In this document: positions 1-64,000 of the stretch, piece after piece | Position numbering within the stretch: position 1 is the stretch's first letter | Layout: every line of letters starts with the position of its first letter | Assembly (NCBI GenBank): GCA_900318085.1 | Contig: ONJF01000016.1 | Coordinates: forward strand, 1 to 64,000 | Length of the DNA: 64,000 bases | From: an uncultured Bacteroidales bacterium | Lineage (GTDB): Bacteria > Bacteroidota > Bacteroidia > Bacteroidales > F082 | Direction: 5' to 3' | Notes under the pieces: generated by a model | Database searches by the model: none | What the model was told of the DNA's origin: nothing | Seen by the model: the letters and a program-made list of their open reading frames with translations, nothing else | Position numbers and translations under genes: made by a program

Positions 1-924
1 ATCGACTCGCCCGACATCCCGCTGAACGTCAGCCGCTCGTTCCTGCAAAGCGACCAGAACGTGAAGAAAATCTCGACCTACATCACCAAGAAGGTGGCCG
101 AGAAGCTGGAAGAGCTCTTCAAGAAAGACCGCGAGGCCTACGAGAAGAACTGGGACGACATCCGCGTGTTCATCGAATACGGCATGATGAGCGACCCGAA
201 GTTCTACGAGCGTGCCGAGAAGTTCTTCCTCTTCAAGGACACTGACGACAAGTACTACACCATCGAGGAATACAAGGCTTTGATTAAGGAAAACCAGACC
301 GACAAGAACAAAGCCCTCGTCTATCTGTATGCTACCGACAAGGACGACCAATACACCAACATCGAGAACGCCAAGGCCAAAGGTTACAACGTCTTGATGA
401 TGGACGGCATCCTCGACCCGCATTTCATCAGTGCCTACGAGCAGAAGGAAGGCGAGAAAGGCGGCGACAACCGCGCGATGTTTGCCCGTGTGGACTCCAA
501 CACCATCGACAAACTCATCGTGAAGGACGACAAAGAAGCCGCCTCGGGCCTCGACGACAAGCAGAAGGAAACCGTGAAGGCCGCCTTCGAGAAGGTCATC
601 GACAAGGTGAAGTTCAATGTGGAGTTCAGCAACGAAGGTGCAGAAGCCGCGCCCGTGGAGGTCACCCAAAACGAGTGGATGCGCCGTATGAAGGAGATGG
701 AGCAGATGGGCGGCGGCCCGATGTCGTTCTACGGCTCGATGCCCGACAGCTACACGCTGATGCTCAACACGAACAGTCCCGTCATCACTGGCTTACTCGA
801 TAAAGACGAAGCCACACAGGAAGCCACGATTCGGCAGATTTACGACCTCGCACTGCTCTCGAAGAACTTGCTGAAGGGCAAGGATTTGAGCGAGTTTGTC
901 AAACGGAATCTTGAGAAGCTGTAA
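1..924 (+). CDS. htpG: Molecular chaperone HtpG (Hsp90), C-terminal part, 5' truncated by window edge
   Basis: The frame is open from the first base, so this is the C-terminal 307 residues of a longer protein of about 680 residues. It matches bacterial Hsp90: the middle/C-terminal region with DSPDIPLNVSRSFLQ, then IRVFIEYGMMSDPKF, a middle-domain YLYATDK segment and a dimerisation domain ending in LSEFVKRNLEKL. The N-terminal ATPase domain lies outside the window. HtpG is an ATP-dependent cytosolic chaperone. The segment rich in acidic and Lys residues (DKDDQYTN, VKDDKEAA) is typical of Bacteroidetes homologues. A strong terminator follows 20 bases after the stop. A second, degenerate copy of the last 17 codons lies 2.5 kb downstream. 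Confidence 0.95.
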   Translation: MDSPDIPLNVSRSFLQSDQNVKKISTYITKKVAEKLEELFKKDREAYEKNWDDIRVFIEYGMMSDPKFYERAEKFFLFKDTDDKYYTIEEYKALIKENQTDKNKALVYLYATDKDDQYTNIENAKAKGYNVLMMDGILDPHFISAYEQKEGEKGGDNRAMFARVDSNTIDKLIVKDDKEAASGLDDKQKETVKAAFEKVIDKVKFNVEFSNEGAEAAPVEVTQNEWMRRMKEMEQMGGGPMSFYGSMPDSYTLMLNTNSPVITGLLDKDEATQEATIRQIYDLALLSKNLLKGKDLSEFVKRNLEKL

Positions 925-943
925 ACCTCATTCTTACAAAAAG

Positions 944-985
944 AAATCCCCACACCGCCATTCGGTGATGCGGGGATTTTATTGT
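944..985 (+). terminator. Rho-independent terminator of htpG
   Basis: Stem AAATCCCC plus CACCG pairs with CGGTG plus CGGGGATTT around a short loop and is followed by a T-rich run. It lies 20 bases after the htpG stop codon. Confidence 0.85.
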
Positions 986-1000
986 TATTGTTGTCAAAAA

Positions 1001-1603
1001 TCATTTTACAGAATGAACGGGGCGTACACTAAAACCACCAAAGCGGCAGTCAACATCTATACAATCAATTGAGTCGAAATAGTAATACCATGCATTGTCT
1101 GGAGATTCGAGATCAAGCGAACGCGACCAATAACCACCATAACTTCCAATATCAAATAATTCATTATCCCAATGATACCCTGCTGCTGGTAAGAAAATAC
1201 TGTTTCCATTAGCCTCAAACAATTTACCTTCCACTCCATTTCTAATAGTCTTGGTAAATTTTGAATTAAGGAGAAGCTCTTCCCATTGCTCCTTTGTTGG
1301 TGTTTGCCATCCTTTACCCCAGTTGGCTGTGGCAGCATCATCAGAATCTTGTAAATTGGTCAGCAAATCAGTGCAGGTATTATTCCCATAATTCCTTTTA
1401 TTACAATATTTTGTCAACTTTTTGAAGTGACCATTGCAATACTTATAAGTATTCCAGTCATATAAGAATTTAGGATTTGTCTCTCCCCAAGCGAAATAAC
1501 TGCCAAATTCTTCCGAATTGACAGCCCCTACATTGCAAGTCGCCCAAAGTGTGCCGCTTGGCAAACCAAGGTCAACAAATTCATGCCCTTGATAGATGTT
1601 CAT
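1001..1603 (-). CDS. SUMP-like domain protein lacking an export signal
   Basis: A 200-residue protein made almost entirely of a Bacteroidetes domain that opens GHEFVDLGLPSGTLWATCNV and contains YFAWGET, GWQTPTKEQWEELL and NSIFLPAAGY, ending with FSVRPVHSVK. It appears related to the Fibrobacter succinogenes major paralogous (FISUMP/DUF1566-like) families; function unknown. The open frame continues upstream to 1888 but there it lies antisense to the antitoxin gene. The ATG at 1603 is preferred because the promoter-like TTTCTTTG lies 29 bases upstream, the same spacing as in the paralogue at 2499-3380. Both this protein and the paralogue at 4945-5655 start MNI, but this one lacks the lipoprotein signal and linker, so it is either cytoplasmic or a truncated form. 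Confidence 0.75.
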   Translation of the reverse strand: MNIYQGHEFVDLGLPSGTLWATCNVGAVNSEEFGSYFAWGETNPKFLYDWNTYKYCNGHFKKLTKYCNKRNYGNNTCTDLLTNLQDSDDAATANWGKGWQTPTKEQWEELLLNSKFTKTIRNGVEGKLFEANGNSIFLPAAGYHWDNELFDIGSYGGYWSRSLDLESPDNAWYYYFDSIDCIDVDCRFGGFSVRPVHSVK

Positions 1604-1619
1604 TCCATTCTGTTTTAGT

Positions 1620-1647
1620 TGTTTGACATTGCAAAGAAACAAAAAAA
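1620..1647 (-). promoter_or_regulatory. Shared promoter of the SUMP-like genes, copy 1
   Basis: The minus strand reads TTTGTTTCTTTGCAATGTCA; the -7-like core TTTCTTTG is at 1632-1639. Nearly identical blocks stand before the genes starting at 3380 and 5655. Confidence 0.6.
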
Positions 1648-1690
1648 GCGTGATTTGGCAAGGTTGAAATGCGAATTTGCGGAAAATGAT

Positions 1691-1698
1691 TATTTTTG
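1691..1698 (+). promoter_or_regulatory. -7 promoter element of the PIN toxin-antitoxin pair
   Basis: TATTTTTG matches the Bacteroidetes TAnnTTTG consensus and lies 20 bases before the antitoxin ATG, back to back with the minus-strand SUMP-gene promoter. Confidence 0.65.
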
Positions 1699-1718
1699 CA
1701 GGTGAAAAAAGAAGGAAT

Positions 1719-1934
1719 ATGGAAAGCACAACAATAAACACAGACAGCATCATCCAAAGAATCACTATTTTGGTGACCCAACTTGCCACTAACCAGCAAC
1801 AGGAATTGGAAAAGCAATTGAAACTGATGCTTTTATGGGAGGAAGCACGGCGTTTAGACGGCTCTGTGGAGAAGAACAACATCACCATGAAAGAGATTGT
1901 CGAAGAGGTTAAGAAAGTGAGGAATGGACAATAA
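1719..1934 (+). CDS. Small putative antitoxin of a PIN toxin pair
   Basis: A 71-residue charged protein starting MESTTINTDSI, with a helical Gln/Leu-rich centre (QLATNQQQELEKQLKLML) and a basic/acidic tail (MKEIVEEVKKVRNGQ). The ATG at 1719 is preceded by a GAAGGA ribosome-binding site and by a TATTTTTG promoter; an earlier in-frame ATG at 1677 would lie upstream of that promoter. It overlaps the PIN-domain gene by 11 bases, which is the usual layout for an antitoxin translated ahead of its toxin. No DNA-binding fold is obvious by eye. The assignment rests on size and position; it may both neutralise the toxin and repress the operon. Confidence 0.65.
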   Translation: MESTTINTDSIIQRITILVTQLATNQQQELEKQLKLMLLWEEARRLDGSVEKNNITMKEIVEEVKKVRNGQ

Positions 1935-2331
1935 GACAGTCTTCGATGTCAACATTTGGATTTCCTATTTCTTGAAAGGAAAGTTTACCGAACTTGTTGA
2001 TATGATTGCCAATTATAATGTTGAGTTCTTTAGGGCTAAAGAACTGACAAAAGAGTTGTTATCGGTCATCAGCCGTGAAAAATTCAAGAAACACTTACAT
2101 TTGCCTTTACAATCCTATATCTCGTTTTACGAGAAAATCTGCACGTTCCTAACCATACAAAAAGAGTTTTCAGGCTGCCGAGACCCAAAAGACAATTATC
2201 TGTTTGATTTGGCATTCCAATCCAATTCAAAATATCTTGTCTCTGGCGACCGTGATGTCAGAGAGACAGAAATTGACAAGCCCTTGAATGCGGTTTCATT
2301 GAGGACATTCAAAGAAATGATTGCAGAATAA
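1924..2331 (+). CDS. PIN-domain ribonuclease toxin
   Basis: A 135-residue protein with the PIN fold pattern: VFDVNIWISYFL at the N-terminus (Asp8), an acidic residue in helix LTKELLSVIS (Glu44), CRDPKDNYLFDLA (Asp90) and YLVSGDRDV (Asp109). These four acidic residues form the metal-binding site that cuts RNA in this family. It resembles the group of PIN proteins annotated as putative toxin-antitoxin toxins. It overlaps the preceding small gene by 11 bases, so the two are probably translationally coupled. All catalytic acids are present, so it is predicted to be active. Target RNA cannot be read from the sequence. Confidence 0.85.
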   Translation: MDNKTVFDVNIWISYFLKGKFTELVDMIANYNVEFFRAKELTKELLSVISREKFKKHLHLPLQSYISFYEKICTFLTIQKEFSGCRDPKDNYLFDLAFQSNSKYLVSGDRDVRETEIDKPLNAVSLRTFKEMIAE

Positions 2332-2335
2332 TTTG

Positions 2336-2520
2336 GATTATGGCATCACCCGACACATAATATTCTCCAACTGCCCCCACATCAACCCTTCGTTGCTTTG
2401 GGAGTACGACATGAGCACCTTTGATTGGCAGCGGTCTAAAGCCCTGGTCGCACAAAAAGTAGTTGAATTATGCTGACCAGAGGATTTCTACGATGCTTTC
2501 ATTGAGCATCTTGAACCAAA
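2336..2520 (+). pseudogene. Degraded DUF6922-like fragment
   Basis: Read in frame from 2336, the translation contains NPSLLWEYDMSTFDWQ followed by an ALVAQKVVELC segment, then an in-frame TGA at 2474-2476 and PEDFYDAFIEHL. The LLW-DMS-FDW-KVVE-DFYD spacing is that of the short DUF6922 proteins common in Bacteroidetes near toxin-antitoxin genes. No start codon is visible close to the PIN stop codon, and the frame then runs into the 3' end of the minus-strand gene at 2499. It is most likely a decayed gene. Confidence 0.45.
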
Positions 2521-3380
2521 CGGACAAAACTCTTGTTGTGTCTATGATCACATACTCCGACAAAAATATTTCCAGCCGCATCCGTCACATCATACGCATG
2601 ACCTATTCCGTGTTCGTCATCCTTGTCGTAATAACTCGAAGACCAATATGAGCCTGCACGATAATACGCAGGCAGAAACACCAAACCACATTGGTAATGC
2701 AAAGCGTGCCAATCACTTTCAGAGATGACGTTGGTATCGAGCGTACCAAGGACCTGTTTTTTATTTATTTGAGTGAACAGATAAACAGATGAATCCCAAT
2801 CGTCGGGGAAAAGGACGATGCCCAAAACGCCATTCACCACGGCATGGGCAAAACGTGCCCCCGACGAAGTGGTTCGTTTGTCAAAAACATATTCCCATTC
2901 GTCCTTGGTCAACGTCCTCCACTGACTTGCCTGATTGCCACCATTCCTAATAGGATTGCAGCCCCAATCGGCCTGACCAGTATGGTCATATAAATTGGCA
3001 ACCGAATCGCCGTATGCAAAATAATCGAAATCATTCTCACTATTCGACCAAGGTTGATAACACACCGCACCATGATTGACACCACTCGTGCCCCAAGCAA
3101 AAGCATCAATCCATCCATCATAGCTTTCATCAATCTCGACATAGTCATTCCTGTCTACAAAATCGTATTGATTCCATGCGAATTGCCACGTGTTGGACGA
3201 AGGCTGATATTGCAAGTTACCTTGCGAAAAGTACACTTGCTTGTTTTCGCTTACGGAATACAAACCGTCAACAGCCCCCTCTGGAGCTTGTTTTTGAGGT
3301 TCCACAGGCTGCTTGCCACACCCCACCACAAAAACCATCATCAGCATTATGGCTGCTGTTGCCTTCAAAGTCCTGTTCAT
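2499..3380 (-). CDS. SUMP-like lipoprotein, QGNLQYQ subtype
   Basis: A 293-residue lipoprotein: the signal segment TLKATAAIMLMMVFVVGC ends in a lipobox Cys, followed by the linker GKQPVEPQKQAPEG. The exported part has KQVYFSQGNLQYQPSSNTWQF, YDGWIDAFAWGTSG, WGCNPIRNGG, WRTLTKDEWEYV, GLVFLPAYY and a closing FVRLVQ. The same domain forms the ectodomain of the kinase at 17308-19614. The ATG at 3380 is 29 bases from the shared TTTCTTTG promoter; the open frame upstream of it carries no conserved sequence. Probably displayed on a membrane surface; ligand unknown. Confidence 0.8.
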   Translation of the reverse strand: MNRTLKATAAIMLMMVFVVGCGKQPVEPQKQAPEGAVDGLYSVSENKQVYFSQGNLQYQPSSNTWQFAWNQYDFVDRNDYVEIDESYDGWIDAFAWGTSGVNHGAVCYQPWSNSENDFDYFAYGDSVANLYDHTGQADWGCNPIRNGGNQASQWRTLTKDEWEYVFDKRTTSSGARFAHAVVNGVLGIVLFPDDWDSSVYLFTQINKKQVLGTLDTNVISESDWHALHYQCGLVFLPAYYRAGSYWSSSYYDKDDEHGIGHAYDVTDAAGNIFVGVCDHRHNKSFVRLVQDAQ

Positions 3381-3398
3381 ATTGATTGAATTTTGTTG

Positions 3399-3424
3399 TT
3401 TGACATTGCAAAGAAACAAAAAAA
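3399..3424 (-). promoter_or_regulatory. Shared promoter of the SUMP-like genes, copy 2
   Basis: Same block as at 1620-1647, with the -7-like core at 3409-3416, 29 bases before the start at 3380. Confidence 0.6.
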
Positions 3425-3459
3425 TTCCATCACTTGTCATTCCGAGGCAAAAATGGAAT

Positions 3460-3513
3460 CTTAAAGGCAAGGATTTGAGCTAGTTTGTGAAGAGGAATAT
3501 GGAGAAGTTGTGA
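3460..3513 (+). pseudogene. Second, degraded copy of the htpG 3' end
   Basis: This 54-base stretch aligns without gaps to the last 54 bases of htpG (871-924), 44 of 54 bases identical by my count. It translates as LKGKDLS, a TAG stop in place of Glu, then FVKRNMEKL and TGA. Most differences are silent or conservative, so it derives from a diverged but once functional htpG rather than from a recent copy of the neighbour. A hairpin terminator follows. Confidence 0.8.
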
Positions 3514-3544
3514 CTCGACTTTGACTTCTGACAAGGACCATTAC

Positions 3545-3585
3545 CATGACCGCTTTGACGATTGTTGAGGCGGTCATGTTGTTTT
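3545..3585 (+). terminator. Hairpin terminator after the htpG remnant
   Basis: CATGACCGC pairs with GCGGTCATG across a 16-base loop and is followed by TTGTTTT. It stands after the remnant stop as the other terminator stands after the live htpG. Confidence 0.65.
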
Positions 3586-3600
3586 GAATGAAGCAAACAA

Positions 3601-3716
3601 TTAGTATTTTCAAATACTATTATTATTACAAAATTAGTATTTTCAAACATTATTATTTTATCAAATTTAGTGTTTTTAAACATTATTTTTTACAAAATAC
3701 TTGTGTTTCGAAATAT
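3601..3716 (+). repeat. Four-unit AT-rich operator-like repeat array upstream of the AAA ATPase
   Basis: Units begin at 3601, 3634, 3667 and about 3698, spaced 31-33 bases. Each carries a motif such as AGTATTTTCAAATACT: the first is a perfect 7-base inverted repeat around two bases, the third (AGTGTTTTTAAACATT) is nearly so, and the others are half-sites. The array ends just before the TATCTTTG promoter of the ATPase gene. The spacing of about three DNA turns and the symmetry suggest cooperative binding of a dimeric regulator. Confidence 0.6.
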
Positions 3717-3722
3717 TATTTG

Positions 3723-3730
3723 TATCTTTG
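3723..3730 (+). promoter_or_regulatory. -7 promoter element of the AAA ATPase gene
   Basis: TATCTTTG, a consensus Bacteroidetes -7 box, 26 bases before the start codon and directly after the operator-like array. Confidence 0.75.
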
Positions 3731-3748
3731 CCGCAAAATATAACAACC

Positions 3749-4951
3749 ATGAACTCAATTGAATATCTGCAAAAGGTCTTGGACAGGAAGCTGCAAGCCA
3801 CCTCCACCGACTTCAAACGATACCTATTCGGGAAAATCGACTGGAGGGATCGACTTATCGGCATCAAAGGACCGAAAGGCACAGGCAAGTCCACGCTGAT
3901 GCTCCAGCACATTAAGGAAGCTTTCCCCGACACTTCGGAGGTGCTATATGCCTCGTTGGACGACCTCTGGTTTGCGACACACGCTTTTGCGGATGTCGTG
4001 GAGGACTATTATGCCTACGGTGGCCGGTATCTTTTTCTTGACGAGATTCATTATTTGGATTCATGGCAGACCGTCCTGAAAAACCTCAACGACAACTACC
4101 CCGGGCTTTATGTCGCCTACACGGGCTCGTCAATGCTCAAGATGGAGAAAGGCAAAGGCGACCTTTCAAGAAGGCTGATGGAATACACCCTGACTGGACT
4201 CTCGTTCCGCGAGTACCTGAAGTTTGAAGGCATCAAGGACATCCCCGTCATCGAGTTGAAGGACTTGCTGAAAAAGCACAAGAGCATCGCCATGGAAATC
4301 ATCAGCGACGGCTTCAAGGTGTTGCCTGCTTTCGTCCAATATCTGAAGATAGGGTATTATCCTTTCTACAAAGACATTTACGGCGGGTATGCCAACCGCT
4401 TGCAGAATGTGGTCAACCACATCCTGGAGAACGATTACGCAGTAATTGAGAATGTGGAGCAATCCACCATCAAGAAAGCCAAGAAGATGTTCATGATTTT
4501 GGCCGAGCAGGTGCCGCAGAAGCCCAACATGTCGGAGCTTTACCGCGAGTTGGACACCGACCGCAACCAAGGGTTGAAGATGCTCTATACCTTGGAAAAG
4601 GCTGGGCTGCTCTCTTTGCTCACCGACACGCCCAGAAAACTGTCGGACCTGTCGCGCCCCGAAAAGATTTACCTCAACAACACCAACCTCATGAATGCGT
4701 TCACCATGCAGCCCAACATCGGCACAATGCGTGAGTTGTTCTTCTTCAACCAGTTGAGCCAATCGCATCAGGTGACCTATCCGCCCAAGGGTGATTTCCT
4801 TGTGGACGGGAAATACCTCTTTGAAGTGGGCGGGCGCAAGAAAAGCTTCGACCAAATCAAGGACATCCCCAATAGCTATTTGGCCATCGACGAAACCGAG
4901 GTGGGCTTTGGAAACAAAATCCCGCTTTGGATGTTCGGTTTGCTTTACTGA
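3749..4951 (+). CDS. AAA-family ATP-binding protein with C-terminal DUF4143-like region
   Basis: A 400-residue protein. Walker A is GPKGTGKST (about residues 44-52), Walker B is YLFLDEIHYLD (about 99-109), and a sensor-like YVAYTGSS follows. The C-terminal half (LYRELDTDRNQGLKMLYTLE, then IYLNNTNLMNAF and FLVDGKYLFEVGG) matches the winged-helix plus nuclease-like region of Bacteroidetes AAA/DUF4143 ATPases. Their role is poorly known, and they occur in many copies near mobile and toxin-antitoxin genes. The ATG at 3749 follows the promoter; codons upstream of it lie within the promoter. The stop codon region overlaps the convergent SUMP-like lipoprotein gene by 7 bases. Confidence 0.85.
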   Translation: MNSIEYLQKVLDRKLQATSTDFKRYLFGKIDWRDRLIGIKGPKGTGKSTLMLQHIKEAFPDTSEVLYASLDDLWFATHAFADVVEDYYAYGGRYLFLDEIHYLDSWQTVLKNLNDNYPGLYVAYTGSSMLKMEKGKGDLSRRLMEYTLTGLSFREYLKFEGIKDIPVIELKDLLKKHKSIAMEIISDGFKVLPAFVQYLKIGYYPFYKDIYGGYANRLQNVVNHILENDYAVIENVEQSTIKKAKKMFMILAEQVPQKPNMSELYRELDTDRNQGLKMLYTLEKAGLLSLLTDTPRKLSDLSRPEKIYLNNTNLMNAFTMQPNIGTMRELFFFNQLSQSHQVTYPPKGDFLVDGKYLFEVGGRKKSFDQIKDIPNSYLAIDETEVGFGNKIPLWMFGLLY

Positions 4952-5655
4952 CGGCAGCACACCGCCCGCACCGTTTGCCCCCGGTTGCGGTCGCTGCTGC
5001 CGCAAAGGTGGCTGCTGTCGCAATTGAAGTGGAACCCCCATGCGCGGTACGGAAACTCCTTGTTGAGCGAGGCCGACCAGTAAAGGCCGAGGTCGGCGTT
5101 GAAGGCATCGTCCCACCAGTAACCGGCAGCAGGCAAAAAGATGCTGTTGCCGTTCGAGGCAGTGCAGCGCCATCCTTTCACATCATTCAGCGTGGTCCAC
5201 ACGCCAGTCGTATTCAAGAACAGTTCCTCCCATTCCCCAATGGTGGGCATGCGCCAGCCCTCGCCCCAACAAACCCGAGCCACATCATCATCAGGCTCCA
5301 TGATCGTCAGGTTGTCGACTAATCCGTTGAGTCCATAGGCCGAGTCGGTGCAGTATTTGTTCAACTCATAACGCTCATGGATGAAACGGCCATATTGATA
5401 GCTTTTCCAATCATAGAGCTCCTTGGGCTCGGTCTCGCCCCATGCAAAGTAATCGCCAAATTCCTCAACCGTGTCAGCTCCAATGTTGCAGGTGGCCCAT
5501 AAAGTGCCACTCGGCAGCCCAAGGTCGACATATTCGTGCCCGTTGAGTTCATTTCCCTGGTCGTTGCCATGATTCGGCCCGTCAGGTTTGTTGCAACCGG
5601 CAGCAAAAACCATCATCAGTATGACGGTCAACATGTTCTTCAAGCTTATGTTCAT
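4945..5655 (-). CDS. SUMP-like lipoprotein, VDLGLPSG subtype
   Basis: A 236-residue lipoprotein: MNISLKNMLTVILMMVFAAGC is a lipoprotein signal with the acylated Cys at residue 21, followed by a Gly/Asn linker and the domain GHEYVDLGLPSGTLWATCNI, YFAWGETEPKELYDW, GWRMPTIGEWEELF, NSIFLPAAGYWW and a closing QTVRAVCCRQ. It is the export-competent counterpart of the signal-less protein at 1001-1603. An ATG 27 bases from the shared promoter core supports the start. Its 3' end overlaps the convergent ATPase gene. Function unknown; likely surface or periplasmic. Confidence 0.8.
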   Translation of the reverse strand: MNISLKNMLTVILMMVFAAGCNKPDGPNHGNDQGNELNGHEYVDLGLPSGTLWATCNIGADTVEEFGDYFAWGETEPKELYDWKSYQYGRFIHERYELNKYCTDSAYGLNGLVDNLTIMEPDDDVARVCWGEGWRMPTIGEWEELFLNTTGVWTTLNDVKGWRCTASNGNSIFLPAAGYWWDDAFNADLGLYWSASLNKEFPYRAWGFHFNCDSSHLCGSSDRNRGQTVRAVCCRQ

Positions 5656-5673
5656 GCCTATCCTTCTTCCGTA

Positions 5674-5697
5674 AGACACTGCAAAGAAACAAAAAAT
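5674..5697 (-). promoter_or_regulatory. Shared promoter of the SUMP-like genes, copy 3
   Basis: TTTGTTTCTTTGCA with its -7-like core at 5682-5689, matching copies at 1620-1647 and 3399-3424. Confidence 0.6.
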
Positions 5698-5740
5698 CGT
5701 CTCATAAGCGACTAATGCATGAAAAATTACGGAAATTGTC

Positions 5741-5748
5741 TATTTTTG
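5741..5748 (+). promoter_or_regulatory. -7 promoter element of the TPM gene pair
   Basis: TATTTTTG, 19 bases before the ATG at 5767. Confidence 0.7.
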
Positions 5749-5766
5749 CGGTCAAAAGAATACATC

Positions 5767-6210
5767 ATGTCCAATGCCATCACCATATTGAACCGAGAGG
5801 AGGACCGCCGCGTCGTGGAGGCCATCAAACAGGCCGAATTGAACACCTCGGGAGAGATCAAGGTACACATTGAGAACCGCTGTAAGGGCGATGTGGAGGA
5901 ACGCAGCCTCGTCGTCTTCGACAAACTGAATCTCAACGAGACCCGACTGCACAACGGCGTGCTCATCTATCTGGCCGTCAAGGACCGCAAATTCGCCATC
6001 CTCGGCGACAAAGGCATCAACGATGTGGTGGAAGAAGGCTTTTGGAATGATGTGAAAGACCTGATGTTGAGCCACTTCAAGGAGGGACACTTTGCCGAAG
6101 GCCTCGAGCAAGGCATACAACGCTGCGGCGAGAAACTCAAGGCCTATTTCCCCTACCAGTCTGACGACATCAACGAAATCCCCGATGACATCTCCTATGA
6201 AAACAACTGA
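5767..6210 (+). CDS. TPM-domain protein, soluble short form
   Basis: A 147-residue protein with the TPM fold (named after TLP18.3, Psb32 and MOLO-1): early EIKVHIENRC, then GVLIYLAVKDRKFAILGDKGI, WNDVKDLMLSHFKEGHFAEGL and a Cys/Gly tail. No signal peptide or membrane segment is present, which distinguishes it from its partner. The gene for the membrane-bound TPM protein starts before this one stops (14-base overlap), so the pair is one transcription and translation unit. Bacteroidetes often carry such pairs next to a LemA gene; no LemA gene is seen here. TPM proteins have been linked to phosphatase activity and membrane-complex assembly, but the role here is not known. Confidence 0.85.
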   Translation: MSNAITILNREEDRRVVEAIKQAELNTSGEIKVHIENRCKGDVEERSLVVFDKLNLNETRLHNGVLIYLAVKDRKFAILGDKGINDVVEEGFWNDVKDLMLSHFKEGHFAEGLEQGIQRCGEKLKAYFPYQSDDINEIPDDISYENN

Positions 6211-6967
6211 AAAATATAGACTTACGCTGTTCCTCGGCATCCTCATCGCGCTGCTTTGCTTCGGTACGACGCTGAAAGCCCAATTACCGAGCCCACCCTA
6301 CCCGCCTCGTCTGGTGAACGACTACACAGGCACCTTGACGGCATCGCAAATCAACACGCTTGAGCGGAAACTGGTGGCCTATAACGACAGCACCTCGACC
6401 CAAATCCTCGTCCTGCTCGTCGACGACCTGCAAGGCTACTCCATTGAAAAATACGCCACTGAAATCGGCCACAGCTGGGGCGTGGGGCAGAAAGAAAAAG
6501 GCAATGGTGCCGTCATCCTCGTCAAGCCCAAAAAGGGCAGCGAGAAAGGACAAGTCAACATCAGCCCTGGCTACGGCATGGAACAATATGTCACCGATGC
6601 TACGGCCAAGAACATCATCGAAAGGGAGATGATTCCCGAATTCAAGGAGGGTGACTACTATGGTGGCATCGACAAGGCCGTCGACATCATCATGGACCTT
6701 TGCTCGGGCAAGTTCACCCAAGACGAGTACAACGACGGCGACGGCTTCCCCCTCTGGATGATCGTTCTCTTCATCATCGCCATTGTAATCATCTTCTCCA
6801 AGTTCTCCGGTGGCAGTGGCCAAAACTACTCGGGTGGTGGATCACGCACCATCTGGATTCCCATGGGTGGTGGTTACGGAGGCGGTAGCTTCGGCGGTGG
6901 CGGTGGAGGCTTCGGCGGCTTCGGTGGAGGCGGCTTCGGCGGCGGCGGAGCGAGCGGAAGCTGGTAA
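6197..6967 (+). CDS. TPM-domain membrane protein with Gly-rich tail
   Basis: A 256-residue protein: signal peptide with core LFLGILIALLCFGTTLKAQ, TPM domain from about residue 30 (PPRLVNDYTGTLTASQINTLE, ILVLLVDDLQGYSIEKYA, GNGAVILVKP, GYGMEQYVTDA), a transmembrane helix FPLWMIVLFIIAIVIIF near residue 190, then a long Gly/Ser/Phe-rich tail ending ASGSW. This is the YgcG-like architecture. The ATG at 6197 lies inside the 3' end of the first TPM gene; upstream in-frame codons belong to that gene in another frame. Probably inner-membrane anchored with the TPM domain outside the cytoplasm. Confidence 0.88.
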   Translation: MKTTEKYRLTLFLGILIALLCFGTTLKAQLPSPPYPPRLVNDYTGTLTASQINTLERKLVAYNDSTSTQILVLLVDDLQGYSIEKYATEIGHSWGVGQKEKGNGAVILVKPKKGSEKGQVNISPGYGMEQYVTDATAKNIIEREMIPEFKEGDYYGGIDKAVDIIMDLCSGKFTQDEYNDGDGFPLWMIVLFIIAIVIIFSKFSGGSGQNYSGGGSRTIWIPMGGGYGGGSFGGGGGGFGGFGGGGFGGGGASGSW

Positions 6968-6977
6968 ACTGCAATTA

Positions 6978-7101
6978 GATTCCCTTCGGGAATGGCGATG
7001 AGTGCTATGTTATTATGCGGCGGCAGATAGCGCTACAAGCCGTTAACAAGTGCTGCCGCCGCTGGACAATAATAATTGGAACTCCATTCCCGAAGGGAAT
7101 C
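6978..7101 (+). repeat. Nested 124-base palindrome (MITE-like or structured RNA element)
   Basis: Outer arms 6978-6995 (GATTCCCTTCGGGAATGG) and 7084-7101 are perfect inverted repeats of 18 bases, each itself a small hairpin. Inner arms GCGGCGGCAG and CTGCCGCCGC, flanked by TATTAT and ATAATA, also pair. It fills the space between the TPM gene and ftsE. No target-site duplication is evident. Confidence 0.7.
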
Positions 7102-7116
7102 TCAAAAGACAGCAAT

Positions 7117-7794
7117 ATGTCAGAACCCATCATAGAAATCAAAAATGCGGCCATCTTCCAACGGGAGAACCTGGTCCTCAGCAATGTCAACCTGACGCTT
7201 CACAGAGGCGAGTTCATCTATCTCATCGGCCGCACGGGAAGCGGCAAGTCTTCTTTGCTGAAGACCTTATACGGCGAACTGCCCGCCCGCGACGGCATCG
7301 TGCGCGTGGCTGGCTACGACCTCACCCAACTCAAAAGGAAGGACATCCCCTACCTGCGTCGCAAAATCGGCATCGTGTTTCAGGACTTTCAGTTGCTGTT
7401 TGACCGCAGTGTGGAGAAAAACCTGGAGTTTGTGCTGGGTGCCACGGGTTGGACCGAGAAAGCCGAGATCTCACGCCGCATCGACGAGGTGCTGGCCAAG
7501 GTGGGACTGAGCGACAAACGCAAGAGCATGCCCCACCAGATGTCGGGCGGTGAGCAACAAGGTGTCGCCATAGCCCGCGCTCTGCTCAACGAACCCGATG
7601 TCATCCTAGCCGACGAGCCCACAGGCAACCTCGACCCCGACACCACCCTGGAAGTGATGAAACTCCTGCGCAACATCAGCGAAAACGGCACCGCCGTGCT
7701 GATGGCCACACACAACTACACGCTCATGCAGAAATATCCTTCCCGCATCGCCAATTGCAAGAATGGGACTGTGATTTGTTCGGAGATGGAGTAA
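7117..7794 (+). CDS. ftsE: Cell-division ABC transporter ATPase FtsE
   Basis: A 225-residue ABC ATPase: Walker A GRTGSGKSS (residues 38-46), Q-loop IGIVFQDFQLL, signature MSGGEQQGVAIARALL, Walker B VILADEPTGNLD and switch His in MATHNY. FtsE pairs with the membrane protein FtsX to activate peptidoglycan hydrolases at the septum; as in other Bacteroidetes, ftsX is not next door. The signature has Gly where Arg is usual (QQGVAI), a small deviation. The ATG at 7117 follows the 124-base palindrome; an alternative upstream start at 7015 lies inside it. LolD-like exporters are a less likely alternative. Confidence 0.85.
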   Translation: MSEPIIEIKNAAIFQRENLVLSNVNLTLHRGEFIYLIGRTGSGKSSLLKTLYGELPARDGIVRVAGYDLTQLKRKDIPYLRRKIGIVFQDFQLLFDRSVEKNLEFVLGATGWTEKAEISRRIDEVLAKVGLSDKRKSMPHQMSGGEQQGVAIARALLNEPDVILADEPTGNLDPDTTLEVMKLLRNISENGTAVLMATHNYTLMQKYPSRIANCKNGTVICSEME

Positions 7795-7797
7795 TTT

Positions 7798-7874
7798 TGA
7801 AGCTTTAAGCTATAAGCTATAAGCCGGGCTGGGCCTTTTGCTTACAGCTTACGGCTTATAGCTTATAGCTTCAA
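7798..7874 (+). repeat. Heptamer-built palindrome between ftsE and a convergent glycosyltransferase gene
   Basis: The left arm is TAAGCTA-type heptamers, the right arm five NNGCTTA heptamers (for example CGGCTTA, TAGCTTA). The arms pair over about 23 bases. The convergent CDS ends inside it, so its last residues (EAISYKP) are encoded by the repeat. It may serve as a bidirectional terminator. Confidence 0.7.
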
Positions 7875-8973
7875 CGATTTTCCGTGCATTAGCCTCATTA
7901 TCATACAACTGCCGCATCTGCGCATCGCGTTCCTCGATGTCGTCCTCAGTGAAGTCTTCCTCCATCAAGCGTTTGATCTCAGCAATCATCTGCCCGGGCT
8001 CGTCCGCCACCGCACAAAGGCCTTCCAACGAGGTCCCTTTCACCATGTCGGCGTTGACCAGACAGAAACGGCCGTTATATAGCGCATTCAACAGTTTCAG
8101 TTTCAGCCCCGTAGGTTGGTTAGTCACCAAAATATTCACCTGTGCCTGTCGCAAAAGGTCAATCATCTCGGCATCATCGGGATTGGCTACCAAGGTTACG
8201 TTGGCGTATCTCTCAGACAACTTCACTAGTTTTTCAGAAGGATTCAAACCCGACACGATGCAATGCATATCCAACTCGCTAAAGACATTCTCTATCAGCC
8301 ACTTGGCTGCGTCTTCGTTTTCACGCACCGAGAGGTTGCCGTGATATAGCACATAGTCGCCCCTACCCGTCTCCGAACACACCGAGTCGGAAGCATTAAA
8401 GCCCGGAACAAGAACGACAATCTGATAAAGTTTACTGAAATGGTCGGCATCCTGCTGTGAGATGGCAAAAATGCCAGCTGCCTTCTTTAGCACCGGTTCG
8501 TAGCGCCTCAATTTCCATGCTTCAGCATGATAGAAGAAACGCCTCCACCAACACCTTTCCGTGTCGCCCAAACCGTTATAATAGTCATGTTCCACATTGT
8601 GGGCACGCACATAGATCTTCCTGTTCTTCAAGCGTTTGTCCAAAAGCACCGCCGTGGTGTGCAGGCCTTCGCAAAGGATGGGATAATCGTCGTTCAGCAA
8701 GTCTTGCACCAATGCCTCCGAGCGGCGCGAGTTGACAATATAGGGTGTGAGGCTCAGCTGTCTGGCAAAGGAAGTGTCGCGCTTGTAGTATTTCACTTCA
8801 TGGCATCGCTTCAAGATCTCCTGTTCTCCGCGACCGTACTCAAAGCAATGCAGATGCACCTTGACACCTGCCTCGGTGAGGGCCTTGATACGATAAAACA
8901 CATCGATCACCCCACCGTAGTTGGCAGGATAAGGCACGTCGAAGGCGATGATATGGAGGTGGTTTTCACTCAT
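7849..8973 (-). CDS. Glycosyltransferase (family 1/4-like)
   Basis: A 374-residue GT-B type protein: N-terminal IIAFDVPYPANYGGVIDVFY, middle IYVRAHNVEHDYY, and C-terminal nucleotide-sugar domain with GDYVLYHGNLSVRENEDAA and QAQVNILVTNQPTGLKLKLL. This matches Bacteroidetes mannosyltransferase-like proteins. The ATG at 8973 overlaps the 3' end of the upstream glycosyltransferase gene by 8 bases, so the two are an operon; the longer upstream open frame lies inside that gene. The last residues come from the heptamer palindrome. Acceptor and donor sugars cannot be told from the sequence. Confidence 0.82.
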   Translation of the reverse strand: MSENHLHIIAFDVPYPANYGGVIDVFYRIKALTEAGVKVHLHCFEYGRGEQEILKRCHEVKYYKRDTSFARQLSLTPYIVNSRRSEALVQDLLNDDYPILCEGLHTTAVLLDKRLKNRKIYVRAHNVEHDYYNGLGDTERCWWRRFFYHAEAWKLRRYEPVLKKAAGIFAISQQDADHFSKLYQIVVLVPGFNASDSVCSETGRGDYVLYHGNLSVRENEDAAKWLIENVFSELDMHCIVSGLNPSEKLVKLSERYANVTLVANPDDAEMIDLLRQAQVNILVTNQPTGLKLKLLNALYNGRFCLVNADMVKGTSLEGLCAVADEPGQMIAEIKRLMEEDFTEDDIEERDAQMRQLYDNEANARKIVEAISYKP

Positions 8974-10060
8974 AGTGTCGGTAGATTTCAAGCAGTTTCT
9001 GTTCCTCGTTCTCCCAACACAAATCCTGTGCCGCCACAGCCAAGTTTCGTTGCCATTGCTCCCTTCTCGCCTCATCCGACAAGGCCTCACGGATGATGGC
9101 AGCGATGGTGGCAGGCTCATGGTTTTCGATGAACAAGCCCAAGTCGTATTGGCGGATAATCTTCTCGATCTCCGTCAGATGCGAGGCAACAATAGGCACG
9201 CCAGCTTGGATGAAATCGAAGAGTTTGTTGGGCAAACTGAAGCGGTAGTTGAGGTTGGTGTCCTTATCGAGGCAGAAGCCCAATTCGGCAAGTTGGGTGT
9301 AGGCCATCATCTGCTGGTAAGGCATACGCGGGAAGAAACGGACACGGTCGGAGATTTTCAGGTCTTCGACCATTTGTTTCAACAGGGGCAACACATCGCC
9401 GCCACCGATGATCATCAGGTAGCAGTCATCCAACAATGCCATGGATTGCACCAATTCCTCTGCCCCACGCTGTATGTTGATGCCTGAGCCTTGAAGAATA
9501 AGCAAGTGCTTGTCAGTAGGCAGGCCCAATTCCGTTTTGTCGCCTTTGGGAGGCAGAGCCTTGCGCGGCGGGATGTTGCGGATGACGTGGCATTTGACAC
9601 CATATTTCTCGCGAAACAAGTCGGCGATACTGTCGCAAACGGTAATCATCTCGTCCAGTTTGGGCACGACGTAGCCTTCAATGCGTTTCCACACCTTTTG
9701 CACCTTGGGCCGATGGACCAACTCGGGTGTCTCGGTGAAATACTCATGGCTGTCGAAGACCATTTTGCTGCCTTTTAGGCGTGAGATGAAATAGTTAGGC
9801 AGGATGGTATCCAAATCATTGGACAACAGCAAATGGGCGCGATGGAACAGCAGAAAGAAAAACAAGCGGATGTTGTATTCGGCATAGAACAGCGGGCCCT
9901 TCTCAAAGAGCAGTTTCATGCGGTGCGTGGCGTATGGGCGTTGGTCCATGGGTGGACTTTTGCGCTGCTTCCGCCCGACCAAAAGCACCTCGTATCCAGC
10001 CTTTTGCAAAGCCAGGCACGACTTGTTGACCCTTTGGTCCGTGACCAAGTCGTTGATCAC
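8966..10060 (-). CDS. Glycosyltransferase family 4-like protein
   Basis: A 364-residue GT-B protein: VINDLVTDQRVNKSCLALQ at the start (family pattern SDLVTDQRV), MVFDSHEYFTETPEL, LLILQGSGINIQRGAEELV, and PNKLFDFIQAGVPIVAS in the C-terminal donor-binding region. The start is the GTG at 10060: in this frame a TAG stop lies about 40 bases upstream and no ATG or TTG is available. A TACCTTTA promoter-like box stands about 16 bases before it, implying a short leader. First gene of a two-gene operon with the next glycosyltransferase. Confidence 0.82.
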   Translation of the reverse strand: MINDLVTDQRVNKSCLALQKAGYEVLLVGRKQRKSPPMDQRPYATHRMKLLFEKGPLFYAEYNIRLFFFLLFHRAHLLLSNDLDTILPNYFISRLKGSKMVFDSHEYFTETPELVHRPKVQKVWKRIEGYVVPKLDEMITVCDSIADLFREKYGVKCHVIRNIPPRKALPPKGDKTELGLPTDKHLLILQGSGINIQRGAEELVQSMALLDDCYLMIIGGGDVLPLLKQMVEDLKISDRVRFFPRMPYQQMMAYTQLAELGFCLDKDTNLNYRFSLPNKLFDFIQAGVPIVASHLTEIEKIIRQYDLGLFIENHEPATIAAIIREALSDEARREQWQRNLAVAAQDLCWENEEQKLLEIYRHYE

Positions 10061-10075
10061 CGATACGATGGCGCG

Positions 10076-10083
10076 TAAAGGTA
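10076..10083 (-). promoter_or_regulatory. Probable -7 element of the glycosyltransferase operon
   Basis: Minus-strand TACCTTTA, one mismatch from TAnnTTTG, just before the GTG start at 10060. Confidence 0.45.
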
Positions 10084-10124
10084 ATAACTTTTCTCCATCC
10101 TAGCACTTATTCGATCTTTTTCAC

Positions 10125-10132
10125 TATATTTG
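10125..10132 (+). promoter_or_regulatory. -7 promoter element of the Bro-N gene and murB
   Basis: TATATTTG, 17 bases before the ATG at 10149. No separate promoter is visible directly before murB. Confidence 0.7.
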
Positions 10133-10148
10133 CAAAAAATCGCCGCAG

Positions 10149-11024
10149 ATGACCGACAAAATAAAACTATTTGAACAAAAGCAAGTTAGAACGCATTGGG
10201 ATGCCGAAAATGAGGAATGGTACTTTTCTGTAATTGATATTGTCGAAGTATTAACAGAAAGTCCTAGTCCAAGAAAGTACTGGAGTGTGCTGAAAACCAG
10301 ACTCAAAAAAGAAGGAAGCGAGTTGGCTACAAATTGTAGTCAACTGAAAATGCAGTCAACAGACGGCAAATATTACAAGACTGACTGCATGACCACCAAA
10401 AACATTCTGCGTTTAGTCCAGTCCATTCCTTCGCCCAAAGCAGAGCCGTTCAAGATGTGGTTGGCCGAAGTAGGCAATGAACGCTTGAATGAAATAGCCG
10501 ACCCTGAAAAGGCCATTCTTCGAGGTGCCGATTATTATCGTGCCAAAGGTTATACTGAAGGCTGGATTAACCAACGACTACAAAGCATCGAAATGCGTAA
10601 GGAACTGACAGATGAATGGAAAGCCCGCGGAATAGAAGAAGAACGTGACTACGCCATCCTCACAAACGAGATGACCAAGGCTTGGAGTGGTCTTTCTGTA
10701 AAAGAATACAAGCAACTAAAAGGCCTTAAGAAAGAAAGCCTTCGTGACAACATGACCAATATTGAATTGGTGCTAAACATGTTAGCTGAAGTATCCACAA
10801 CAGCCATTTCCAAAACCCGTGAACCTAAGACTTTTGCCGAGAGCAAAAGCGTGGCAAATGAAGGAGGGAAAATAGCCAAAACTGCACGAAAAAACCTGGA
10901 AAAACAAATTGGGCAATCAGTCATTTCCCCTTTGAATGCTTGCGACAAACCAGCATTGGAAATACAGTCTGACTATGAATTGCTCGAAGAGCAAGATGCG
11001 TCAAAAAACAACGATGCCCAATGA
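10149..11024 (+). CDS. Bro-N domain (phage antirepressor-like) protein
   Basis: A 291-residue protein with an N-terminal Bro-N domain (WDAENEEWYFSVIDIVEVL, YWSVLKTRLKKEG) followed by the conserved region typical of stand-alone bacterial Bro/DinD-like proteins (IPSPKAEPFKMWLAEVG, GYTEGWINQRLQSIEMRKEL, YAILTNEMTKAWSGLSVKEY, NMTNIELVLNMLAEVST). Bro-N domains bind DNA and occur in phage antirepressors, but this subtype is common on Bacteroidetes chromosomes; its role is unknown. Its stop overlaps the murB start (ATGA, 4 bases), so the cell wall gene is translationally coupled to it. Confidence 0.85.
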   Translation: MTDKIKLFEQKQVRTHWDAENEEWYFSVIDIVEVLTESPSPRKYWSVLKTRLKKEGSELATNCSQLKMQSTDGKYYKTDCMTTKNILRLVQSIPSPKAEPFKMWLAEVGNERLNEIADPEKAILRGADYYRAKGYTEGWINQRLQSIEMRKELTDEWKARGIEEERDYAILTNEMTKAWSGLSVKEYKQLKGLKKESLRDNMTNIELVLNMLAEVSTTAISKTREPKTFAESKSVANEGGKIAKTARKNLEKQIGQSVISPLNACDKPALEIQSDYELLEEQDASKNNDAQ

Positions 11025-12034
11025 AAACCAACATCAACCTACAACCCTACAACAGCTTCGGCTTCGATGCCGTAGCAAAACAATTCGTCGAAATCAACGC
11101 AGTCAGCGACCTGCAAACGCTCATTAAAAGCGGAGCCTTGCCGCGACAAAAGACCTTGATTCTCAGCGGAGGCAACAACATCCTATTCCAAAACGAGGTG
11201 TTTGACGGCCTTGTCATCTACATCAACACCAAAGGCATTGAAATCATTAAAGAAGGTGGAAACGAGGTTGTAGTTCGTGCCCAGGCCGGCGAGGACTGGC
11301 CCGACTTCGTGCGCTTCTGCGTCGGCAAGGGTTGGCATGGTGTGGAGAACCTCGCCCATATCCCTGGCAAGGTGGGCGCCGCCCCTGTACAAAACATCGG
11401 TGCTTACGGCATGGAGTTGAAAGACAGCTTCGCACAATGTGAAGCCATGGACTTGGTCACGGGCGAGACCAAAGTTTTCACCAAAGAGGAATGTCGTTTC
11501 GGCTATAGAGAAAGCGTTTTCAAAGGCGAACTGAAAGGGCGCTATGTCATCACCTCAGTGGACTTCCTGCTGAAGAAAGACGCGCCGCTCAACCTCGAAT
11601 ATGGCAACATCAAAGCGTATCTGGAGGAAAACGGGATCCCCCGCCCCACTTTGCAGCAGCTCCACGACGTCATCTGCACGATCCGCGATGCCAAATTGCC
11701 TGACGTGAAACAGATTGGCAGTGCAGGCAGTTTCTTCAAGAACCCCGTCATCGAAAGGGCACAATTTGAGACCTTGCTTAAGGAATATCCCACGATGCCA
11801 CACTACGACGAACCCAATGGCAAGGTGAAAGTCCCAGCGGGATGGCTGATCGAGCAAGCCGGATGGAAAGGTTGGCGCGACGAGCATGTGGGCGTGTACG
11901 ACAAGCAGGCGCTCGTCCTGGTGCATTATGGCGGCGGCAAAGGGCAAGACATTGTGCAACTCGCCCATAGAATCCAAGAATCTGTGGAGGAAAAATTTGG
12001 GATTAGGATTAGTCCTGAGGTGAATTTTGTATGA
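11021..12034 (+). CDS. murB: UDP-N-acetylmuramate dehydrogenase MurB
   Basis: A 337-residue FAD enzyme that reduces UDP-GlcNAc-enolpyruvate to UDP-MurNAc in cytoplasmic peptidoglycan precursor synthesis. Seen: NLQPYNSFGFDAVA at the N-terminus, the FAD-binding LILSGGNNILF, GWHGVENLAHIPGKVGAAPV, YRESVFK and the substrate-binding IGSAGSFFKNPV (catalytic Ser), then PAGWLIEQAGWKG. Length and the Tyr-containing YRESVFK loop fit the type I (E. coli-like) enzyme. It starts within the stop of the Bro-N gene and apparently depends on that gene's promoter. Confidence 0.95.
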   Translation: MKTNINLQPYNSFGFDAVAKQFVEINAVSDLQTLIKSGALPRQKTLILSGGNNILFQNEVFDGLVIYINTKGIEIIKEGGNEVVVRAQAGEDWPDFVRFCVGKGWHGVENLAHIPGKVGAAPVQNIGAYGMELKDSFAQCEAMDLVTGETKVFTKEECRFGYRESVFKGELKGRYVITSVDFLLKKDAPLNLEYGNIKAYLEENGIPRPTLQQLHDVICTIRDAKLPDVKQIGSAGSFFKNPVIERAQFETLLKEYPTMPHYDEPNGKVKVPAGWLIEQAGWKGWRDEHVGVYDKQALVLVHYGGGKGQDIVQLAHRIQESVEEKFGIRISPEVNFV

Positions 12035-12081
12035 GGGCACCTTTTTTCTCTACCCTTTTTGAGAAAACCAAAAAACTAGCA

Positions 12082-12912
12082 TTATTCCTTAAACACAATT
12101 CTGTCCGCCAATTGCAAGAAATAATCGTTCGACCAAATGTCGAGTTCGCGAGGGTCATTCTTAAGAAATGGTCGCACATCAGTCTTTACATCCTCAATGT
12201 TTGTAGTGGCTAAACGCTCTTTTAAGGCCGTCTTAAAACCCTCGATTGACATTACCTCACCATTGAACTCACGGATACGCTCTTGCAAATGCTTGAAATC
12301 AAGAGGTACCTGCCAACGCACATACCACTCGAAATCGTACCAATCGCGACCTTTCACACGCGACTTCCAATTGCGGAACACCAAGGCGTGCATCTTCCCT
12401 GCATAGAGGTCGGGTAGTTGGAAACAACGCACCATGAAGGTATAAGGCAGCGTCAGTGCCTTTTGCTCTGTTTGGAACAACAAAGGCGGTTGCGTGTCGA
12501 CTTCTATCTTCACCTTCACCGTTTTCTCCGTCTGGAATGCCACATTATAAACATTCGTATTGTCCTTCAAGAAAGCGGAATCCACCCTACCGAATACTTT
12601 TTTGTCCTTCTTTTTGATCTCAACCTTGCGTCCCAAACTATCGAACTCGTCAATAATAGGCTGGAAATAGTTCTCAAACACAAACCCTTCATCAGTGGTG
12701 AGCAGAGAGAAATCCATATCCTCGGAGAAACGAGGCAGTTGATGGAACAGTCGCAGGCAAGTGCCGCCATAGAAAGCGGCCTTGTCAAAGAACCCTCCAC
12801 GATGCAGTCCTGCCAATACCACCTGCTGGGTGATCTCATAAATGGCGTTCTGCTTGTCTTTGGCAGTATTGATCTGATAGCGCTGCAGCGCCCTCTCAAA
12901 AAAGTCGTTCAT
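12082..12912 (-). CDS. abiEii: AbiEii-type nucleotidyltransferase toxin
   Basis: A 276-residue protein with the DNA polymerase beta-like nucleotidyltransferase motif FYGGTCLRLF (GGT at 49-51) and SEDMDFSL (Asp65, Asp67), then VKIEVDTQPP and the conserved LPDLYAGKMHALVFRNWKSR and KGRDWYDFEWYV. This is the AbiEii/MenT family, toxins of type IV-like abortive infection systems; related toxins modify tRNA acceptor stems. Motifs are intact. It overlaps the upstream antitoxin gene by 4 bases, the canonical AbiEi-AbiEii layout. Confidence 0.88.
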   Translation of the reverse strand: MNDFFERALQRYQINTAKDKQNAIYEITQQVVLAGLHRGGFFDKAAFYGGTCLRLFHQLPRFSEDMDFSLLTTDEGFVFENYFQPIIDEFDSLGRKVEIKKKDKKVFGRVDSAFLKDNTNVYNVAFQTEKTVKVKIEVDTQPPLLFQTEQKALTLPYTFMVRCFQLPDLYAGKMHALVFRNWKSRVKGRDWYDFEWYVRWQVPLDFKHLQERIREFNGEVMSIEGFKTALKERLATTNIEDVKTDVRPFLKNDPRELDIWSNDYFLQLADRIVFKE

Positions 12913-13532
12913 CTTTCCATAATCTTTATTAGGTTGTTGATGGCTTGCCGTTTCTTACTTACTGCGGCACACTGTCGGAATAGGTCCACGTTCATTTCCA
13001 TAAAGGCATCCATATCCAGCCGCAGGTCCTCTTCAAGAAAGGCATAGGTGTCTTTGAGGAAACGTAGCGGAAGCCTTGGGGTGGTGATGATATAGTCACA
13101 CAATGCCTTTTCAGGGGTGGCGATCAAGTAGGTCACGCCATCCTCTTCGCGCTGGGTAATGCCAATGGGATAATAGTCCTTGGCGCAATGATGATACTCA
13201 AACCGTCCAGCGTCATTCTGAAAAGAAACCGTCAGATGCGTCGTCATCGACTCCACCACCTCGACCCGCTCTGGTATCAGCCCGTATTCACGCAGTGCCG
13301 TCAACATTGACACATACGACGGACCATAAAGCACATTGCCTATCAGGTTCAGCGACAGCAAAAGGCCGCTTTCCTTTGGAGCCACGACATAAAGCCCCCG
13401 CTTCAGTCGTATTATCCTGCCCGCCTTCTCAAGGCTTGCCACCTTCCTGTTTGCCGACTTCACATCAGGATACAGCGAAGCGACAGCGGCAGTATTAACA
13501 GGGATGTTCTTTAAGACGGCCAACTCGTTCAT
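12909..13532 (-). CDS. abiEi: AbiEi-type antitoxin and repressor
   Basis: A 207-residue protein with an N-terminal winged helix (SANRKVASLEKAGRIIRLKRG followed by LYVV), then LIGNVLYGPSYVSMLTALRE and a central YHHCAKDYYPIGI. This is the AbiEi antitoxin pattern: the N-terminal domain represses the operon, the C-terminal domain counters the toxin. A 60-base near-perfect inverted repeat lies just upstream and is probably its operator. Overlaps the toxin gene by 4 bases. Confidence 0.85.
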   Translation of the reverse strand: MNELAVLKNIPVNTAAVASLYPDVKSANRKVASLEKAGRIIRLKRGLYVVAPKESGLLLSLNLIGNVLYGPSYVSMLTALREYGLIPERVEVVESMTTHLTVSFQNDAGRFEYHHCAKDYYPIGITQREEDGVTYLIATPEKALCDYIITTPRLPLRFLKDTYAFLEEDLRLDMDAFMEMNVDLFRQCAAVSKKRQAINNLIKIMER

Positions 13533-13560
13533 ACGTTTTCTATTTTTACGATGGCAAAAT

Positions 13561-13620
13561 TAGTAAATTTTTCAAGAGAAAATAACATTTTTTGTAATTT
13601 TCTCTCAAAAAAGTTACTAT
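13561..13620 (-). promoter_or_regulatory. Inverted-repeat operator upstream of abiEi
   Basis: Arms of about 27 bases pair almost perfectly: TAGTAA, a T-run, AGAGAAAAT and ACA against their complement, around a short centre. It lies 29-88 bases upstream of the abiEi start codon. AbiEi proteins are known to bind inverted repeats in their own promoters. Confidence 0.7.
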
Positions 13621-13770
13621 TTCAGTGTTTCATTTCCAAAAAATCCGCACACTTATCCAAGTTTTTCCTTGTTTTCTGTGCAATTTTTATCAATTTGTTT
13701 TGCTCGTCTACTTAGTTGAATATTTATCCATACTACTTGACAAAATAATGCAACAGCAAGTAAAGCAGGG
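13621..13770. other. Intergenic spacer without recognised feature
   Basis: AT-rich, between the abiEi operator and the terminator of the next minus-strand gene. A plus-strand open frame through here has no family motif, no promoter and crosses two terminator hairpins, so I do not call it a gene. Confidence 0.5.
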
Positions 13771-13849
13771 CAAAAACGCCAAGCGCCGACAGGGAATCCT
13801 GCCGGCGCTTGGAATGAGCAACCCTCCGCCTCAAAACAGAAGCGGAGGG
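13771..13849 (-). terminator. Two tandem hairpins ending the minus-strand lipoprotein gene
   Basis: On the minus strand the first hairpin (CCCTCCGC/GCGGAGGG, 13822-13849) is followed by a second (CCAAGCGCCG/CGGCGCTTGG, 13779-13812) and then a GTTTTTG run. The second is a standard intrinsic terminator. Confidence 0.8.
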
Positions 13850-13918
13850 AACTTCAACAACATTAAACTCATTTGGGTATTGAAGTGTCTGGCTACAACA
13901 AAACCCCAAAATCCATTA

Positions 13919-14821
13919 TCAAAAGCCTGGAATTTCTGGCATGTTATTTAGGAGGTCCTCGACATCCATGTCTTCCAAATCGTCCATCATGTCCTCAACC
14001 TTTGATGCGGCGCCTGCCATCTTTGAGGCAGCCTGAATCATCTTGTTTTGAATCTTGAGCAGACGGTTTGCTTGTGACGTTGAGAGATTGTCACCAGCCC
14101 TTTCCAACTTCTCAGCCAGCGATTCAGCCTTTTCCGCCATTGACAACGCATCCGCCATAGCCGATGCATTACCCTTACTTACTTTTTCAGCAAAGCTGTA
14201 GTATTTGTTGACATATTGCTCATATTCGTTCAAGATTTTGTCCCAGTCGGCGGAGCCAGCATCTGAGAAATCAATATCAAGATCGTCTAAGTCGACATCC
14301 ATGTCCACTTCAAAATCCGGAATTTCGAATGCCAGTTCGTCATCGGCGAAAAACGCCTCGCCACCTTCGGCCTCCGTTAGCTCGAAGTCAAAGGTCTTGC
14401 CGTCTTTTGCGCGGGTGAACGTACCCGAAAAGACACCTTCGATCCAATCGCCTTCAAACTGACCCGTAGGATGGTCGGTATAGAACTCCGTTAATTCCAG
14501 GCTGTCGTCATCCTTTTCGCCGAAAAACATCATGGATGATTTGTTGCCTTTCTTTCTTTGCGAGTCGTAATAGTAGCGACCCAACACCGTTGAACCATCC
14601 ACCAACATGGACATATGCACGTCGGCGCCAGCCACTTTACCCACGAAATGGTGAACAGACGGCTCCTCGACGACGGGAGCCTCTTCCTCGATTTGCTCTG
14701 CAACGGGAGCTTCAACGGTTTCAACCGTCTTGAGCACATCCTGCTTGTTTTTATTGCCTCCTCCGCAGGAAACCAATTCCATCGAAACGACGGCTAACAT
14801 GATTAAAGTTATTTTCTTCAT
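13919..14821 (-). CDS. Lipoprotein with acidic middle and WDKIL helical module
   Basis: A 300-residue lipoprotein: MKKITLIMLAVVSMELVSCG with the acylated Cys at 19, a Glu/Pro/Val-rich linker, a beta-rich region (HHFVGKVAGADVHMSMLVDG, SGTFTRAKDGKTFDFEL), an extremely acidic stretch (DFEVDMDVDLDDLDIDFSD), then a helical module WDKILNEYEQYVNKYYSFAE followed by LSTSQANRLLKIQNKMIQ, and a last acidic/Met-rich helix. The helical module (DUF6591-like) recurs as the whole mature part of the protein at 16335-16685. Function unknown. The gene shares a conserved leader with two neighbours. Confidence 0.8.
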   Translation of the reverse strand: MKKITLIMLAVVSMELVSCGGGNKNKQDVLKTVETVEAPVAEQIEEEAPVVEEPSVHHFVGKVAGADVHMSMLVDGSTVLGRYYYDSQRKKGNKSSMMFFGEKDDDSLELTEFYTDHPTGQFEGDWIEGVFSGTFTRAKDGKTFDFELTEAEGGEAFFADDELAFEIPDFEVDMDVDLDDLDIDFSDAGSADWDKILNEYEQYVNKYYSFAEKVSKGNASAMADALSMAEKAESLAEKLERAGDNLSTSQANRLLKIQNKMIQAASKMAGAASKVEDMMDDLEDMDVEDLLNNMPEIPGF

Positions 14822-14853
14822 TTTCTAATCCCTAAATACGTGTCGGGCGCAAC
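14822..14853 (-). promoter_or_regulatory. Conserved leader motif, copy A
   Basis: On the minus strand GTTGCGCCCGACACG, an AT-rich TAGGGAT block and AGAAAATG lead straight into the start codon at 14821. The same block precedes the genes starting at 16259 and 16685. Confidence 0.65.
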
Positions 14854-14901
14854 TGTTTCTTTGTAACCTTTTTTGAATTATTTACATCCTCTTTTGCCAA
14901 C

Positions 14902-15693
14902 TTATTTGAGATTATCACAATATGATTTTATAACTTCTCGCAATTTCTCTTTTTTTGGATTGCTTTCTAAATTTTCTTTGACCAAGAGTGTTTTCAGGTT
15001 TTCTATTGGATTTATCACATTATATTCTTTCTGTCTACATATATATGAGTACATCTGATTGTTAAGGTAGCGTTTCAAAACAATTAAAAGTAGTATAGTA
15101 ACAATAATGCAGATTACATATTCTACTAATCCTAATAAATAGAAAGAGTCGTATTCCACCACGTTGGAAATCAACTTTATAAGAATTCCGATTGTCAACA
15201 GCCAGAACACACAATTGAAAACAGCCAACAACTCGCCATAGAGACCTTGTACTGCCTCACGTTTGTTTTTGCCAAAAGGATGATAATCTTTTGGCAAGAC
15301 TTTAATCGTGGTGTTTTGTTTGGCATCATCATTATCCATATTGTATTTCTTTCGAATGGCAAACGTTATGAACTGCTCTTTTCTTTGCGCAATCCCTTGG
15401 TAGATACAAAATCGAGACAGAACAAACAGAATAAAAAATGAAATAACATATGAACATAGTAAAGCATCTAAATAAAAAATGCCATCTTCATCTCTCAAAC
15501 AACAAAATCCCGTCGAGAATTCAACGCTACTATTCACAAATACATATCCATAGTAACCGATAACCACGATTAGTGTACATGCTAAAGTGATAATGCCACC
15601 AAGAACTGCGTTGTTGTTTATTGCATATTGCTCATGCAACTGCTTTTCAAGTTCGTTTGGTTGGTTTTCTTCTGTGTCTATCGTAATTTTCAT
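14902..15693 (-). CDS. Hypothetical four-helix membrane protein
   Basis: A 263-residue protein with four predicted membrane helices (LGGIITLACTLIVVIGYYGY; LLCSYVISFFILFVLSRF; LLAVFNCVFWLLTIGILI; VEYVICIIVTILLLIVL) separated by a cytoplasm-like loop rich in Lys/Asn (KKYNMDNDDAKQNTTIKVL) and ending in a basic tail. I do not recognise the family. The ATG at 15693 is chosen over a GTG at 15702. A strong terminator lies only about 20 bases upstream, leaving no room for a normal promoter, so expression may come from readthrough. Codon use looks more AT-rich than most of the window. Confidence 0.65.
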   Translation of the reverse strand: MKITIDTEENQPNELEKQLHEQYAINNNAVLGGIITLACTLIVVIGYYGYVFVNSSVEFSTGFCCLRDEDGIFYLDALLCSYVISFFILFVLSRFCIYQGIAQRKEQFITFAIRKKYNMDNDDAKQNTTIKVLPKDYHPFGKNKREAVQGLYGELLAVFNCVFWLLTIGILIKLISNVVEYDSFYLLGLVEYVICIIVTILLLIVLKRYLNNQMYSYICRQKEYNVINPIENLKTLLVKENLESNPKKEKLREVIKSYCDNLK

Positions 15694-15711
15694 TTTAAAC
15701 ACCGTTCGATC

Positions 15712-15753
15712 AAAAAAAAAAAAAAGGATGCACCTGTTTCAGTGCATCCTTTC
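15712..15753 (-). terminator. Strong intrinsic terminator
   Basis: Minus-strand hairpin AAAGGATGCAC/GTGCATCCTTT with an 8-base loop followed by about 14 Ts; it ends the lipoprotein gene at 15759-16259. Confidence 0.9.
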
Positions 15754-15758
15754 TGTTA

Positions 15759-16259
15759 TTAATCAACTCTTCCTGGATCAGCTGACAAATGAGGGGTAAA
15801 GTGAACAATGCTTTTGATAAAATCATTTTCACTAAGCTCCACTTGCCAATCCGCATGGCACACGAAAACGAAATCTTCGGTAGAGTCTTCGGCTTTTGTC
15901 AAAAACTCTTTCAAACGACGAGAGTCACCTTCTCTAAGGTCAGCATCCCCAATTACTGTTCCGTTTTCGTCTTCTAAATCAACAGTCAATATACTCAACA
16001 ATCTGTAGAAACCAATATCTTGAGGATTCCAACCTTCATACTTGTCATTTACCAATTTCAGCTTTACTTTGAGTTCTATTTGTTCTTTAGGCTTATTAAC
16101 TTTAGTTATTGTACATGGTTGATCCACTACTTCCACAATCCTTTTTAAATCACCACTTTGGAATTTTGTTGTTGTCGGGGTAATGGTTTTTCCTCCTCCA
16201 CCGCATGAGACCAATGCCATTGAAACGACAGCCAACATGATTAAAGCTAATTTCTTCAT
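15759..16259 (-). CDS. Small lipoprotein of unknown family
   Basis: A 166-residue lipoprotein: MKKLALIMLAVVSMALVSCG, nearly the same signal as the protein at 13919-14821, followed by a Gly/Thr linker and a beta-rich domain (DLKRIVEVVDQPCTITKVNK, KEQIELKVKLKLVNDKYEGW, LLSILTVDLEDENGTVIGDA, DFVFVCHADWQVELSENDF). The pattern of alternating hydrophobic strands suggests an immunoglobulin-like or DUF5067-like fold, but I cannot name it. The mature part is not related to its two leader-sharing neighbours, so a leader-signal cassette seems to have been reused. Confidence 0.75.
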   Translation of the reverse strand: MKKLALIMLAVVSMALVSCGGGGKTITPTTTKFQSGDLKRIVEVVDQPCTITKVNKPKEQIELKVKLKLVNDKYEGWNPQDIGFYRLLSILTVDLEDENGTVIGDADLREGDSRRLKEFLTKAEDSTEDFVFVCHADWQVELSENDFIKSIVHFTPHLSADPGRVD

Positions 16260-16305
16260 TTTCTTATCCCTAAATCCGTGTCGGGCGCAACTTTTTAATG
16301 GTTTG
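16260..16305 (-). promoter_or_regulatory. Conserved leader motif, copy B
   Basis: Same GTTGCGCCCGACACG block as copies A and C; copies B and C also share the preceding ACAAACCATTAAAAA stretch. Confidence 0.65.
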
Positions 16306-16334
16306 TTAATTAATTCGTAAGTTTATTTGTATTC

Positions 16335-16685
16335 TTAGTTGTCGAGCAAGGCTTTCTGCATTTTTTCGTTGATTTTTGCCAGACGTTTCAGCTGATCAGT
16401 GGTCAATTCATCCTCAGCATTTTCAAGCTTCGCAGCAAGTTTTTGTGCCTTTTCGGCCAACTTTGCGTACTCGTTCATGGCGCTCATGTCGCCGTTCATG
16501 GCTTTCTTGTAGGTCTTGATGTACTGGTCAACATATTTCTCATACTCCTTGAGAATCTTGTCCCAGTCGTCACCGGCTACGATTTCGCTCTTTGCCGTTT
16601 GGTGGGTTTCCATTGCTGAAACCGTGGTGCAAACGCCTCCCATCAAGAAGGCCAACATTGCTACTGTCATAATGGTTTTTTTCAT
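16335..16685 (-). CDS. Small secreted helical protein (WDKIL module)
   Basis: A 116-residue protein: Sec signal MKKTIMTVAMLAFLMGGVC through TTVSA, then a single helical module DDWDKILKEYEKYVDQYIKT, MNEYAKLAEKAQKLAAKLEN, LTTDQLKRLAKINEKMQKAL. The module matches that near the C-terminus of the lipoprotein at 13919-14821 (DUF6591-like). The ATG at 16685 is preferred to an upstream start at 16760 because the signal peptide begins there and the conserved leader abuts it. Likely first gene of the four-gene minus-strand group. Role unknown; probably periplasmic. Confidence 0.8.
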   Translation of the reverse strand: MKKTIMTVAMLAFLMGGVCTTVSAMETHQTAKSEIVAGDDWDKILKEYEKYVDQYIKTYKKAMNGDMSAMNEYAKLAEKAQKLAAKLENAEDELTTDQLKRLAKINEKMQKALLDN

Positions 16686-16732
16686 TTTCTTATCCCTAGA
16701 TTCGTGTCGGGCGCAACTTTTTAATGGTTTGT
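16686..16732 (-). promoter_or_regulatory. Conserved leader motif, copy C
   Basis: Same block as copies A and B. A minus-strand TTTATTTG promoter-like element lies about 30 bases further upstream, giving a leader of about 70 bases that contains the motif. Confidence 0.65.
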
Positions 16733-16842
16733 GTTTAGTTGATTTAGTTTTTCGTTGCAAATAAATTAAAAAAAATCCATCATCTGCTGGTCCTTGTTGG
16801 TCCTTATTTCTTGGGATTGATTTTCAGTTAGTTGAGAGCCGA

Positions 16843-16920
16843 TTGATAATTGATAATTGATAATTGATAATTGAGGGATGGAAGTTTAGAGTCAGTGAGG
16901 AGTTGAGAGTTGAGAACCAC
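16843..16920 (+). repeat. Tandem heptamer repeats (TTGATAA x4 and GAGTTGA x2)
   Basis: Four perfect TTGATAA units run from 16843 to 16870; two GAGTTGA units lie at 16900-16913. Part of a 620-base region without an intact gene (16686-17307). Confidence 0.85.
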
Positions 16921-16989
16921 ATCTCGCATCAGCCTCTTCGATAGGCCGTCGTCTCGGCGACCGTCGCAATTAATTATGACCAGACGGTA
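16915..16989 (-). pseudogene. Remnant of a SUMP-like gene 3' end
   Basis: Minus-strand translation LVIINCDGRRDDGLSKRLMR followed by DVV parallels the kinase C-terminus VMIKCDGHRGDGLSVRLVRD. A TGA interrupts the frame just upstream, so only the last strand of the domain survives. Confidence 0.65.
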
Positions 16990-17043
16990 TCAAATTATAC
17001 ATAATTGCATTATGCAGATTTGTATCATACGCAAAATGCGTTT

Positions 17044-17256
17044 TTAGAATATCTCTCCATCCCACAGCATCTTCAGGAAGTCCAGGACGCAAAATAGCTC
17101 TATGTCTCCTGATTTGCGTGTGATGGGGTCGAGGGATACGAGAATCAAGCGACAATCCGGATGTTCTTCCTGAAAGGCTTTGAGCCCTTTCTTGTGATTA
17201 ATGTAGGGAGTATACTCCCGATTTTTATGGAAATTTCGGAAGTACAGTCACGAATT
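17044..17256 (-). pseudogene. Remnant of a gene 3' end, probably an AAA/DUF4143-type ATPase
   Basis: The minus strand reads RNFHKNREYTPYINHKKGLK, then AFQEEHPDCRLILVSLDPI, SGDIELFCVLDFLKMLWDGE and a stop. The order LILVSLDP-GDIEL-FLKMLW resembles the C-terminal nuclease-like end of Bacteroidetes ATPases, though not that of the ATPase at 3749-4951. No upstream part of the gene is present. Family assignment is tentative. Confidence 0.45.
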
Positions 17257-17307
17257 TTACACTATTTTAACGATGCAAAAATATACATTCTTGCACATTT
17301 ATTCAAA

Positions 17308-19614
17308 TTAGTATTCTTTTCCAGTGCAATTTTCTAAATCCACATCGCGCACCAGCCTCACCGACAGGCCGTCGCCACGATGGCCGTCGCACTTGATCAT
17401 GACCATACCAAACCCGTATGAGTCTTCGGTGGCTGCATCCGAAGTATGGTAAACACCGGCATTCAAATAGACTCCGTCGATGGTGCGGACGCCTGCCTCG
17501 GGTAGGAAAACCACCCCCGCAGGCTCCATCACCTGTTGGAAGTCACTTTGACTAATGACATTGTTATTAGATTCAGCTGATACATCATTGACAGCATTCA
17601 ACTGATAGGTCGTCACTTTCCAATTGTCGGGCAAGATGAGCAGTCCGTTCACGCCATTCACTTTCGCTCTGGCGAAACGGACGCCCGAAGCGGTGTTGCG
17701 CACAAACAACAAATACATCCATTCCTCTTTCCTTGGCGTACGCCACAAGTGCTCACGCTTGCCACCATTCGAGATGGCGTTGTAGCCCCAGTCGGCCTTG
17801 CCCGACTGGTCATACAAATTGTAGGACGCCTTGCCGTAGGCATAATGCAGGGCGTTGCTTTGCGTGTCCTTGTTGCCGCTCCAAGGTTGCCAGTTCACCG
17901 CGCCATGGTCGTAGCCGCTCGTGGCCCATCCAAACAGGTCGATCCATCCGCTATAGGTCTCCGAGATCTTTTCGTTGTCTTTCCCTATGAAGTCATATTG
18001 GTGCTCGGCAAAACGCCATGTCTGCGTCATGGCCTGATATTGCAAGTTGCCTTTCGAGAACCTCACCTGCTTGCCCTCGCCAATGGAGATGAGCCCTGGC
18101 AAGGCACCTTCCTCCAAGGGAACGAGGGTATCCATCGGCATGGTAGTAAAGACCACCTCGTTACCATAGGTCGTGCCAGCGGTGCTGGTCAGGTAGGCCC
18201 GAACAAAATAGGTGGTGTTGGGCAACAAACCATCCATGAAGACGGGGTCGGAGCTACGCTCACAACAAGCATGGCGGCTCTTGATGGTGGGATTATGCAG
18301 CATGCCCCAACAGATGCCCTGTTCCGTCCCGCCATATTGCTTTGCCGACAACACATCTAGGCCACCCACAGCAGTGGTAGCCGCAATCTCTTGGACAGAA
18401 CGCGTTGTTATCGTGGGAGAGACGAGCCATTCCAGACTGTCGTAGGCCGCTTGACTAATCGTGCCTTTTCGATAGGCATCCCTAAACGACTTGCAATGGC
18501 TGTTGATAAAACCGACGACAGCTTTTTCATGTGATTGTTGGCAGTTACCGCTCTGGAAGACGAAGTTCATCCATTCCTGACTATTGTTCAGATAGAGATT
18601 CGCCATCTCATTAAGCCTTGCCTTGAGGTCCATGCTGGCATTAGCCAGTCGGGCTAGCATCACCTCCCGATACTCTTTCCCCTGCATGGCATCGTTGCTA
18701 ATCGGCTGAAACGCCGTGTTCACATACCATTCAGCCTCGCCAAGATAATTCTTCTGGTCGGCAGTCATACCACTGGCCATGGTTTCAGGCGCCTCAATGT
18801 TTGAGGCGGGCTTGATGGCAAGGATGAGCAAGGGGATCAGCACAGCCGCCACGGCGAGCCAAGGCACTGTTCTCCTCCTCTGATCACAACTTGCCAAGGC
18901 CTTGCGCACCGCCTCCATATCGGCATAACGCTTTTCCGGTTCCTTACGGGTGCATTGAACTGCTATGTGGCTATAACGGTGAGGAAACAGGTTGCCCAAC
19001 ATTAAGCCAAAGGCATACATATCGGCACGGCAGTCTATTTTTCGGCCCTGTTCCTTCTGTTCCGGAGCCATGTATTTCAAGGTACCAGCGGATTGTTTCA
19101 AAATGGCATAGTCGTCGGCATCGGAGAGACCGAAGTCAATGACTTTCACATTGTTGCCATTGCGTGTAACGAGGATATTGCTGGGTTTCAGGTCGCGGTG
19201 CAGGATCTGCTTGCTGTGGATATAGGCCAAGGCATCCACGAGTTGGTCCACCACCTTGCGGCGAACTTCGCTGGTGGGATTGCCTTCAAGAAAAACATCC
19301 AGCGTCACGCCATCGATGTATTCCATCACGATGCAAGGGCCCAGTTCTTCGTCCACATCTTTGGCGTATGCCTTCACGATGTTGGGATGGTCGAGTTGCA
19401 CCATCAACCCATATTCCTTCTTCAGCATCTCAAGGTAGACGGGCTGCTTACGAAACTCCTGTTTCAGCCCTTTCAGCAGGAACCACCTCCCCTGCCGCTT
19501 CACCTTCACCAGCTGGTTGAAGCCACGGCTGACCATAGGCTCGTAGGAGTTCTGTACCTCGTCGGCCGAGAGAAAAACTCCATTGAGGGGTCCCGATGTG
19601 CTGATGTCGTCCAT
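17308..19614 (-). CDS. Transmembrane Ser/Thr protein kinase with SUMP-like ectodomain
   Basis: A 768-residue protein. Residues about 30-245 are a Hanks-type kinase: Lys48 in RWFLLKGL, Glu in the C-helix, hinge IVMEYIDG, catalytic loop HRDLKPSN (139-146), DFGLSD (160-165) and GTLKYMAPEQ. A single membrane helix follows (PWLAVAAVLIPLLILAI, about 251-267), then a helical spacer, a fibronectin-III-like segment (about 398-492, with GLLPNTTYFVRAYLTSTAGT) and a C-terminal SUMP-like domain (about 504-760) of the same subtype as the lipoprotein at 2499-3380. All catalytic residues are present. The ATG at 19614 avoids a long non-conserved extension. Divergent from a putative regulator gene. Confidence 0.88.
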   Translation of the reverse strand: MDDISTSGPLNGVFLSADEVQNSYEPMVSRGFNQLVKVKRQGRWFLLKGLKQEFRKQPVYLEMLKKEYGLMVQLDHPNIVKAYAKDVDEELGPCIVMEYIDGVTLDVFLEGNPTSEVRRKVVDQLVDALAYIHSKQILHRDLKPSNILVTRNGNNVKVIDFGLSDADDYAILKQSAGTLKYMAPEQKEQGRKIDCRADMYAFGLMLGNLFPHRYSHIAVQCTRKEPEKRYADMEAVRKALASCDQRRRTVPWLAVAAVLIPLLILAIKPASNIEAPETMASGMTADQKNYLGEAEWYVNTAFQPISNDAMQGKEYREVMLARLANASMDLKARLNEMANLYLNNSQEWMNFVFQSGNCQQSHEKAVVGFINSHCKSFRDAYRKGTISQAAYDSLEWLVSPTITTRSVQEIAATTAVGGLDVLSAKQYGGTEQGICWGMLHNPTIKSRHACCERSSDPVFMDGLLPNTTYFVRAYLTSTAGTTYGNEVVFTTMPMDTLVPLEEGALPGLISIGEGKQVRFSKGNLQYQAMTQTWRFAEHQYDFIGKDNEKISETYSGWIDLFGWATSGYDHGAVNWQPWSGNKDTQSNALHYAYGKASYNLYDQSGKADWGYNAISNGGKREHLWRTPRKEEWMYLLFVRNTASGVRFARAKVNGVNGLLILPDNWKVTTYQLNAVNDVSAESNNNVISQSDFQQVMEPAGVVFLPEAGVRTIDGVYLNAGVYHTSDAATEDSYGFGMVMIKCDGHRGDGLSVRLVRDVDLENCTGKEY

Positions 19615-19733
19615 AATCGCTTGATTTTGCTGCAAAGATAAGTTTTTTCCCCCTTTCCTTGACAAAAGAACAAACAAGGACCAAAAAGGACCAATTCTAA
19701 TTCGAAAAAATGTTGTTTATTTGCGGTTGCAAA

Positions 19734-19801
19734 GACGCGGGACTGCGAGACGCGAGACGCGGGACTACAGTCTCGTGTCCCGAGTCCCGAAGTCCCGTGT
19801 C
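19734..19801 (+). repeat. Heptamer-built hairpin in the 5' leader of the regulator gene
   Basis: Arms of 33 bases around two central bases pair with about seven mismatches. The left arm is made of GAGACGC-like heptamers, the right of NGTCCCG heptamers. It lies between a TTTATTTG promoter-like box (19716-19723) and the start at 19812, so it would be transcribed. Confidence 0.75.
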
Positions 19802-19811
19802 AAAAAAAACC

Positions 19812-20378
19812 ATGCAAAAAACCAGCCCAGAAATCGCGGAACTCAAACACCGCATCGAGACCAATTTGAAACGCAAGATGAAGACACCCAACGACTTCAT
19901 CTTCCTCAGCGGCGCCGTCTTCGATCGCACGCGCGAGACCATGAGTCCCACAACGCTGAAACGCCTATGGGGCTACATCGACGGTGCCGACCGAACACGC
20001 AATAGCACCCTCGAAATCCTTTCGCAATTCCTAGGTTTCAGCGGCTGGGATCAGTTTGTTGAAGAAATCAACAAGGACAACGGCTCCGACAAGGTGCTTT
20101 CGCACCACATCGATGCCAAAGATCTTAATATTGGCGACAGGGTGAAAGTGTCATGGCGCCCCGACCGCCGTTGCACCTTCCGTTATCTCGGCGAACAGCA
20201 GTTTGAGGTGGAAGAGGCTGAGAACTCCAAACTCAAGGTGGGCAACACCTTCTATTGTAGCCTCTTCATCCTTGGCGAGCCGCTCTATCTCGCACAACTC
20301 GTGCAAGGCAAGAACCTGCCCGTCGACTTCGTGGTGGGCAATAGGGATGGGTTGTGTGAATTGGGATTGAACCCGTAG
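19812..20378 (+). CDS. Putative DNA-binding regulator divergent from the kinase gene
   Basis: A 188-residue protein. Its N-terminal half (ELKHRIETNLKRKMKTPNDF, FDRTRETMSPTTLKRLWGYI, TLEILSQFLGFSGWDQFVEE) matches a helix-turn-helix-like region seen in Bacteroidetes proteins encoded beside signalling genes. The C-terminal half is beta-rich (IGDRVKVSWRPDRRCTFRYL, LKVGNTFYCSLFILGEPLY) and may bind a ligand or mediate oligomerisation. The ATG at 19812 follows the leader hairpin. Function is inferred from fold impression and context only; it could act with the adjacent receptor kinase. Confidence 0.65.
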   Translation: MQKTSPEIAELKHRIETNLKRKMKTPNDFIFLSGAVFDRTRETMSPTTLKRLWGYIDGADRTRNSTLEILSQFLGFSGWDQFVEEINKDNGSDKVLSHHIDAKDLNIGDRVKVSWRPDRRCTFRYLGEQQFEVEEAENSKLKVGNTFYCSLFILGEPLYLAQLVQGKNLPVDFVVGNRDGLCELGLNP

Positions 20379-20402
20379 AGACGTGGCGCGCCGCGTCTCT
20401 AC
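20375..20402 (+). repeat. Perfect-arm palindrome at the convergent regulator/pyrD ends
   Basis: GTAGAGACG, GGCGCGCC and CGTCTCTAC form a 28-base palindrome containing the regulator stop codon and touching the pyrD stop. GTAGAGACG palindromes are a repeat type I recognise from several phyla. Possible bidirectional terminator. Confidence 0.75.
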
Positions 20403-21310
20403 AGCAATGCGCCTGTTAATTCAGCGACCTGGGCAAACCCATGCCGCTCACAGTATTCATTGATTCCCCAAACGACCTTTGCCGAAACCGCTGGATCAAT
20501 GAAATTGGCCGTTCCGATTTCGATGGCAGAGGCGCCAGCGAGCATGAACTCCACGGCATCGATGGCGTTGGAGATGCCACCCAAGCCCACTACAGGGATC
20601 TTCACCGCCTTGGCCACCTGCCACACCATGCGCAAGGCCACCGGCTTCACGCAGGCACCCGACAGACCGCCCGTAATCACAGACAGTTTCGGCTTGCGCT
20701 GCTCCGCGTCAATGGCCATGCCCATCAGCGTGTTAATCAACGACACTGAATCAGCACCATCAGCCTCGGCAGCCAGTGCGATTTCAGCGATGTTGGTCAC
20801 ATTGGGCGACAACTTCACCATCAAGTGCTTATGATACACCTTCCGGACTTCTGAAACCACTTGAGAGATGCCCGTCGTGGTCACACCGAAGGCCATGCCG
20901 CCTTGCTTCACGTTGGGACATGAGACATTCAACTCGATGGCAGGAATCTTGTCCAAGGCATCCACCATCTCGGCGCCTTTCACGTAATCTTCCAAGCAGG
21001 AGCCCGAGAGGTTAAGCAGCACATTGGTATCGAAGTCCTTGATACGAGGATAAATCGTGTCGATGAAGTATTGCACGCCTTTGTTTTGCAGTCCAACGCA
21101 GTTCAGCATCCCTGATGGCGTCTCAGCCATACGCGGATAGGGGTTGCCCTCACGCGGATGAAGCGTCGTGCCCTTCACGATGATGCCACCCAACTGGGCC
21201 AAGTCCACGAAGTCGGTGTACTCCTCGCCATAACCGAAGGTACCCGAAGCCGTCATCACGGGGTTGCGCAGCACCAGGCCGCGACCCAAGTCTATCGTCA
21301 TGTTCACCAT
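20399..21310 (-). CDS. pyrD: Dihydroorotate dehydrogenase B, catalytic subunit PyrD
   Basis: A 303-residue FMN enzyme that oxidises dihydroorotate to orotate in pyrimidine synthesis. Seen: [46 protein letters not shown], the catalytic loop [14 protein letters not shown] with Cys as general base (class 1B mark), [11 protein letters not shown], and the FMN phosphate site [10 protein letters not shown] and [10 protein letters not shown]. The 7-base overlap with the gene for the electron-transfer subunit confirms the NAD-dependent heteromeric class. Confidence 0.95.
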
Positions 21311-22065
21311 TTCAACCTCCTTGTGTTAAATACCGGGCCTTCCTTACAGACGCACACATGGCCGTCGACAGTGTCCTCCACGCAGCAGAGACAGGCACCG
21401 AGACCGCATGCCATCAGATTCTCAAGCGAGACCTCGCACCAGACACTCTTTTCCGAGGCTAGCTTCGCCACGGCCTTCATCATAGGTTTCGGACCACAGA
21501 CATAGATTTTGTCGAAGCTTTGCTTTTGCCAAACCGAATGCATCGTCACGAAACCTTTCTCGCCAAGTGAGCCGTCTTCGGTGGTCACGAAAGTCTCTCC
21601 AAGTTTTTGATAATCAGCCAGACGAAGCAAATCCGACTCCGTCTTCCCGCCCAAAAGGAGCGTCGGACGGATGCCTTTCTCGTTCAACACCTTGGCAAAA
21701 TAAAACAAAGGCGCGATGCCGATGCCGCCACCGACGAGCAGGCACCTCTCCCCTTTTTCGGGCATGCTGAAGCCATTGCCAAGCGGCAGCACCACATTGA
21801 TGATATCGCCAGTTTCGGCCGAGGCCAAATGTCTTGTCCCCTCGCCAATTTGTTGCACCAAAAGGGTGATTTCATGGTTTTGGAAGTCCACATCGTGGAT
21901 GGAGATGGGGCGACGCAGGTAGGTGGACGGCGAGCCGTCGACGCGCACCTGGACGAACTGCCCGGGAGCCATGTCGGGTAAGGCGCATTCCGCGTGCAAC
22001 CGCAGCAGCGCCGAACGACCGAAGTCCTGCTTCCCAACAAGTTTAAAGTCAACAATTTGCTTCAT
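21304..22065 (-). CDS. pyrK: Dihydroorotate dehydrogenase B, electron transfer subunit PyrK
   Basis: A 253-residue FAD and 2Fe-2S protein that passes electrons from PyrD to NAD. The FAD site is [11 protein letters not shown], the NAD region [16 protein letters not shown], the tail of the oxidoreductase domain [11 protein letters not shown], and the iron-sulfur motif is spread over [19 protein letters not shown] and [12 protein letters not shown], with four Cys in the expected order. First gene of the pyrK-pyrD operon; its promoter appears to be TATCTTTG at 22194-22201, so the leader is about 125 bases and contains a long inverted repeat. Confidence 0.94.
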
Positions 22066-22090
22066 ATAACTATTATTACCCAGTGACTAT

Positions 22091-22184
22091 CGTCATTGCG
22101 AGCGAAGCGAAGCAATCCAGGGAAAAAACCTTGTATAAAAGCTGAAACTCTAGATTGCTTCGTCGTTCCTCCTCGCAATGACGG
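22091..22184 (+). repeat. Inverted repeat (CGTCATTGCGAG type) in the pyrK leader
   Basis: CGTCATTGCGAGCGAAG plus GCAATC pairs with GATTGCTTCG, a short insertion and CTCGCAATGACG. This is a widespread bacterial intergenic repeat type that I recognise. It lies between the predicted pyrK promoter and start codon. Confidence 0.75.
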
Positions 22185-22193
22185 TTAACGGGA

Positions 22194-22201
22194 CAAAGAT
22201 A
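22194..22201 (-). promoter_or_regulatory. -7 promoter element of pyrK-pyrD
   Basis: Minus-strand TATCTTTG directly downstream of the DUF5606 gene terminator. Confidence 0.65.
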
Positions 22202-22202
22202 C

Positions 22203-22228
22203 AAAAAAAGCCGCAAAATGCGGCTTAC
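22203..22228 (-). terminator. Terminator of the DUF5606 gene
   Basis: Minus-strand AAGCCGCA/TGCGGCTT hairpin with a 3-base loop and a T-run. Confidence 0.85.
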
Positions 22229-22250
22229 AATCAATGTATCCTATGAAAAC

Positions 22251-22691
22251 TTATTCTTTTTCTTCCTTGGCTTCCGTTTCAGCCTCGGGCTTTTCTTCCT
22301 CCACGGTGAAGTCGAGCAGGCCCTTGTCGTTCAGCATCTGATACCAGGCGAAGACCTTCTTCATGTCGGAAGGATACACGGCATCCTCGTCGTAGTCAGG
22401 CATGACGAAAGCGAACTTCTCACGCAGTTGTTCAGGCGTGGCCTTCTTATAGTCGAAGTCAACCTTGTCGCCCATCTTGTCGTGGATCATCATGAAGACT
22501 TCCTTGAGCGGGCGGTCCTCATCGACGGAGAAGATGGAGATCTCCTCAAGCGAGCTCATGCGTTCGCGGGCAAAAGCGGGCGTGCACTTGCCATCGAGGA
22601 CAGATTCAACGATAAGCCTTCCAACGGCTTGAGATTTAACCACATAAAGTCCAGGTTTACCGGATATCGAAACAATCTTACTTAAATCCAT
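22251..22691 (-). CDS. DUF5606 family protein
   Basis: A 146-residue protein starting MDLSKIVSISGKPGLYVV, followed by a second conserved region (FARERMSSLEEISIFS, PLKEVFMMIHDKMGD, FDYKKATPEQLREKFAFVMP, YPSDMKKVFAWYQML) and ending in a Glu/Lys-rich tail. This family is nearly universal in Bacteroidetes and of unknown function; the N-terminal SISGKPGLY segment looks like a small beta barrel. It is followed by its own terminator and probably monocistronic. Confidence 0.85.
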   Translation of the reverse strand: MDLSKIVSISGKPGLYVVKSQAVGRLIVESVLDGKCTPAFARERMSSLEEISIFSVDEDRPLKEVFMMIHDKMGDKVDFDYKKATPEQLREKFAFVMPDYDEDAVYPSDMKKVFAWYQMLNDKGLLDFTVEEEKPEAETEAKEEKE

Positions 22692-22767
22692 AGTTCTATT
22701 CTTTTTTCAAAAACGGCTGCAAAAATAGGAAATTTTTAAAAACGCAATCAAAAAATGAAAAAACACC

Positions 22768-23712
22768 TCAATACTCCAACCGGATTTCATCCACCCAGAG
22801 CACATTGCCAACGGCGCCGACAAAAGCCCCTTGACTGCTGGAGGTAATCATCATAATGGCATGGGTGACAGGGCAATCCGCCTCGGCCCAAGCCTCTTCT
22901 TTGATGACTTTCTTTTTGCCTTTCTTGTTCAAGGCATACATGGTTTTGTCGCCCGAGATCAAGTCCATATAAGGCTGATATTCCTTCGCTTTTCGGGCAT
23001 CGCCGTAAATCACAGGCACCTTGAAATCCTTCACCCATCCTGTCGTCTTATCGACATGATACACTGCCGTTCCCACCCTTTTCGCATGGATATTGCCTTT
23101 CTCATCCTCCCAACGGTATTGCAGGACAAAGAGTATCTCGGCAGGGTCATAGCCATTAAATTCGGTGGTGCGGAAAGTCGTTCCCTTCACCAGCTTCCCC
23201 GTGTTCGGGATAGTGGCTTTGTAGTTGAGTACGAGGGCCTTGGGACGTTTCGTAAACGGGATGCCCCAATCCATGAAGGCATACGGGTCGCTGACTCCCG
23301 TCACTGGCTCAAGCATCTTTCCCCAATAGATGGAGCCACCCGCCAACACCTTAATACTAAAGAGTCCTGCCACCTTGCAATCGGCGAACTGGGTGGACAG
23401 TTTGGCGCATCTTCCATTGGGGCCTTTGTCGGGCTCCACATTGTTGCTCGTCTTCACCACACCCATCACCTTGGCAAAGGCATTCGATGTAGCCCAAATC
23501 GTATTCTTGTATTTATACGGCTCATTGCCGCGGATGGTGTCGGTGGGACCAATCACATACAAAGTTTTCTCCTGTCCCCCAATGACTTGCGACTCGGTGA
23601 CATAACGCACCGTCCAATGCTCGAAGTCACCGAAAGGGACCTTTTCGTAACGCTGTGCCGCAGCCGTCAGGCTGGCCAGCAAAAACAACAGTATTACTTG
23701 AACTTTTGCCAT
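22768..23712 (-). CDS. Secreted PCMD-like domain protein
   Basis: A 314-residue exported protein: signal MAKVQVILLFLLASLTAAAQ, then a beta-sandwich-like domain with FGDFEHWTVRYVTES, LFSIKVLAGGSIYWGKMLEP, FTKRPKALVLNYKATIP (the most PCMD-like stretch), WVKDFKVPVIYGDARK and a last strand GNVLWVDEIRLEY. PCMD (putative carbohydrate metabolism domain) proteins are common in Bacteroidetes and of unclear function. The start lies 19 bases inside the upstream SDR gene, so it is the last gene of the putative steroid-reducing operon. That link may be functional or simply positional. Confidence 0.72.
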   Translation of the reverse strand: MAKVQVILLFLLASLTAAAQRYEKVPFGDFEHWTVRYVTESQVIGGQEKTLYVIGPTDTIRGNEPYKYKNTIWATSNAFAKVMGVVKTSNNVEPDKGPNGRCAKLSTQFADCKVAGLFSIKVLAGGSIYWGKMLEPVTGVSDPYAFMDWGIPFTKRPKALVLNYKATIPNTGKLVKGTTFRTTEFNGYDPAEILFVLQYRWEDEKGNIHAKRVGTAVYHVDKTTGWVKDFKVPVIYGDARKAKEYQPYMDLISGDKTMYALNKKGKKKVIKEEAWAEADCPVTHAIMMITSSSQGAFVGAVGNVLWVDEIRLEY

Positions 23713-24509
23713 AACTTATCAACTAATCCATGGGGCAACAGGGCAATCAAAGGCGGCAAATAGCGGTTCATGAAGCCGGGCTTCACCACCCTTTTCTTCT
23801 TCATCATGCCTTTCAAAGCCTTCCGCACCAACCATTGCGGTGTACCTATCAGTCCAATTTTCACGCCAAACTTCAACAGGTTGGGCTTTAATTTGTAGAG
23901 CGGCGTAGCGATGGCGGCCGGACACACCGTGGTCACACCCACGCCATACGGCCGCATCTCGTAATACAACGACTTGCCAAAGCTCTTCAAATAAGCCTTG
24001 GTAGCCGAATAGATCGTGATGCCCGGACAAGGCAAAGTCGCGGCCATCGACGACATATTAATAAGGTATCCATAGCCGCGTTTCTTCATCTCCTCTCCGA
24101 ATAGTATACACAGTCTACTAGGCGTAAGAACATGCAGACGCAACATTGTCAATGCCTTGGCTTCATTTTCGGTGGTCAGTTCCTCAAAGAAGAACATGCC
24201 TGCATTGTTGATGAGGATGTCGATTTGCAGGTGCTCCGACTGACAAAAAGCGAACAACTCTTCCGCCGCCGTCTCTGTCGCCAGATTCTGATAATGCGTT
24301 ACAACCTGAATTTCCCGATCATGCTTCAGTTCCTCGGCCGCCTTCTGCAACTCCGCCTCTTGGTTGCTGACCAACAACAAGTTGCACCCGATTTCAGCCA
24401 GCTGGCGGGCATACTCCAAGCCCATGCCCGAGCTACCGCCCGTCACCAAAGCCCAAGGCAGATGCCCATAAGCCTCCTGAAACCTATTAAACCATTTTGT
24501 TTTGTTCAT
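23694..24509 (-). CDS. Short-chain dehydrogenase/reductase, candidate hydroxysteroid dehydrogenase
   Basis: A 271-residue SDR: cofactor loop ALVTGGSSGMGLEYARQLA (residues about 20-38), ILINNAGMFF, catalytic Ser in INMSSMA, YSATK with catalytic Tyr and Lys, and CPAAIATPLY. The tail is basic and hydrophobic (ALLPHGLVDKLWQKFK), as in membrane-associated 3-oxoacyl or 17beta-HSD12-like enzymes. It lies in one minus-strand run after a 5-alpha-reductase-like gene and an Old Yellow Enzyme-like gene, matching the gene content of reported 5AR/5BR/3beta-HSDH clusters. The steroid substrate is inference from context; a lipid or general ketone reductase is possible. Confidence 0.8.
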   Translation of the reverse strand: MNKTKWFNRFQEAYGHLPWALVTGGSSGMGLEYARQLAEIGCNLLLVSNQEAELQKAAEELKHDREIQVVTHYQNLATETAAEELFAFCQSEHLQIDILINNAGMFFFEELTTENEAKALTMLRLHVLTPSRLCILFGEEMKKRGYGYLINMSSMAATLPCPGITIYSATKAYLKSFGKSLYYEMRPYGVGVTTVCPAAIATPLYKLKPNLLKFGVKIGLIGTPQWLVRKALKGMMKKKRVVKPGFMNRYLPPLIALLPHGLVDKLWQKFK

Positions 24510-24523
24510 TGTTTTTGGTTTGT

Positions 24524-24594
24524 CGACCCTGACCCAAAACCCTGACCCTGACCAGTTTTCTGACGGTCAGGGTCAGGGTCATTGGTCATGGTCA
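24524..24594 (-). repeat. GACCCT/AGGGTC hexamer palindrome between the OYE and SDR genes
   Basis: The left arm has CCCTGACCCTGACC, the right arm GGTCAGGGTCAGGGTCA. The OYE gene stop codon is the last part of the right arm. A related palindrome lies before the other end of the OYE gene (25832-25908). Confidence 0.75.
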
Positions 24595-25824
24595 TCCATT
24601 CCTCTCCGCTTCGTCCACCTCTTTCTGCAAGCGTTCAGGCAGATGCTCCACGCAATGATGGCACTTCATCTCCAAGGTATACATACGACCGATGCAATAG
24701 TTGGAGTGCTTGCACTCGCTGCGGGTCACCTCGCCACTTTGCAGTTTGTTGACGAAGTCCGTATCGTTGACCAAGGCGCGCGCCATCTGCAGGGCCACGA
24801 AGCCCGAGTCGAGCACCTCTTCCATCTTTTCCTTCGAAACCATGCCACCCACATAGATGAGCGGCATCTTCAAGGCGGCCCGAAACTCCTTGGCGTCATC
24901 CAAGAAATAGCCTTCCTTGAACGGTACGGTGGGAATCACCAGTCTGCCTGCTATGGCCAGCCCTGCCTTCAGCCACCAGAATTTCTTCATGTCCATATAA
25001 TAACGCAAGGTCTTGAGCGGCATGGCACCACGCATCACCTCCATCGGGGCCTTGCTGACGAAACCCGCCGTAAGCACCAAGGCATGCACGCCGAGGCGTT
25101 CCAACTCTTGAGCCACTTTGATGCACTCTTCGCGCTGCATGCCACGACGGAAGCCGTCATGCATGTTCACCTTGACCACCACGGCCATGTCGTCGCCCGC
25201 AGCACGCATCACCTCCTCTATGACGAGGCGCATGAAACGCATCCTGTTCTCCAAAGAGCCACCAAACTCATCGTGGCGGCGATTGGTGTAAGGCGACAGG
25301 AATTGACTAATCAGGTAGCCATGACCGGCATGGATCTCGACGCAGTCGAAGCCTGCCTCCCGCGCCAAGTTGACGGACTTGCCGAAGTCTTTCACCAACC
25401 CGTAAATCTCTTCTTTCTTCAGTTTCCTATGAAATGTCGGAGAATACAAATTGAAGCCACTCGAGGCGCCCACAGGCATGCAGCCACAAGTGGCGCGGTG
25501 CGTCATGTTGCCGCAATGACCCAACTGGATGGAGGCCTTGGCACCATAGGCATGGACCGCATCGGTGAGTCGTTTCAGCTCGGGCACGATTTCCTCGCGC
25601 ATCCACAATTGACCGTTGAACGACAAGCCCGACTGGTTGACGGCAGCATAGGCCACCGTCGTCATGCCGACGCCGCCACGGGCCACAGCCGTATGATAGT
25701 TGAACAAGTCGTCGGAGGGACGATTGCCGTAGGCCATGTTCTCGAAGGCCGCCGAGCGGATCACCCTATTGCGCAAGGTGATAGGTCCGATTTGACACGG
25801 AGTGAATATAGGTGAAGTTTCCAT
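24592..25824 (-). CDS. Old Yellow Enzyme-family NADH:flavin oxidoreductase, candidate 3-oxo-steroid reductase
   Basis: A 410-residue single-domain TIM-barrel enzyme: PCQIGPITLRNRVIRSA, GGVGMTTVAYAAV, ASIQLGHCGNMTHRA, DCVEIHAGHGYLISQFLSP followed by YTNRRHDEFGGSLENR, VVVKVNMHDGF, PLIYVGGMVSK and VALQMARALVND. The HAGHGYL and GGSLENR motifs bind FMN and substrate. Cys residues cluster in ECKHSNYCIGRM and CHHC near the C-terminus, a possible metal or iron-sulfur site. OYE-family reductases reduce activated C=C bonds; gut 5-beta-reductases and BaiCD/BaiH belong here. The ATG at 25824 excludes codons made of the flanking repeat. Confidence 0.85.
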   Translation of the reverse strand: METSPIFTPCQIGPITLRNRVIRSAAFENMAYGNRPSDDLFNYHTAVARGGVGMTTVAYAAVNQSGLSFNGQLWMREEIVPELKRLTDAVHAYGAKASIQLGHCGNMTHRATCGCMPVGASSGFNLYSPTFHRKLKKEEIYGLVKDFGKSVNLAREAGFDCVEIHAGHGYLISQFLSPYTNRRHDEFGGSLENRMRFMRLVIEEVMRAAGDDMAVVVKVNMHDGFRRGMQREECIKVAQELERLGVHALVLTAGFVSKAPMEVMRGAMPLKTLRYYMDMKKFWWLKAGLAIAGRLVIPTVPFKEGYFLDDAKEFRAALKMPLIYVGGMVSKEKMEEVLDSGFVALQMARALVNDTDFVNKLQSGEVTRSECKHSNYCIGRMYTLEMKCHHCVEHLPERLQKEVDEAERNG

Positions 25825-25831
25825 AGTGTTT

Positions 25832-25908
25832 TCAGACCCAGACCAGTGACCCTGACCCTGACCATCCAAGCTGTAGATTGGTCAGGGTCTGGGTCATCGG
25901 TCAGGGTA
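25832..25908 (-). repeat. GACCCT/AGGGTC palindrome upstream of the OYE gene
   Basis: GACCCTGACCCTGACCA pairs with TGGTCAGGGTCTGGGTCA around an AT-richer loop. It fills most of the gap between the 5-alpha-reductase-like and OYE genes. Confidence 0.75.
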
Positions 25909-25952
25909 ATATGCTCATTATTTATTCAAAGTCTATTATAACTAACTATAAA

Positions 25953-26720
25953 TCAGTATATAAACGGTATTATCCTTTTAACCTTTTTCGTATCCAACTG
26001 GTCGCCAAACTCTTCCTGATATCGTTTGTAGATGTGGTCGGCACGAGGACCGAGGTTGGCGAAAGTCCAAAGGGCGAACACGGCGCCTGCCCACGACCAG
26101 GTGAGGATGGCGAAACCTATCCATTCCACGAACTCGCCGAAATAGTTGGCCGAGGTCACATAGCGGAACATGCCACCTTGGGGCAAATAATGCTTGGTGT
26201 CGCCCTCCTTACGGAGATTACGGATGATGTCGTCACTCTGGATGTTGATATACATGCCGATGATGAAAACCAGGAAACCAGCGATGAAACGCGGGTCGGT
26301 GAGCCAGTCGGCAGGGTAATAGTCTGCAGGTGAGATATAATAGATCCAGCCGCCCTGCATCAAGGCGTTGAGCACGTTGAAGGTGACACCCATCAGAACG
26401 ATGGAGAGCGGCATCATGCTATGGCCTCGCATACGGAAGGGGAACACAAACGAACGCTGGATATAGTGCAGCTCAAACACGAACAGGAAGGCCAGTCGGA
26501 CCAAATCGCCGCGACGGTCGGAGAACAGCCAAAGCAGCAGCATGGCGATAAACACGGGCGATTCCATAAGCACCCACCCCAACTTGTTGTTGACTGCCGG
26601 ACCCCATTTCGGATTGTAGAACTTGCCATAGCCCGCATCGACGAAATAAAGGCTCACGAACACCACCACGGCTATAACAGCCATGACAATCAGGAAAAGA
26701 TGGAAGGATTGAATGGACAT
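25953..26720 (-). CDS. Steroid 5-alpha-reductase family membrane enzyme
   Basis: A 255-residue polytopic protein with about six hydrophobic segments. The C-terminal domain is that of 3-oxo-5-alpha-steroid 4-dehydrogenases (Steroid_dh): YLPQGGMFRYVTSANYFGEF, then VEWIGFAILTWS, FALWTFANLGPRADHIYKRY and EEFGDQ. Other features are HYIQRSFVFPFRMRG and IGMYINIQSDDIIRNLRK. Family members reduce the delta-4 bond of 3-oxo steroids with NADPH to the 5-alpha product. The ATG at 26720 is used; a TTG two codons earlier is possible. First gene of a run with OYE and SDR genes. An isoprenoid or lipid enone reductase is the main alternative. Confidence 0.85.
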   Translation of the reverse strand: MSIQSFHLFLIVMAVIAVVVFVSLYFVDAGYGKFYNPKWGPAVNNKLGWVLMESPVFIAMLLLWLFSDRRGDLVRLAFLFVFELHYIQRSFVFPFRMRGHSMMPLSIVLMGVTFNVLNALMQGGWIYYISPADYYPADWLTDPRFIAGFLVFIIGMYINIQSDDIIRNLRKEGDTKHYLPQGGMFRYVTSANYFGEFVEWIGFAILTWSWAGAVFALWTFANLGPRADHIYKRYQEEFGDQLDTKKVKRIIPFIY

Positions 26721-26801
26721 AGGCAATGAAAATAGTGTTCAAAATTAAGAAAAAACAGTTTTACACCGATACTTTTTCACTCAACAACCAAAAAAATCCA
26801 T

Positions 26802-26809
26802 TATCTTTG
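26802..26809 (+). promoter_or_regulatory. -7 promoter element of the zinc metallopeptidase gene
   Basis: TATCTTTG, 27 bases before the ATG at 26837. Confidence 0.75.
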
Positions 26810-26836
26810 CACCATCAACCAACAAAAGCAAAAACC

Positions 26837-27520
26837 ATGACAACAGGAATGAGTTGGATTCTCATCATCGTCATCGGCGTCGTCGGGATGCTGGTGCAGT
26901 GGAAATTGAAAAGCGTATTCGCCAAGTATTCAAAAGTACTCTCGCCTGGAGGACTCACCGGCGCACAGATTGCGCAGAAGATGCTGAACGACAACGGCAT
27001 CTACGATGTCAACGTCACCAGTGTCAAGGGGCAGCTTACCGACCACTACAACCCATCCAATAAAACCGTTAATTTGAGCGAGGATGTGTACAGGATGAAC
27101 AGTGTTGCTGCCGCCGCCGTTGCCGCGCACGAATGCGGCCATGCCGTTCAGCACAAAGTGGGGTACGCCCCGCTGAAACTGCGCTCGGCCTTGGTGCCTG
27201 CAGTCAACATATCGTCGAAACTGTCAATGATTGTCATCATCATCGGATTGTTCATCATCAACATTTTCCCTGCTTTATTCTGGGTGGGTATCGCCATGTT
27301 CGCCATGGTGTTCTTGTTCAGCTTAATCACGTTGCCCGTCGAGTTCAATGCCTCGCGCCGGGCTTTGGCATGGCTACAGTCATCCAACTCGCTTGGAGCG
27401 ACAGAGTTAAGCCAAGCCAAAGAGGCCTTGCGTTGGGCAGCCAGCACCTATGTGGTAGCAGCGCTGTCATCATTGGCCTCCTTGATCTATTACATCAGCC
27501 TAGGAAACAGCAGAAGATAA
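26837..27520 (+). CDS. Membrane zinc metallopeptidase (YugP family)
   Basis: A 227-residue membrane protein: N-terminal helix WILIIVIGVVGMLVQW, conserved LSPGGLTGAQIAQKML and LTDHYNPSNKTVNLSEDVY, zinc-binding HECGHAVQH (HExxH at 98-102), two further hydrophobic hairpins (SKLSMIVIIIGLFIINI; VGIAMFAMVFLFSLITL) and a third-ligand region LPVEFNASRRAL. This is the YugP/Zn_peptidase_2 family, predicted membrane-embedded proteases of unknown substrate. The ATG at 26837 follows a consensus promoter; codons further upstream overlap that promoter. Probably monocistronic. Confidence 0.88.
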   Translation: MTTGMSWILIIVIGVVGMLVQWKLKSVFAKYSKVLSPGGLTGAQIAQKMLNDNGIYDVNVTSVKGQLTDHYNPSNKTVNLSEDVYRMNSVAAAAVAAHECGHAVQHKVGYAPLKLRSALVPAVNISSKLSMIVIIIGLFIINIFPALFWVGIAMFAMVFLFSLITLPVEFNASRRALAWLQSSNSLGATELSQAKEALRWAASTYVVAALSSLASLIYYISLGNSRR

Positions 27521-27531
27521 GGCATAGGGAA

Positions 27532-27891
27532 TCAATTTCCCATCATTCTGCCGTATTCTTCCTTCACCCGCTTTGCCATCTCTTCAGTGCCATTGACATC
27601 GATGGCGTGCATGAATTTCACGCGGGCGTTGTCGTATTTCATCTGCTCATCTTGGGTAAGCTGGTTGGCAAATTCCACGTAGTTCTTGCACATATGCACA
27701 AACTCGTCGATGGCGACATCCCAATCCTCTGCGGAGTAGTGCTTCGACTTCTTCTCCACCTGATTGACAAACTTCTCGGCGTTGATAGAGATCTGACGCG
27801 GGTTTTGGGAGAATTCATAGGTGGCCGGTCCGCGTTGGCAACCTGCGAAGGCCAGAAGGACAAACAACAAAAGGGGAAATACTTTTTTCAT
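27532..27891 (-). CDS. Small helical lipoprotein (DUF6565-like)
   Basis: A 119-residue lipoprotein: MKKVFPLLLFVLLAFAGC with Cys18 as lipobox residue, then a mostly helical mature part (INAEKFVNQVEKKSKHYSAE, DWDVAIDEFVHMCKNYVEFA, EEMAKRVKEEYGRMMG). The spacing of Trp, Tyr and Glu recalls the WDKIL modules at 13919 and 16335. A TATTTTTG promoter lies 20 bases upstream. Family assignment is tentative; probably periplasmic. Confidence 0.75.
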   Translation of the reverse strand: MKKVFPLLLFVLLAFAGCQRGPATYEFSQNPRQISINAEKFVNQVEKKSKHYSAEDWDVAIDEFVHMCKNYVEFANQLTQDEQMKYDNARVKFMHAIDVNGTEEMAKRVKEEYGRMMGN

Positions 27892-27910
27892 CTTGTTTCA
27901 AATTTGGCTG

Positions 27911-27918
27911 CAAAAATA
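27911..27918 (-). promoter_or_regulatory. -7 promoter element of the small lipoprotein gene
   Basis: Minus-strand TATTTTTG, 20 bases before the start at 27891. Confidence 0.7.
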
Positions 27919-28024
27919 GTTTTTTTTGATGTTGTATAGAAAAAATCCATCTATTTTCCCAAAAAAATCCTAATATTGCAAACGTAAAAAGCCTAACATT
28001 GCAAACAACAAAAACCTTACAGCC

Positions 28025-29722
28025 ATGAAAAAAATCCTTGCTTTACTCATCACACTCACGCTGAGTGGATTCGCATCATTTGCGCAGATGCAACCCCGAA
28101 TCGGATACGATTATGATACGCCAAACATCGGGGCAACCCTTAATGCCATACGGCCTTCAGGCGAACTAAACGTCAACACGACACCGGGCAGAAGCGGTGG
28201 CACGGGAACATTTGACGACCCTTACATTGTCGCCTCGGCAGAGGAGTTAGCCGAAATAGCGACTCGTGTCAACAATGGCACCGAAGCCAGCGGCGTCATC
28301 TTCCCCAATGGCAATCCTGGCTATGCCGACCAATACTTCCTGTTGGACAAAGACCTTGACCTCAGCGACTACACGCCTTGGACGCCCATTTCCATTCCCG
28401 GGCAGAAAATCTTCTTTGGCCACTTCGACGGTGGCAATCACACCATCACCCACCTCACCACCGATTACAGCACCACCAACGACAACCAAGGCCTGTTTTC
28501 CGTCATTGGGGCCAATGCCTCCATCAGCAATCTCAGCATCAAGGACAGCCACATCAACGGGGAGATTTACACTGGAGCTTTTGTAGGCGCAGCTGGTGAA
28601 GGCTCAGAAATCTACAATTGCCACAATTACAGCGATGTAAACACCACTTTCTATTACACAGGCGGTATTGCAGGCGCCAGTTGGGGTATAATAGATAATT
28701 GCACCAACAGCGGAAACATCTATTCCGAAGCGGACTTCGTTGGCGGCATTGTCGGTGATTTCTACGGTGTGCTAACGAATTGCGTCAATACGGGCAACAT
28801 CAGCGGCACCACTTCCGTTGGTGGCACCATCGGCTACAGTGCCAATGCAGCCATCGACCACAACGTAAATGCAGGAAACATCTTTGCCTCAAGTGTTTAC
28901 TCTGGCGGCGTGGTCGGCTTTGTAACCAACTACGACTCTGAGAACACCACAGCCTACCTCCTGAACTATGGCGGTGTATTCGGGCCTTCGGCAAGAGCCA
29001 CCATTGGCTACCTTTGGACTGAAGAAGGCCAACCCAGCCATGCCAACAACTGCTACTATGACTGTCAACTGACCGACAAGAAAGGCATGGCACCTGGCAA
29101 CGACGTGGAAGGCGTGGCTGAGCCACGTTTCACCCACGAGATGATTGGTTTTAACATGGTCGACCTTCTTGGCTCCGGGTGGACTTTCTATGAAAACAAC
29201 TACCCATATCCCGAAGTTGGGAATTATTGTCCAACTTGTTTCGTTGCCGTTGCTCCAGTCAGCTTACGCTATATTTCAGAAGATGAATATGATTGTTTCG
29301 ACAACGTTCGTGACGACTTCCGAATCTTTAATGACTTCTACGGTCTAAGTTGGGAAAGCGCAACAGGCAAGGTCGATTTCTACGAAAACTTTGCCCAACT
29401 GCTTGAAATCGGACAAGACACCTTGCGCGTCACCCTTGATGATGCAAAAAAAGAGATCATTATCAACATCACTGACATGCTAGGCGTTTCGGATTCCCAG
29501 TCGGAACCCATAGAAATCTACCCCAACCCTGCCTCCGATATGGTAATAATAAAAGGTATCGCCGCTAGCAAGACACAAGTCTACAACGAACTAGGACAAC
29601 TCGTCAAGGTTTTCGAAGGCAATGAAACCGCTGTCGAAAGTCTTTCTAAAGGCATTTATCTATTGAGAATCACCGATAATGCAGGAAACATTCACAAAAA
29701 ACAACTGGTGGTAGGAAAATGA
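28025..29722 (+). CDS. Secreted beta-helix (GLUG-like) protein with T9SS sorting domain
   Basis: A 565-residue exported protein: signal MKKILALLITLTLSGFASFAQ; GTGTFDDPYIVASAEELAEI (the usual opening of GLUG/peptidase-M26-like repeats); a run of about 25-residue turns such as NCTNSGNIYSEADFVGGIVG and NCVNTGNISGTTSVGGTIGY, which should form a right-handed beta helix; a middle domain; and a type A C-terminal sorting domain beginning IEIYPNPASDMVIIKG, with KGIYLLRI and KKQLVV. It is exported by Sec, then across the outer membrane by T9SS, and probably anchored to the surface. Its binding partner is unknown. Confidence 0.85.
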   Translation: MKKILALLITLTLSGFASFAQMQPRIGYDYDTPNIGATLNAIRPSGELNVNTTPGRSGGTGTFDDPYIVASAEELAEIATRVNNGTEASGVIFPNGNPGYADQYFLLDKDLDLSDYTPWTPISIPGQKIFFGHFDGGNHTITHLTTDYSTTNDNQGLFSVIGANASISNLSIKDSHINGEIYTGAFVGAAGEGSEIYNCHNYSDVNTTFYYTGGIAGASWGIIDNCTNSGNIYSEADFVGGIVGDFYGVLTNCVNTGNISGTTSVGGTIGYSANAAIDHNVNAGNIFASSVYSGGVVGFVTNYDSENTTAYLLNYGGVFGPSARATIGYLWTEEGQPSHANNCYYDCQLTDKKGMAPGNDVEGVAEPRFTHEMIGFNMVDLLGSGWTFYENNYPYPEVGNYCPTCFVAVAPVSLRYISEDEYDCFDNVRDDFRIFNDFYGLSWESATGKVDFYENFAQLLEIGQDTLRVTLDDAKKEIIINITDMLGVSDSQSEPIEIYPNPASDMVIIKGIAASKTQVYNELGQLVKVFEGNETAVESLSKGIYLLRITDNAGNIHKKQLVVGK

Positions 29723-29751
29723 CAATTCTAACTGCCAATTGACATTATGGG

Positions 29752-29781
29752 AAAAGCCGCTGTTACAGTGGCTTTTTTCCT
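29752..29781 (+). terminator. Terminator of the GLUG-like gene
   Basis: AAAAGCC-CTG pairs with CAG-GGCTTTT around a 3-base loop, ending in a T-run, 30 bases after the stop codon. Confidence 0.85.
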
Positions 29782-29832
29782 TTTATCGGCAAAAATTCCT
29801 CCTCCCCTTGGTTGACAATAAGAAAAAAGTCG

Positions 29833-29840
29833 TATTTTAG
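29833..29840 (+). promoter_or_regulatory. Probable -7 element of pepD
   Basis: TATTTTAG, one mismatch from TAnnTTTG, 133 bases before the pepD ATG with a palindromic leader between. Confidence 0.5.
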
Positions 29841-29853
29841 CCGACTATTTTGA

Positions 29854-29972
29854 TGTTGAATTGTTGGCAGTTGAATTGTTTAATTGTTTGACAATCGCTG
29901 TAGACAATTACAACATCTGCGAACGCAACAACAATTAAACAATTAAACAGTTAAACAATAAACAATCAACAA
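29854..29972 (+). repeat. Palindrome with 7-8-base tandem units in the pepD leader
   Basis: The left arm is GTTGAATTGTTTAATTGTTT-like, the right arm AACAATTAAACAATTAAACA-like, with an unrelated centre. It ends immediately before the pepD start codon. Confidence 0.65.
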
Positions 29973-29973
29973 C

Positions 29974-31440
29974 ATGACTATCAAAGATTTGGAACCAAAA
30001 GGTGTGTTCAACAACTTTTACAGCCTCACGCAGATTCCGCGCCCTTCAAAGAAAGAAGCCAAAGTAATCGCCTTCATGAAGCAATGGGGCGAAGACCACG
30101 GCCTTGAGACCCTGGTCGACGACTGCGGCAACGTCATCATGCGCAAACCCGCCACCCCGGGCATGGAGAACCGCAAGGGCGTCATCCTGCAAGCCCACCT
30201 CGACATGGTCCCGCAAAAGAACGCCGACAAGGTACACGATTTCGAAAATGACCCGATCGAGACCCATATCGAAGACGGCTGGGTGAAAGCCAACGGCACC
30301 ACCCTCGGCGCCGACGACGGCCTGGGTGCCGCCGCCGCCATGGCAGTCCTCGAGGCCACCGACCTGCAACATGGTCCCATCGAAGCCCTCTTCACCATCG
30401 ACGAAGAGACCGGCATGACGGGCGCCAACAAGCTGCAACCCGGCGTGCTGAAAGGCGACATCCTGATGAATATGGACTCGGAGACTGAAGGTGAACTCTA
30501 CGTGGGTTGCGCCGGCGGTGTCGACAATATCGGCACTTGGACGCCTACCTTCGAAGCCGTCCCCGCAGGCATGAAAGCCTTCCGTATCTTCGTGAAAGGC
30601 CTGAAAGGCGGTCACTCGGGCATGGACATCAACCTGGGTCGCGCCAATGCCAACAAGGTGATCAACGCCATGCTGCTGATGGCAGCCGAGAAATACGGTC
30701 TGCGCCTCGCCTGCATCGATGGCGGTAGTCTGCGCAACGCTATCCCGAGAGAAGCCGAAGCCATCGTGGTCGTCCCCGCCAACAAAGAAGAGGAATTCAA
30801 GCAATATGCCGCCGAATACGAAGGCATCTGCAAGGAAGAGTTCTCCGAAGTGGAGCCCGAGCTGGCCATCCTCTGCGAACCCGCCGAAATGCCCCAACAG
30901 GTCATCGACGTGAAGACGCAAAACAACATGTTCTGCGCCATTGCCCGCTATCCCAACGGCGTCATCGCCATGTCGGAAGACTTTGAAGGCACCACCGAGA
31001 CCTCGAGCAACCTGGCCACTTGGAAGATGGACAACGGCAAGATCACGACCGCTTCGCTGACCCGCAGCCTCGTCGACGCTGCCAAGGACAAACTCGCCGA
31101 GCAGATCCGCAAGAACCTCACCGACAACGGTGCCGAGGCCTACTCCACCGGCGACTATCCCGGTTGGAAACCCAACATCAACTCGACCATTCTCAACCTG
31201 ATGAAGAAGGTTTATATGGACAAGTTCGGCAAGGAGCCCAAGGTGATGGTCATCCATGCCGGCCTCGAATGCGGCATCCTCGGTTCGAAGTACCCGAACT
31301 GGGACATGGTGAGCTTCGGCCCGACCTTGGTGCACCCGCACTCACCCGACGAAGCCCTGCTCATCGAGAGCGTACAGCCCTTCTGGGACTTCCTCGTCGA
31401 GACACTGCAGAACATCCCCGAAAAGGAAGCGATTGCGTAA
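29974..31440 (+). CDS. pepD: Aminoacyl-histidine dipeptidase PepD (M20C)
   Basis: A 488-residue cytosolic zinc dipeptidase: FYSLTQIPRPSKKEAKVIAF, metal site ILQAHLDMVPQKN, GTTLGADDGLGAAAAMAVLE, catalytic Glu in FTIDEETGMTGANKL, dimerisation-domain FVKGLKGGHSGMDINLGRAN, and the last metal site HAGLECGILGSKYP with SFGPTLVHPHSPDE. All metal ligands are present. It hydrolyses Xaa-His and other dipeptides, fitting an organism with large peptidases. The leader carries a long AT-rich palindrome. Confidence 0.95.
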   Translation: MTIKDLEPKGVFNNFYSLTQIPRPSKKEAKVIAFMKQWGEDHGLETLVDDCGNVIMRKPATPGMENRKGVILQAHLDMVPQKNADKVHDFENDPIETHIEDGWVKANGTTLGADDGLGAAAAMAVLEATDLQHGPIEALFTIDEETGMTGANKLQPGVLKGDILMNMDSETEGELYVGCAGGVDNIGTWTPTFEAVPAGMKAFRIFVKGLKGGHSGMDINLGRANANKVINAMLLMAAEKYGLRLACIDGGSLRNAIPREAEAIVVVPANKEEEFKQYAAEYEGICKEEFSEVEPELAILCEPAEMPQQVIDVKTQNNMFCAIARYPNGVIAMSEDFEGTTETSSNLATWKMDNGKITTASLTRSLVDAAKDKLAEQIRKNLTDNGAEAYSTGDYPGWKPNINSTILNLMKKVYMDKFGKEPKVMVIHAGLECGILGSKYPNWDMVSFGPTLVHPHSPDEALLIESVQPFWDFLVETLQNIPEKEAIA

Positions 31441-31463
31441 GCATTTAGATTCCAATAAATTAC

Positions 31464-31508
31464 AAAAGGCAAAATCGGTTTCGGTTTTGCCTTTTACATT
31501 TTTTTCAA
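31464..31508 (+). terminator. Terminator of pepD
   Basis: AAAAGGCAAAA pairs with TTTTGCCTTTT around TCGGTTTCGG, followed by a T-rich run. Confidence 0.9.
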
Positions 31509-31538
31509 GAAAAATGTTGGAGCAAAGGAAATTCTTCG

Positions 31539-31546
31539 TACTTTTG
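31539..31546 (+). promoter_or_regulatory. -7 promoter element of rpmH
   Basis: TACTTTTG, 56 bases before the rpmH ATG. Confidence 0.75.
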
Positions 31547-31601
31547 CAGCCCGATTCAAAAGGGATTATAGCGAATAATAACAAATAAATAAGATAGAGA
31601 G

Positions 31602-31739
31602 ATGAAGCGCACTTATCAACCTTCGAACAGAAAACGTAGAAACAAACACGGTTTCAGAGAGAGAATGTCGACGGCTAATGGCCGTAAGGTTTTGGCCGCC
31701 AAAGGCAGAAAGAAACTTACCGTCTCTGACGAGTATTAA
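31602..31739 (+). CDS. rpmH: 50S ribosomal protein L34
   Basis: A 45-residue very basic protein beginning [20 protein letters not shown], with [17 protein letters not shown] and an acidic end SDEY; this is the complete L34 of the large ribosomal subunit, of normal length. It has its own promoter and a terminator downstream. In many bacteria rpmH sits beside rnpA and yidC near the replication origin; neither is here, which is usual in Bacteroidetes. Confidence 0.97.
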
Positions 31740-31797
31740 TTCAGAGATTTGACATCGTCAATATCTGTAGCCGTTATATTTCTCATTTAAGGTAACG

Positions 31798-31830
31798 AAG
31801 GCGACCCCATTGGGGAATCGCCTTTTGTTG
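31798..31830 (+). terminator. Terminator of rpmH
   Basis: AAGGCGA pairs with TCGCCTT, with an inner CCCC/GGGG pairing, followed by TTGTTGTTTT. Confidence 0.85.
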
Positions 31831-31839
31831 TTTTACACT

Positions 31840-31912
31840 GTCGCGAACTGCGTCCCCGCAGTTCGGAATAAGATACCATAATTGAACTGCGAGACGCTGT
31901 TCACGACAAGGA
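31840..31912 (+). repeat. Inverted repeat at the 3' end of the methyltransferase gene
   Basis: GAACTGCG pairs with CGCAGTTC across four bases, a third GAACTGCG copy lies further on, and outer TGTCG-type arms also pair. It overlaps the last codons of the minus-strand methyltransferase. Confidence 0.6.
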
Positions 31913-32671
31913 ACAACGATAAATGATCTCCTCTCCCCTACGCGCCAACCGCATCCTGTTGCGTTGCTCGTCCGTAATCTCATAATAGATCCTGTCCTCG
32001 GTCACAACGAAACCCGCCTTGCGCAGCACCTCGGCATAGTCACGGCCAAACTGCCGCACATGGTCATATTGTCCGAAGAGACGCTGACGCTCCTTCGGGT
32101 CGGTGACGCTCGGGTCCTCGAAGGTGTCGACATCGGGGTTGATGGGGACCAACAAGATGGCCCATCCCCCTGGTTTCAGGATCCTCTTAATCTCCGAGAA
32201 AGCCTTGTTCGCATCGCTGACATGCTCCAGCACATGGTTACAGATGACCACATCATAGGTGTCGCTCGGCTGGTCGATGGCCGTGACATCAAGGTGGAGG
32301 TCAGCGATGGGCGAATCGAGGTCGGCAGTGGTGTAGTCGAGGTTCTTCAAGGCACGGAAACGCTTCAGGAAGGGCTGCTCGGGAGCGAAATGCAAGACCT
32401 TCAAGGGCGCAGTGAAAAAGTCCGTCTTCTCCTTCAGATAGAGCCACAGCAAACGATGGCGCTCGAGCGACAAGCACTTGGGACACATGCGGTTATCAGT
32501 GGCTGTGCCATAGCCATAAGGCAGGAATTTGCGGAAATGGCCGCCACAAACGGGACATTCCACCTTGTTGCCCCAATAAAACGGTCGGATCAGCCAGCTG
32601 AAGAGATAGCTCATCCTGATGAGCCACTGGCGGGGAAAGATCTTGGTGAAGAGTGATATCAGCTTTTTCAT
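31901..32671 (-). CDS. Class I SAM-dependent methyltransferase with zinc-ribbon-like insert
   Basis: A 256-residue protein. A CPVCGG and MCPKC pair (about residues 39-64) looks like a zinc site; a Rossmann methyltransferase follows with TTADLDSPIADLHLDV, VVICNHVLEHVSDANKAF (post-motif with His-Glu-His) and ILKPGGWAILLVPI. The N-terminal segment FPRQWLIRMSYLFSWLIRPF is hydrophobic and may bind membrane. It overlaps the upstream glycosyltransferase gene by 4 bases, so it probably modifies a glycan or lipid-linked sugar; the substrate is not identifiable. Confidence 0.82.
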   Translation of the reverse strand: MKKLISLFTKIFPRQWLIRMSYLFSWLIRPFYWGNKVECPVCGGHFRKFLPYGYGTATDNRMCPKCLSLERHRLLWLYLKEKTDFFTAPLKVLHFAPEQPFLKRFRALKNLDYTTADLDSPIADLHLDVTAIDQPSDTYDVVICNHVLEHVSDANKAFSEIKRILKPGGWAILLVPINPDVDTFEDPSVTDPKERQRLFGQYDHVRQFGRDYAEVLRKAGFVVTEDRIYYEITDEQRNRMRLARRGEEIIYRCSLS

Positions 32672-33789
32672 TTCAATACATTCTTAATGGTGGTCGACAT
32701 CCGCGACCAGGAATACTTCTGTTTTTCGACAGCGATGTTGGCGATAAACTCCGCTTCCCTTTGGTTGGCGAAGAAATCGACGAGTGCGTCGGCGATGCTT
32801 TTCGGGTCGGGATTCACGGCATAGCCGACCTTCCCGTTGGGAACGATTTCGTCGAGACCGCCCACATTGGTCACCAGCATAGGCTTCTCAAAATGATAGG
32901 CCACCTGCGTGACACCGCTTTGCGTGGCCGATTTGTAGGGCTGCACCACGATGTCGGCGGCGTTGAAATAATCCTTCACTTGTCCATCAGGCACAAACCT
33001 ATCGTCAACGATAATCCGGTCTTGCAAGCCAAGCGACTGGATCTTTTCCAAATAAGGAGCCTTGTCGTCATAAAACTCGCCAGCCACGATCAGTTTCAGC
33101 GGATACGCTGCCAGGCGTTCATCGGCGAAGGCTTCGATCAGCCAGTCAAGGCCCTTGTAGGCACGCACCAGGCCGAAAAACAGCAGGTAACGATAGCCCT
33201 CGTCGAGACCGAGATGCTGCAAGGCCGTCTCGCGCGGCTCCCTCGGCCCATAGTGGTCGTAGATGGGATGCGGAGCCCAAGCCTTGGGTTTACCCCTCTT
33301 GTCAAGCCGACCGACCTCGCCTACCACCGATTGCGAAAGCGCCACAAAGCCATCCATTGATTTCACAAAATAAGGTGTCAGCAACTTGTCCACAAGAGAG
33401 CCCTCATGAGGCATCATATTATGAATCAAGGCTATGCGTTGTGCGGTTTTGATCCTGCGAGCCATCATGCCATAGCAGGGCGCAAAAAACGACATCCAAT
33501 AGGCGAACACCACCTTGTCGTAGTGCCCTTGGTTGATTTTTCTCCCCACCTTCAGCCAGTTGAAGGGATTCACAGAGTTGACGACCCTCTTGATATTCAA
33601 AGACTCGGGAGCCGGATCGGTGGAATATTGCGTCTTGCCAGGGAAGAGGAAATTGGGATACTGGAGCGTAAAAGTCCAGATCTCCACCTCATCGCCTTCC
33701 TCCTGAAACTGGCGGGCCAGACGCTCGTTGAACGCCGCGATGCCACCGCGATAGGGATAGGCTGTACCAACTATAAGAATCTTACTCAT
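32668..33789 (-). CDS. Glycosyltransferase family 4
   Basis: A 373-residue GT-B enzyme: ILIVGTAYPYRGGIAAFNER at the N-terminus, IALIHNMMPHEGS, then LLFFGLVRAYKGLDWLIEAF, LIVAGEFYDD and the donor-site VVQPYKSATQSGVTQVAYHF with PMLVTNVGGLDE. GT4 enzymes transfer sugars from nucleotide donors with retention; specificity is unknown. Promoter TAACTTTG lies 60 bases upstream and a methyltransferase gene follows with a 4-base overlap. Confidence 0.88.
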   Translation of the reverse strand: MSKILIVGTAYPYRGGIAAFNERLARQFQEEGDEVEIWTFTLQYPNFLFPGKTQYSTDPAPESLNIKRVVNSVNPFNWLKVGRKINQGHYDKVVFAYWMSFFAPCYGMMARRIKTAQRIALIHNMMPHEGSLVDKLLTPYFVKSMDGFVALSQSVVGEVGRLDKRGKPKAWAPHPIYDHYGPREPRETALQHLGLDEGYRYLLFFGLVRAYKGLDWLIEAFADERLAAYPLKLIVAGEFYDDKAPYLEKIQSLGLQDRIIVDDRFVPDGQVKDYFNAADIVVQPYKSATQSGVTQVAYHFEKPMLVTNVGGLDEIVPNGKVGYAVNPDPKSIADALVDFFANQREAEFIANIAVEKQKYSWSRMSTTIKNVLK

Positions 33790-33849
33790 AAGTACTTACG
33801 CACATTCATCCGCATGAAGACGAAAGAGAAGACCGTCTCCAAAACGAGG

Positions 33850-33857
33850 CAAAGTTA
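33850..33857 (-). promoter_or_regulatory. -7 promoter element of the GT4/methyltransferase operon
   Basis: Minus-strand TAACTTTG, 61 bases before the start at 33789. Confidence 0.6.
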
Positions 33858-33919
33858 TTAAAAATAAGCAGACGAAGCGGGCAAAAAGCGAACTTTGTCG
33901 AAAGAAAACAAATTTGTTG

Positions 33920-33927
33920 TACTTTTG
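33920..33927 (+). promoter_or_regulatory. -7 promoter element of the YfhO-family gene
   Basis: TACTTTTG with a TTTG about 22 bases upstream; 27 bases before the ATG at 33954. Confidence 0.7.
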
Positions 33928-33953
33928 CAGTTTAAACCTAACCACTCACCGAC

Positions 33954-36458
33954 ATGAAAAGCGAGTTTTTCCAAAAACACGGCAAAACGATAGCCATCAT
34001 CGGCTGCATCATAGCCTTTGCCGCCATCACCTTAATTTATTTCTCCCCCATCTTTGAAGGCAAACGCCTGCAACAGCACGACATCGGCATGTACAAAGGC
34101 ATGTCGAAAGAGATTGCCGACTACCGGGAGGCCACGGGCGAGACCACCCTTTGGACCAATTCGATGTTTGGCGGCATGCCTGCCTGGAATATCTCGGCGC
34201 GGCAGAACGCCAACCTCTTCAACGAGATTCACCCTGTACTCTCGTTGGGCTTGCCGAGTCCCATCGGCGCCGTGTTCATCGGCATGTTGGGCTTCTTCAT
34301 CCTTATGTTGGTACTTGACTGCAGCGTGTGGTTGAGTTTTGTGGCTGCCCTAGCCTATGGTTTCTCATCCTATATGTTCATCATCATTGGAGCGGGGCAC
34401 AACACCAAGGCCTTCGCCATCGCCTATATGGCTCCAGTGGTGGCTGGCGTGCTCTTGGCCTACAAAGGGAAATATCTGTGGGGCTCGGTACTGACCGCCA
34501 TCGCCCTGGCTCTTGAAGTAAAGTCAAACCACCTGCAGATTACCTATTACCTGTTGCTGATGCTCATCATCCTCATCATCGCCGAGTTCATCAGCGACAT
34601 CAAAGACAAGAAACTGGGCCACTTCTTCAAAGCCTCGGCCTGTCTTTTGGTGGCTGCGGTGATTGCCGTCATGACGAACTTCACCATCCTTTATGCCAAC
34701 TACGACTACGGCAAGGAGACCACGCGTGGCAAACCCGTTTTGGCCAGCGACAGCGACAACCAGACCAAGGGTCTCGACCGCGACTATATCACCCAGTGGA
34801 GCTACGGCAAAGGCGAGACTTGGAGCCTGATGATCCCCAACGCCAAAGGCGGCGCCACGGCTTACATCGGCAACCAGAACCCGGCCTTGGAAAAGGCGGA
34901 CAGCCGCTACCGTTCCAACATCGCACAAAGCAACGCCTATTGGGGCGACCAGCCCGGCACCAGCGGTCCCGTTTATGTGGGCGCCATCGTCGTATTCCTC
35001 TTCGTCCTGGGTGCCCTGACCGTGAAAGGCAAGCTGAAATGGGCCTTGCTCATCGCCACCTTGCTCTCCATCCTACTCAGCTGGGGCAAGAACTTCATGG
35101 GCTTCACCGACTTCTTCATCAACCATGTCCCCGGCTATAACAAGTTCCGCGCGGTGTCGATGACCTTGGTCATCGCCGAGGTGTGCATGCCGTTATTAGG
35201 TTTCTTAGGCTTGGCCGAGATTGTCAAAGACCCGGAAAGCTTCAAGAAAAACCTTCCCAAGTTCTTCATCGCCTTGGGCATCACTGCAGGTCTATGCCTC
35301 CTCTTCTATCTCATGCCCAAGACCTTCTTCAACTTCTTCAGCCAGGACGAGGCGTCGCAGTTCGCCCAACTGAAGTCGGGCAAAGACGGTGCCTTATACT
35401 CCGCCTTTGCCACCCAACTCGAGAACGTGCGCGTGGCCATCTTCCGCAAGGACGCCTTGCGCAGCCTGCTCTTCATCCTCCTTGCCGCTGTGCCGATCTT
35501 CCTCTATGGCAAAGGCAAGCTGAAAGCCGTGCCCGCCATGGCTATCTTGGCTGTGTTGGTCTTTATCGACATGTTCCCCATCGACAAGCGCTACCTCAAC
35601 AACGACAACTTCGTTGACAAGTCGAAGGCCGAGAAGCCTTTTGTAGCCACGCCTGCCGACAAATTTGTCTTGGAAGACAAGAGCCTCGACTTCAGAGTCG
35701 TCGACCTGACGAAGAACGTCTTCAACGATGCCAGCTCGTCGTATTTCCACAAGTCGATTGGTGGCTATTCGGGTGCCAAGTTGCGCCGTTACCAAGATGT
35801 CATCACTGGCTATTTGGGCAAAGAGGTGCAGCAGTTCAGCAACATCTTCAAGAGCCTCAATACCGACGGTGACTTGGCCACAAGCATGGAAGGCCAAAAA
35901 TGGGTCAACATGCTGAACACCAAATATATCATCTACAACGGCAACGAGCAGCCTCTTGTCAACCCCTGCGCCTACGGCAATGCCTGGATGGTCGACAATG
36001 TCAACCTAGTTGACAACCCCAATGCCGAGTTTGACGCCGTGGCTACCACCGATACGCGCCACACCGCCATCATCCACAAGGAATTTGAGGACATGGTGAA
36101 GGGTTATCATCCCACCGACAGCCTCGGCAGCATCACCTTGACAGACTACAAGCCCAACCAGCTGACCTATAACTTCAACGCTTCGGAAGACAAGCTTGTC
36201 GTCTTCTCCGAGATATGGACCAGCAAAGGCTGGACCATGCGCATCGATGGCGAAGAGAAGCCCATCCTGCGTGCCAACTACCTGTTACGTGCCGCGATGG
36301 TACCGGCCGGGCAGCACGAAATCGTGATGCGCTACGAACCTCGTATCTGGAAAGTGGGCGGCGTGATCTCGCTGGTGAGTTCGCTGGTCATTTTGTTCAG
36401 TCTCGTAGGAGCCATCATTTTCACCTTGCGAAAGGAAAAGGCCCCCGTCAAAGAATGA
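33954..36458 (+). CDS. YfhO-family polytopic membrane protein
   Basis: An 834-residue protein with about 13 membrane helices (for example TIAIIGCIIAFAAITLIYFS, IGAVFIGMLGFFILMLVLDC, ASACLLVAAVIAVMTNFTIL, and a final helix VISLVSSLVILFSLVGAIIF) and large extracytoplasmic segments. DIGMYKGMSKEIADYREATG, LWTNSMFGGMPAWNIS and a C-terminal VVFSEIWTSKGWTMRIDGEE are characteristic of Bacteroidetes YfhO proteins. In Gram-positives YfhO is a lipid-linked-sugar glycosyltransferase for wall polymers; the overall GT-C-like topology fits a similar role. A GT2 gene begins three bases after its stop. Confidence 0.88.
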   Translation: MKSEFFQKHGKTIAIIGCIIAFAAITLIYFSPIFEGKRLQQHDIGMYKGMSKEIADYREATGETTLWTNSMFGGMPAWNISARQNANLFNEIHPVLSLGLPSPIGAVFIGMLGFFILMLVLDCSVWLSFVAALAYGFSSYMFIIIGAGHNTKAFAIAYMAPVVAGVLLAYKGKYLWGSVLTAIALALEVKSNHLQITYYLLLMLIILIIAEFISDIKDKKLGHFFKASACLLVAAVIAVMTNFTILYANYDYGKETTRGKPVLASDSDNQTKGLDRDYITQWSYGKGETWSLMIPNAKGGATAYIGNQNPALEKADSRYRSNIAQSNAYWGDQPGTSGPVYVGAIVVFLFVLGALTVKGKLKWALLIATLLSILLSWGKNFMGFTDFFINHVPGYNKFRAVSMTLVIAEVCMPLLGFLGLAEIVKDPESFKKNLPKFFIALGITAGLCLLFYLMPKTFFNFFSQDEASQFAQLKSGKDGALYSAFATQLENVRVAIFRKDALRSLLFILLAAVPIFLYGKGKLKAVPAMAILAVLVFIDMFPIDKRYLNNDNFVDKSKAEKPFVATPADKFVLEDKSLDFRVVDLTKNVFNDASSSYFHKSIGGYSGAKLRRYQDVITGYLGKEVQQFSNIFKSLNTDGDLATSMEGQKWVNMLNTKYIIYNGNEQPLVNPCAYGNAWMVDNVNLVDNPNAEFDAVATTDTRHTAIIHKEFEDMVKGYHPTDSLGSITLTDYKPNQLTYNFNASEDKLVVFSEIWTSKGWTMRIDGEEKPILRANYLLRAAMVPAGQHEIVMRYEPRIWKVGGVISLVSSLVILFSLVGAIIFTLRKEKAPVKE

Positions 36459-36461
36459 GCC

Positions 36462-37373
36462 ATGCTCTCCCTCATTATATGCACATATAACCGCGACAAA
36501 TACCTCTACGGTGCGTTGCAACGCATCGCGGAGAACGGCTATCCCGTCGACGCATACGAAATTGTTTTGGTCAACAACATGTCGACTGACAACACCGAGA
36601 GCGAATGCCAGCGTTTCCAAAACGACTATCCAGGCATTGATTTCCGCTATTTCTTAGAGACTCAGCAGGGGCTATCTTTTGCCCGCAACCGGGGCATCCA
36701 AGAAAGCCGTGGCGACACTTTGGTTTTCTTGGACGACGATTCCTACATACAACCCAACTATCTCATCAACCTTCAACATCAGTTGGAATCTTGTCCCGAT
36801 GCCGACGCTTTTGGAGGGAAAATCGATCCCGTCTTTGAATCTGGAGAAGCCCCGAAGTGGCTCTCCAAATGGAACTACTCATGGGTATCGGCCATCGACC
36901 TGGGCGACAAGGTCTGCCAATTCAAGGGGAAGGCTTTCCCTATCGGGGCCAACATGGGCATCAAGAAAGCCATGCTTTCGAAAATCGGAGTGTTCAACAC
37001 AGAGTTGGGACGCAGCAAAAAGAACCTGATGGGCGGTGAAGAGAAAGACCTCTTTGAGCGCATTAGGCAGCAAGGAGGGAACATCTATTACTTCCCCGAT
37101 GTGGCAGTGCAGCATGTGATTCCGCCCTCAAGGACCACCATAGACTATGTGAAACGATTGGGAGAAGGTGTGGGCATGAGTGAAAGAATCAGGACGCTTA
37201 GTGTCTCAAAGTGGAAATACCTGAAGCGGTTGCTCTCCGAACTCGTCAAATGGGGCGGGACTATTGTGCTATGGGTCATTTCAGTCTTCCAAGGGAAGCC
37301 CGCAAAAGGCCGCTCCCTGGTTTTGTTCAGGCGCCATGTCACCAAAGGGTTGCTGAGACCCATCAAGGAATAA
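36462..37373 (+). CDS. Glycosyltransferase family 2
   Basis: A 303-residue GT-A enzyme: LSLIICTYNRDKYLYGAL, IVLVNNMSTDNTESE, LSFARNRGIQESRGDTLVFL followed by the DDDS metal site, then AFGGKIDP, ANMGIKKAMLSKIGVFNTEL, GGEEKDLFERIRQQG and a C-terminal hydrophobic segment. Inverting GT2 enzymes of this type work on surface polysaccharides. It starts directly after the YfhO gene, and its 3' end overlaps the convergent TagF-like gene by 11 bases. Confidence 0.9.
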   Translation: MLSLIICTYNRDKYLYGALQRIAENGYPVDAYEIVLVNNMSTDNTESECQRFQNDYPGIDFRYFLETQQGLSFARNRGIQESRGDTLVFLDDDSYIQPNYLINLQHQLESCPDADAFGGKIDPVFESGEAPKWLSKWNYSWVSAIDLGDKVCQFKGKAFPIGANMGIKKAMLSKIGVFNTELGRSKKNLMGGEEKDLFERIRQQGGNIYYFPDVAVQHVIPPSRTTIDYVKRLGEGVGMSERIRTLSVSKWKYLKRLLSELVKWGGTIVLWVISVFQGKPAKGRSLVLFRRHVTKGLLRPIKE

Positions 37374-38559
37374 GAGCCTTAAAATAACCTGCCACTTTCT
37401 CCAAAGACCGATTCACATTGCCTGCCCAACTCTTGCGGACAAGAGCTTCTTTCTGCTTCTCATCCAATTCAAATCGAGGTTCCTTAAGTGCATCCAAGAG
37501 ACCTTCAAAATCAAACACCCTTTTTCCGACAACCATTTCATCAAACGGCCAGATAAAACTTCTTTCTCCGGTAAACTTATGGTAATCGAACAAATACAAA
37601 ATCACCCCTTTCTTATCCATCAACAGATAATCATTGATTACTGACGAATAATCGGTAATAAGCACATCGGTATAAGGCAAAATCGGATAAAGATCGGTCT
37701 TGGCCGAAAGTATTCTTACATGAGTAAGACGCAAATCATCAACTTCTTTGATTACAGTATTGGCATGCGGCTTAAAAATCATAAGCGACTGACTCTCTTG
37801 CATAGCCATGTCAACGGCTTTCAAGTCAAAGTCTTTCCCCATAAAATCATAATTTGAGTCACGCCATGTAGGAAGATAGAAAAACACATGTTGATACCTA
37901 CCAGACTTCAGTTCAGCAATCAGTTGTTGTGTCGTCTCTGGTTCATACTGTCTCACAAAGGCCATTCGTCTTTCTTCGGGCCAAGTCAAGATATCGTTGC
38001 GAGGATTTCCAAGTTCAAGACAGCGGCTGATATCAATGCGAAAAGCCCGTGAAAACATCTCCGAATACATCGGCGAAGCAGAGAGCATATAATCAGGCCT
38101 TTTGAACGATTCGGGGTGGAAAAAACGTTCCTTTAGGGTTTTCTTCACATATCGGTCGGCCAGCGGTCCCGAGTCTATGTCATACTCAATCTTTTTCATA
38201 GGCAAACCGTGCCATAGATTGACGAGTGTGGCATTCCCTGACAAACAAAACATGATGTCAGACGAATATGCATTGAAGAACCAAAATTTCGATGTCAAAG
38301 CGAGCCAAGCGCCTTTCGGACTAAGAATCCAAAATGCCTTCATGCCCTTGCTCCTCACCTCTTCCACGGTCGTTTTGTTGGTGCTCAGCCAAGCAGCATC
38401 AACCTCGGGCAACTGAGTCGACACATGAATGAAAAAATACTTGGCGTTGCCGTCGAACCCTCCACGGAAACTACCAAAAGCCCATTTTTTCTTGTTCCTG
38501 GGGAACAGGAACGAGAAAGGGTAAATACAATAGCAAACCAAATAGGCCAGAAATCTCAT
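37363..38559 (-). CDS. CDP-glycerol/ribitol glycerophosphotransferase family (TagF-like)
   Basis: A 398-residue protein of the teichoic-acid polymerase/primase family: KWAFGSFRGGFDGNAKYFFI, NLWHGLPMKKIEYDIDSG (family hallmark, His base), MLSASPMYSEMF, LELGNPRNDIL, FFYLPTWRD, LMIFKPHANT, ILPYTDVLITDYSSVINDYL and FDYHKFTGERSFIW. An N-terminal hydrophobic stretch (FLAYLVCYCIYPFSFLF) may anchor it to the membrane. The ATG at 38559 is four bases beyond the upstream stop codon; a TTG start 21 bases earlier is less likely. Last gene of an operon with licD-like, cytidylyltransferase and asparagine-synthase-like genes, pointing to a phosphodiester-containing surface polymer. Confidence 0.88.
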   Translation of the reverse strand: MRFLAYLVCYCIYPFSFLFPRNKKKWAFGSFRGGFDGNAKYFFIHVSTQLPEVDAAWLSTNKTTVEEVRSKGMKAFWILSPKGAWLALTSKFWFFNAYSSDIMFCLSGNATLVNLWHGLPMKKIEYDIDSGPLADRYVKKTLKERFFHPESFKRPDYMLSASPMYSEMFSRAFRIDISRCLELGNPRNDILTWPEERRMAFVRQYEPETTQQLIAELKSGRYQHVFFYLPTWRDSNYDFMGKDFDLKAVDMAMQESQSLMIFKPHANTVIKEVDDLRLTHVRILSAKTDLYPILPYTDVLITDYSSVINDYLLMDKKGVILYLFDYHKFTGERSFIWPFDEMVVGKRVFDFEGLLDALKEPRFELDEKQKEALVRKSWAGNVNRSLEKVAGYFKALIP

Positions 38560-38563
38560 CGGA

Positions 38564-39619
38564 TCATCGTTTATCAACAAACATGCTTAGGAACAATTCA
38601 GCACACCACAGCTGCCATTTTTGGTTTCCCGTCAGTTGGCTCATTGGAATATCGTGGCGAAACTCTTTTCTTCTAGGCCCTTCCCAATTCTTGAAAATAA
38701 TATCCACGGGGCGCGGCATAGGTATCTTTGCAGGCACCTTTCGTTCCGGATATTTCATTCGATACAAATCCCTAACGAGATATTTCGATTCACCATTTCT
38801 AATACGCTGCAAATCTTTTGGCTCAGCCATAACCAGGTTTTCGTATGGATCAAAATAAGGCAATCCTGCCGCATTAAAAGCATTGTAATAGGAACTATAG
38901 CTTTCGTTTGTGCACAAATCATCCATAAAACCGAGAAAGTCAATTCCGTCCTTACCGATTCTATATTTTTCGAACGGCTCGTAAACATCAACAGGATGGG
39001 CTAGCACCAATTCCGGGTCCAAGGAGATATACCGTTGGACAAATTCATCAAATTTCCAATCTTTGCCCAACAGCTTGTCCATCCCACCAAAAACATAATC
39101 CGCTCCATCTCCAATAATCATCATTTCAACGCCATCGGCTTGCGCCTGTTTTGCCGCTTTATAGATCTGCGGTTCGATGGAATGCACCGGACCGCATTTT
39201 GCTTTCATGACAATAGGAGTAAAAGCTTTGTAGTCGTCAAAAGTAATATCGACTAGCACTTGATGAAGGCCATATTTCTCAGCGTATTCTTTTGACCTCG
39301 CTATGTCTGCATCGAAAATCTCTGTCTCCTTAGAAACAAATGTATATGCTATGCTACCAGGTTTCATGTAGGAAGCCAACACAGCGCTATCCATCCCTCC
39401 CGATAGGAGGATACCCATCTTTTTACACTCCCCATTCAGTCTATCAAAATCGCGCTGAATCTTTTCGTCAATCTCTTTGGCCGTTTTCACTGCGACCTTC
39501 TTTTCATCAGGAATAGTCGGAAAATTTTTATGGCGCATTCCTTCGACATAGTCAACACCATCTTTGTAGGTGTATCTATATGCCATATAAGAGCTTAAAC
39601 AAAAGTCAATGTCTATCAT
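38564..39619 (-). CDS. Asparagine-synthase-like amidotransferase domain protein without glutaminase domain
   Basis: A 351-residue protein with the PP-loop ATP site MGILLSGGMDSAVLASY and IGDGADYVFGGMDKLLG, as in the C-terminal synthetase domain of asparagine synthase. The N-terminal glutaminase domain with its Cys2 nucleophile is missing, so it must use free ammonia, another amine, or a partner. The ATG at 39619 is chosen over a TTG two codons upstream. It sits 13 bases after the cytidylyltransferase gene and 4 bases before the TagF-like gene, so it may form an amide or activate a carboxyl group in the same polymer. Confidence 0.8.
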   Translation of the reverse strand: MIDIDFCLSSYMAYRYTYKDGVDYVEGMRHKNFPTIPDEKKVAVKTAKEIDEKIQRDFDRLNGECKKMGILLSGGMDSAVLASYMKPGSIAYTFVSKETEIFDADIARSKEYAEKYGLHQVLVDITFDDYKAFTPIVMKAKCGPVHSIEPQIYKAAKQAQADGVEMMIIGDGADYVFGGMDKLLGKDWKFDEFVQRYISLDPELVLAHPVDVYEPFEKYRIGKDGIDFLGFMDDLCTNESYSSYYNAFNAAGLPYFDPYENLVMAEPKDLQRIRNGESKYLVRDLYRMKYPERKVPAKIPMPRPVDIIFKNWEGPRRKEFRHDIPMSQLTGNQKWQLWCAELFLSMFVDKR

Positions 39620-39632
39620 AAGCAACCGATTA

Positions 39633-40115
39633 TTATTTCAAATCCCTCAAGTCATGTTTGCGGACAGCATCCAAAGCCTCATTGATTTTGGTTGAGGAGA
39701 TGCCTTTCGTATATGGGAAATAAACAATCTTGATACCCTCCTTGGCAAATTCCTCCTCATATTTCAACCATTTCTCCGTGCCATACCAGTCGTCGCCAAC
39801 AAACAAGAACTTCGCTCCAAGTTTTTTACAAGCAGTAAGTTTGTCCATATCATATTGGGGCACTGCCGCATCCACATATTTGCACGACCTAACTATCTCT
39901 ATCCTATCCTCAAAAGGGATCATCGCCTGCTTGCCTTTATAGGCAACCAACTCATCGACTGTTACGCCGACTACTAAATAATCGCACATCCCTTTGGCAT
40001 TCTTTAATAAATTCAAATGACCTATGTGGAAAAGGTCATAAACCCCTGTCGTATATCCTATGACCAATTGTTTTTGATTTTGCTGATCTCTAGATTGTTT
40101 TGAAATATCTTCCAT
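39633..40115 (-). CDS. Glycerol-3-phosphate-type cytidylyltransferase (TagD-like)
   Basis: A 160-residue nucleotidyltransferase: IGYTTGVYDLFHIGHLNLLK with the HIGH motif, YLVVGVTVDELV, IPFEDRIEIVRSCKYVDAAV, FLFVGDDWYGTEKW, and VYFPYTKGISSTKINEAL carrying the ISST motif. It probably makes CDP-glycerol or a related CDP-alcohol from CTP. About 20 residues precede the core domain, polar and Gln-rich. It is followed by the asparagine-synthase-like gene and preceded, after 8 bases, by the LicD-like gene. A second copy of the domain is fused to an SDR at 41026. Confidence 0.9.
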   Translation of the reverse strand: MEDISKQSRDQQNQKQLVIGYTTGVYDLFHIGHLNLLKNAKGMCDYLVVGVTVDELVAYKGKQAMIPFEDRIEIVRSCKYVDAAVPQYDMDKLTACKKLGAKFLFVGDDWYGTEKWLKYEEEFAKEGIKIVYFPYTKGISSTKINEALDAVRKHDLRDLK

Positions 40116-40123
40116 AATATCGC

Positions 40124-40930
40124 TTATTTTGATATGAGTTTTACATTGTGGATGTTTTTCATAATTTCCTCTTCTTCAGGAACTTGTCTCCAATTTCCAT
40201 AGATATTTGTCAAGAAGGCATCTCCATCGTGCGGAACTGGCAACTTCGCCATCTCAAAGTCAACTTCAGCAACAGGGAACACCTCTGATTCCCACATATA
40301 ATGTTTGGCGAAACTCTGTCCGAGCCCATAATGCATTTCTCCTTTTTTCCTAAATACATTCAACGGCCATGTCAACGGAATCAAGCACTGGTAAACAAGC
40401 CATTGGAACTTTGTCACAGCTTCTCTAAGTTTGTCGTTTTTTATGAGATATGTGTAGTGAAGCAAAGCCACCCTTAATTTGGCACAGACAAAAGATCGAA
40501 TGAAACTGTTATTGTCAATACAAAAGATATCTACCCCTACTCCCTTGTATTTGTAAAGTTTTCCACGCTCTGGCAAAGATCCCAACAAGTCGCCTTCTTT
40601 CTCACGGAATTTCGGGAATCCATTGACATAATTGAAATCAGAAAAACGATCGTGAAGTACATATTGTTCGGAATCCAATTTGTGTAAAATACCGATCAAC
40701 TTTAGATAATCTTTCTTTGGAAGGGCTATATCCATGTCGTCGTCCCATGGAATAAAACCATGATGCCTAATGGCTCCTAATGCGCTGCCTCCTGTAAGAA
40801 AATAAGTCAAATGGTTTTCCTTACATATTCTATCCAAACACAAGACTTCTTGCAACATTTTCATTTGCAAGTCCCTTAAAGCAGAGCCTTCTGGAGCGTA
40901 TTTCCGTTTCAATCCTTCTGTGTCAACCAT
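40124..40930 (-). CDS. LicD-family phosphotransferase
   Basis: A 268-residue protein: LQMKMLQEVLCLDRICKENH, YFLTGGSALGAIRHHGFIPW followed by the DDDMDIALPKKDY metal and nucleotide site, GVGVDIFCIDN, and a terminal region with VPHDGDAFLTNIYGNWRQVP. The GGSALGAIRH and WDDDMDI motifs define LicD/fukutin-type enzymes, which move phosphocholine, ribitol-phosphate or glycerol-phosphate from CDP donors to glycans. The ATG at 40930 lies 19 bases from a TATTTTTG promoter. First gene of the licD-cytidylyltransferase-asnB-like-tagF-like operon. Confidence 0.9.
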   Translation of the reverse strand: MVDTEGLKRKYAPEGSALRDLQMKMLQEVLCLDRICKENHLTYFLTGGSALGAIRHHGFIPWDDDMDIALPKKDYLKLIGILHKLDSEQYVLHDRFSDFNYVNGFPKFREKEGDLLGSLPERGKLYKYKGVGVDIFCIDNNSFIRSFVCAKLRVALLHYTYLIKNDKLREAVTKFQWLVYQCLIPLTWPLNVFRKKGEMHYGLGQSFAKHYMWESEVFPVAEVDFEMAKLPVPHDGDAFLTNIYGNWRQVPEEEEIMKNIHNVKLISK

Positions 40931-40948
40931 ACCTATTCTTTTCAAGTG

Positions 40949-40956
40949 CAAAAATA
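40949..40956 (-). promoter_or_regulatory. -7 promoter element of the licD operon
   Basis: Minus-strand TATTTTTG, 19 bases before the start at 40930, back to back with the promoter of the divergent fusion gene. Confidence 0.7.
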
Positions 40957-40988
40957 GTCAAATTTAGCATCCCAACACGTTTTTTCCC

Positions 40989-40996
40989 TATTTTTG
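40989..40996 (+). promoter_or_regulatory. -7 promoter element of the SDR::cytidylyltransferase gene
   Basis: TATTTTTG, 30 bases before the ATG at 41026. Confidence 0.7.
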
Positions 40997-41025
40997 CGCT
41001 CCAATTCAAAACGATTTCCAAAATC

Positions 41026-42174
41026 ATGAAAGAAGCGTTAGTCATCGGAGGAAGCAACGGCATCGGCTTGGCCATCACATTAGAGTTGCATAATCAAGGT
41101 TATCTAGTCCATGTCGTCGACAAATCACAGAATGACCAACTCGGTCAGTTGGAAAACATCCATTTCCAACAAGTCAACCTCCTGACCACAGATTTCTCCT
41201 TCCTGGAGGATTTCAAGAGCATCGACACGCTTGTCATCACCGCAGGATTTGGACGAATCGCGCCTTTCGAGGAGATTTTGGAACAAGAGATACAGAACAA
41301 CTTCCAGGTGAACAGCATCTCGGTGATGAAAGTCCTGCACTTCTATTTCCCCCGGATGAAGCAAAAAGAGCCCTTCCGCTGTGCCGTGATGGGAAGCATC
41401 GCCGGACTCGTCAGTTCGCCACTGTTTGCCACGTATGGTGCCACGAAAGCAGCAGTCTGCAACGGCATCGAGAGCCTCAACATTGAATTGGAGATGGCCG
41501 GTACCGAAAACCGCATCCTGAACGTATCTCCTGGGTCCATCAAAGGCACCAAATTCAACGGCGGCACCAACGACCTCAGCCAGACCGAAGCCTTGGCACA
41601 TGCCATCATCCAGCAGATGGAACTGAAGCAGACTCTTTATATTCCACAATACGAAGAAGTCTTCAAAGGCGTCCTCGAACGTTATCATGACGACCCACGC
41701 AAATTCGGATTGGACAGTTACCAATACAAATTGTCGAGCGGACGCACCAGCAGCAAGCCACAACTGAAGATAGGCTACCTAAGCGGCACTTTCGACTTGT
41801 TCCACATCGGCCACCTCAACCTGTTACGCCGTGCCAAAGAATGTTGTGATTATCTCGTCGTTGGCATACACAAAGACGCCTCCCACAAAGGGAAAAGCAC
41901 TTTCATCTCGTTTGAGGAGCGTTGCGAAATCGTCAAGAGCATCAAATATGTCGACAAAATCATCCCCTCCGAGAAGGAAGACTGCGATGTGTTTTTGAAA
42001 GGCATTGTCAAATACGACTATCTGTTTGTGGGTTCCGACTATAAAGGCACCGAGCGCTTCAACCGTTATGAGCAGATTTTTGCCGACACAGACGTGAAAA
42101 TCATCTACTTTCCCTACACCCAAGGCACCAGCAGCAGTCAACTGCGTGAAGCACTGAACGCAATCCGCAAATAA
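41026..42174 (+). CDS. Bifunctional SDR dehydrogenase::cytidylyltransferase fusion
   Basis: A 382-residue two-domain protein. Residues 1 to about 230 are an SDR: ALVIGGSNGIGLAITLEL, LVITAGFGRIAPF in place of the usual NNAG, catalytic Ser in MGSIAGL and YGATK with Tyr and Lys. Residues about 246-382 are a TagD-like cytidylyltransferase: LKIGYLSGTFDLFHIGHLNL, ISFEERCEIVKSIKYVDKII, YLFVGSDYKGTERFNRYEQI and FPYTQGTSSSQLREAL. Both active sites look intact. The natural reading is that one domain reduces a keto-sugar phosphate to a polyol phosphate and the other activates it with CTP, like TarJ/TarI or Bcs1 but with a different cytidylyltransferase family and the reverse domain order. Divergent from the licD operon. 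Confidence 0.88.
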   Translation: MKEALVIGGSNGIGLAITLELHNQGYLVHVVDKSQNDQLGQLENIHFQQVNLLTTDFSFLEDFKSIDTLVITAGFGRIAPFEEILEQEIQNNFQVNSISVMKVLHFYFPRMKQKEPFRCAVMGSIAGLVSSPLFATYGATKAAVCNGIESLNIELEMAGTENRILNVSPGSIKGTKFNGGTNDLSQTEALAHAIIQQMELKQTLYIPQYEEVFKGVLERYHDDPRKFGLDSYQYKLSSGRTSSKPQLKIGYLSGTFDLFHIGHLNLLRRAKECCDYLVVGIHKDASHKGKSTFISFEERCEIVKSIKYVDKIIPSEKEDCDVFLKGIVKYDYLFVGSDYKGTERFNRYEQIFADTDVKIIYFPYTQGTSSSQLREALNAIRK

Positions 42175-42222
42175 AAAGAACAAAAAAGCGCTTCAACCGA
42201 CACAAATATCGGATTTTTTGTC

Positions 42223-42230
42223 TACTTTTG
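42223..42230 (+). promoter_or_regulatory. -7 promoter element of the giant T9SS protein pair
   Basis: TACTTTTG, 22 bases before the ATG at 42253. Confidence 0.7.
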
Positions 42231-42252
42231 GGGCATTATAACCCTTGAGTAG

Positions 42253-45200
42253 ATGAAAAGCCTTGTTCAATTCGTCATTCTCCTGCTTTGGCCCGCCATA
42301 GCCTTTTCGCAGACGGTTCATATCGGCGACATCCTCTGCACCGATGGAAGCATTGTCAGTAGTGAGGCTTTTGCCGCCTCGGGCAGGACTGCAGAAGGCG
42401 TAGTGTTTTATGTGGATGCCACTGATTCGCATGGGTGGGTCGTCAGCCTCGACGACCAAAGCTCGTCGATCAAATGGAGCAGTACCAACAATTACGGTTA
42501 CGACCTAACCAACTTGGATAACTATGCCAACGCCCGTTTCGCCTTGCACGACCTCAACGGACAGGAGAATACGGATATCATCCGCAGCCACGGCAGCAGT
42601 TCCGACTTCCCAGCCGCTTGGGCGGTCGACTATGACAACGGCTGGTATCTGCCCAGTGCCGGCCAACTGCGTTACCTCTACTCCTGCGCTCCTGAAATCA
42701 ACACATCACTACAAGTGGCAGGAGGAGCCCCTCTTCCCTATCATGGCAGTTGTTATTGGTGGTCGTCGACCGAACACTCTGGTTACCACGCCTTCGACAT
42801 GAACACAGGCGGGAGTATTGGCGATTATGTAAAGGACAACCATGTCAACTATCCACCCACCGGTGTAGGTGTGCGCCAAATCAAAGACTTCGCCATTCCC
42901 AGCCCCGTGCATCCCACCTATCATATCGGCGACCTTATCACCAACGACGATGGCAGCCAGGGCATCCTCTTCTACCTCACTCCCGACCAATCCGACGGTT
43001 GGATGGTGGCCTTGGAGGATGCTTCCACATCGGTACCTTGGGGCAATGGCGATGTGCCAGGACTAGCCAACCAGACTTGTTCCACACCCTATGGCACTTT
43101 ACTGGACGAAACCGATGGCTTCGCCAACACAGGCACCCTCCGAGGCCATCAAAATGGGTTGAGCACTGCTGCCAACACCATGGACTACGAACATGGCTGG
43201 TACTTGCCCACGGCAGGACAATTGTCGAAACTCTTTGGTGCCTTGCCTTTCGTCGAAGACCCATTACAAGCCCATGGCAGCACCTTGGCACAAGCCGAGT
43301 ATTGGTCGAGTTCGGAGGCCAACGCAGACGAAGCCTTCTCTTTGAGTTGCGTCCCAAGTGCCAACATCAGAGCAGGCCATTTCGCCAAGCGCGACAAGAC
43401 CTCGAACCATCGTGTGCGCGCCGTGCGCAACTTGAGTTTCGTCGACCCACCCCTCCCCAATCCGACCTTACCCGACAACATCATTGAGAGCGACTGCAAC
43501 CAGCCTTTGCAAGGCAACACATGGGATGCTCAACTTTTGGCTTCAAGTCCACAAAACGACATAGCCTCCTACTCCCCTATCCTTGCGGGCGACATAGACG
43601 GCAACGGTGTGGTTGACCTTGTAATATCCCATTATAACGGTAACAACTATCGGAGCAACACCCTCGACGTTTATAGCGGTACCGATCTCACTCTGCAGTA
43701 CCGATTCAACATCCAAGACTCCATCTATCACTCCAACGGTCCCTACGCTTTAGGGAAATATCCAAAACCAGATGGCAGTTTACAAGGAGCCATTTTTGTT
43801 CATGGTTACGACAAAAAGATCCGTTCCTACACCATCAACGGTACGCTGCTCAATGTATCAGATCGTGCCACTTCGTGCGACGGCATGGTATCGTTTGCCG
43901 ACTTTAATGGCGACGGATACCCTGAGGTGTATACAGGCAGCGACGTCTTCGATGCAGCTACACTGAAATGGCTATGTTCAGGACCAGAAAACGGCACCAA
44001 AGGCCTCAGCTTCAGAGGTGCTGCCGTAGGGGTTGTCAATCACCACCGATGCTATTTCACCATGTCGTTGGCCAGCAATGTGCTTGGTGACGAACGACAG
44101 GAGCTAATCTGCGGCAACACTATCTACAATGTAAATATTGTCAGCCGAACAAACCCAGCCCTCAACTCTATCACGGTCAACAAAATTATCACCCCACCAA
44201 CTGGATTCTCGCAAGACGGCCATGTCAGTCTTGCCGACCTAGACCTGGATGGGGAATGCGATGTATTGGTTGTTCGCGACGACACAGACGACCACACACA
44301 AGGCAGGGCGTATTATTATGCCTACAGGCCATCCGATGGCCAGATCTTATTCCAAAAGACAAACAACTGCCTATGCGAAGGTTATCCCCTTGTAGGCAAC
44401 ATCGATGACGACCCACATCCCGAAATCGTCTTCCTCGAAAAGCAAGAATATCCGCCCATGTACATCTATTGTTGGCGTTACACTTCAGAAGGTGGGCTCA
44501 CGACAGTTTGGCGTTATGGGCACAACGACACATCAGGGCAAACAGGCATTACCTTGTTTGATTTTAACCAAGACAACATTATGGAAATTGTCTATCGTGA
44601 CAGCGAAAACCTTCGTATCATCAACGGCAATAGCAATTCGCCCCACAATGTATTCTCAAGAAGAATGGCTGCCGGTACTGGATGCGAGTACCCAATTGTT
44701 GCCGACATCAATGGAGACGGTTCCGCAGAAATAATTGCAACAGGTTTGCTTGACCAGTATTCCAATCTCGCCGGCCATGGTGCGATTCATGTCTTCGGCA
44801 GCCCCGGCAACTGGTCGCCGGCACGACCCGTATGGAACCAATACATGTACCATGTCACCAATGTGAACGAGGACCTCACCATCCCCACCTTCTGCTTCGA
44901 CAAGGCCACCGTCTTCACAGGATCTGACGGCACCATACGTCGGCCTTACAACAACTTCCTGCAACAGGCCTATTACATCACGCCCGAAGGCGAACCTTAT
45001 AACCCCGGTGGTTCCATCGAAGTCGACATCGTCGGATCGGGTTGCAACAACTACACCTTCCATGGCGTCACCTATGACGCAAACGGCCACTACGAACAAC
45101 TCATCGAAACACCAGAAGGATGCGACACGCTCTACAACATTGAAGTCAACCTCGGACAAACGGTGACCCACGATTTTTGGAAGAGAAAGTGTGAATCATA

Positions 45201-46272
45201 CACTTGGAATGACACCACCTACACCGAGAGTGGTACCTACACACAAGAATTCGTCACGCCCGAAGGCTGCGACAGCATCGCCACCCTGCATCTCACCATC
45301 ATCGGCACCCTCACCCACGAATGGGCAATTGAGGCATGCGACCACTACACATGGAATGGCGTCACCTATACCGAACCGGGCGACTATGTGCAAGAGTTCG
45401 AATCCTACGAGGGGTGCGACAGCATCGTCACCCTGCATTTCACCCTCTCCGAGCCTATTTATCACGAGTGGTCGATAGAGGCCTGCGACCGATACAAGTG
45501 GAACGACATCACCTACACCGAACCCGGCGACTATGTGCAGGAATTCGTCACCTTGCAAGAGTGCGACAGCATCGTCACCCTTCATCTCGCCTTCACCCAA
45601 GCCATGGAGGTTGAGACCGATACCACGGCCTGCGGCAGTTTCTCTTGGGCTGGGCAACAAATCACGCAATCGGGCAACTACGACCACATGTTTGTGACCC
45701 CTGGCGGTTGCGACTCACTCGTCCACCTGCACCTCACCGTCGAGCCCTATCCCGAGGCCATCGGTGCTATCGAAGGGCCGACAGAGGTCTATGTGAGCAC
45801 CGACCTCATCTTGGGCCAATACTTCTACTCCATCGAACCTGTCGGCTTTGCCGACCACTATGAATGGACATTGGAAAATGCCGACTGGCCGATGGATACC
45901 ACAGGCTTGAATTGTGCCTTATGGGTGACCACAGCGGGTGATGCCACCTTACGCGTCAAGGCCTGGAATGGCTGTGGCTATACCGAACGCGAGATCCTCA
46001 TCCATGCAGGATTCTACGACATAGATGAGAACCTAACCATTCCAGTGGCGATGTATCCCAACCCGGCGCACGACCGTGTCTTCATCGAGGCAGAAGACAT
46101 CGTGCGCGTCAGGCTGTTCAATTTACAGGGACAATGCCTCTTGGAGCAGCACTACGACAGTAGCGACCGCGTGGAACTGCCCTTGTATGGTTTTGAATCC
46201 AAACTCTATCTCATCGAGATCCAAACGAGCTACGGAATTGCGCGAACGAAACTAAAGACCGAATTGCATTGA
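42253..46272 (+). CDS. Giant T9SS-exported protein with SUMP-like, FG-GAP-like and Cys-repeat regions
   Basis: A 1339-residue secreted protein. In order: signal peptide (VILLLWPAIAFSQ); two SUMP/DUF1566-like modules (about 22-212 and 220-395; VHIGDILCTDGS, AVDYDNGWYLPSAGQLRYLY, and HIGDLITNDDGS, HGWYLPTAGQLSKLFGAL); a long FG-GAP/VCBS-like region (about 410-900; ILAGDIDGNGVVDLVIS, FADFNGDGYPEVYTG, VADINGDGSAEIIATG) likely to be a calcium-binding beta propeller; repeats of the type C-SYTWN-TYTESGTY-GCDS (about 925-1165); a PKD-like domain; and a type A T9SS sorting domain from about 1264 (MYPNPAHDRVFIEAED). Probably a large surface adhesin or display protein. Its stop overlaps the start of a related gene. 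Confidence 0.85.
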   Translation: MKSLVQFVILLLWPAIAFSQTVHIGDILCTDGSIVSSEAFAASGRTAEGVVFYVDATDSHGWVVSLDDQSSSIKWSSTNNYGYDLTNLDNYANARFALHDLNGQENTDIIRSHGSSSDFPAAWAVDYDNGWYLPSAGQLRYLYSCAPEINTSLQVAGGAPLPYHGSCYWWSSTEHSGYHAFDMNTGGSIGDYVKDNHVNYPPTGVGVRQIKDFAIPSPVHPTYHIGDLITNDDGSQGILFYLTPDQSDGWMVALEDASTSVPWGNGDVPGLANQTCSTPYGTLLDETDGFANTGTLRGHQNGLSTAANTMDYEHGWYLPTAGQLSKLFGALPFVEDPLQAHGSTLAQAEYWSSSEANADEAFSLSCVPSANIRAGHFAKRDKTSNHRVRAVRNLSFVDPPLPNPTLPDNIIESDCNQPLQGNTWDAQLLASSPQNDIASYSPILAGDIDGNGVVDLVISHYNGNNYRSNTLDVYSGTDLTLQYRFNIQDSIYHSNGPYALGKYPKPDGSLQGAIFVHGYDKKIRSYTINGTLLNVSDRATSCDGMVSFADFNGDGYPEVYTGSDVFDAATLKWLCSGPENGTKGLSFRGAAVGVVNHHRCYFTMSLASNVLGDERQELICGNTIYNVNIVSRTNPALNSITVNKIITPPTGFSQDGHVSLADLDLDGECDVLVVRDDTDDHTQGRAYYYAYRPSDGQILFQKTNNCLCEGYPLVGNIDDDPHPEIVFLEKQEYPPMYIYCWRYTSEGGLTTVWRYGHNDTSGQTGITLFDFNQDNIMEIVYRDSENLRIINGNSNSPHNVFSRRMAAGTGCEYPIVADINGDGSAEIIATGLLDQYSNLAGHGAIHVFGSPGNWSPARPVWNQYMYHVTNVNEDLTIPTFCFDKATVFTGSDGTIRRPYNNFLQQAYYITPEGEPYNPGGSIEVDIVGSGCNNYTFHGVTYDANGHYEQLIETPEGCDTLYNIEVNLGQTVTHDFWKRKCESYTWNDTTYTESGTYTQEFVTPEGCDSIATLHLTIIGTLTHEWAIEACDHYTWNGVTYTEPGDYVQEFESYEGCDSIVTLHFTLSEPIYHEWSIEACDRYKWNDITYTEPGDYVQEFVTLQECDSIVTLHLAFTQAMEVETDTTACGSFSWAGQQITQSGNYDHMFVTPGGCDSLVHLHLTVEPYPEAIGAIEGPTEVYVSTDLILGQYFYSIEPVGFADHYEWTLENADWPMDTTGLNCALWVTTAGDATLRVKAWNGCGYTEREILIHAGFYDIDENLTIPVAMYPNPAHDRVFIEAEDIVRVRLFNLQGQCLLEQHYDSSDRVELPLYGFESKLYLIEIQTSYGIARTKLKTELH

Positions 46273-48830
46273 AAACCAAAATTTTATACATCATCCTTAC
46301 CCTATTATTGGTGCCAGTTTGTCTCTTGGGTCAGGCGGTCAAGATTGGCGACATCCTATGCACCGACGGGAGCACTTGCAGTCCCGAGCAATTCCCTTCA
46401 TCGGGCAGGACTGCAGAAGGCGTTGTGTTTTTTGTGAATGAAAACGGTCAAGGTTGGGCCGTCAGCTTGGAATGCCAAGCCGTCAATACGCATTGGGTGA
46501 CTTATGAACATTACTATGACATGTACGACATCCCCGAGCTGGACAATTTCGAACATTCCCGAGAGGCCATCCTCGATCTTGACGGTTATACAAATACCGC
46601 CATTATCAGGAACGCCCATGGCGCCGATTGGTATCCCGCCGCATGGGGCGTCGATTTCGACAACGGATGGTATCTCCCCGCTGCTGGGCAACTGCGCTGG
46701 CTGATGGCTTATATCAACGAAATCAACACTTCACTTGCCATCGTAAACGGGACGACATTCGTGTTCGACAATCCGCGCTGGTATTGGACCTCCACCGAAC
46801 GCACTCGAGCCCACGCCGTCGTGGTGAGTCAGACAGGCAGTGTGGCCAACTATCCGAAATTCAACTACATCAACGAATATGAGATAGGCGTAAGAGCCGT
46901 CAAGTCATTCACCGTACAAGCACAGACCCCTACAATAGGCGAAATTGTCACTACACAAGGCGGACAACGAGGCGTGGTGTTTTATGTCGACCCCGACAAC
47001 GGCGCTTATTGGCTGGCTGCCATGAACGACTTGTCAAGTACCTACCAATGGGGAGTCACAAACGACATTCCTGGCCTCAATAACTACAATGAAAACGATC
47101 AGTTTGTGGTGCTTCATGGCATACATTGCGGTTACGACGCCACCATCAGCATTCGTGATGCTTCGGGTACAGCATCGCAATACGCCTCTTCTCATGTTAA
47201 CCTTGAAAATGGATGGCACATCCCATCTGCAGGACAACTGTCGAAACTTTTTGCCGCACTGCCTTTCGTCGAGGATGCATTTACTGGCAACGGAGGCTCT
47301 CTTCCGAACAGTAGTTTCTATTGGACCAGCACAGAGTGTTCGAGCGGAAAAGCATGGGCCATCAGTTTCGCACCAAGTTCTTACACCGCAGGAATCTTTA
47401 CGGCCCGCGACAAGACCGAGACTTACGCTGTTCGCCCCGTTTGGAGCCAAAGTTGCGAAAACATTATCCTGCCCACCGTAGGAAGCATCACCGCACCCGA
47501 AGCCATCTGCGCCAACGAGAGCCTGACCCTACAAATCCCCGAGGTCGAGTTTGCCGACGCCCAAGGCTGGCAACTGTCTGCCACGGCCGACTTCACCAAC
47601 CCCATCGCCTATGATGGCGAACCTCTGGGAGCCGAATACAACGGATGGTTCTTGCGCTATTTTGTCACCAACGCTTTTGGAACCGTATATAGCAATACGG
47701 TCAGCGTTATCGTCTGGCCGACCTACGCCACCTCGTTCGAAGCCAGTGCTTGCGTCTCATACCAATGGAACGGCAACACCTATGACGAAACAGGCGACTA
47801 CACCCTAAACCTCACCTCGACACACGGCTGCGACAGTATCGTCACACTCCACCTCACCATTAGCGACATCCTGACAACAGAGTTTGAGCGAACCCGATGC
47901 AACTCATACACATGGAATGGCATCACCTACTCTGAAAGCGGTGACTATGAACAAGAGTTCACTACGATAGAGGGATGCGACAGCATCGTCACGCTTCATC
48001 TCACCATCACAGGGCCTATTTATCACGAATGGTCGATAGAGGACTGCGACCGATACAAATGGAACGACATCACCTACACCGAACCAGGCGACTATGTGCA
48101 GGAATTCGTCACCTTGCAAGAGTGCGACAGCATCGTCACCCTGCATCTCGCCTTCTCCGATGCCTTGGAGGTCGATGTCGACACCACGGCCTGTGACAGC
48201 TATTCCTGGAACGGGAACCTTTACATCCAATCTGGTATTTACGACAGTCTATTCGTCACCTCTGGCGGCTGCGACTCGCTCGTCCACCTGCACCTCATCG
48301 TCGAGCCCTCTCCCGAGGCTGTAGGCGCCATCGAAGGGCCGACTGAGGTCTATGTGAGCACCGACCTCATCTTGGGCCAATACTTCTACTCCATCGACTC
48401 CGTCGGCTTTGCCGACCACTATGAATGGACATTGGAAAATGCCGACTGGCTGATGGACACCACGGGTTTGAATTGCGCCTTGTGGGTGACCACGGCGGGC
48501 GATGCCATCTTACGCGTCAAGGCGTGGAACGGGTGTGGTTTCAGCGAGCGCGAGATCCTCATCCATGCAGGGTTCTACGACATCGGCGAGCAGGCCTTCC
48601 CCATCGCCCTTTACCCCAATCCTGCCCACGACGAGGTCTTCATCGAGGCCGAAGGCATAAGACATGTCAAGGTATACAACATGAAAGGACAATGCGTCAT
48701 CGAAAGGAATGTCGATGCTTGCGATCGTTTAGTGCTCCCCTTGCAAGGCCTCGGGGCCGGGCTCTATCTCATCGAGGCACAAACCGATTTGGGCTTGGCC
48801 AGAATGAAACTAAACATCAGTAAACTTTAA
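46269..48830 (+). CDS. Second giant T9SS protein, tandem paralogue without the propeller region
   Basis: An 853-residue secreted protein that shares the first gene's plan but lacks the FG-GAP-like block: signal (ILYIILTLLLVPVCLLGQ), two SUMP-like modules (about 22-385), an Ig-like segment, C-SYQWN-type repeats (about 490-680), a PKD-like domain and a T9SS domain from about 781 (LYPNPAHDEVFIEAEG). The start is a TTG at 46269 overlapping the upstream stop (TTGA), so it is translationally coupled; no ATG precedes the signal peptide. Several C-terminal blocks are almost identical at DNA level to the first gene, for example around 45450-45590 and 48010-48150. Confidence 0.83.
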   Translation: MKTKILYIILTLLLVPVCLLGQAVKIGDILCTDGSTCSPEQFPSSGRTAEGVVFFVNENGQGWAVSLECQAVNTHWVTYEHYYDMYDIPELDNFEHSREAILDLDGYTNTAIIRNAHGADWYPAAWGVDFDNGWYLPAAGQLRWLMAYINEINTSLAIVNGTTFVFDNPRWYWTSTERTRAHAVVVSQTGSVANYPKFNYINEYEIGVRAVKSFTVQAQTPTIGEIVTTQGGQRGVVFYVDPDNGAYWLAAMNDLSSTYQWGVTNDIPGLNNYNENDQFVVLHGIHCGYDATISIRDASGTASQYASSHVNLENGWHIPSAGQLSKLFAALPFVEDAFTGNGGSLPNSSFYWTSTECSSGKAWAISFAPSSYTAGIFTARDKTETYAVRPVWSQSCENIILPTVGSITAPEAICANESLTLQIPEVEFADAQGWQLSATADFTNPIAYDGEPLGAEYNGWFLRYFVTNAFGTVYSNTVSVIVWPTYATSFEASACVSYQWNGNTYDETGDYTLNLTSTHGCDSIVTLHLTISDILTTEFERTRCNSYTWNGITYSESGDYEQEFTTIEGCDSIVTLHLTITGPIYHEWSIEDCDRYKWNDITYTEPGDYVQEFVTLQECDSIVTLHLAFSDALEVDVDTTACDSYSWNGNLYIQSGIYDSLFVTSGGCDSLVHLHLIVEPSPEAVGAIEGPTEVYVSTDLILGQYFYSIDSVGFADHYEWTLENADWLMDTTGLNCALWVTTAGDAILRVKAWNGCGFSEREILIHAGFYDIGEQAFPIALYPNPAHDEVFIEAEGIRHVKVYNMKGQCVIERNVDACDRLVLPLQGLGAGLYLIEAQTDLGLARMKLNISKL

Positions 48831-48840
48831 GATTACTCCA

Positions 48841-50373
48841 TCATTTCCGCTTCAGGCCCAGCAACTGCAGTCCCTTGTCAATCACATCGTTGACGGATTG
48901 GGAAATCTTTATTTTGTAGATGGCGACCAAGCCGATGACAAGGAACAGCGTGGTCTTCAGCAACGAGTCGACGGTTAATCCATACACTGGCTTGTTGAAC
49001 AGTCCGACAAACCATGGCGTCAACGCTTTCGACCAGAGCCAGTCGAGACCGAACAAAACACCCACGACAAGGAGGACAAGCAATTGTTTTGCCGACAAGG
49101 GCGAAGTGCCAATCTTCCAACGGATGAGCGCTAGCAGCAACACATAATGCACCATATAGGCCACCAGAGTGGCAAAAGCAGCGCCGTTGACACCCCATTC
49201 GACCACCCATCGGGCATTGAGCCACCATGCCAGCACCGTCAGCAAGATGGTGAAAAACAACGAGTAGTAATAGATTTTGGAATAACTCAACACCGTCGTC
49301 CCCACATTGAGCGTCGAGTTGACCAAACGGCTGATGCCGAGGATGAGCACCGCCCACTTGCCAGCTGCAAACACCTCGCCATTGGGCAGCAACGCAAACA
49401 CCGTGTCGATATTGATCCAGATGAAGAAAAACACCAACGAGCCTGCGAGGAACTGGTGTAGGGCTACGCTTTTGCAGATGCGGTCAGCCTCTTTGACATT
49501 GCCATCCGCCATAGCCTGCGAGATTTGTGGCTTGCTGATGGAGCCCAACGACCGATAAGGCATCTCGACCAATGTGGCGATATAGATGGCGATGGTGAGG
49601 ATACCACTGATGGCCAAGCCTTGCTTGCCTGCGACGAAATAGCGGTTGAGCAACGGCGTGATGTTGCCTGCCAAAGCCGAAGTGATGAGGAAAACGGTGT
49701 AGATCAGAAAGTCGCGCTTCAGCTTGGGTGTGATGTATTTCTTCTCGATGCGGAACGACACCCGATGCAAAGTGAACAGATACACGATATTGACCACCGT
49801 CGCCAAGCCATACGACACACAAAAAGCGACCACCATACCCGTGAGCGAGAGCACATGGAATCCATAAAGCAGGTAGATGACCAAAGTCATCACACGCAGC
49901 CCCACCTCACGGATGAAACGCGGCACCACGATGCGCATCAGCAGGTTCGAGTTGGTCTCGAACACTGAGATGTAGAGCATGAAGAATGCCAGCGGAATCA
50001 CATAATAGATGTAGTCGATGAACAAGGCTGACTTCTCGGAGAAAAACGAAGCGATGGGATTGCGCAAGGCAAAGAAACCACCCAGGAAGAGGATGAAACC
50101 CACCAACGGGACGATGAGCGTCCAGCCGAAGAAGCCATGGTCGCGGTGTTCCTCATCCTTGAAATAGGGATAGTAGCGCATCGCCGAGGTGTTGGTGCCC
50201 AGTTGCGCCAAGCCCGAGAACAACAGGGCAGACTGGAGCAGCACATCGACGAGGCCGATCTCCTCTGTGGTCAGGTATTTCGTCTGCACGAAGAAAGTCG
50301 TGACGATGCCCACGGCCACCCCGAAATAGGTGGCGAGGGTGCCTTTGATGCTCTGTCGTGCTACGATGCCCAT
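48841..50373 (-). CDS. Oligosaccharide flippase (Wzx-like, MOP superfamily)
   Basis: A 510-residue protein with about 14 membrane helices: starts ARQSIKGTLATYFGVAVGIV, then TKYLTTEEIGLVDVLLQSAL, ALAGNITPLLNRYFVAGKQG, PYRSLGSISKPQISQAMADG and ISRLVNSTLNVGTTVLSYSK. This is the polysaccharide-biosynthesis/flippase family that moves lipid-linked oligosaccharides across the inner membrane. It fits the surrounding glycan genes, though it is not in the same operon as them. The YihY-like gene lies upstream on the same strand with a 9-base gap. Confidence 0.87.
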   Translation of the reverse strand: MGIVARQSIKGTLATYFGVAVGIVTTFFVQTKYLTTEEIGLVDVLLQSALLFSGLAQLGTNTSAMRYYPYFKDEEHRDHGFFGWTLIVPLVGFILFLGGFFALRNPIASFFSEKSALFIDYIYYVIPLAFFMLYISVFETNSNLLMRIVVPRFIREVGLRVMTLVIYLLYGFHVLSLTGMVVAFCVSYGLATVVNIVYLFTLHRVSFRIEKKYITPKLKRDFLIYTVFLITSALAGNITPLLNRYFVAGKQGLAISGILTIAIYIATLVEMPYRSLGSISKPQISQAMADGNVKEADRICKSVALHQFLAGSLVFFFIWINIDTVFALLPNGEVFAAGKWAVLILGISRLVNSTLNVGTTVLSYSKIYYYSLFFTILLTVLAWWLNARWVVEWGVNGAAFATLVAYMVHYVLLLALIRWKIGTSPLSAKQLLVLLVVGVLFGLDWLWSKALTPWFVGLFNKPVYGLTVDSLLKTTLFLVIGLVAIYKIKISQSVNDVIDKGLQLLGLKRK

Positions 50374-50382
50374 GGCGTCAGT

Positions 50383-51708
50383 CTATTCTTGGTTTGCAGG
50401 TTCCTCGGCCTCCGCTTTTTCATCAAAGCCGATATTGTATCCTTCGTCAGAACTCTTCCGTTCTTGCTCGGCATACTCCTGATAAGTCTTGATGATCAAC
50501 TCATAATCCTTCTGCTTCTCCTCCAAGTCGTGAATCAGGGCCTGGCGTTCCTCGATGGACTTCTTCAGTTCCCCGATTCTCGTTTCACGGCTCTCATTGG
50601 CCGCTTGATAGGCTTGGATGTGTTTCCGCAAGTCCTCGATGACAATCTTCTTACGGCGGGTGGCATCTTCGACCGAACTCAATTTCATGTCTTCGCGGCG
50701 GATGCCCGAGTTCAAGTCGTTGCCGGCCAAAATCAAGATAGCCACGACCCAAATCCAAAGCAAGAGGATGATCAGCGTCCCGATGGAGCCATAAAGCACA
50801 TTATAGCGAGAGAAGTTGGAGATATAGGTGTTGAACGCCACCGTGCCCAGCACAAAGAGCGTGGTGGCCAAAATGGTACCAGGGCTAAAGATGACAAACT
50901 CACGGTATTTCTTGCCGTTTTTCCTTGGGTGCTTGAGCTCCTTACGATAATGTTCGTTGAACCTGACATTGCCGAAATAATACAACATAGAGATACCGAA
51001 ACACAAGGCAAAGATACCGACCACCCAGCGCAGCACACTGAACAGGAAGAAAGTGAACGAGCCCCATTCGATAATATTATGAACTACCAGATACTTGATA
51101 GCCGTACCTCCCAACGAGATGAGCAGCACAGATATGACAATCAGCACACCGATGAGGACAAGCATGACAAGCGCAAACAAACGTTGGATGATCCAGCCTT
51201 TCACGCCCAAGCCTCGGGTCGTCACATAGTCGGCATACACATTGCGGAATCCGTTGAAGAAAGCCACGATGCCACTCGACCCAAACACCAAGCACAACAC
51301 GATACTGATGGAGAGCAAGCCGTCATGGGGTTGGTTCATGATGCCGTCGATGGTCTCACGGACGAAGTCGAGCGTCCCCGAGGGGATGAAGAAATCGTTG
51401 AGGAGCATCATCACTCGCTCATAGAGATGCGGTATAGGAATATAAGGGATCAGCGTGAAGAAAAACAGGACGAGCGGGAACAACGCCACGAAAAAGTTGA
51501 AGGCTACGCCAGCGGCACGATCGACAGTGCGACCTCGGGTAAACAATTTGATAAAGTTCAACACCACGGTCAGAAGAGGCGACTTGGTGCCTGGAAAACG
51601 CACCCTTCGCAGGTAGTTGTCGTCACGATTGTACCATTCCTTCAGAGCCTCGATTTTGGCACTAAACCAAGCCTTAAGTTTGCCTTCTTTTTTATCCTGT
51701 TGGGCCAT
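50383..51708 (-). CDS. YihY/BrkB-family inner-membrane protein
   Basis: A 441-residue protein: FIKLFTRGRTVDRAAGVAFN, FNFFVALFPLVLFFFTLIPY, VFGSSGIVAFFNGFRNVYAD, IIQRLFALVMLVLIGVLIVI, FSPGTILATTLFVLGTVAFN and a last helix region GTLIILLLWIWVVAILILAG followed by NDLN. These are the six-helix YihY motifs. The C-terminal 90 residues form a charged coiled coil (IEDLRKHIQAYQAANESRET; ELKKSIEERQALIHDLEEKQ) not present in short family members. Function is unknown, although often annotated as ribonuclease BN or a virulence factor. The ATG at 51708 is used because the longer frame crosses the divergent rseC promoter. Confidence 0.85.
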   Translation of the reverse strand: MAQQDKKEGKLKAWFSAKIEALKEWYNRDDNYLRRVRFPGTKSPLLTVVLNFIKLFTRGRTVDRAAGVAFNFFVALFPLVLFFFTLIPYIPIPHLYERVMMLLNDFFIPSGTLDFVRETIDGIMNQPHDGLLSISIVLCLVFGSSGIVAFFNGFRNVYADYVTTRGLGVKGWIIQRLFALVMLVLIGVLIVISVLLISLGGTAIKYLVVHNIIEWGSFTFFLFSVLRWVVGIFALCFGISMLYYFGNVRFNEHYRKELKHPRKNGKKYREFVIFSPGTILATTLFVLGTVAFNTYISNFSRYNVLYGSIGTLIILLLWIWVVAILILAGNDLNSGIRREDMKLSSVEDATRRKKIVIEDLRKHIQAYQAANESRETRIGELKKSIEERQALIHDLEEKQKDYELIIKTYQEYAEQERKSSDEGYNIGFDEKAEAEEPANQE

Positions 51709-51766
51709 AATTCCAATGAAATAACTTGCAAAAGTAGTGGTTTTTGGTTGAATCGCGAAAAAAAAG

Positions 51767-51774
51767 TATTTTTG
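51767..51774 (+). promoter_or_regulatory. -7 promoter element of rseC
   Basis: TATTTTTG ending five bases before the ATG at 51779, so the transcript should start at or next to the start codon. Confidence 0.65.
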
Positions 51775-51778
51775 CGGC

Positions 51779-52195
51779 ATGAAAAACGAAGAAACCATCT
51801 CCCACGAAGGCATTGTAACCAAGATCACCGACGACGAACTGGAAATCAAGATACTGGCACAAAGTGCCTGTGCTGCCTGCCATGCCAAGAGTGCCTGCGG
51901 CATGGGTGAACAAGCTGAAAAGATCCTCACCGTGCCACGGCCCAAAGGCAAAGACTTCGCCCTCAACCAAAAAGTCAATGTCAGAATGGCTATCGGACAA
52001 GGCAACAAGGCAGCGGTTTTGGCGTATCTCATCCCCATCGTGCTGCTTCTGGCGGTGCTCTTTGTATGCCTCGGGCTTGGCATGAATGAAGGACTAGCCG
52101 CCCTCGTCAGCATCATCGCGCTTGTACCTTATTATATTGTCCTTTACCTTAAGCGCGACCAACTCAAGAAACGGTTCGAATATTCCATCGAATAA
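51779..52195 (+). CDS. rseC: SoxR-reducing/RseC family membrane protein
   Basis: A 138-residue protein: N-terminal barrel-like segment (ISHEGIVTKITDDELEIKIL), the four-Cys motif SACAACHAKSACGMGE, two membrane helices (AVLAYLIPIVLLLAVLFVCL; GLAALVSIIALVPYYIVLYL) and a basic tail. RseC proteins accompany rnf genes and are thought to help assemble or act with the Rnf-type complex. The position immediately before rnfB on the same strand fits. The predicted promoter leaves essentially no 5' leader. Confidence 0.9.
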   Translation: MKNEETISHEGIVTKITDDELEIKILAQSACAACHAKSACGMGEQAEKILTVPRPKGKDFALNQKVNVRMAIGQGNKAAVLAYLIPIVLLLAVLFVCLGLGMNEGLAALVSIIALVPYYIVLYLKRDQLKKRFEYSIE

Positions 52196-52234
52196 AAAAC
52201 CGAAAAAATCCTTTGTCAAAAAAAGGAGTTTCCG

Positions 52235-52242
52235 TATTTTTG
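52235..52242 (+). promoter_or_regulatory. Promoter of the rnf operon
   Basis: TATTTTTG with TTTG at 52212-52215, a 19-base spacing that fits the Bacteroides -33/-7 promoter. It is 41 bases before the rnfB ATG. Confidence 0.75.
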
Positions 52243-52282
52243 CAGGTTTGAAAACAGAAAACAAACTCAAAATTCTATACAG

Positions 52283-53227
52283 ATGAGTAACACTTTACTA
52301 ATTTCTTTAGCGGTTCTCGGAATCCTGGGCGGCGTGCTTGCCGTGGTTCTGTACTTCGTGGCACAGAAGTTCAAGGTGGAAGAGAACCCTTTGATTGATG
52401 AGGCGGAGGCCTGTCTGCCCGGCGCCAACTGCGGCGGCTGCGGCTTTGCAGGCTGCCGTGCCTTGGCCGAGGCTTGCGTGAAGCAAGCCGCCGAAAAGGG
52501 CAACATCGACGGTTTGGCCTGCCCTGGCACCGACATGGGCAAGGTGGCCGCCGTCCTGGGACTGACCGCTGGCACCTTCGAGCCCAAGATCGCCGTGGTG
52601 CGCTGCAACGGTAGCTGCCAGAACTCACCCGCCAAGGTGCATTATGAAGGCGCCGACATTTGCGCTTTTGCCAACACCCTTTATGCCGGCGAAGGTGGCT
52701 GCTCGAAAGGCTGCCTCGGACTGGGCGACTGCGTGAAGAAGTGTAACTTCGACGCGTTGCACATCGACAAGGAGACGGGGCTGCCCGTCGTCGACCCCGA
52801 CAAGTGCGTGGGTTGCGGCGTGTGCGCCAAGACCTGTCCGCGCGGCATCATCGAGATCCGTCCTCGCGGCAAGAAAGACCGCCGTGTCTATGTGTGCTGC
52901 TCCAACACCGACAAGGGTGCCTTGGTCATCAAGAACTGTTCTGTGGGCTGCATCGGCTGCCAGAAGTGCTTGAAAGAATGCCCCTTCGAGGCCATCGAGA
53001 TGCGCGGCAACCTGGCCTACATCGACCCGGCCAAGTGCAAGGCCTGCGGCAAGTGCGCCAAGGTGTGTCCGCGTGGCACCATCCATGCCGTCAACTTCCC
53101 AGCCCCCAAGCCGGAGACGCCAGCCCTTCAAGGTGCTGAACCCGTCGTGAAGCCTCAACCTCAACCCGAGGCCCAGCCTGTGGAAGTGAAAACTGAAGTC
53201 AAACCCGATAACACCGTCACAGCATGA
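52283..53227 (+). CDS. rnfB: Rnf complex subunit B (ferredoxin domain protein)
   Basis: A 314-residue subunit: membrane anchor (LLISLAVLGILGGVLAVVLY), a 4Fe-4S domain with EACLPGANCGGCGFAGCRA and LACPG (Cys44, 50, 53, 58, 80), then several ferredoxin motifs (CVGCGVCAKTCPRG; CIGCQKCLKECPFEA; CKACGKCAKVCPRG) and a Pro/Glu-rich tail. RnfB takes electrons from reduced ferredoxin at the cytoplasmic face. The ferredoxin motifs separate Rnf from Nqr. Overlaps rnfC by 4 bases. Confidence 0.95.
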   Translation: MSNTLLISLAVLGILGGVLAVVLYFVAQKFKVEENPLIDEAEACLPGANCGGCGFAGCRALAEACVKQAAEKGNIDGLACPGTDMGKVAAVLGLTAGTFEPKIAVVRCNGSCQNSPAKVHYEGADICAFANTLYAGEGGCSKGCLGLGDCVKKCNFDALHIDKETGLPVVDPDKCVGCGVCAKTCPRGIIEIRPRGKKDRRVYVCCSNTDKGALVIKNCSVGCIGCQKCLKECPFEAIEMRGNLAYIDPAKCKACGKCAKVCPRGTIHAVNFPAPKPETPALQGAEPVVKPQPQPEAQPVEVKTEVKPDNTVTA

Positions 53228-54579
53228 ACCCGATAAAGACTTTCAAAAAGGGTGGCGTTCATCCGGAAGAGAACAAACTTTCGGCCGACAAACCCATACA
53301 AGACTTCCCGATGCCCAAGCAAATCATCGTCCCGTTGGGACAATGCCTCGGCGCACCGGCTGACTGCATCGTCAACAAAGGCGACCGCGTGCTGACGGGT
53401 CAGCTCATCGGCACGGCCAAGGGCTTCATCTCGGCCAATGTCCACTCCCCTGCCACTGGCACCGTCGCCAAAGTCGATGTGGTGATGGACCATACGGGCT
53501 ACTACAAGCCTGCCGTCTTCATCGACCGTGAAGAGCAAGACGAATGGGCAGAAGGCATCATCGTCACCGATGAACTGCTCACCGACATCAAACTCGACTC
53601 CAAACAGATCATCGACAAAGTGAAGGAATGCGGCATCGTCGGTATGGGCGGCGCCACCTTCCCCACCCATGTCAAGCTGATGGTCCCCGAAGGCAAGAAA
53701 GCCGAATATGTCATCATCAACGCGGCCGAATGCGAGCCTTACTTGACCTGCGACTACCGTCTGCTTCTTGAGAAGACCCAAGAGTTCCTCATGGGCGTCA
53801 AGATCCTCATGAAAGCCGTCAACACCAACAAGGGCATCATCGGCATCGAACAGAACAAGATGAAAGCCATCGAACTGTTGGACAAGACCATCAACGAGCA
53901 CAAGGACTTATATGCCGGAATCGAGGTGCAGCCTCTGAAGACCAAATACCCGCAAGGCGGCGAAAAACAGATCATCAAGGCCATCACCGGCCGCGAGGTG
54001 CCGTCGGGTAAGCTGCCCATCGAGACGGGTTGCGTCGTGGTCAATGTGGCCTCGACTTACGCCGTTTACGAAGCCGTGCAGAAGAACAAGCCTTTGATTG
54101 AGCGCATCGTCACCGTCACGGGCAAGTCGGTCAAGAACCCCGGCAACTTCCGTGTTCGTTTCGGCACCCCTGCCGACCTCCTCATCGAGGCCGCCGGAGG
54201 TCTGCCAGAGGACATCACCGACATCATCAACGGTGGTCCCATGATGGGCAAGAGCGTGTCGGTCACCAACTTCCCGTGCATCAAAGGCACCTCGGGCATC
54301 CTGCTGATGACCCTTAAGGAAGCGCAAGACCGTCGTCAGACCAACTGCATCCGCTGCGGTCGCTGTGCCATCGCCTGCCCCATGGGATTGCAGCCCTTCC
54401 TGCTCCACAAGGTGGCCAAGCAGAACGATTTCGACGAGACGGAGAAGAACCACATCATGGACTGCATCGAATGCGGTTCCTGCGAGTTCACTTGCCCCGC
54501 CAACATCCCGCTGCTCGACTACATCCGTTACGGCAAGGCCAAGACCGGCGCCATCATCCGTGCGCGTAATCAAAAATGA
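53224..54579 (+). CDS. rnfC: Rnf complex subunit C (NADH-binding)
   Basis: A 451-residue subunit: GGVHPEENKLSADKPIQDFP and VPLGQCLGAPADCIVNKGDR at the N-terminus, the FMN/NAD fold GIVGMGGATFPTHVKLMVP and INAAECEPYLTCDYRLLLE, and two ferredoxin motifs CIRCGRCAIACPMGLQP and CIECGSCEFTCPANIPLLDY. It exchanges electrons with NAD. All eight Cys ligands are present. A palindromic repeat separates it from rnfD. Confidence 0.95.
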   Translation: MNPIKTFKKGGVHPEENKLSADKPIQDFPMPKQIIVPLGQCLGAPADCIVNKGDRVLTGQLIGTAKGFISANVHSPATGTVAKVDVVMDHTGYYKPAVFIDREEQDEWAEGIIVTDELLTDIKLDSKQIIDKVKECGIVGMGGATFPTHVKLMVPEGKKAEYVIINAAECEPYLTCDYRLLLEKTQEFLMGVKILMKAVNTNKGIIGIEQNKMKAIELLDKTINEHKDLYAGIEVQPLKTKYPQGGEKQIIKAITGREVPSGKLPIETGCVVVNVASTYAVYEAVQKNKPLIERIVTVTGKSVKNPGNFRVRFGTPADLLIEAAGGLPEDITDIINGGPMMGKSVSVTNFPCIKGTSGILLMTLKEAQDRRQTNCIRCGRCAIACPMGLQPFLLHKVAKQNDFDETEKNHIMDCIECGSCEFTCPANIPLLDYIRYGKAKTGAIIRARNQK

Positions 54580-54580
54580 T

Positions 54581-54684
54581 TGCCTCTGGCCACTGGCCTC
54601 TGGTTCTTGGCAGCTTCATGATAAAGGAACACATCCAAACCTCTCGTAAAGCTGCCAGAAGCCAATAGCCAGAAGCCAGAAGCC
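54581..54684 (+). repeat. Heptamer-built palindrome inside the rnf operon
   Basis: The left arm parses as GCCTCTG, GCCACTG, GCCTCTG, GTTCTTG, GCAGCTT; the right arm as AAGCTGCC followed by AGAAGCC, AATAGCC, AGAAGCC, AGAAGCC. It lies in the 163-base gap between rnfC and rnfD and would be in the operon mRNA. Confidence 0.8.
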
Positions 54685-54742
54685 TAAACAATTGACTACG
54701 TCGAATTACCATTTCAACAATTCAACAATCAACATTTAAAAA

Positions 54743-55738
54743 ATGAACAAATATACAATATCCGGTTCGCCGCATGTGCATTCGACGGAAAACACGAGGA
54801 AGATCATGTATCGTGTGCTCCTCGCGTTGGTTCCCGCCTTGCTTGTGGCCATCTATTATTTCGGCTGGTATGCCCTCCGCCTGACCCTCATCACGGTGGC
54901 CACCTGCATGCTGACCGAATGGCTCATTCAGAAATTCCTCATCAAAGGCCCCTTGACCATCAACGACGGCTCGGCCGCGCTGACGGGTGTGCTGCTGGCC
55001 TTCAATGTGCCCGCCAACCTTCCCATCTGGATGGCCATCGTGGGTAGTGTCGTCGCCATCGGAATCGGCAAGATGGCTTTCGGCGGCTTGGGCAAGAACC
55101 CCTTCAACCCCGCATTGGTAGGCCGTGTGTTCATGCTCGTGTCATTCCCGACCGCCATGACCACCTGGCCGCAGGCCGCACCTATCTTTGACAAAGGCTT
55201 CTTCGCCGACGCCGTCACGGGTCCCACCCCGCTCGGCATCCTGAAAGAAGCAGGTGTCGGCTCGTTGGCCGAAGCAGGCAACCTACAGTTCCTCGACATG
55301 GTGTTAGGTAACCGTGGCGGTGCCTTCGGCGAGGTTTGCGCTATAGCCTTGTTGCTTGGCGCCATCTACCTCATCTGCCGCAAGGTCATCGAGATCTTTA
55401 CGCCGTTGAGCATCTTGCTCACCGTGTTCGTCTTCACAGGCATCTGCTATCTCATTGACCCAACGCAGTACATCGCTCCTTGGTATCATCTGGTATACGG
55501 CGGTCTCATCCTCGGTGCCTTCTTCATGGCTACCGACATGGTGACCTCGCCGATGACGATACGAGGCAAGCTCTTGTTTGGCTTTGGCATCGGTGTCATC
55601 ACGGTCGTCATCCGTCTGTGGGGTGCCTATCCCGAGGGCGTGTCGTTCGCCATCCTCATCATGAACGCCTTTACGCCGCTCATCAATAAGGCCTTCAAGC
55701 CCAAAGTGTTCGGTGTTGTCAAACCCTCTAAAAACTAA
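54743..55738 (+). CDS. rnfD: Rnf complex subunit D
   Basis: A 331-residue polytopic subunit: SPHVHSTENTRKIMYRVLLA, INDGSAALTGVLLAFNVPAN, GGLGKNPFNPALVGRVFMLV, ADAVTGPTPLGILKEA and FMATDMVTSPMTIRGKLLFG. TGPTPLG (about residues 158-164) corresponds to the loop carrying covalent FMN, usually written SGAT or TGAT. Part of the membrane ion-translocating module with A, E and G. Six bases separate it from rnfG. Confidence 0.93.
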   Translation: MNKYTISGSPHVHSTENTRKIMYRVLLALVPALLVAIYYFGWYALRLTLITVATCMLTEWLIQKFLIKGPLTINDGSAALTGVLLAFNVPANLPIWMAIVGSVVAIGIGKMAFGGLGKNPFNPALVGRVFMLVSFPTAMTTWPQAAPIFDKGFFADAVTGPTPLGILKEAGVGSLAEAGNLQFLDMVLGNRGGAFGEVCAIALLLGAIYLICRKVIEIFTPLSILLTVFVFTGICYLIDPTQYIAPWYHLVYGGLILGAFFMATDMVTSPMTIRGKLLFGFGIGVITVVIRLWGAYPEGVSFAILIMNAFTPLINKAFKPKVFGVVKPSKN

Positions 55739-55743
55739 TCGCC

Positions 55744-56418
55744 ATGGCAAAGAAACCATCCACTTTAATTAATATGCTCGTGGCACTGCTCGTCATCGCA
55801 GCGGTGTCGGGCGGCGTACTCGGCTTGGTGTATGGCGTGACCAAAGACACCATCGCCCAAGTCGACCAGAAGAAGAACGAAGCAGCCATCCAAGCCGTGT
55901 TGCCTTTGGAGGGTGAGATCACCTATAAGGCCGACACGATGCAATTCTCTTATGAAGGTGTCAACACGACATTTCCTTGCAACTTGGCCTACGATGCCAA
56001 CGGCAACTTCCAAGGTGCCGCTGTCAAGACCAGCGAAGGCGGCTTCGGTGGCAAGATCGACATGATGGTCGGCTTCCTCGCCGACGGTACCATCAAAGGT
56101 ACCTCGGTGCTGTCGCACGCTGAGACCCCAGGCCTCGGTGCCAATATGACAGGTAAATTCGATGACCAGTTCGTCAACAAGAATCCAGCGTCATACAAGC
56201 TGACCGTCACCAAGGACGGCGGCGATGTCGACGCCATCACTGCGGCCACTATCACCTCGAGAGCCTTCTCGAAGGCGGTCGACAAGGCTTACCAAGCCTT
56301 CATGGCCAACAAGGCACAATTCATGAACAACGCTCCCACCAAGGAAGAAGCTCCCGTCATGGAAGCGGCTCCCGCCGAGGAGAACAATGAAACGGAAGGA
56401 GGACAAAGCAATGAGTAA
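55744..56418 (+). CDS. rnfG: Rnf complex subunit G (covalent FMN protein)
   Basis: A 224-residue subunit: one membrane helix (LINMLVALLVIAAVSGGVLG), then the FMN-binding domain with FLADGTIKGTSVLSHAETPG and VDAITAATITSRAFSKAVDK. The flavinylation site TAATITS (166-172) has Ala where the family usually has Gly; its acceptor Thr169 is kept. A Glu/Pro/Ala-rich tail extends the protein. The rnfE start lies inside its last codons. Confidence 0.92.
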   Translation: MAKKPSTLINMLVALLVIAAVSGGVLGLVYGVTKDTIAQVDQKKNEAAIQAVLPLEGEITYKADTMQFSYEGVNTTFPCNLAYDANGNFQGAAVKTSEGGFGGKIDMMVGFLADGTIKGTSVLSHAETPGLGANMTGKFDDQFVNKNPASYKLTVTKDGGDVDAITAATITSRAFSKAVDKAYQAFMANKAQFMNNAPTKEEAPVMEAAPAEENNETEGGQSNE

Positions 56419-57004
56419 CAACCTGCAAACCTTTACCAAAGGCCTCATCAAAGAAAACCCCATCCTGGTGCTGCTGTTGGGCTGCTGCCCGACCTTGGCA
56501 ACGACCACAAGTGCCATCAACGGCATGTCGATGGGCCTGGCCACCACCTTCGTGCTGGTGCTGTCGAATATCTTCATCTCACTCTTGAAGGGCTTCATCC
56601 CCGACAAGGTACGTATCCCCTGCTTCATCGTGGTCATCGCCTCCTTTGTGACGGTGGTGCAACTCGTCATGCAGGCCTATGTGCCCGACATCTATGAGAC
56701 CCTCGGCCTGTTCATCCCCCTCATCGTGGTGAACTGCATCGTGCTGGGTCGTGCTGAGGCTTTTGCCTCGAAGAACCCCGTGTGGCCTTCACTATTGGAC
56801 GGCCTCGGCATGGGCTTGGGCTTCACCCTTGCCCTGACCCTGTTGGGCTGCATCCGTGAGTTCCTCGGCAGCGGCTCCATCTTCGGCCTCACCATCCTGC
56901 CCGAGACAGCCAACATCCTGGTGTTCATCCTGCCTCCCGGCGCCTTCATCTGCCTCGGCTTCGTTATCGCTATCGTCAACAAACTCAAAAAAGAAAGTCA
57001 CTAA
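56411..57004 (+). CDS. rnfE: Rnf complex subunit E
   Basis: A 197-residue membrane subunit with six helices: TKGLIKENPILVLLLGCCPT (carrying the Cys pair of the first half-helix), LSNIFISLLKGFIPDKVRIP, VVNCIVLGRAEAFASKNPVW (second conserved Cys), DGLGMGLGFTLALTLLGCIR and LVFILPPGAFICLGFVIAIV. RnfE and RnfA form the pseudo-symmetric pair that holds an intramembrane iron-sulfur cluster through these Cys residues. The ATG at 56411 overlaps rnfG by 8 bases. Confidence 0.94.
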   Translation: MSNNLQTFTKGLIKENPILVLLLGCCPTLATTTSAINGMSMGLATTFVLVLSNIFISLLKGFIPDKVRIPCFIVVIASFVTVVQLVMQAYVPDIYETLGLFIPLIVVNCIVLGRAEAFASKNPVWPSLLDGLGMGLGFTLALTLLGCIREFLGSGSIFGLTILPETANILVFILPPGAFICLGFVIAIVNKLKKESH

Positions 57005-57007
57005 GCC

Positions 57008-57570
57008 ATGAAATACCTCATCATTATCTTATCGACCATCTTGGCCCCTTCCTGGGCACTTCAAAGAAGACCTCGACCGCATTGGGTATGGGCGCAGCCG
57101 TCATCTTCGTGTTGACCCTGGCCACCCTTGTGACATGGCTGACGAACCAGTACATCCTGATTCCCTTGAAACTGACCTTCTTGCAGACCATCGCCTTCAT
57201 CCTCATCATCGCCGCTTTGGTGCAGATGGTGGAGATCATCCTGAAGAAAATCAGTCCGTCACTGTATACCGCCTTGGGCGTGTTCTTGCCGTTGATTACG
57301 ACCAACTGCGCCGTCCTGGGCGTGTCGCTGACCGTGGTCACCAAGGAGTTCAACTATGGTGGCGTGGCCCACATGCTGAGCCTCGGCGAGTCCATCGTCT
57401 ATGCCGTCGGCATCGCCCTCGGCTTTGCCATGGCCTTGGTCATCTTCGCCGGCATCCGTGAGCACATCGACCTGATGGAGCCTCCCAAGGGCATGAAGGG
57501 TACCCCTATCGCCCTGATTACCGCCGGCATCTTGGCCTTGGCGTTCATGGGATTTACGGGGATTGTGTGA
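57008..57570 (+). pseudogene. rnfA: Rnf complex subunit A with N-terminal deletion and frameshift
   Basis: From the ATG at 57008, three bases after rnfE, the translation MKYLIIILSTIL is a normal RnfA start. At about 57040-57045 the frame is lost. The continuing RnfA sequence is in another frame: GPFLGTSKKTSTALGMGAAV, ILIPLKLTFLQTIAFILIIA, PLITTNCAVLGVSLTVVTKE, EHIDLMEPPKGMKGTPIALI and a normal C-terminus at 57570. About 12 residues of the expected VNN-VL-QFLGIC type motif, including the first-helix Cys ligand, are missing, i.e. 35 or 37 bases. Either a real lesion or an assembly error at repeated TTCCTGGGC-like words. A restart at the TTG 57082 would give a 162-residue protein lacking the first helix. 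Confidence 0.85.
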
Positions 57571-57660
57571 TCTTATATGGCCGCGGGGGACCATGCGCGA
57601 AAGCAGGGACTCATGTCGCCTGCTTACTGAAGTGTCGTCCATACGAGACTAAACCGAACA

Positions 57661-57690
57661 AAAGAGCTGCCTCAAGGCGGCTCTTTTTTT
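57661..57690 (+). terminator. Terminator of the rnf operon
   Basis: AAAGAGC-GCC pairs with GGC-GCTCTTT around TCAA, followed by a T-run. Confidence 0.9.
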
Positions 57691-57790
57691 GTGGTCAGGC
57701 GGAAAAAATGTCTTTTGCGGAAAAATTTGTTTGATAAGTCGCAAAAAATATGTTACTTGCACCCCGATTTTGAAAAAAACTCTGCCAACC

Positions 57791-60700
57791 ATGAAAAAAG
57801 CTTTATCGTTCCTAACCTTCCTATTGTTTGCGATCACGGCAACACACACCGCTGTGGGACAGACCTTCACCATCATGTCTTCCGACCGCGGCCATATCAG
57901 CCTTCACTTCGACCTGGGCGACTTCAGAATCGACACGGTCATGCACGAAGGCGAGGTGATGCACACCATAACGACAAAAGGCATCGTAGCGCCCAACGAC
58001 TATGGCCTGCCCGCGCTGCCCACCTTCAACCGCTTCATCGCCATCCCACAAGGCTCGAAAGCCATCGTGGAAGTCAGGACGCGACGCAGCCAGCGCATGA
58101 CTGGCATCAACATCACACCGTCGGAAGGCAGTCAAGCCGAGAGCGAGCCCGAACGGCCGTTCTTCAAAGACCCGAAAGTATATGCCACCAATGCCTTCTA
58201 CCCTGACGAGAGTTACATGGTGGCCGAGCCACAGCGCTTGCGCGGCGTCGACGTTATCCACCTCGGTCTCAGTCCTTTCCAATACAACCCGGTGACACAC
58301 GAGCTCGCCGTCAACCGCGAACTCGACATCGACATCCGTTTTGAAGGGGGCAACGGACACTTCGGCGATGACCGTCTGCGCTCCCCCTATTGGGATCCCA
58401 TCCTGCAGAACAACATCCTGAATTACAGCAGCCTGCCCGACATCGACTACCATGCCCGCAGGCAGGAGTGGACACGCGGTCGTCTCACTGGTTGCGAATA
58501 CCTCATCCTGACGCCCAACAACGACGCCTTCATCTCGGCCGCGCAAGAGCTTGCCAACTACCGCATCCGTCAAGGCATCTTCACCAAGGTGATGAGCATC
58601 GGGGAGACAGGTGCCACGACAGCCATGGAGATCAGACAATGGTTCAGGGACATCTACAACAGCTGGGACATACCGCCCGTGGCCGTGTGTATCCTCGCCG
58701 ACCATGGCGAAGACATGGACTTACACATCCCAGCCTACCACACCCTGCATCCCATCGAAGACTTTGTCAACACTGACAACCCATACGCCGACATCGACGA
58801 CGACCGTCTTCCCGACATGTGCTTCTCGCGCCTCGTCGCGAATGACGAATCGGAGCTGCCGATCTTCATCGGCAAGCAAATCGAATACGAATACACGGCA
58901 CCCGTCTCGAATCTGGCCTATTACAGCCATCCGCTGACAGCGGCAGCCTGGCAAAACACCAGCTGGTTCCAGATTTGCATCGCCACCATCAGCGGCTATC
59001 TGACCCAACACGGCAAACAGCCCATCCGCGTCAACGAAATCTACAACGGCGAATTGGGCACGACATGGTCGACGGCCGCCAACACGAGCGCCGTCACCGA
59101 CTACTTCGGCCCCAACGGGTTGGGATACATCCCGGCCACACCTGCAGAGCTTGGCGGATGGACGGGCGGCAATGCAGGACATGTCATCCATGCCATCAAC
59201 TCAGGAGCCTACCTCATCCAGCACCGCGACCATGGCTGGACGCAGAAGTGGTACCAACCAGAAATCTATGTCAGCGATTTCGGCGACATCAACAACCCGG
59301 GCAAGATGTCGTTCCTCATCTCCGTGAACTGCAAGACAGGACAGTTCGACTACAACGGGAACTGCTTCACGGAAGGCCTCATCCGTATGACCCGTGACGG
59401 ACAAAACGCAGGCATCGTAGGTGCCATCAGCCCTTCGGGGAGAACCTATTCCTTTGCCAACGACATCTACCTCTGGGGCGTCTGGGACCTCTTTGACCCC
59501 GAGTTCCTCCCCGACTACGGTCCCTACGCCAGCCATGTCGCCCAATGGATGCCCTCATTTGCCAATGTTTCGGGCAAGTACTTCCTTGAGCAAAACGTTT
59601 TCCCCAACGCTGACATGACCATGCGTAACACCACCTACAACGCCTACCATTCCCACTGCGACGCCTTCCTCCGGCTCTACACCGAGATGCCACAGACCAT
59701 AGAAGCCATTCATGACCCCTATATCACCATCTTCACTCCTTTCCACATCACGGTTCCCGAAGGTGTAGAGATTGCTTTGAGCGCCAATTACGGACACAAA
59801 GACCACCTGTTGGCTACCGCCACGGGAACGGGGCAAGACCAAGTCATCTATGTCATGGACTACATACCCACCAGCACGGTATGCCTAACCATGACGGGGT
59901 TGAACTTCATTCGCAGTGAAATATTAATCCCTGTGGCACCCCTAGACAGGCCTCTCGTCGTGGCCGACAGTGTCGCTTTCAACCAAGGTGCCACCCATCT
60001 GCATCATGGGGAATCGGCCACCGTCGACCTCGTCGTCAGGAATGTCGGCGCCTCGACAAGTGCCTCGGGTAGTGCCACCATCGCCAACACCACGGGACAA
60101 CTTCAAATCACACAGGCCTCGACCACTTGGCCTCCCCTGGCACCCGACGAGACTGCACTTATCGGGGATGCCTTCCAAGTCAGCGTCAGCAGCGACGTCC
60201 CCGACGGGACCAACGTTCCCTTCACCATCACGACACAATTCAACGGCGAAAGTTTCGAGCGCGAGTTCGACCTCGCTGTCATCGCGCCCAACATCAAGGC
60301 AGAACTCCTTGCCATTGATGACCATGCCGGCAACGGCAATGGCTACTTGGATGCGGGCGAGTTTGCCAGCCTCACCTTCCGTCTCGCCAACCACGGCCAC
60401 TATATCGCCCAAAGCCCGCACATCGCCTTGCATGGCAACGAAGACTACATCAGGGTGATCACCCCAGAGCCGACCCTCGACAACATGCCCATCGGAGCCA
60501 CTGTCGACCTCACCTTCGACATCTTCGTCGAGTTCCTCGCCGGAGAGGCTCCTTCCCTCGACTTCACCCTCACTGCCACCTGCCAAGAGTTGGTGATGGA
60601 AAACAGCTTTAGTTTACCGTTAGGTTTCTCCATGGAAAGCTTCGAAATCGGTGAATTCAACCCAATGTATTGGATCAACGACCCGAACCATCCCTGGCAG

Positions 60701-61288
60701 ATCGTCGACATCGGTGCATATCACGGCAGCTACTGTGCCCAGTCGGACACCACCATCACTCATGACGAAGCGTCGCATCTCATCTTCAACTACACATCCA
60801 ATGCCGAAGGCACCCTCTCGTTCTTCTGCAAGGTGTCATCGGAGAACAACTATGATTTCCTGGTCTTCTCCGTCGACAGCGTAATGTTAGACCGATGGTC
60901 AGGAACAGTGGCCTGGTATGAACACACCTATACCATCCAACCAGGAAGCCACCAATACCAATGGAACTACACCAAGGACTATTCCGTCAGCAACGGCGAG
61001 GACTGTGCCTGGATTGACTACATCTCGCTTCCACCCTATTTAGACGCCACCGACGAGAAGTCTGACCTCCCGCTCGACCTGCATCCCAACCCCACCACGG
61101 GCCAAATCCATATCGGCTTGGACCTCGATAGCGACTTCATAGTACAAGTCTTCGACAGTCAAGGCAAGCTTGTGATGACAGCACATAACGCCCAAATCAT
61201 CACCCTTGAAGGCATGGCACCAGGACTTTTCCACATCATTGTAGAGAAAGACGGCCACCGCTGGAGCCGTAGGATAATTAAGATGTAG
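57791..61288 (+). CDS. C25 (gingipain-family) cysteine peptidase with T9SS sorting domain
   Basis: A 1165-residue secreted protein: signal MKKALSFLTFLLFAITATHT; propeptide-like N-terminal region with YGLPALPTFNRFIAIPQGSK and FQYNPVTHELAVNRELDIDI; peptidase domain with YLILTPNNDAFISAAQELAN, VCILADHGEDMD, catalytic His481 in LIQHRDHGWTQK and catalytic Cys514 in LISVNCKTGQFDY; Ig-like domains (one with AGNGNGYLDAGEFASLTFRL); a jelly-roll-like region; and a type A T9SS domain from LDLHPNPTTGQIHIGLDL. C25 peptidases are secreted proteases first known from Porphyromonas. The ATG at 57791 begins the signal peptide. Followed by a terminator and then a second C25 gene. Confidence 0.88.
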   Translation: MKKALSFLTFLLFAITATHTAVGQTFTIMSSDRGHISLHFDLGDFRIDTVMHEGEVMHTITTKGIVAPNDYGLPALPTFNRFIAIPQGSKAIVEVRTRRSQRMTGINITPSEGSQAESEPERPFFKDPKVYATNAFYPDESYMVAEPQRLRGVDVIHLGLSPFQYNPVTHELAVNRELDIDIRFEGGNGHFGDDRLRSPYWDPILQNNILNYSSLPDIDYHARRQEWTRGRLTGCEYLILTPNNDAFISAAQELANYRIRQGIFTKVMSIGETGATTAMEIRQWFRDIYNSWDIPPVAVCILADHGEDMDLHIPAYHTLHPIEDFVNTDNPYADIDDDRLPDMCFSRLVANDESELPIFIGKQIEYEYTAPVSNLAYYSHPLTAAAWQNTSWFQICIATISGYLTQHGKQPIRVNEIYNGELGTTWSTAANTSAVTDYFGPNGLGYIPATPAELGGWTGGNAGHVIHAINSGAYLIQHRDHGWTQKWYQPEIYVSDFGDINNPGKMSFLISVNCKTGQFDYNGNCFTEGLIRMTRDGQNAGIVGAISPSGRTYSFANDIYLWGVWDLFDPEFLPDYGPYASHVAQWMPSFANVSGKYFLEQNVFPNADMTMRNTTYNAYHSHCDAFLRLYTEMPQTIEAIHDPYITIFTPFHITVPEGVEIALSANYGHKDHLLATATGTGQDQVIYVMDYIPTSTVCLTMTGLNFIRSEILIPVAPLDRPLVVADSVAFNQGATHLHHGESATVDLVVRNVGASTSASGSATIANTTGQLQITQASTTWPPLAPDETALIGDAFQVSVSSDVPDGTNVPFTITTQFNGESFEREFDLAVIAPNIKAELLAIDDHAGNGNGYLDAGEFASLTFRLANHGHYIAQSPHIALHGNEDYIRVITPEPTLDNMPIGATVDLTFDIFVEFLAGEAPSLDFTLTATCQELVMENSFSLPLGFSMESFEIGEFNPMYWINDPNHPWQIVDIGAYHGSYCAQSDTTITHDEASHLIFNYTSNAEGTLSFFCKVSSENNYDFLVFSVDSVMLDRWSGTVAWYEHTYTIQPGSHQYQWNYTKDYSVSNGEDCAWIDYISLPPYLDATDEKSDLPLDLHPNPTTGQIHIGLDLDSDFIVQVFDSQGKLVMTAHNAQIITLEGMAPGLFHIIVEKDGHRWSRRIIKM

Positions 61289-61375
61289 CTTGTTTGGGCG
61301 CCCCGTTCTACACCCCCATAGGCTTGTTTCAACGGAAAAAAATTCGCTTTTCGCCAGAAAAACATTTCTTATTCC

Positions 61376-61406
61376 AAAAAAAGTGCGTATTTTTACGCGC
61401 TTTTTT
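61376..61406 (+). terminator. Terminator between the two C25 genes
   Basis: AAAAAGTGCGTA pairs with TACGCGCTTTTTT around a short T loop. The promoter of the second gene may overlap its downstream half. Confidence 0.7.
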
Positions 61407-61442
61407 ATATTTATAGGTCTTATCATCAAAACAACAAGCCAT

Positions 61443-64000
61443 ATGAAAAACTGTTTACGCTCCCTGTCAGTCGCCATCTTGCTGCTTACGGCTATGGCCC
61501 TCAACGCCCAGACGCGCGACCTCAACTTCAGCAACACGGCCCCTCGTGAAGGCCTCAGCGTAGAACAAAACACCCGTACGGGATTACAAATGCGCCATGC
61601 CTTGAAACACATGAGCATCGTCAACATCACCGACAACGGATACAACGGCGACGTCATCGAAGGCGGCACTGGCATCACATTGCCTGCCAACCCGGGCGAG
61701 CCCAACCTGCCGGCTTTCAGCCAATTCGTGGCCATACCTAATGGAGCCACTGCCCACATCGAGATGGGCTTCCGCAGCATGACCACCATGGAGAACGTCG
61801 ACCTGCTGCCCGCCGCCCCCATCAAATTCGACACCGACGACAGCCCTAACACATACGATCGGAACACGAGCATCTACAACAAGAACGCGTTCTTCCCCGA
61901 ACAGACCGTGACCGTCAGCGAGCCTTTCAGCCTGCGTGGCGTGCAGACCGTGGCCGTCACCGTGGTGCCCTACCAATACAACCCCGTCACGAAAGAGCTG
62001 CGCATCTATGACGATCTGCAATTCGGCATCCGTTTCGACGGTGGCAACGGCGAGTTTGGCGACACGCGCCTGCGTTCCCCCTATTGGGACCCCATCCTCA
62101 TGCAGAACCTGGCCAACTACAACCAACTGCCCGTTATCGATTATGAAGCCCGCATGCAGGAATGGGTCAACAACCGTCCCACGGGTTGCGAATATCTCAT
62201 CGTCATCCCCAACAACGAGAGCTTCCGCCAATATGCCAACCAACTGCGCGACTACCGCATCCAGCAGGGCATTCTCACCGAGGTGAAGAGCCTCAGCGAC
62301 ATGGGTTGCACCACCACCGACCAGATGAGGAATTACTTCCACAACGCCTACAACACATGGGACATCCCACCCGTTGCCGTGCTGCTTTTGGGAGACCACA
62401 ACACCAACATGGGTGCGGGCATCCCTGCCGAATACACTTTCCACTCCTACGACTACGGTAACTGCATCACCGACAACGGCTATGCCGACGTCACGGGCGA
62501 CATGTTGCCTGAGATGGCTTTCTCACGCCTCGTGGCCGCCAACGCCAACGAAGCCCAAATGATGGTGAGCAAACAGCTGGAATACGAATTCACCAACCCC
62601 AACATGGACGCGGCCTCCTACGACCACCCCATCACCGCCTTGGGCTGGCAGACACAACGCTGGTTCCAGATCTGCTCTGAAGTGGTGGGCGGTTATTGGC
62701 GCAACCAAGGCAAACACCCGGTGCGCATCAATGCCATCTATAGTGGCACGCCTGGCAACCAATGGTCGAGCAACCAAAACACCTATATGGTCGTCAACTA
62801 CTTCGGTCCCAACGGATTAGGCTACATCCCTGCCACGCCATCGGAACTCGGCGGTTGGACAGGCGGTACTGCTGCACAAGTCGTGAATGCCGTCAACAGC
62901 GGCTGCATGCTTCTGCAACACCGCGACCACGGCTACTACCAAGGCTGGGGCGAGCCTGACTTCAGCACCAGCAATGTGGCCCAGATGAACAATGTGGGCA
63001 AATTGACCTTCGTCAACACCATCAACTGCCAGACCGGCACCTTCGACTACAACAGTGGCTGCCTCATCGAGGCCTTCATGCGTCGCACCAGCGGCGGACA
63101 GAACGCCGGCGCCGTAGGCTGCATCGGTCCCACGCAGACCTCCTACTCCTTCGTCAACGACGCCTATGCTTGGGGCATGTACGACCAATATGACCCGCAG
63201 TTCATGCCCGACTACGGTCCCTACGCCGAATATGAAGGCAACTGGAGACCCGCTTTCGGCAATGTGGCCGGCAAATACTTCCTTGCCCAAAGCAACTGGC
63301 CCTACAACACACAAAACAAGGCCATCACATACAAAATGTTCACCGCACACTGCGACGCATTCCTTACCCTCTACACGCAAGTGCCTACCGCGATGAATGT
63401 CACACATCCCGCACAAATCACCGCCTCCACCACGAGCATCAACGTTACCGCCCCGCAAGGTGCCATCATCGCCTTGACGCGCAACAACAACATCCTTGCC
63501 GTGGCCACCGCCACTGGCGGCAGCCAAAGCATCACTTTCCAGGCCCAGCCTTCCAATACCGACATCACCATCGTGGCTACCAAGCAAGACAAGCTCCGTT
63601 ATGTGGGCTCCATCCATGTCATCAGCGAGCCTTCGCTGACCTTGACACAAGTGACCGTCAACGATGGCAACAACGGACAACTCGAATATTCCGAGTCGGC
63701 CTCATTCGACATGAGCATCAAGAACACGGGCGACCAGGCTTCGACCATAGCCACGGCCACCCTTACCACCCGCTCATCGGAATATGTCACCATCACCAAC
63801 AACACGGCCTCCATCCCCGCATTAACTCCCAACCAGACCACCGACCTCACCCAGGTGTTTGGCGTTACAGTTGCCGACAATGTGCTCAACGAGACCCGTC
63901 TGCAATTCACCCTCACCATGGTGAGCGGCAGTCACACTTGGACCTCCGACTTCAGTGTGAACGCCTATGCCCCAGTGCTGAAAATCCAGGACGGCATGAC
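61443..64000 (+). CDS. Second C25 (gingipain-family) peptidase, 3' end beyond window
   Basis: At least 852 residues, open to the window edge. Signal MKNCLRSLSVAILLLTAMAL through NAQ; N-terminal region with ITLPANPGEPNLPAFSQFVA and VVPYQYNPVTKELRIYDDLQ; peptidase domain with YLIVIPNNESFRQYANQL, LLLGDHNTNMG, YFGPNGLGYIPATPSELGGW, catalytic His496 in LLQHRDHGYYQG and catalytic Cys529 in VNTINCQTGTFDYN; then Ig-like domains including a DGNNGQLEYSESASFDMSIK segment. It parallels the preceding gene throughout and is a tandem paralogue. A T9SS domain is expected beyond the edge but cannot be seen. Confidence 0.87.
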   Translation, partial: MKNCLRSLSVAILLLTAMALNAQTRDLNFSNTAPREGLSVEQNTRTGLQMRHALKHMSIVNITDNGYNGDVIEGGTGITLPANPGEPNLPAFSQFVAIPNGATAHIEMGFRSMTTMENVDLLPAAPIKFDTDDSPNTYDRNTSIYNKNAFFPEQTVTVSEPFSLRGVQTVAVTVVPYQYNPVTKELRIYDDLQFGIRFDGGNGEFGDTRLRSPYWDPILMQNLANYNQLPVIDYEARMQEWVNNRPTGCEYLIVIPNNESFRQYANQLRDYRIQQGILTEVKSLSDMGCTTTDQMRNYFHNAYNTWDIPPVAVLLLGDHNTNMGAGIPAEYTFHSYDYGNCITDNGYADVTGDMLPEMAFSRLVAANANEAQMMVSKQLEYEFTNPNMDAASYDHPITALGWQTQRWFQICSEVVGGYWRNQGKHPVRINAIYSGTPGNQWSSNQNTYMVVNYFGPNGLGYIPATPSELGGWTGGTAAQVVNAVNSGCMLLQHRDHGYYQGWGEPDFSTSNVAQMNNVGKLTFVNTINCQTGTFDYNSGCLIEAFMRRTSGGQNAGAVGCIGPTQTSYSFVNDAYAWGMYDQYDPQFMPDYGPYAEYEGNWRPAFGNVAGKYFLAQSNWPYNTQNKAITYKMFTAHCDAFLTLYTQVPTAMNVTHPAQITASTTSINVTAPQGAIIALTRNNNILAVATATGGSQSITFQAQPSNTDITIVATKQDKLRYVGSIHVISEPSLTLTQVTVNDGNNGQLEYSESASFDMSIKNTGDQASTIATATLTTRSSEYVTITNNTASIPALTPNQTTDLTQVFGVTVADNVLNETRLQFTLTMVSGSHTWTSDFSVNAYAPVLKIQDGM

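Follow-up and report, generated by a model that had tools for sequence, protein, structure and literature searches.

Organization of the locus

The window, that is, the whole 64-kb stretch of DNA analyzed here, harbors a run of four genes on the minus strand, all with open reading frames. The first one (25953–26720, 255 aa) encodes a Steroid_dh (SRD5A-type) reductase, hereafter 5AR (PF02544, 156.3 bits for a cut-off of 22.6). It is followed by a short Old Yellow Enzyme-type flavin reductase (OYE; 24592–25824, 410 aa; PF00724, 203.7 bits), a short-chain dehydrogenase of the type designated SDR1 (23694–24509, 271 aa; PF00106, 133.2 bits) and a PCMD-domain protein (22768–23712, 314 aa; PF13201, 83 bits, cut-off 28). 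Gene calls and Pfam profiles thus bear out the preliminary description, which had placed three enzyme types and a fourth gene on this strand and reported an overlap of 19 bases between the SDR and PCMD genes (23694–23712). NCBIfam offered no name for the 5AR or the PCMD protein.

The spacers between the 5AR and OYE genes (25825–25952, minus strand) and between the OYE and SDR genes (24510–24591, minus strand) both carry copies of a palindromic repeat, GGTCAGGGTC, with predicted RNA folds of -52.8 kcal/mol (z -6.86) and -44.8 kcal/mol (z -6.42), respectively. All seven copies present in the window lie within these two spacers, as compared to a mean of 0.07 in shuffled sequences, so that the repeats noticed earlier in both spacers are real. 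Their suggested novelty did not hold. Indeed, the genome contains 40 matches to GGTCAGGGTC on 16 contigs, in about 20 clusters, many relatives have spacers of only a few to about 15 bp, and other relatives carry different inserts at the same operon junctions. The repeats are therefore ordinary dispersed intergenic palindromes and were rejected as a component of the system.

A candidate Bacteroidetes-type -7 promoter box, TAATTTTG, is located on the same strand at 26740–26747, 27 bases ahead of the start codon of the 5AR gene. The motif TAnnTTTG, the Bacteroidetes -7 consensus, occurs 15–45 bases before the 5AR start in 38/46 close relatives, vs. 1.4 expected from single-base shuffles, and in just 2/32 of the loci L068–L100. 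The full -33/-7 pair was present in only 13/145 upstream regions.

Conservation of the gene run

The comparison covered 80 named loci from 212 relatives, many of which are near-copies and some of which belong to genomes represented twice, so that counts are not independent; loci L021–L067 are called close relatives on the basis of identity, not taxonomy. The OYE gene starts less than 300 bp from the end of the 5AR gene in 78 of the 80 loci, the two exceptions being L075, whose contig breaks off after a further 491 bp, and L083, where the OYE gene is 1.9 kb away. Because of this spacing, the gene run is not due to chance. Further downstream, among the 70 named loci whose sequence continues for 4 kb or more, SDR1 is present in 67 and a same-strand PCMD gene in 37; the 10 loci with less downstream sequence were left out, as was an ORF of L070 that is not an SDR. 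Synteny is hence conserved among relatives. A gut site is given in the titles of 24 named relatives, 19 of them from rumen, reticulum, omasum or abomasum and five from duodenum, caecum, colon or faeces, while 56 titles give no site.

The membrane reductase

The 5AR is the sole PF02544 match found in the genome and, judging by its family, is probably a protein of the inner membrane. In line with its earlier designation as a 5α-reductase, its best solved relatives are the steroid 5α-reductases PbSRD5A (7c83; E = 2.1e-54, 187.8 bits, covering residues 9–254 of 255) and human SRD5A2 (7bw1; E = 4.6e-41, 144.1 bits). Far behind them, the enoyl-CoA reductase chain art-1 matches only distantly (41.3 bits), and annotation as an enoyl-CoA reductase was rejected on these scores. 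Residues Y33, E57, Y91, R94, N160, D164, R171, N193, E197, R227 and Y235 (human numbering) are kept. Gln56-Glu57 and Tyr91 form the catalytic set of SRD5A2; Glu57 and Tyr91 are retained, and Gln56 is replaced by Met in 146/146 5AR homologues, including the Phocaeicola enzyme. Six genomes of the same genus with an estimated completeness of 94–100% (G009, G011, G015, G017, G117, and G271) have no 5AR gene, which is therefore dispensable.

The flavoenzyme

The OYE is, from its sequence, a candidate 5β-reductase, or a dehydrogenase working in the reverse direction. Residues H165, H168, Y170, C371, C377, and C388 are found in 136/136 aligned sequences (134 of 380–440 aa including that of the window, plus two named isolates; two sequences of other lengths were dropped), the three cysteines forming an invariant C-terminal C-x5-C-x10-C motif. 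Ala26 and Glu28, likewise present in 136/136, stand where the OYE of structure 3krz has Cys and Tyr. The BaiCD equivalog model (NF041087) was also considered and rejected for this 410-aa protein, which scores 200.9 bits for a cut-off of 825 and whose match ends at position 257 of 642.

Two types of short-chain dehydrogenase

This operon family includes two different, non-orthologous SDRs, which form separate clades (support 99/97) in a tree of 71 rows, in which the close relatives L023–L065 were thinned to five loci and a row labeled SDR2 on a very long branch is the L070 ORF. The SDR of the window sits in the SDR1 clade with that of Parabacteroides distasonis (45.9% identity) and is only 29.5% identical to the SDR2 of Phocaeicola massiliensis, which belongs to the other clade. 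SDR2 is absent from the genome of the window, where the best match reaches 22%.

Classical SDRs are characterized by the motifs TGxxxGxG, NAG, and YxxxK, and the translation of SDR1 exhibits TGGSSGMG, NNAG, and YSATK. Its best NCBIfam match is a mycolate reductase (112.5 bits, far under the 380-bit cut-off). SDR1 is a candidate 3-hydroxysteroid dehydrogenase, 3α or 3β. Both 3α- and 3β-HSDH activities are attributed to P. distasonis in passages of two articles (PMC12692668, PMC11647740), and the stereochemistry of SDR1 therefore cannot be read from this species. The preliminary description had likened the SDR to the 3β-HSDH of known clusters and suggested isoallo products. Neither proposal found support, since the window encodes SDR1 and the Phocaeicola cluster the non-orthologous SDR2; isoallo products consequently do not follow. 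With SDR1 and without SDR2, the window may yield another C3 product than the Phocaeicola-type human-gut cluster.

Predicted pathway and alternative readings

We favor an operon for the ring-A reduction of steroid-like enones, to which we give a probability of about 0.62, the substrate and the role of the PCMD protein being putative. The four genes would form one transcription unit reducing ring A of 3-oxo-Δ4 steroids or of very similar planar enones. The 5AR would transfer a hydride from NADPH to the Δ4 double bond, yielding a flat 5α product, the OYE would make or re-open the 5β product at the same double bond, and SDR1 would interconvert 3-keto and 3-hydroxy forms. Outside the cytoplasm, the secreted PCMD protein would probably bind the steroid or one of its conjugates. 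Of the shared steroid pathway proposed initially, the ring-A reduction operon stood, with its synteny and a 5AR-OYE core also found in human-gut Phocaeicola; the identity of the SDR as a 3β-HSDH did not. Within the data searched, neither of the two findings named at the outset as contradicting the proposal turned up: a membrane enzyme closest to characterized enzymes of non-steroid lipids, or a lack of synteny of the three genes in relatives.

Several observations count against ring-A reduction: the replacements Gln56 → Met and His231 → Ile in the 5AR, the lack of a bile-salt hydrolase match, the OYE score below the BaiCD cut-off, the Ala26/Glu28 pair in place of the Cys and Tyr of 3krz, the dispensability of the 5AR within the genus, the ambiguous HSDH activity of P. 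distasonis, and the absence of this species from the 5β-reductase entries in a table of PMC12692668.

The natural substrates of the same chemistry might be dietary sterols and steroids of plant or fungal origin, or steroid hormones of the host, in place of bile acids, a reading that is somewhat less likely than not. The 19 of 24 site-titled relatives that derive from stomach compartments lived upstream of bile entry, and no gene of the bile-salt hydrolase family was found in the genome of the window. Both facts weaken the bile-acid substrate proposed at first. However, passages of PMC10382948 and PMC11647740 report bile acids as the class of substrates of Bacteroidota clusters, and the absence of the hydrolase is compatible with the use of bile acids deconjugated by neighbors.

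The PCMD protein begins with a hydrophobic, signal-like stretch (by eye) and weakly matches the sequences of 3hbz and 4het (E = 1.3e-4 and 6.5e-4). Its AlphaFold model (pLDDT 67.9) has 4het_B as its sole fold match with E under 0.001 (probability 1.00, E = 1.2e-5, TM 0.39). BT2081-type PCMD proteins occur in polysaccharide-utilization loci, according to a passage of PMC2954218, and the protein might thus be an unrelated, polysaccharide-binding passenger located downstream by chance. In favor of such a passenger, the operon lacks a PCMD gene in 33/70 named loci, 18 of them among 45 close relatives, and in the PCMD tree the operon copies of family f102 sit next to unlinked PCMDs from other families and outside the group of the window. 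On the contrary, the PCMD gene overlaps that of SDR1 and is linked with the 5AR gene in three different arrangements: on the same strand after SDR1, on the same strand 7 bp before the 5AR gene (L090), or divergently 291–381 bp upstream of it (five f102 genomes). Moreover, among 24 genomes of the same genus, PCMD was present in 9/13 with and 0/11 without a 5AR (Fisher P = 0.0006, kinship ignored; the 20-bit 5AR match of G003 scored as absent), although three of the nine have only an unlinked PCMD paralogue. We thus consider the passenger explanation doubtful, with odds of the order of one against two.

Finally, the operon is unlikely to act on enones or enals of non-steroid lipids such as polyprenals, on which eukaryotic SRD5A3 acts with DHRSX, or fatty enoyl groups, on which TECR acts with a ketoacyl reductase: the distant art-1 match, the resemblance by eye of SDR2 to retinol-dehydrogenase-like SDRs and the sub-threshold mycolate reductase match of SDR1 point that way, but the 5AR scores far higher against the bacterial and human steroid 5α-reductases compared here (PbSRD5A and SRD5A2), keeps the SRD5A residues and has an OYE partner that would suit ring enones.

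Significance

The locus extends a steroid-reduction module described in human gut bacteria to a group of Bacteroidales that come largely from ruminants. Such clusters do not share a single dehydrogenase but carry an SDR of either of two clades, of both, or of neither, and labeling every cluster SDR "3β-HSDH" could mispredict bile-acid or steroid products. The contrast between the genotypes 5AR-OYE-SDR1, 5AR-OYE-SDR2, and OYE-SDR1 offers a handle for assigning 5α, 5β, 3α, and 3β activities, and PCMD constitutes a recurring, testable operon partner. In a bolder and improbable extension, the secreted PCMD protein would serve the steroid-reduction pathway of ruminant-stomach Bacteroidales as a dedicated binder of steroids or steroid conjugates outside the cytoplasm, and the presence of SDR1 or SDR2 would determine whether the 3α or the 3β epimer is made. 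If true, PF13201, whose sole name to date is "putative carbohydrate metabolism domain," would gain a new function and the lineage of the window would make the other epimer than the human-gut isoallo producers.

Comparison with known systems

PbSRD5A and human SRD5A2 share with the 5AR near full-length homology, the catalytic Glu and Tyr and the NADPH residues, and differ from it at Gln56 (Met in the 5AR), Tyr178 (His) and His231 (Ile). The OYE shares an N-terminal barrel, with a match over the first 257 model positions, with BaiCD and similar long Fe-S flavoenzymes, but has no room for the C-terminal half and possesses three invariant cysteines. BT2081 (3hbz) and BT3745 (4het) are of the same Pfam family as the PCMD protein and may share its predicted fold; the latter protein belongs to a diverged group and lies in an enzyme operon, not in a polysaccharide locus.

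The Bacteroidota 5AR/5BR/3β-HSDH cluster of P. merdae and Odoribacteraceae was reportedly the subject of work by Sato in 2021 and by Li in 2021. As outlined in review descriptions, it likewise occurs in Bacteroidales and has a 5AR next to an SDR and a flavin oxidoreductase; compared with the cluster so described, the window has SDR1, a PCMD gene, largely ruminant relatives and no bile-salt hydrolase match. For rumen or ruminant 5α-reductase clusters, no literature was found in open-licence PMC, where one chicken-caecum paper surfaced. In the human-gut isolate P. massiliensis TSDC17.2-1.1 (OY726067.1, L177), the cluster 5AR-OYE-SDR2 has the gene order of the window, with 58.7% (5AR) and 65.3% (OYE) identity, but SDR2 replaces SDR1 and there is no PCMD match within 16.8 kb. 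The genus Phocaeicola includes the former B. dorei. Strains of B. dorei are reported to convert 3-oxo-Δ4-LCA to isoalloLCA in a passage of PMC10382948.

P. distasonis TSDC17.2-1.1 (NZ_OY725754.1, L218) encodes an adjacent OYE-SDR1 pair with a 1-base overlap, preceded by RND efflux genes and 60.6% (OYE) and 45.9% (SDR1) identical to that of the window. Unlike the window, it has no 5AR match on the 117-kb record and no PCMD among the neighboring annotated genes. Chicken isolates of this species are similarly described without a 5AR gene in a passage of PMC6069880. P. distasonis is not under 5β-reductase in a table of PMC12692668, and "Bacteroides and Parabacteroides strains" appear under this heading in part of PMC12789469. 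A passage of PMC11647740 reports that P. distasonis converts 3-oxo-Δ4-LCA to 3-oxoLCA, a 5β product, and interconverts the 3-hydroxy forms, a phenotype that its genotype, OYE-SDR1 and no 5AR, fits.

Gene content and conservation of the operon

The four minus-strand genes of the preliminary description are all present, each family being confirmed by a Pfam match: a Steroid_dh (PF02544) reductase (5AR, 25953-26720), an Old Yellow Enzyme-type flavoenzyme (OYE, 24592-25824), a short-chain dehydrogenase (SDR1, 23694-24509) and a secreted protein with a PF13201 domain (PCMD, 22768-23712). A divergent zinc-peptidase-like gene (by eye) lies upstream, and a DUF5606 gene, a DHODB-type electron-transfer gene and a pyrD-like gene (the last by eye) follow downstream. 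In a profile search of the whole genome (3.24 Mb, 93 contigs, rated 100% complete with 3.1% contamination), 5AR was the sole PF02544 match. An ORF at 17308-19677 joins, by eye, a protein-kinase-like N-terminal part to a surface-protein-like C-terminal part.

From 212 relatives found, 80 were kept as named loci; these lie on metagenome genomes whose titles give Bacteroidales or a group inside or close to this order, one being titled Lachnospiraceae. Their titles mention cattle, buffalo, yak, deer, goat, sheep and horse, and stomach compartments account for 19 of the 24 that give a gut site. OYE starts at most 300 bp past 5AR in 78/80 named loci. Gene order was counted on the 70 loci whose sequence continues for 4 kb or more past 5AR: SDR1 is found in 67, SDR2 (a second, non-orthologous SDR of the same operon family) in 21 and an operon-strand PCMD in 37. 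The earlier emphasis on the fourth gene was right. The window's order, 5AR-OYE-SDR1-PCMD, occurs in 27 loci, 5AR-OYE-SDR1 in 18, 5AR-OYE-SDR1-SDR2 in 10, 5AR-OYE-SDR1-PCMD-SDR2 in 9, 5AR-OYE in 3, and three further orders in one locus each. This gene run is in excess of chance, and the genes form a real, conserved set, predicted to reduce ring A of steroid-like enones.

Several loci depart from these arrangements. In L066, OYE and SDR1 are separated by an additional ORF of 470 aa (secreted and glycosidase-like by eye), after which come SDR1-SDR2-PCMD; L149 has a tandem pair of SDR1-type genes 3' of 5AR-OYE. One metagenome bin (SRR12081298_bin.67) holds two differing operon copies (L023 and L024), through either duplication or mixed strains. 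The contig titled Lachnospiraceae (L100) encodes 5AR (65%)-OYE-SDR1 and an SDR2-clade gene, reflecting either a binning error or a transfer.

Candidate promoter and spacer repeats

The motif TAnnTTTG lies 15-45 bases 5' of the 5AR start in 38 of 46 close relatives, versus 1.4 after shuffling, but its count drops to 2 of 32 among the named loci that are more distant; a complete two-part promoter was matched in just 13 of 145 upstream regions. Both spacers (24510-24591 and 25825-25952) contain near-perfect palindromes with predicted long hairpins (z -6.42 and -6.86, respectively). The palindromic repeat around GGTCAGGGTC is dispersed, with 40 hits genome-wide versus 6 in the reversed control. 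By eye, the OYE-SDR palindrome is shared by the named relatives L028, L034 and L037, a related one lies 3' of 5AR in L034, a different insert occupies the OYE-SDR junction of L031, L042, L048 and L061, and other inserts follow 5AR in L006, L024 and L053. Such palindromes may tune expression between the genes.

The secreted PCMD protein

The window PCMD matches PDB members weakly in sequence, and its AlphaFold model (pLDDT 67.9, moderate confidence) has 4het as sole match under E 0.001. In a tree of 66 rows, 60 of them different, the operon PCMDs from the window's lineages form a group whose support is only moderate (88/78) and rises to 96/97 when an unlinked copy from genome G026 is included. 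This group is separate from BT2081-like PCMDs and from the window genome's second, unlinked paralogue. Seven unlabelled rows of the tree are copies from other genomes, at least six on operon contigs. Operon PCMDs of family f102 are placed in another part of the tree, next to unlinked PCMDs from other families, and in five f102 genomes the gene is divergent, 291-381 bp upstream of 5AR; in L090 it lies 7 bp ahead of 5AR. The association of PCMD with the operon looks real. At L222 (4110-6087), a PCMD-like gene adjoins a gene that is sulfotransferase-like by eye (GHWRSGTT motif); cholesterol is described as substrate of a Bacteroides sulfotransferase (PMC9417993).

The 5AR reductase and its substrate

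Among solved structures, 5AR is closest to bacterial PbSRD5A and human SRD5A2; its identity as an enoyl-CoA reductase was rejected, that match being far behind. In human numbering, Glu57, Tyr91, Asn160, Asp164, Arg171, Glu197, Arg227 and Tyr235 are invariant in all 146 aligned sequences, window included, and the Gln56 position is Met in all 146. The Phocaeicola massiliensis 5AR also has this Met, which therefore marks these Bacteroidales enzymes and is not specific to the window.

Across the order, some 5AR match at E 0.001, even if weak, was obtained in 112 of the 385 genomes of good quality. Six genomes of the window's genus, with completeness ratings of 94-100%, gave none, and all six lack the operon genes in the 3.9-6.8 kb upstream of DUF5606-pyrK-pyrD, the one locus that the OYE/SDR absence covers. 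Solitary 5AR genes without OYE occur in the Bacteroidales loci L146-L148, with an extended-SDR gene, 3beta-HSD/epimerase-like by eye, directly 5' of 5AR (in L147 by ORF clustering); this is a different pairing of 5AR.

The bile-salt hydrolase family had no match in the window genome (three candidates scored, none significant). Since the relatives are also largely from stomachs, plant, fungal or host steroids are favoured at least as much as bile acids, which is no proof; of the substrates first proposed, steroids probably stand and bile acids are unsupported.

Comparison with known clusters

The 5AR gene of P. merdae is reported to lie in a cluster alongside genes for an NADH:flavin oxidoreductase and a predicted 3beta-HSDH, and disrupting 5AR is reported to abolish alloLCA derivatives (PMC10382948). 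P. distasonis is described as converting 3-oxo-delta4-LCA to 3-oxoLCA and interconverting LCA, 3-oxoLCA and isoLCA (PMC11647740). It is listed under 3alpha- and 3beta-HSDH and not under 5beta-reductase in Table 1 of PMC12692668, and under 3alpha-HSD in Table 3 of PMC12789469, where Parabacteroides strains stand under 5beta-reductase (citing Sato 2021). The 5AR gene is described as missing from chicken isolates of P. distasonis and from two Odoribacter isolates (PMC6069880).

The window OYE is a short form. H165, H168, Y170, C371, C377 and C388 are invariant in 136/136 aligned sequences, and Ala26 and Glu28 occupy the positions of a Cys and a Tyr in the 3krz enzyme. The nearest NCBIfam models are long flavoenzymes including BaiCD, all far below cut-off, and an identity as BaiCD was rejected on that score.

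A 5AR search of the plasmid collection PLSDB returned two records, Phocaeicola massiliensis TSDC17.2-1.1, with the order 5AR-OYE-SDR2, and a Nocardia farcinica replicon (36%). In the same collection the window SDR had P. distasonis TSDC17.2-1.1 as top match; there OYE adjoins SDR1, and the record has no 5AR match. The P. distasonis record holds ribosomal L25/Ctc and pth genes, and both TSDC17.2-1.1 records (L218/L177) may be chromosome fragments. The OYE-SDR1 genotype without a 5AR match fits a 5beta-reducing, non-5alpha phenotype, and no other indirect support for a 5beta-reductase role of OYE is as good; it does not settle the stereochemistry of SDR1, the putative C3 enzyme. The counterpart of this OYE-SDR1 pair is an OYE-SDR2 pair in a same-genus genome (G418, L216), at the DUF5606-pyrK-pyrD locus, with no 5AR in the 9 kb fetched.

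SDR1 and SDR2 separate cleanly in a tree of 71 SDRs (support 99/97), with one change in 200/200 bootstrap trees. In L021 and L022 (5AR 92% and 91% identical to the window's), SDR2 replaces the window's PCMD, in L021 overlapping SDR1 by 19 bases as PCMD does in the window, and PCMD and SDR2 occur together in ten loci. This family of operons thus includes two candidate C3-acting enzymes, which individual lineages have retained or lost. The window SDR shares 45.9% identity with P. distasonis SDR1 and 29.5% with Phocaeicola SDR2. SDR2 itself is absent from the window genome, where the closest match reaches 22% over residues 6-139 (E 7.5e-5). The isoallo products initially proposed are accordingly unsupported, as the window differs from the named human-gut Phocaeicola cluster in this enzyme, carrying SDR1 whereas Phocaeicola carries SDR2.
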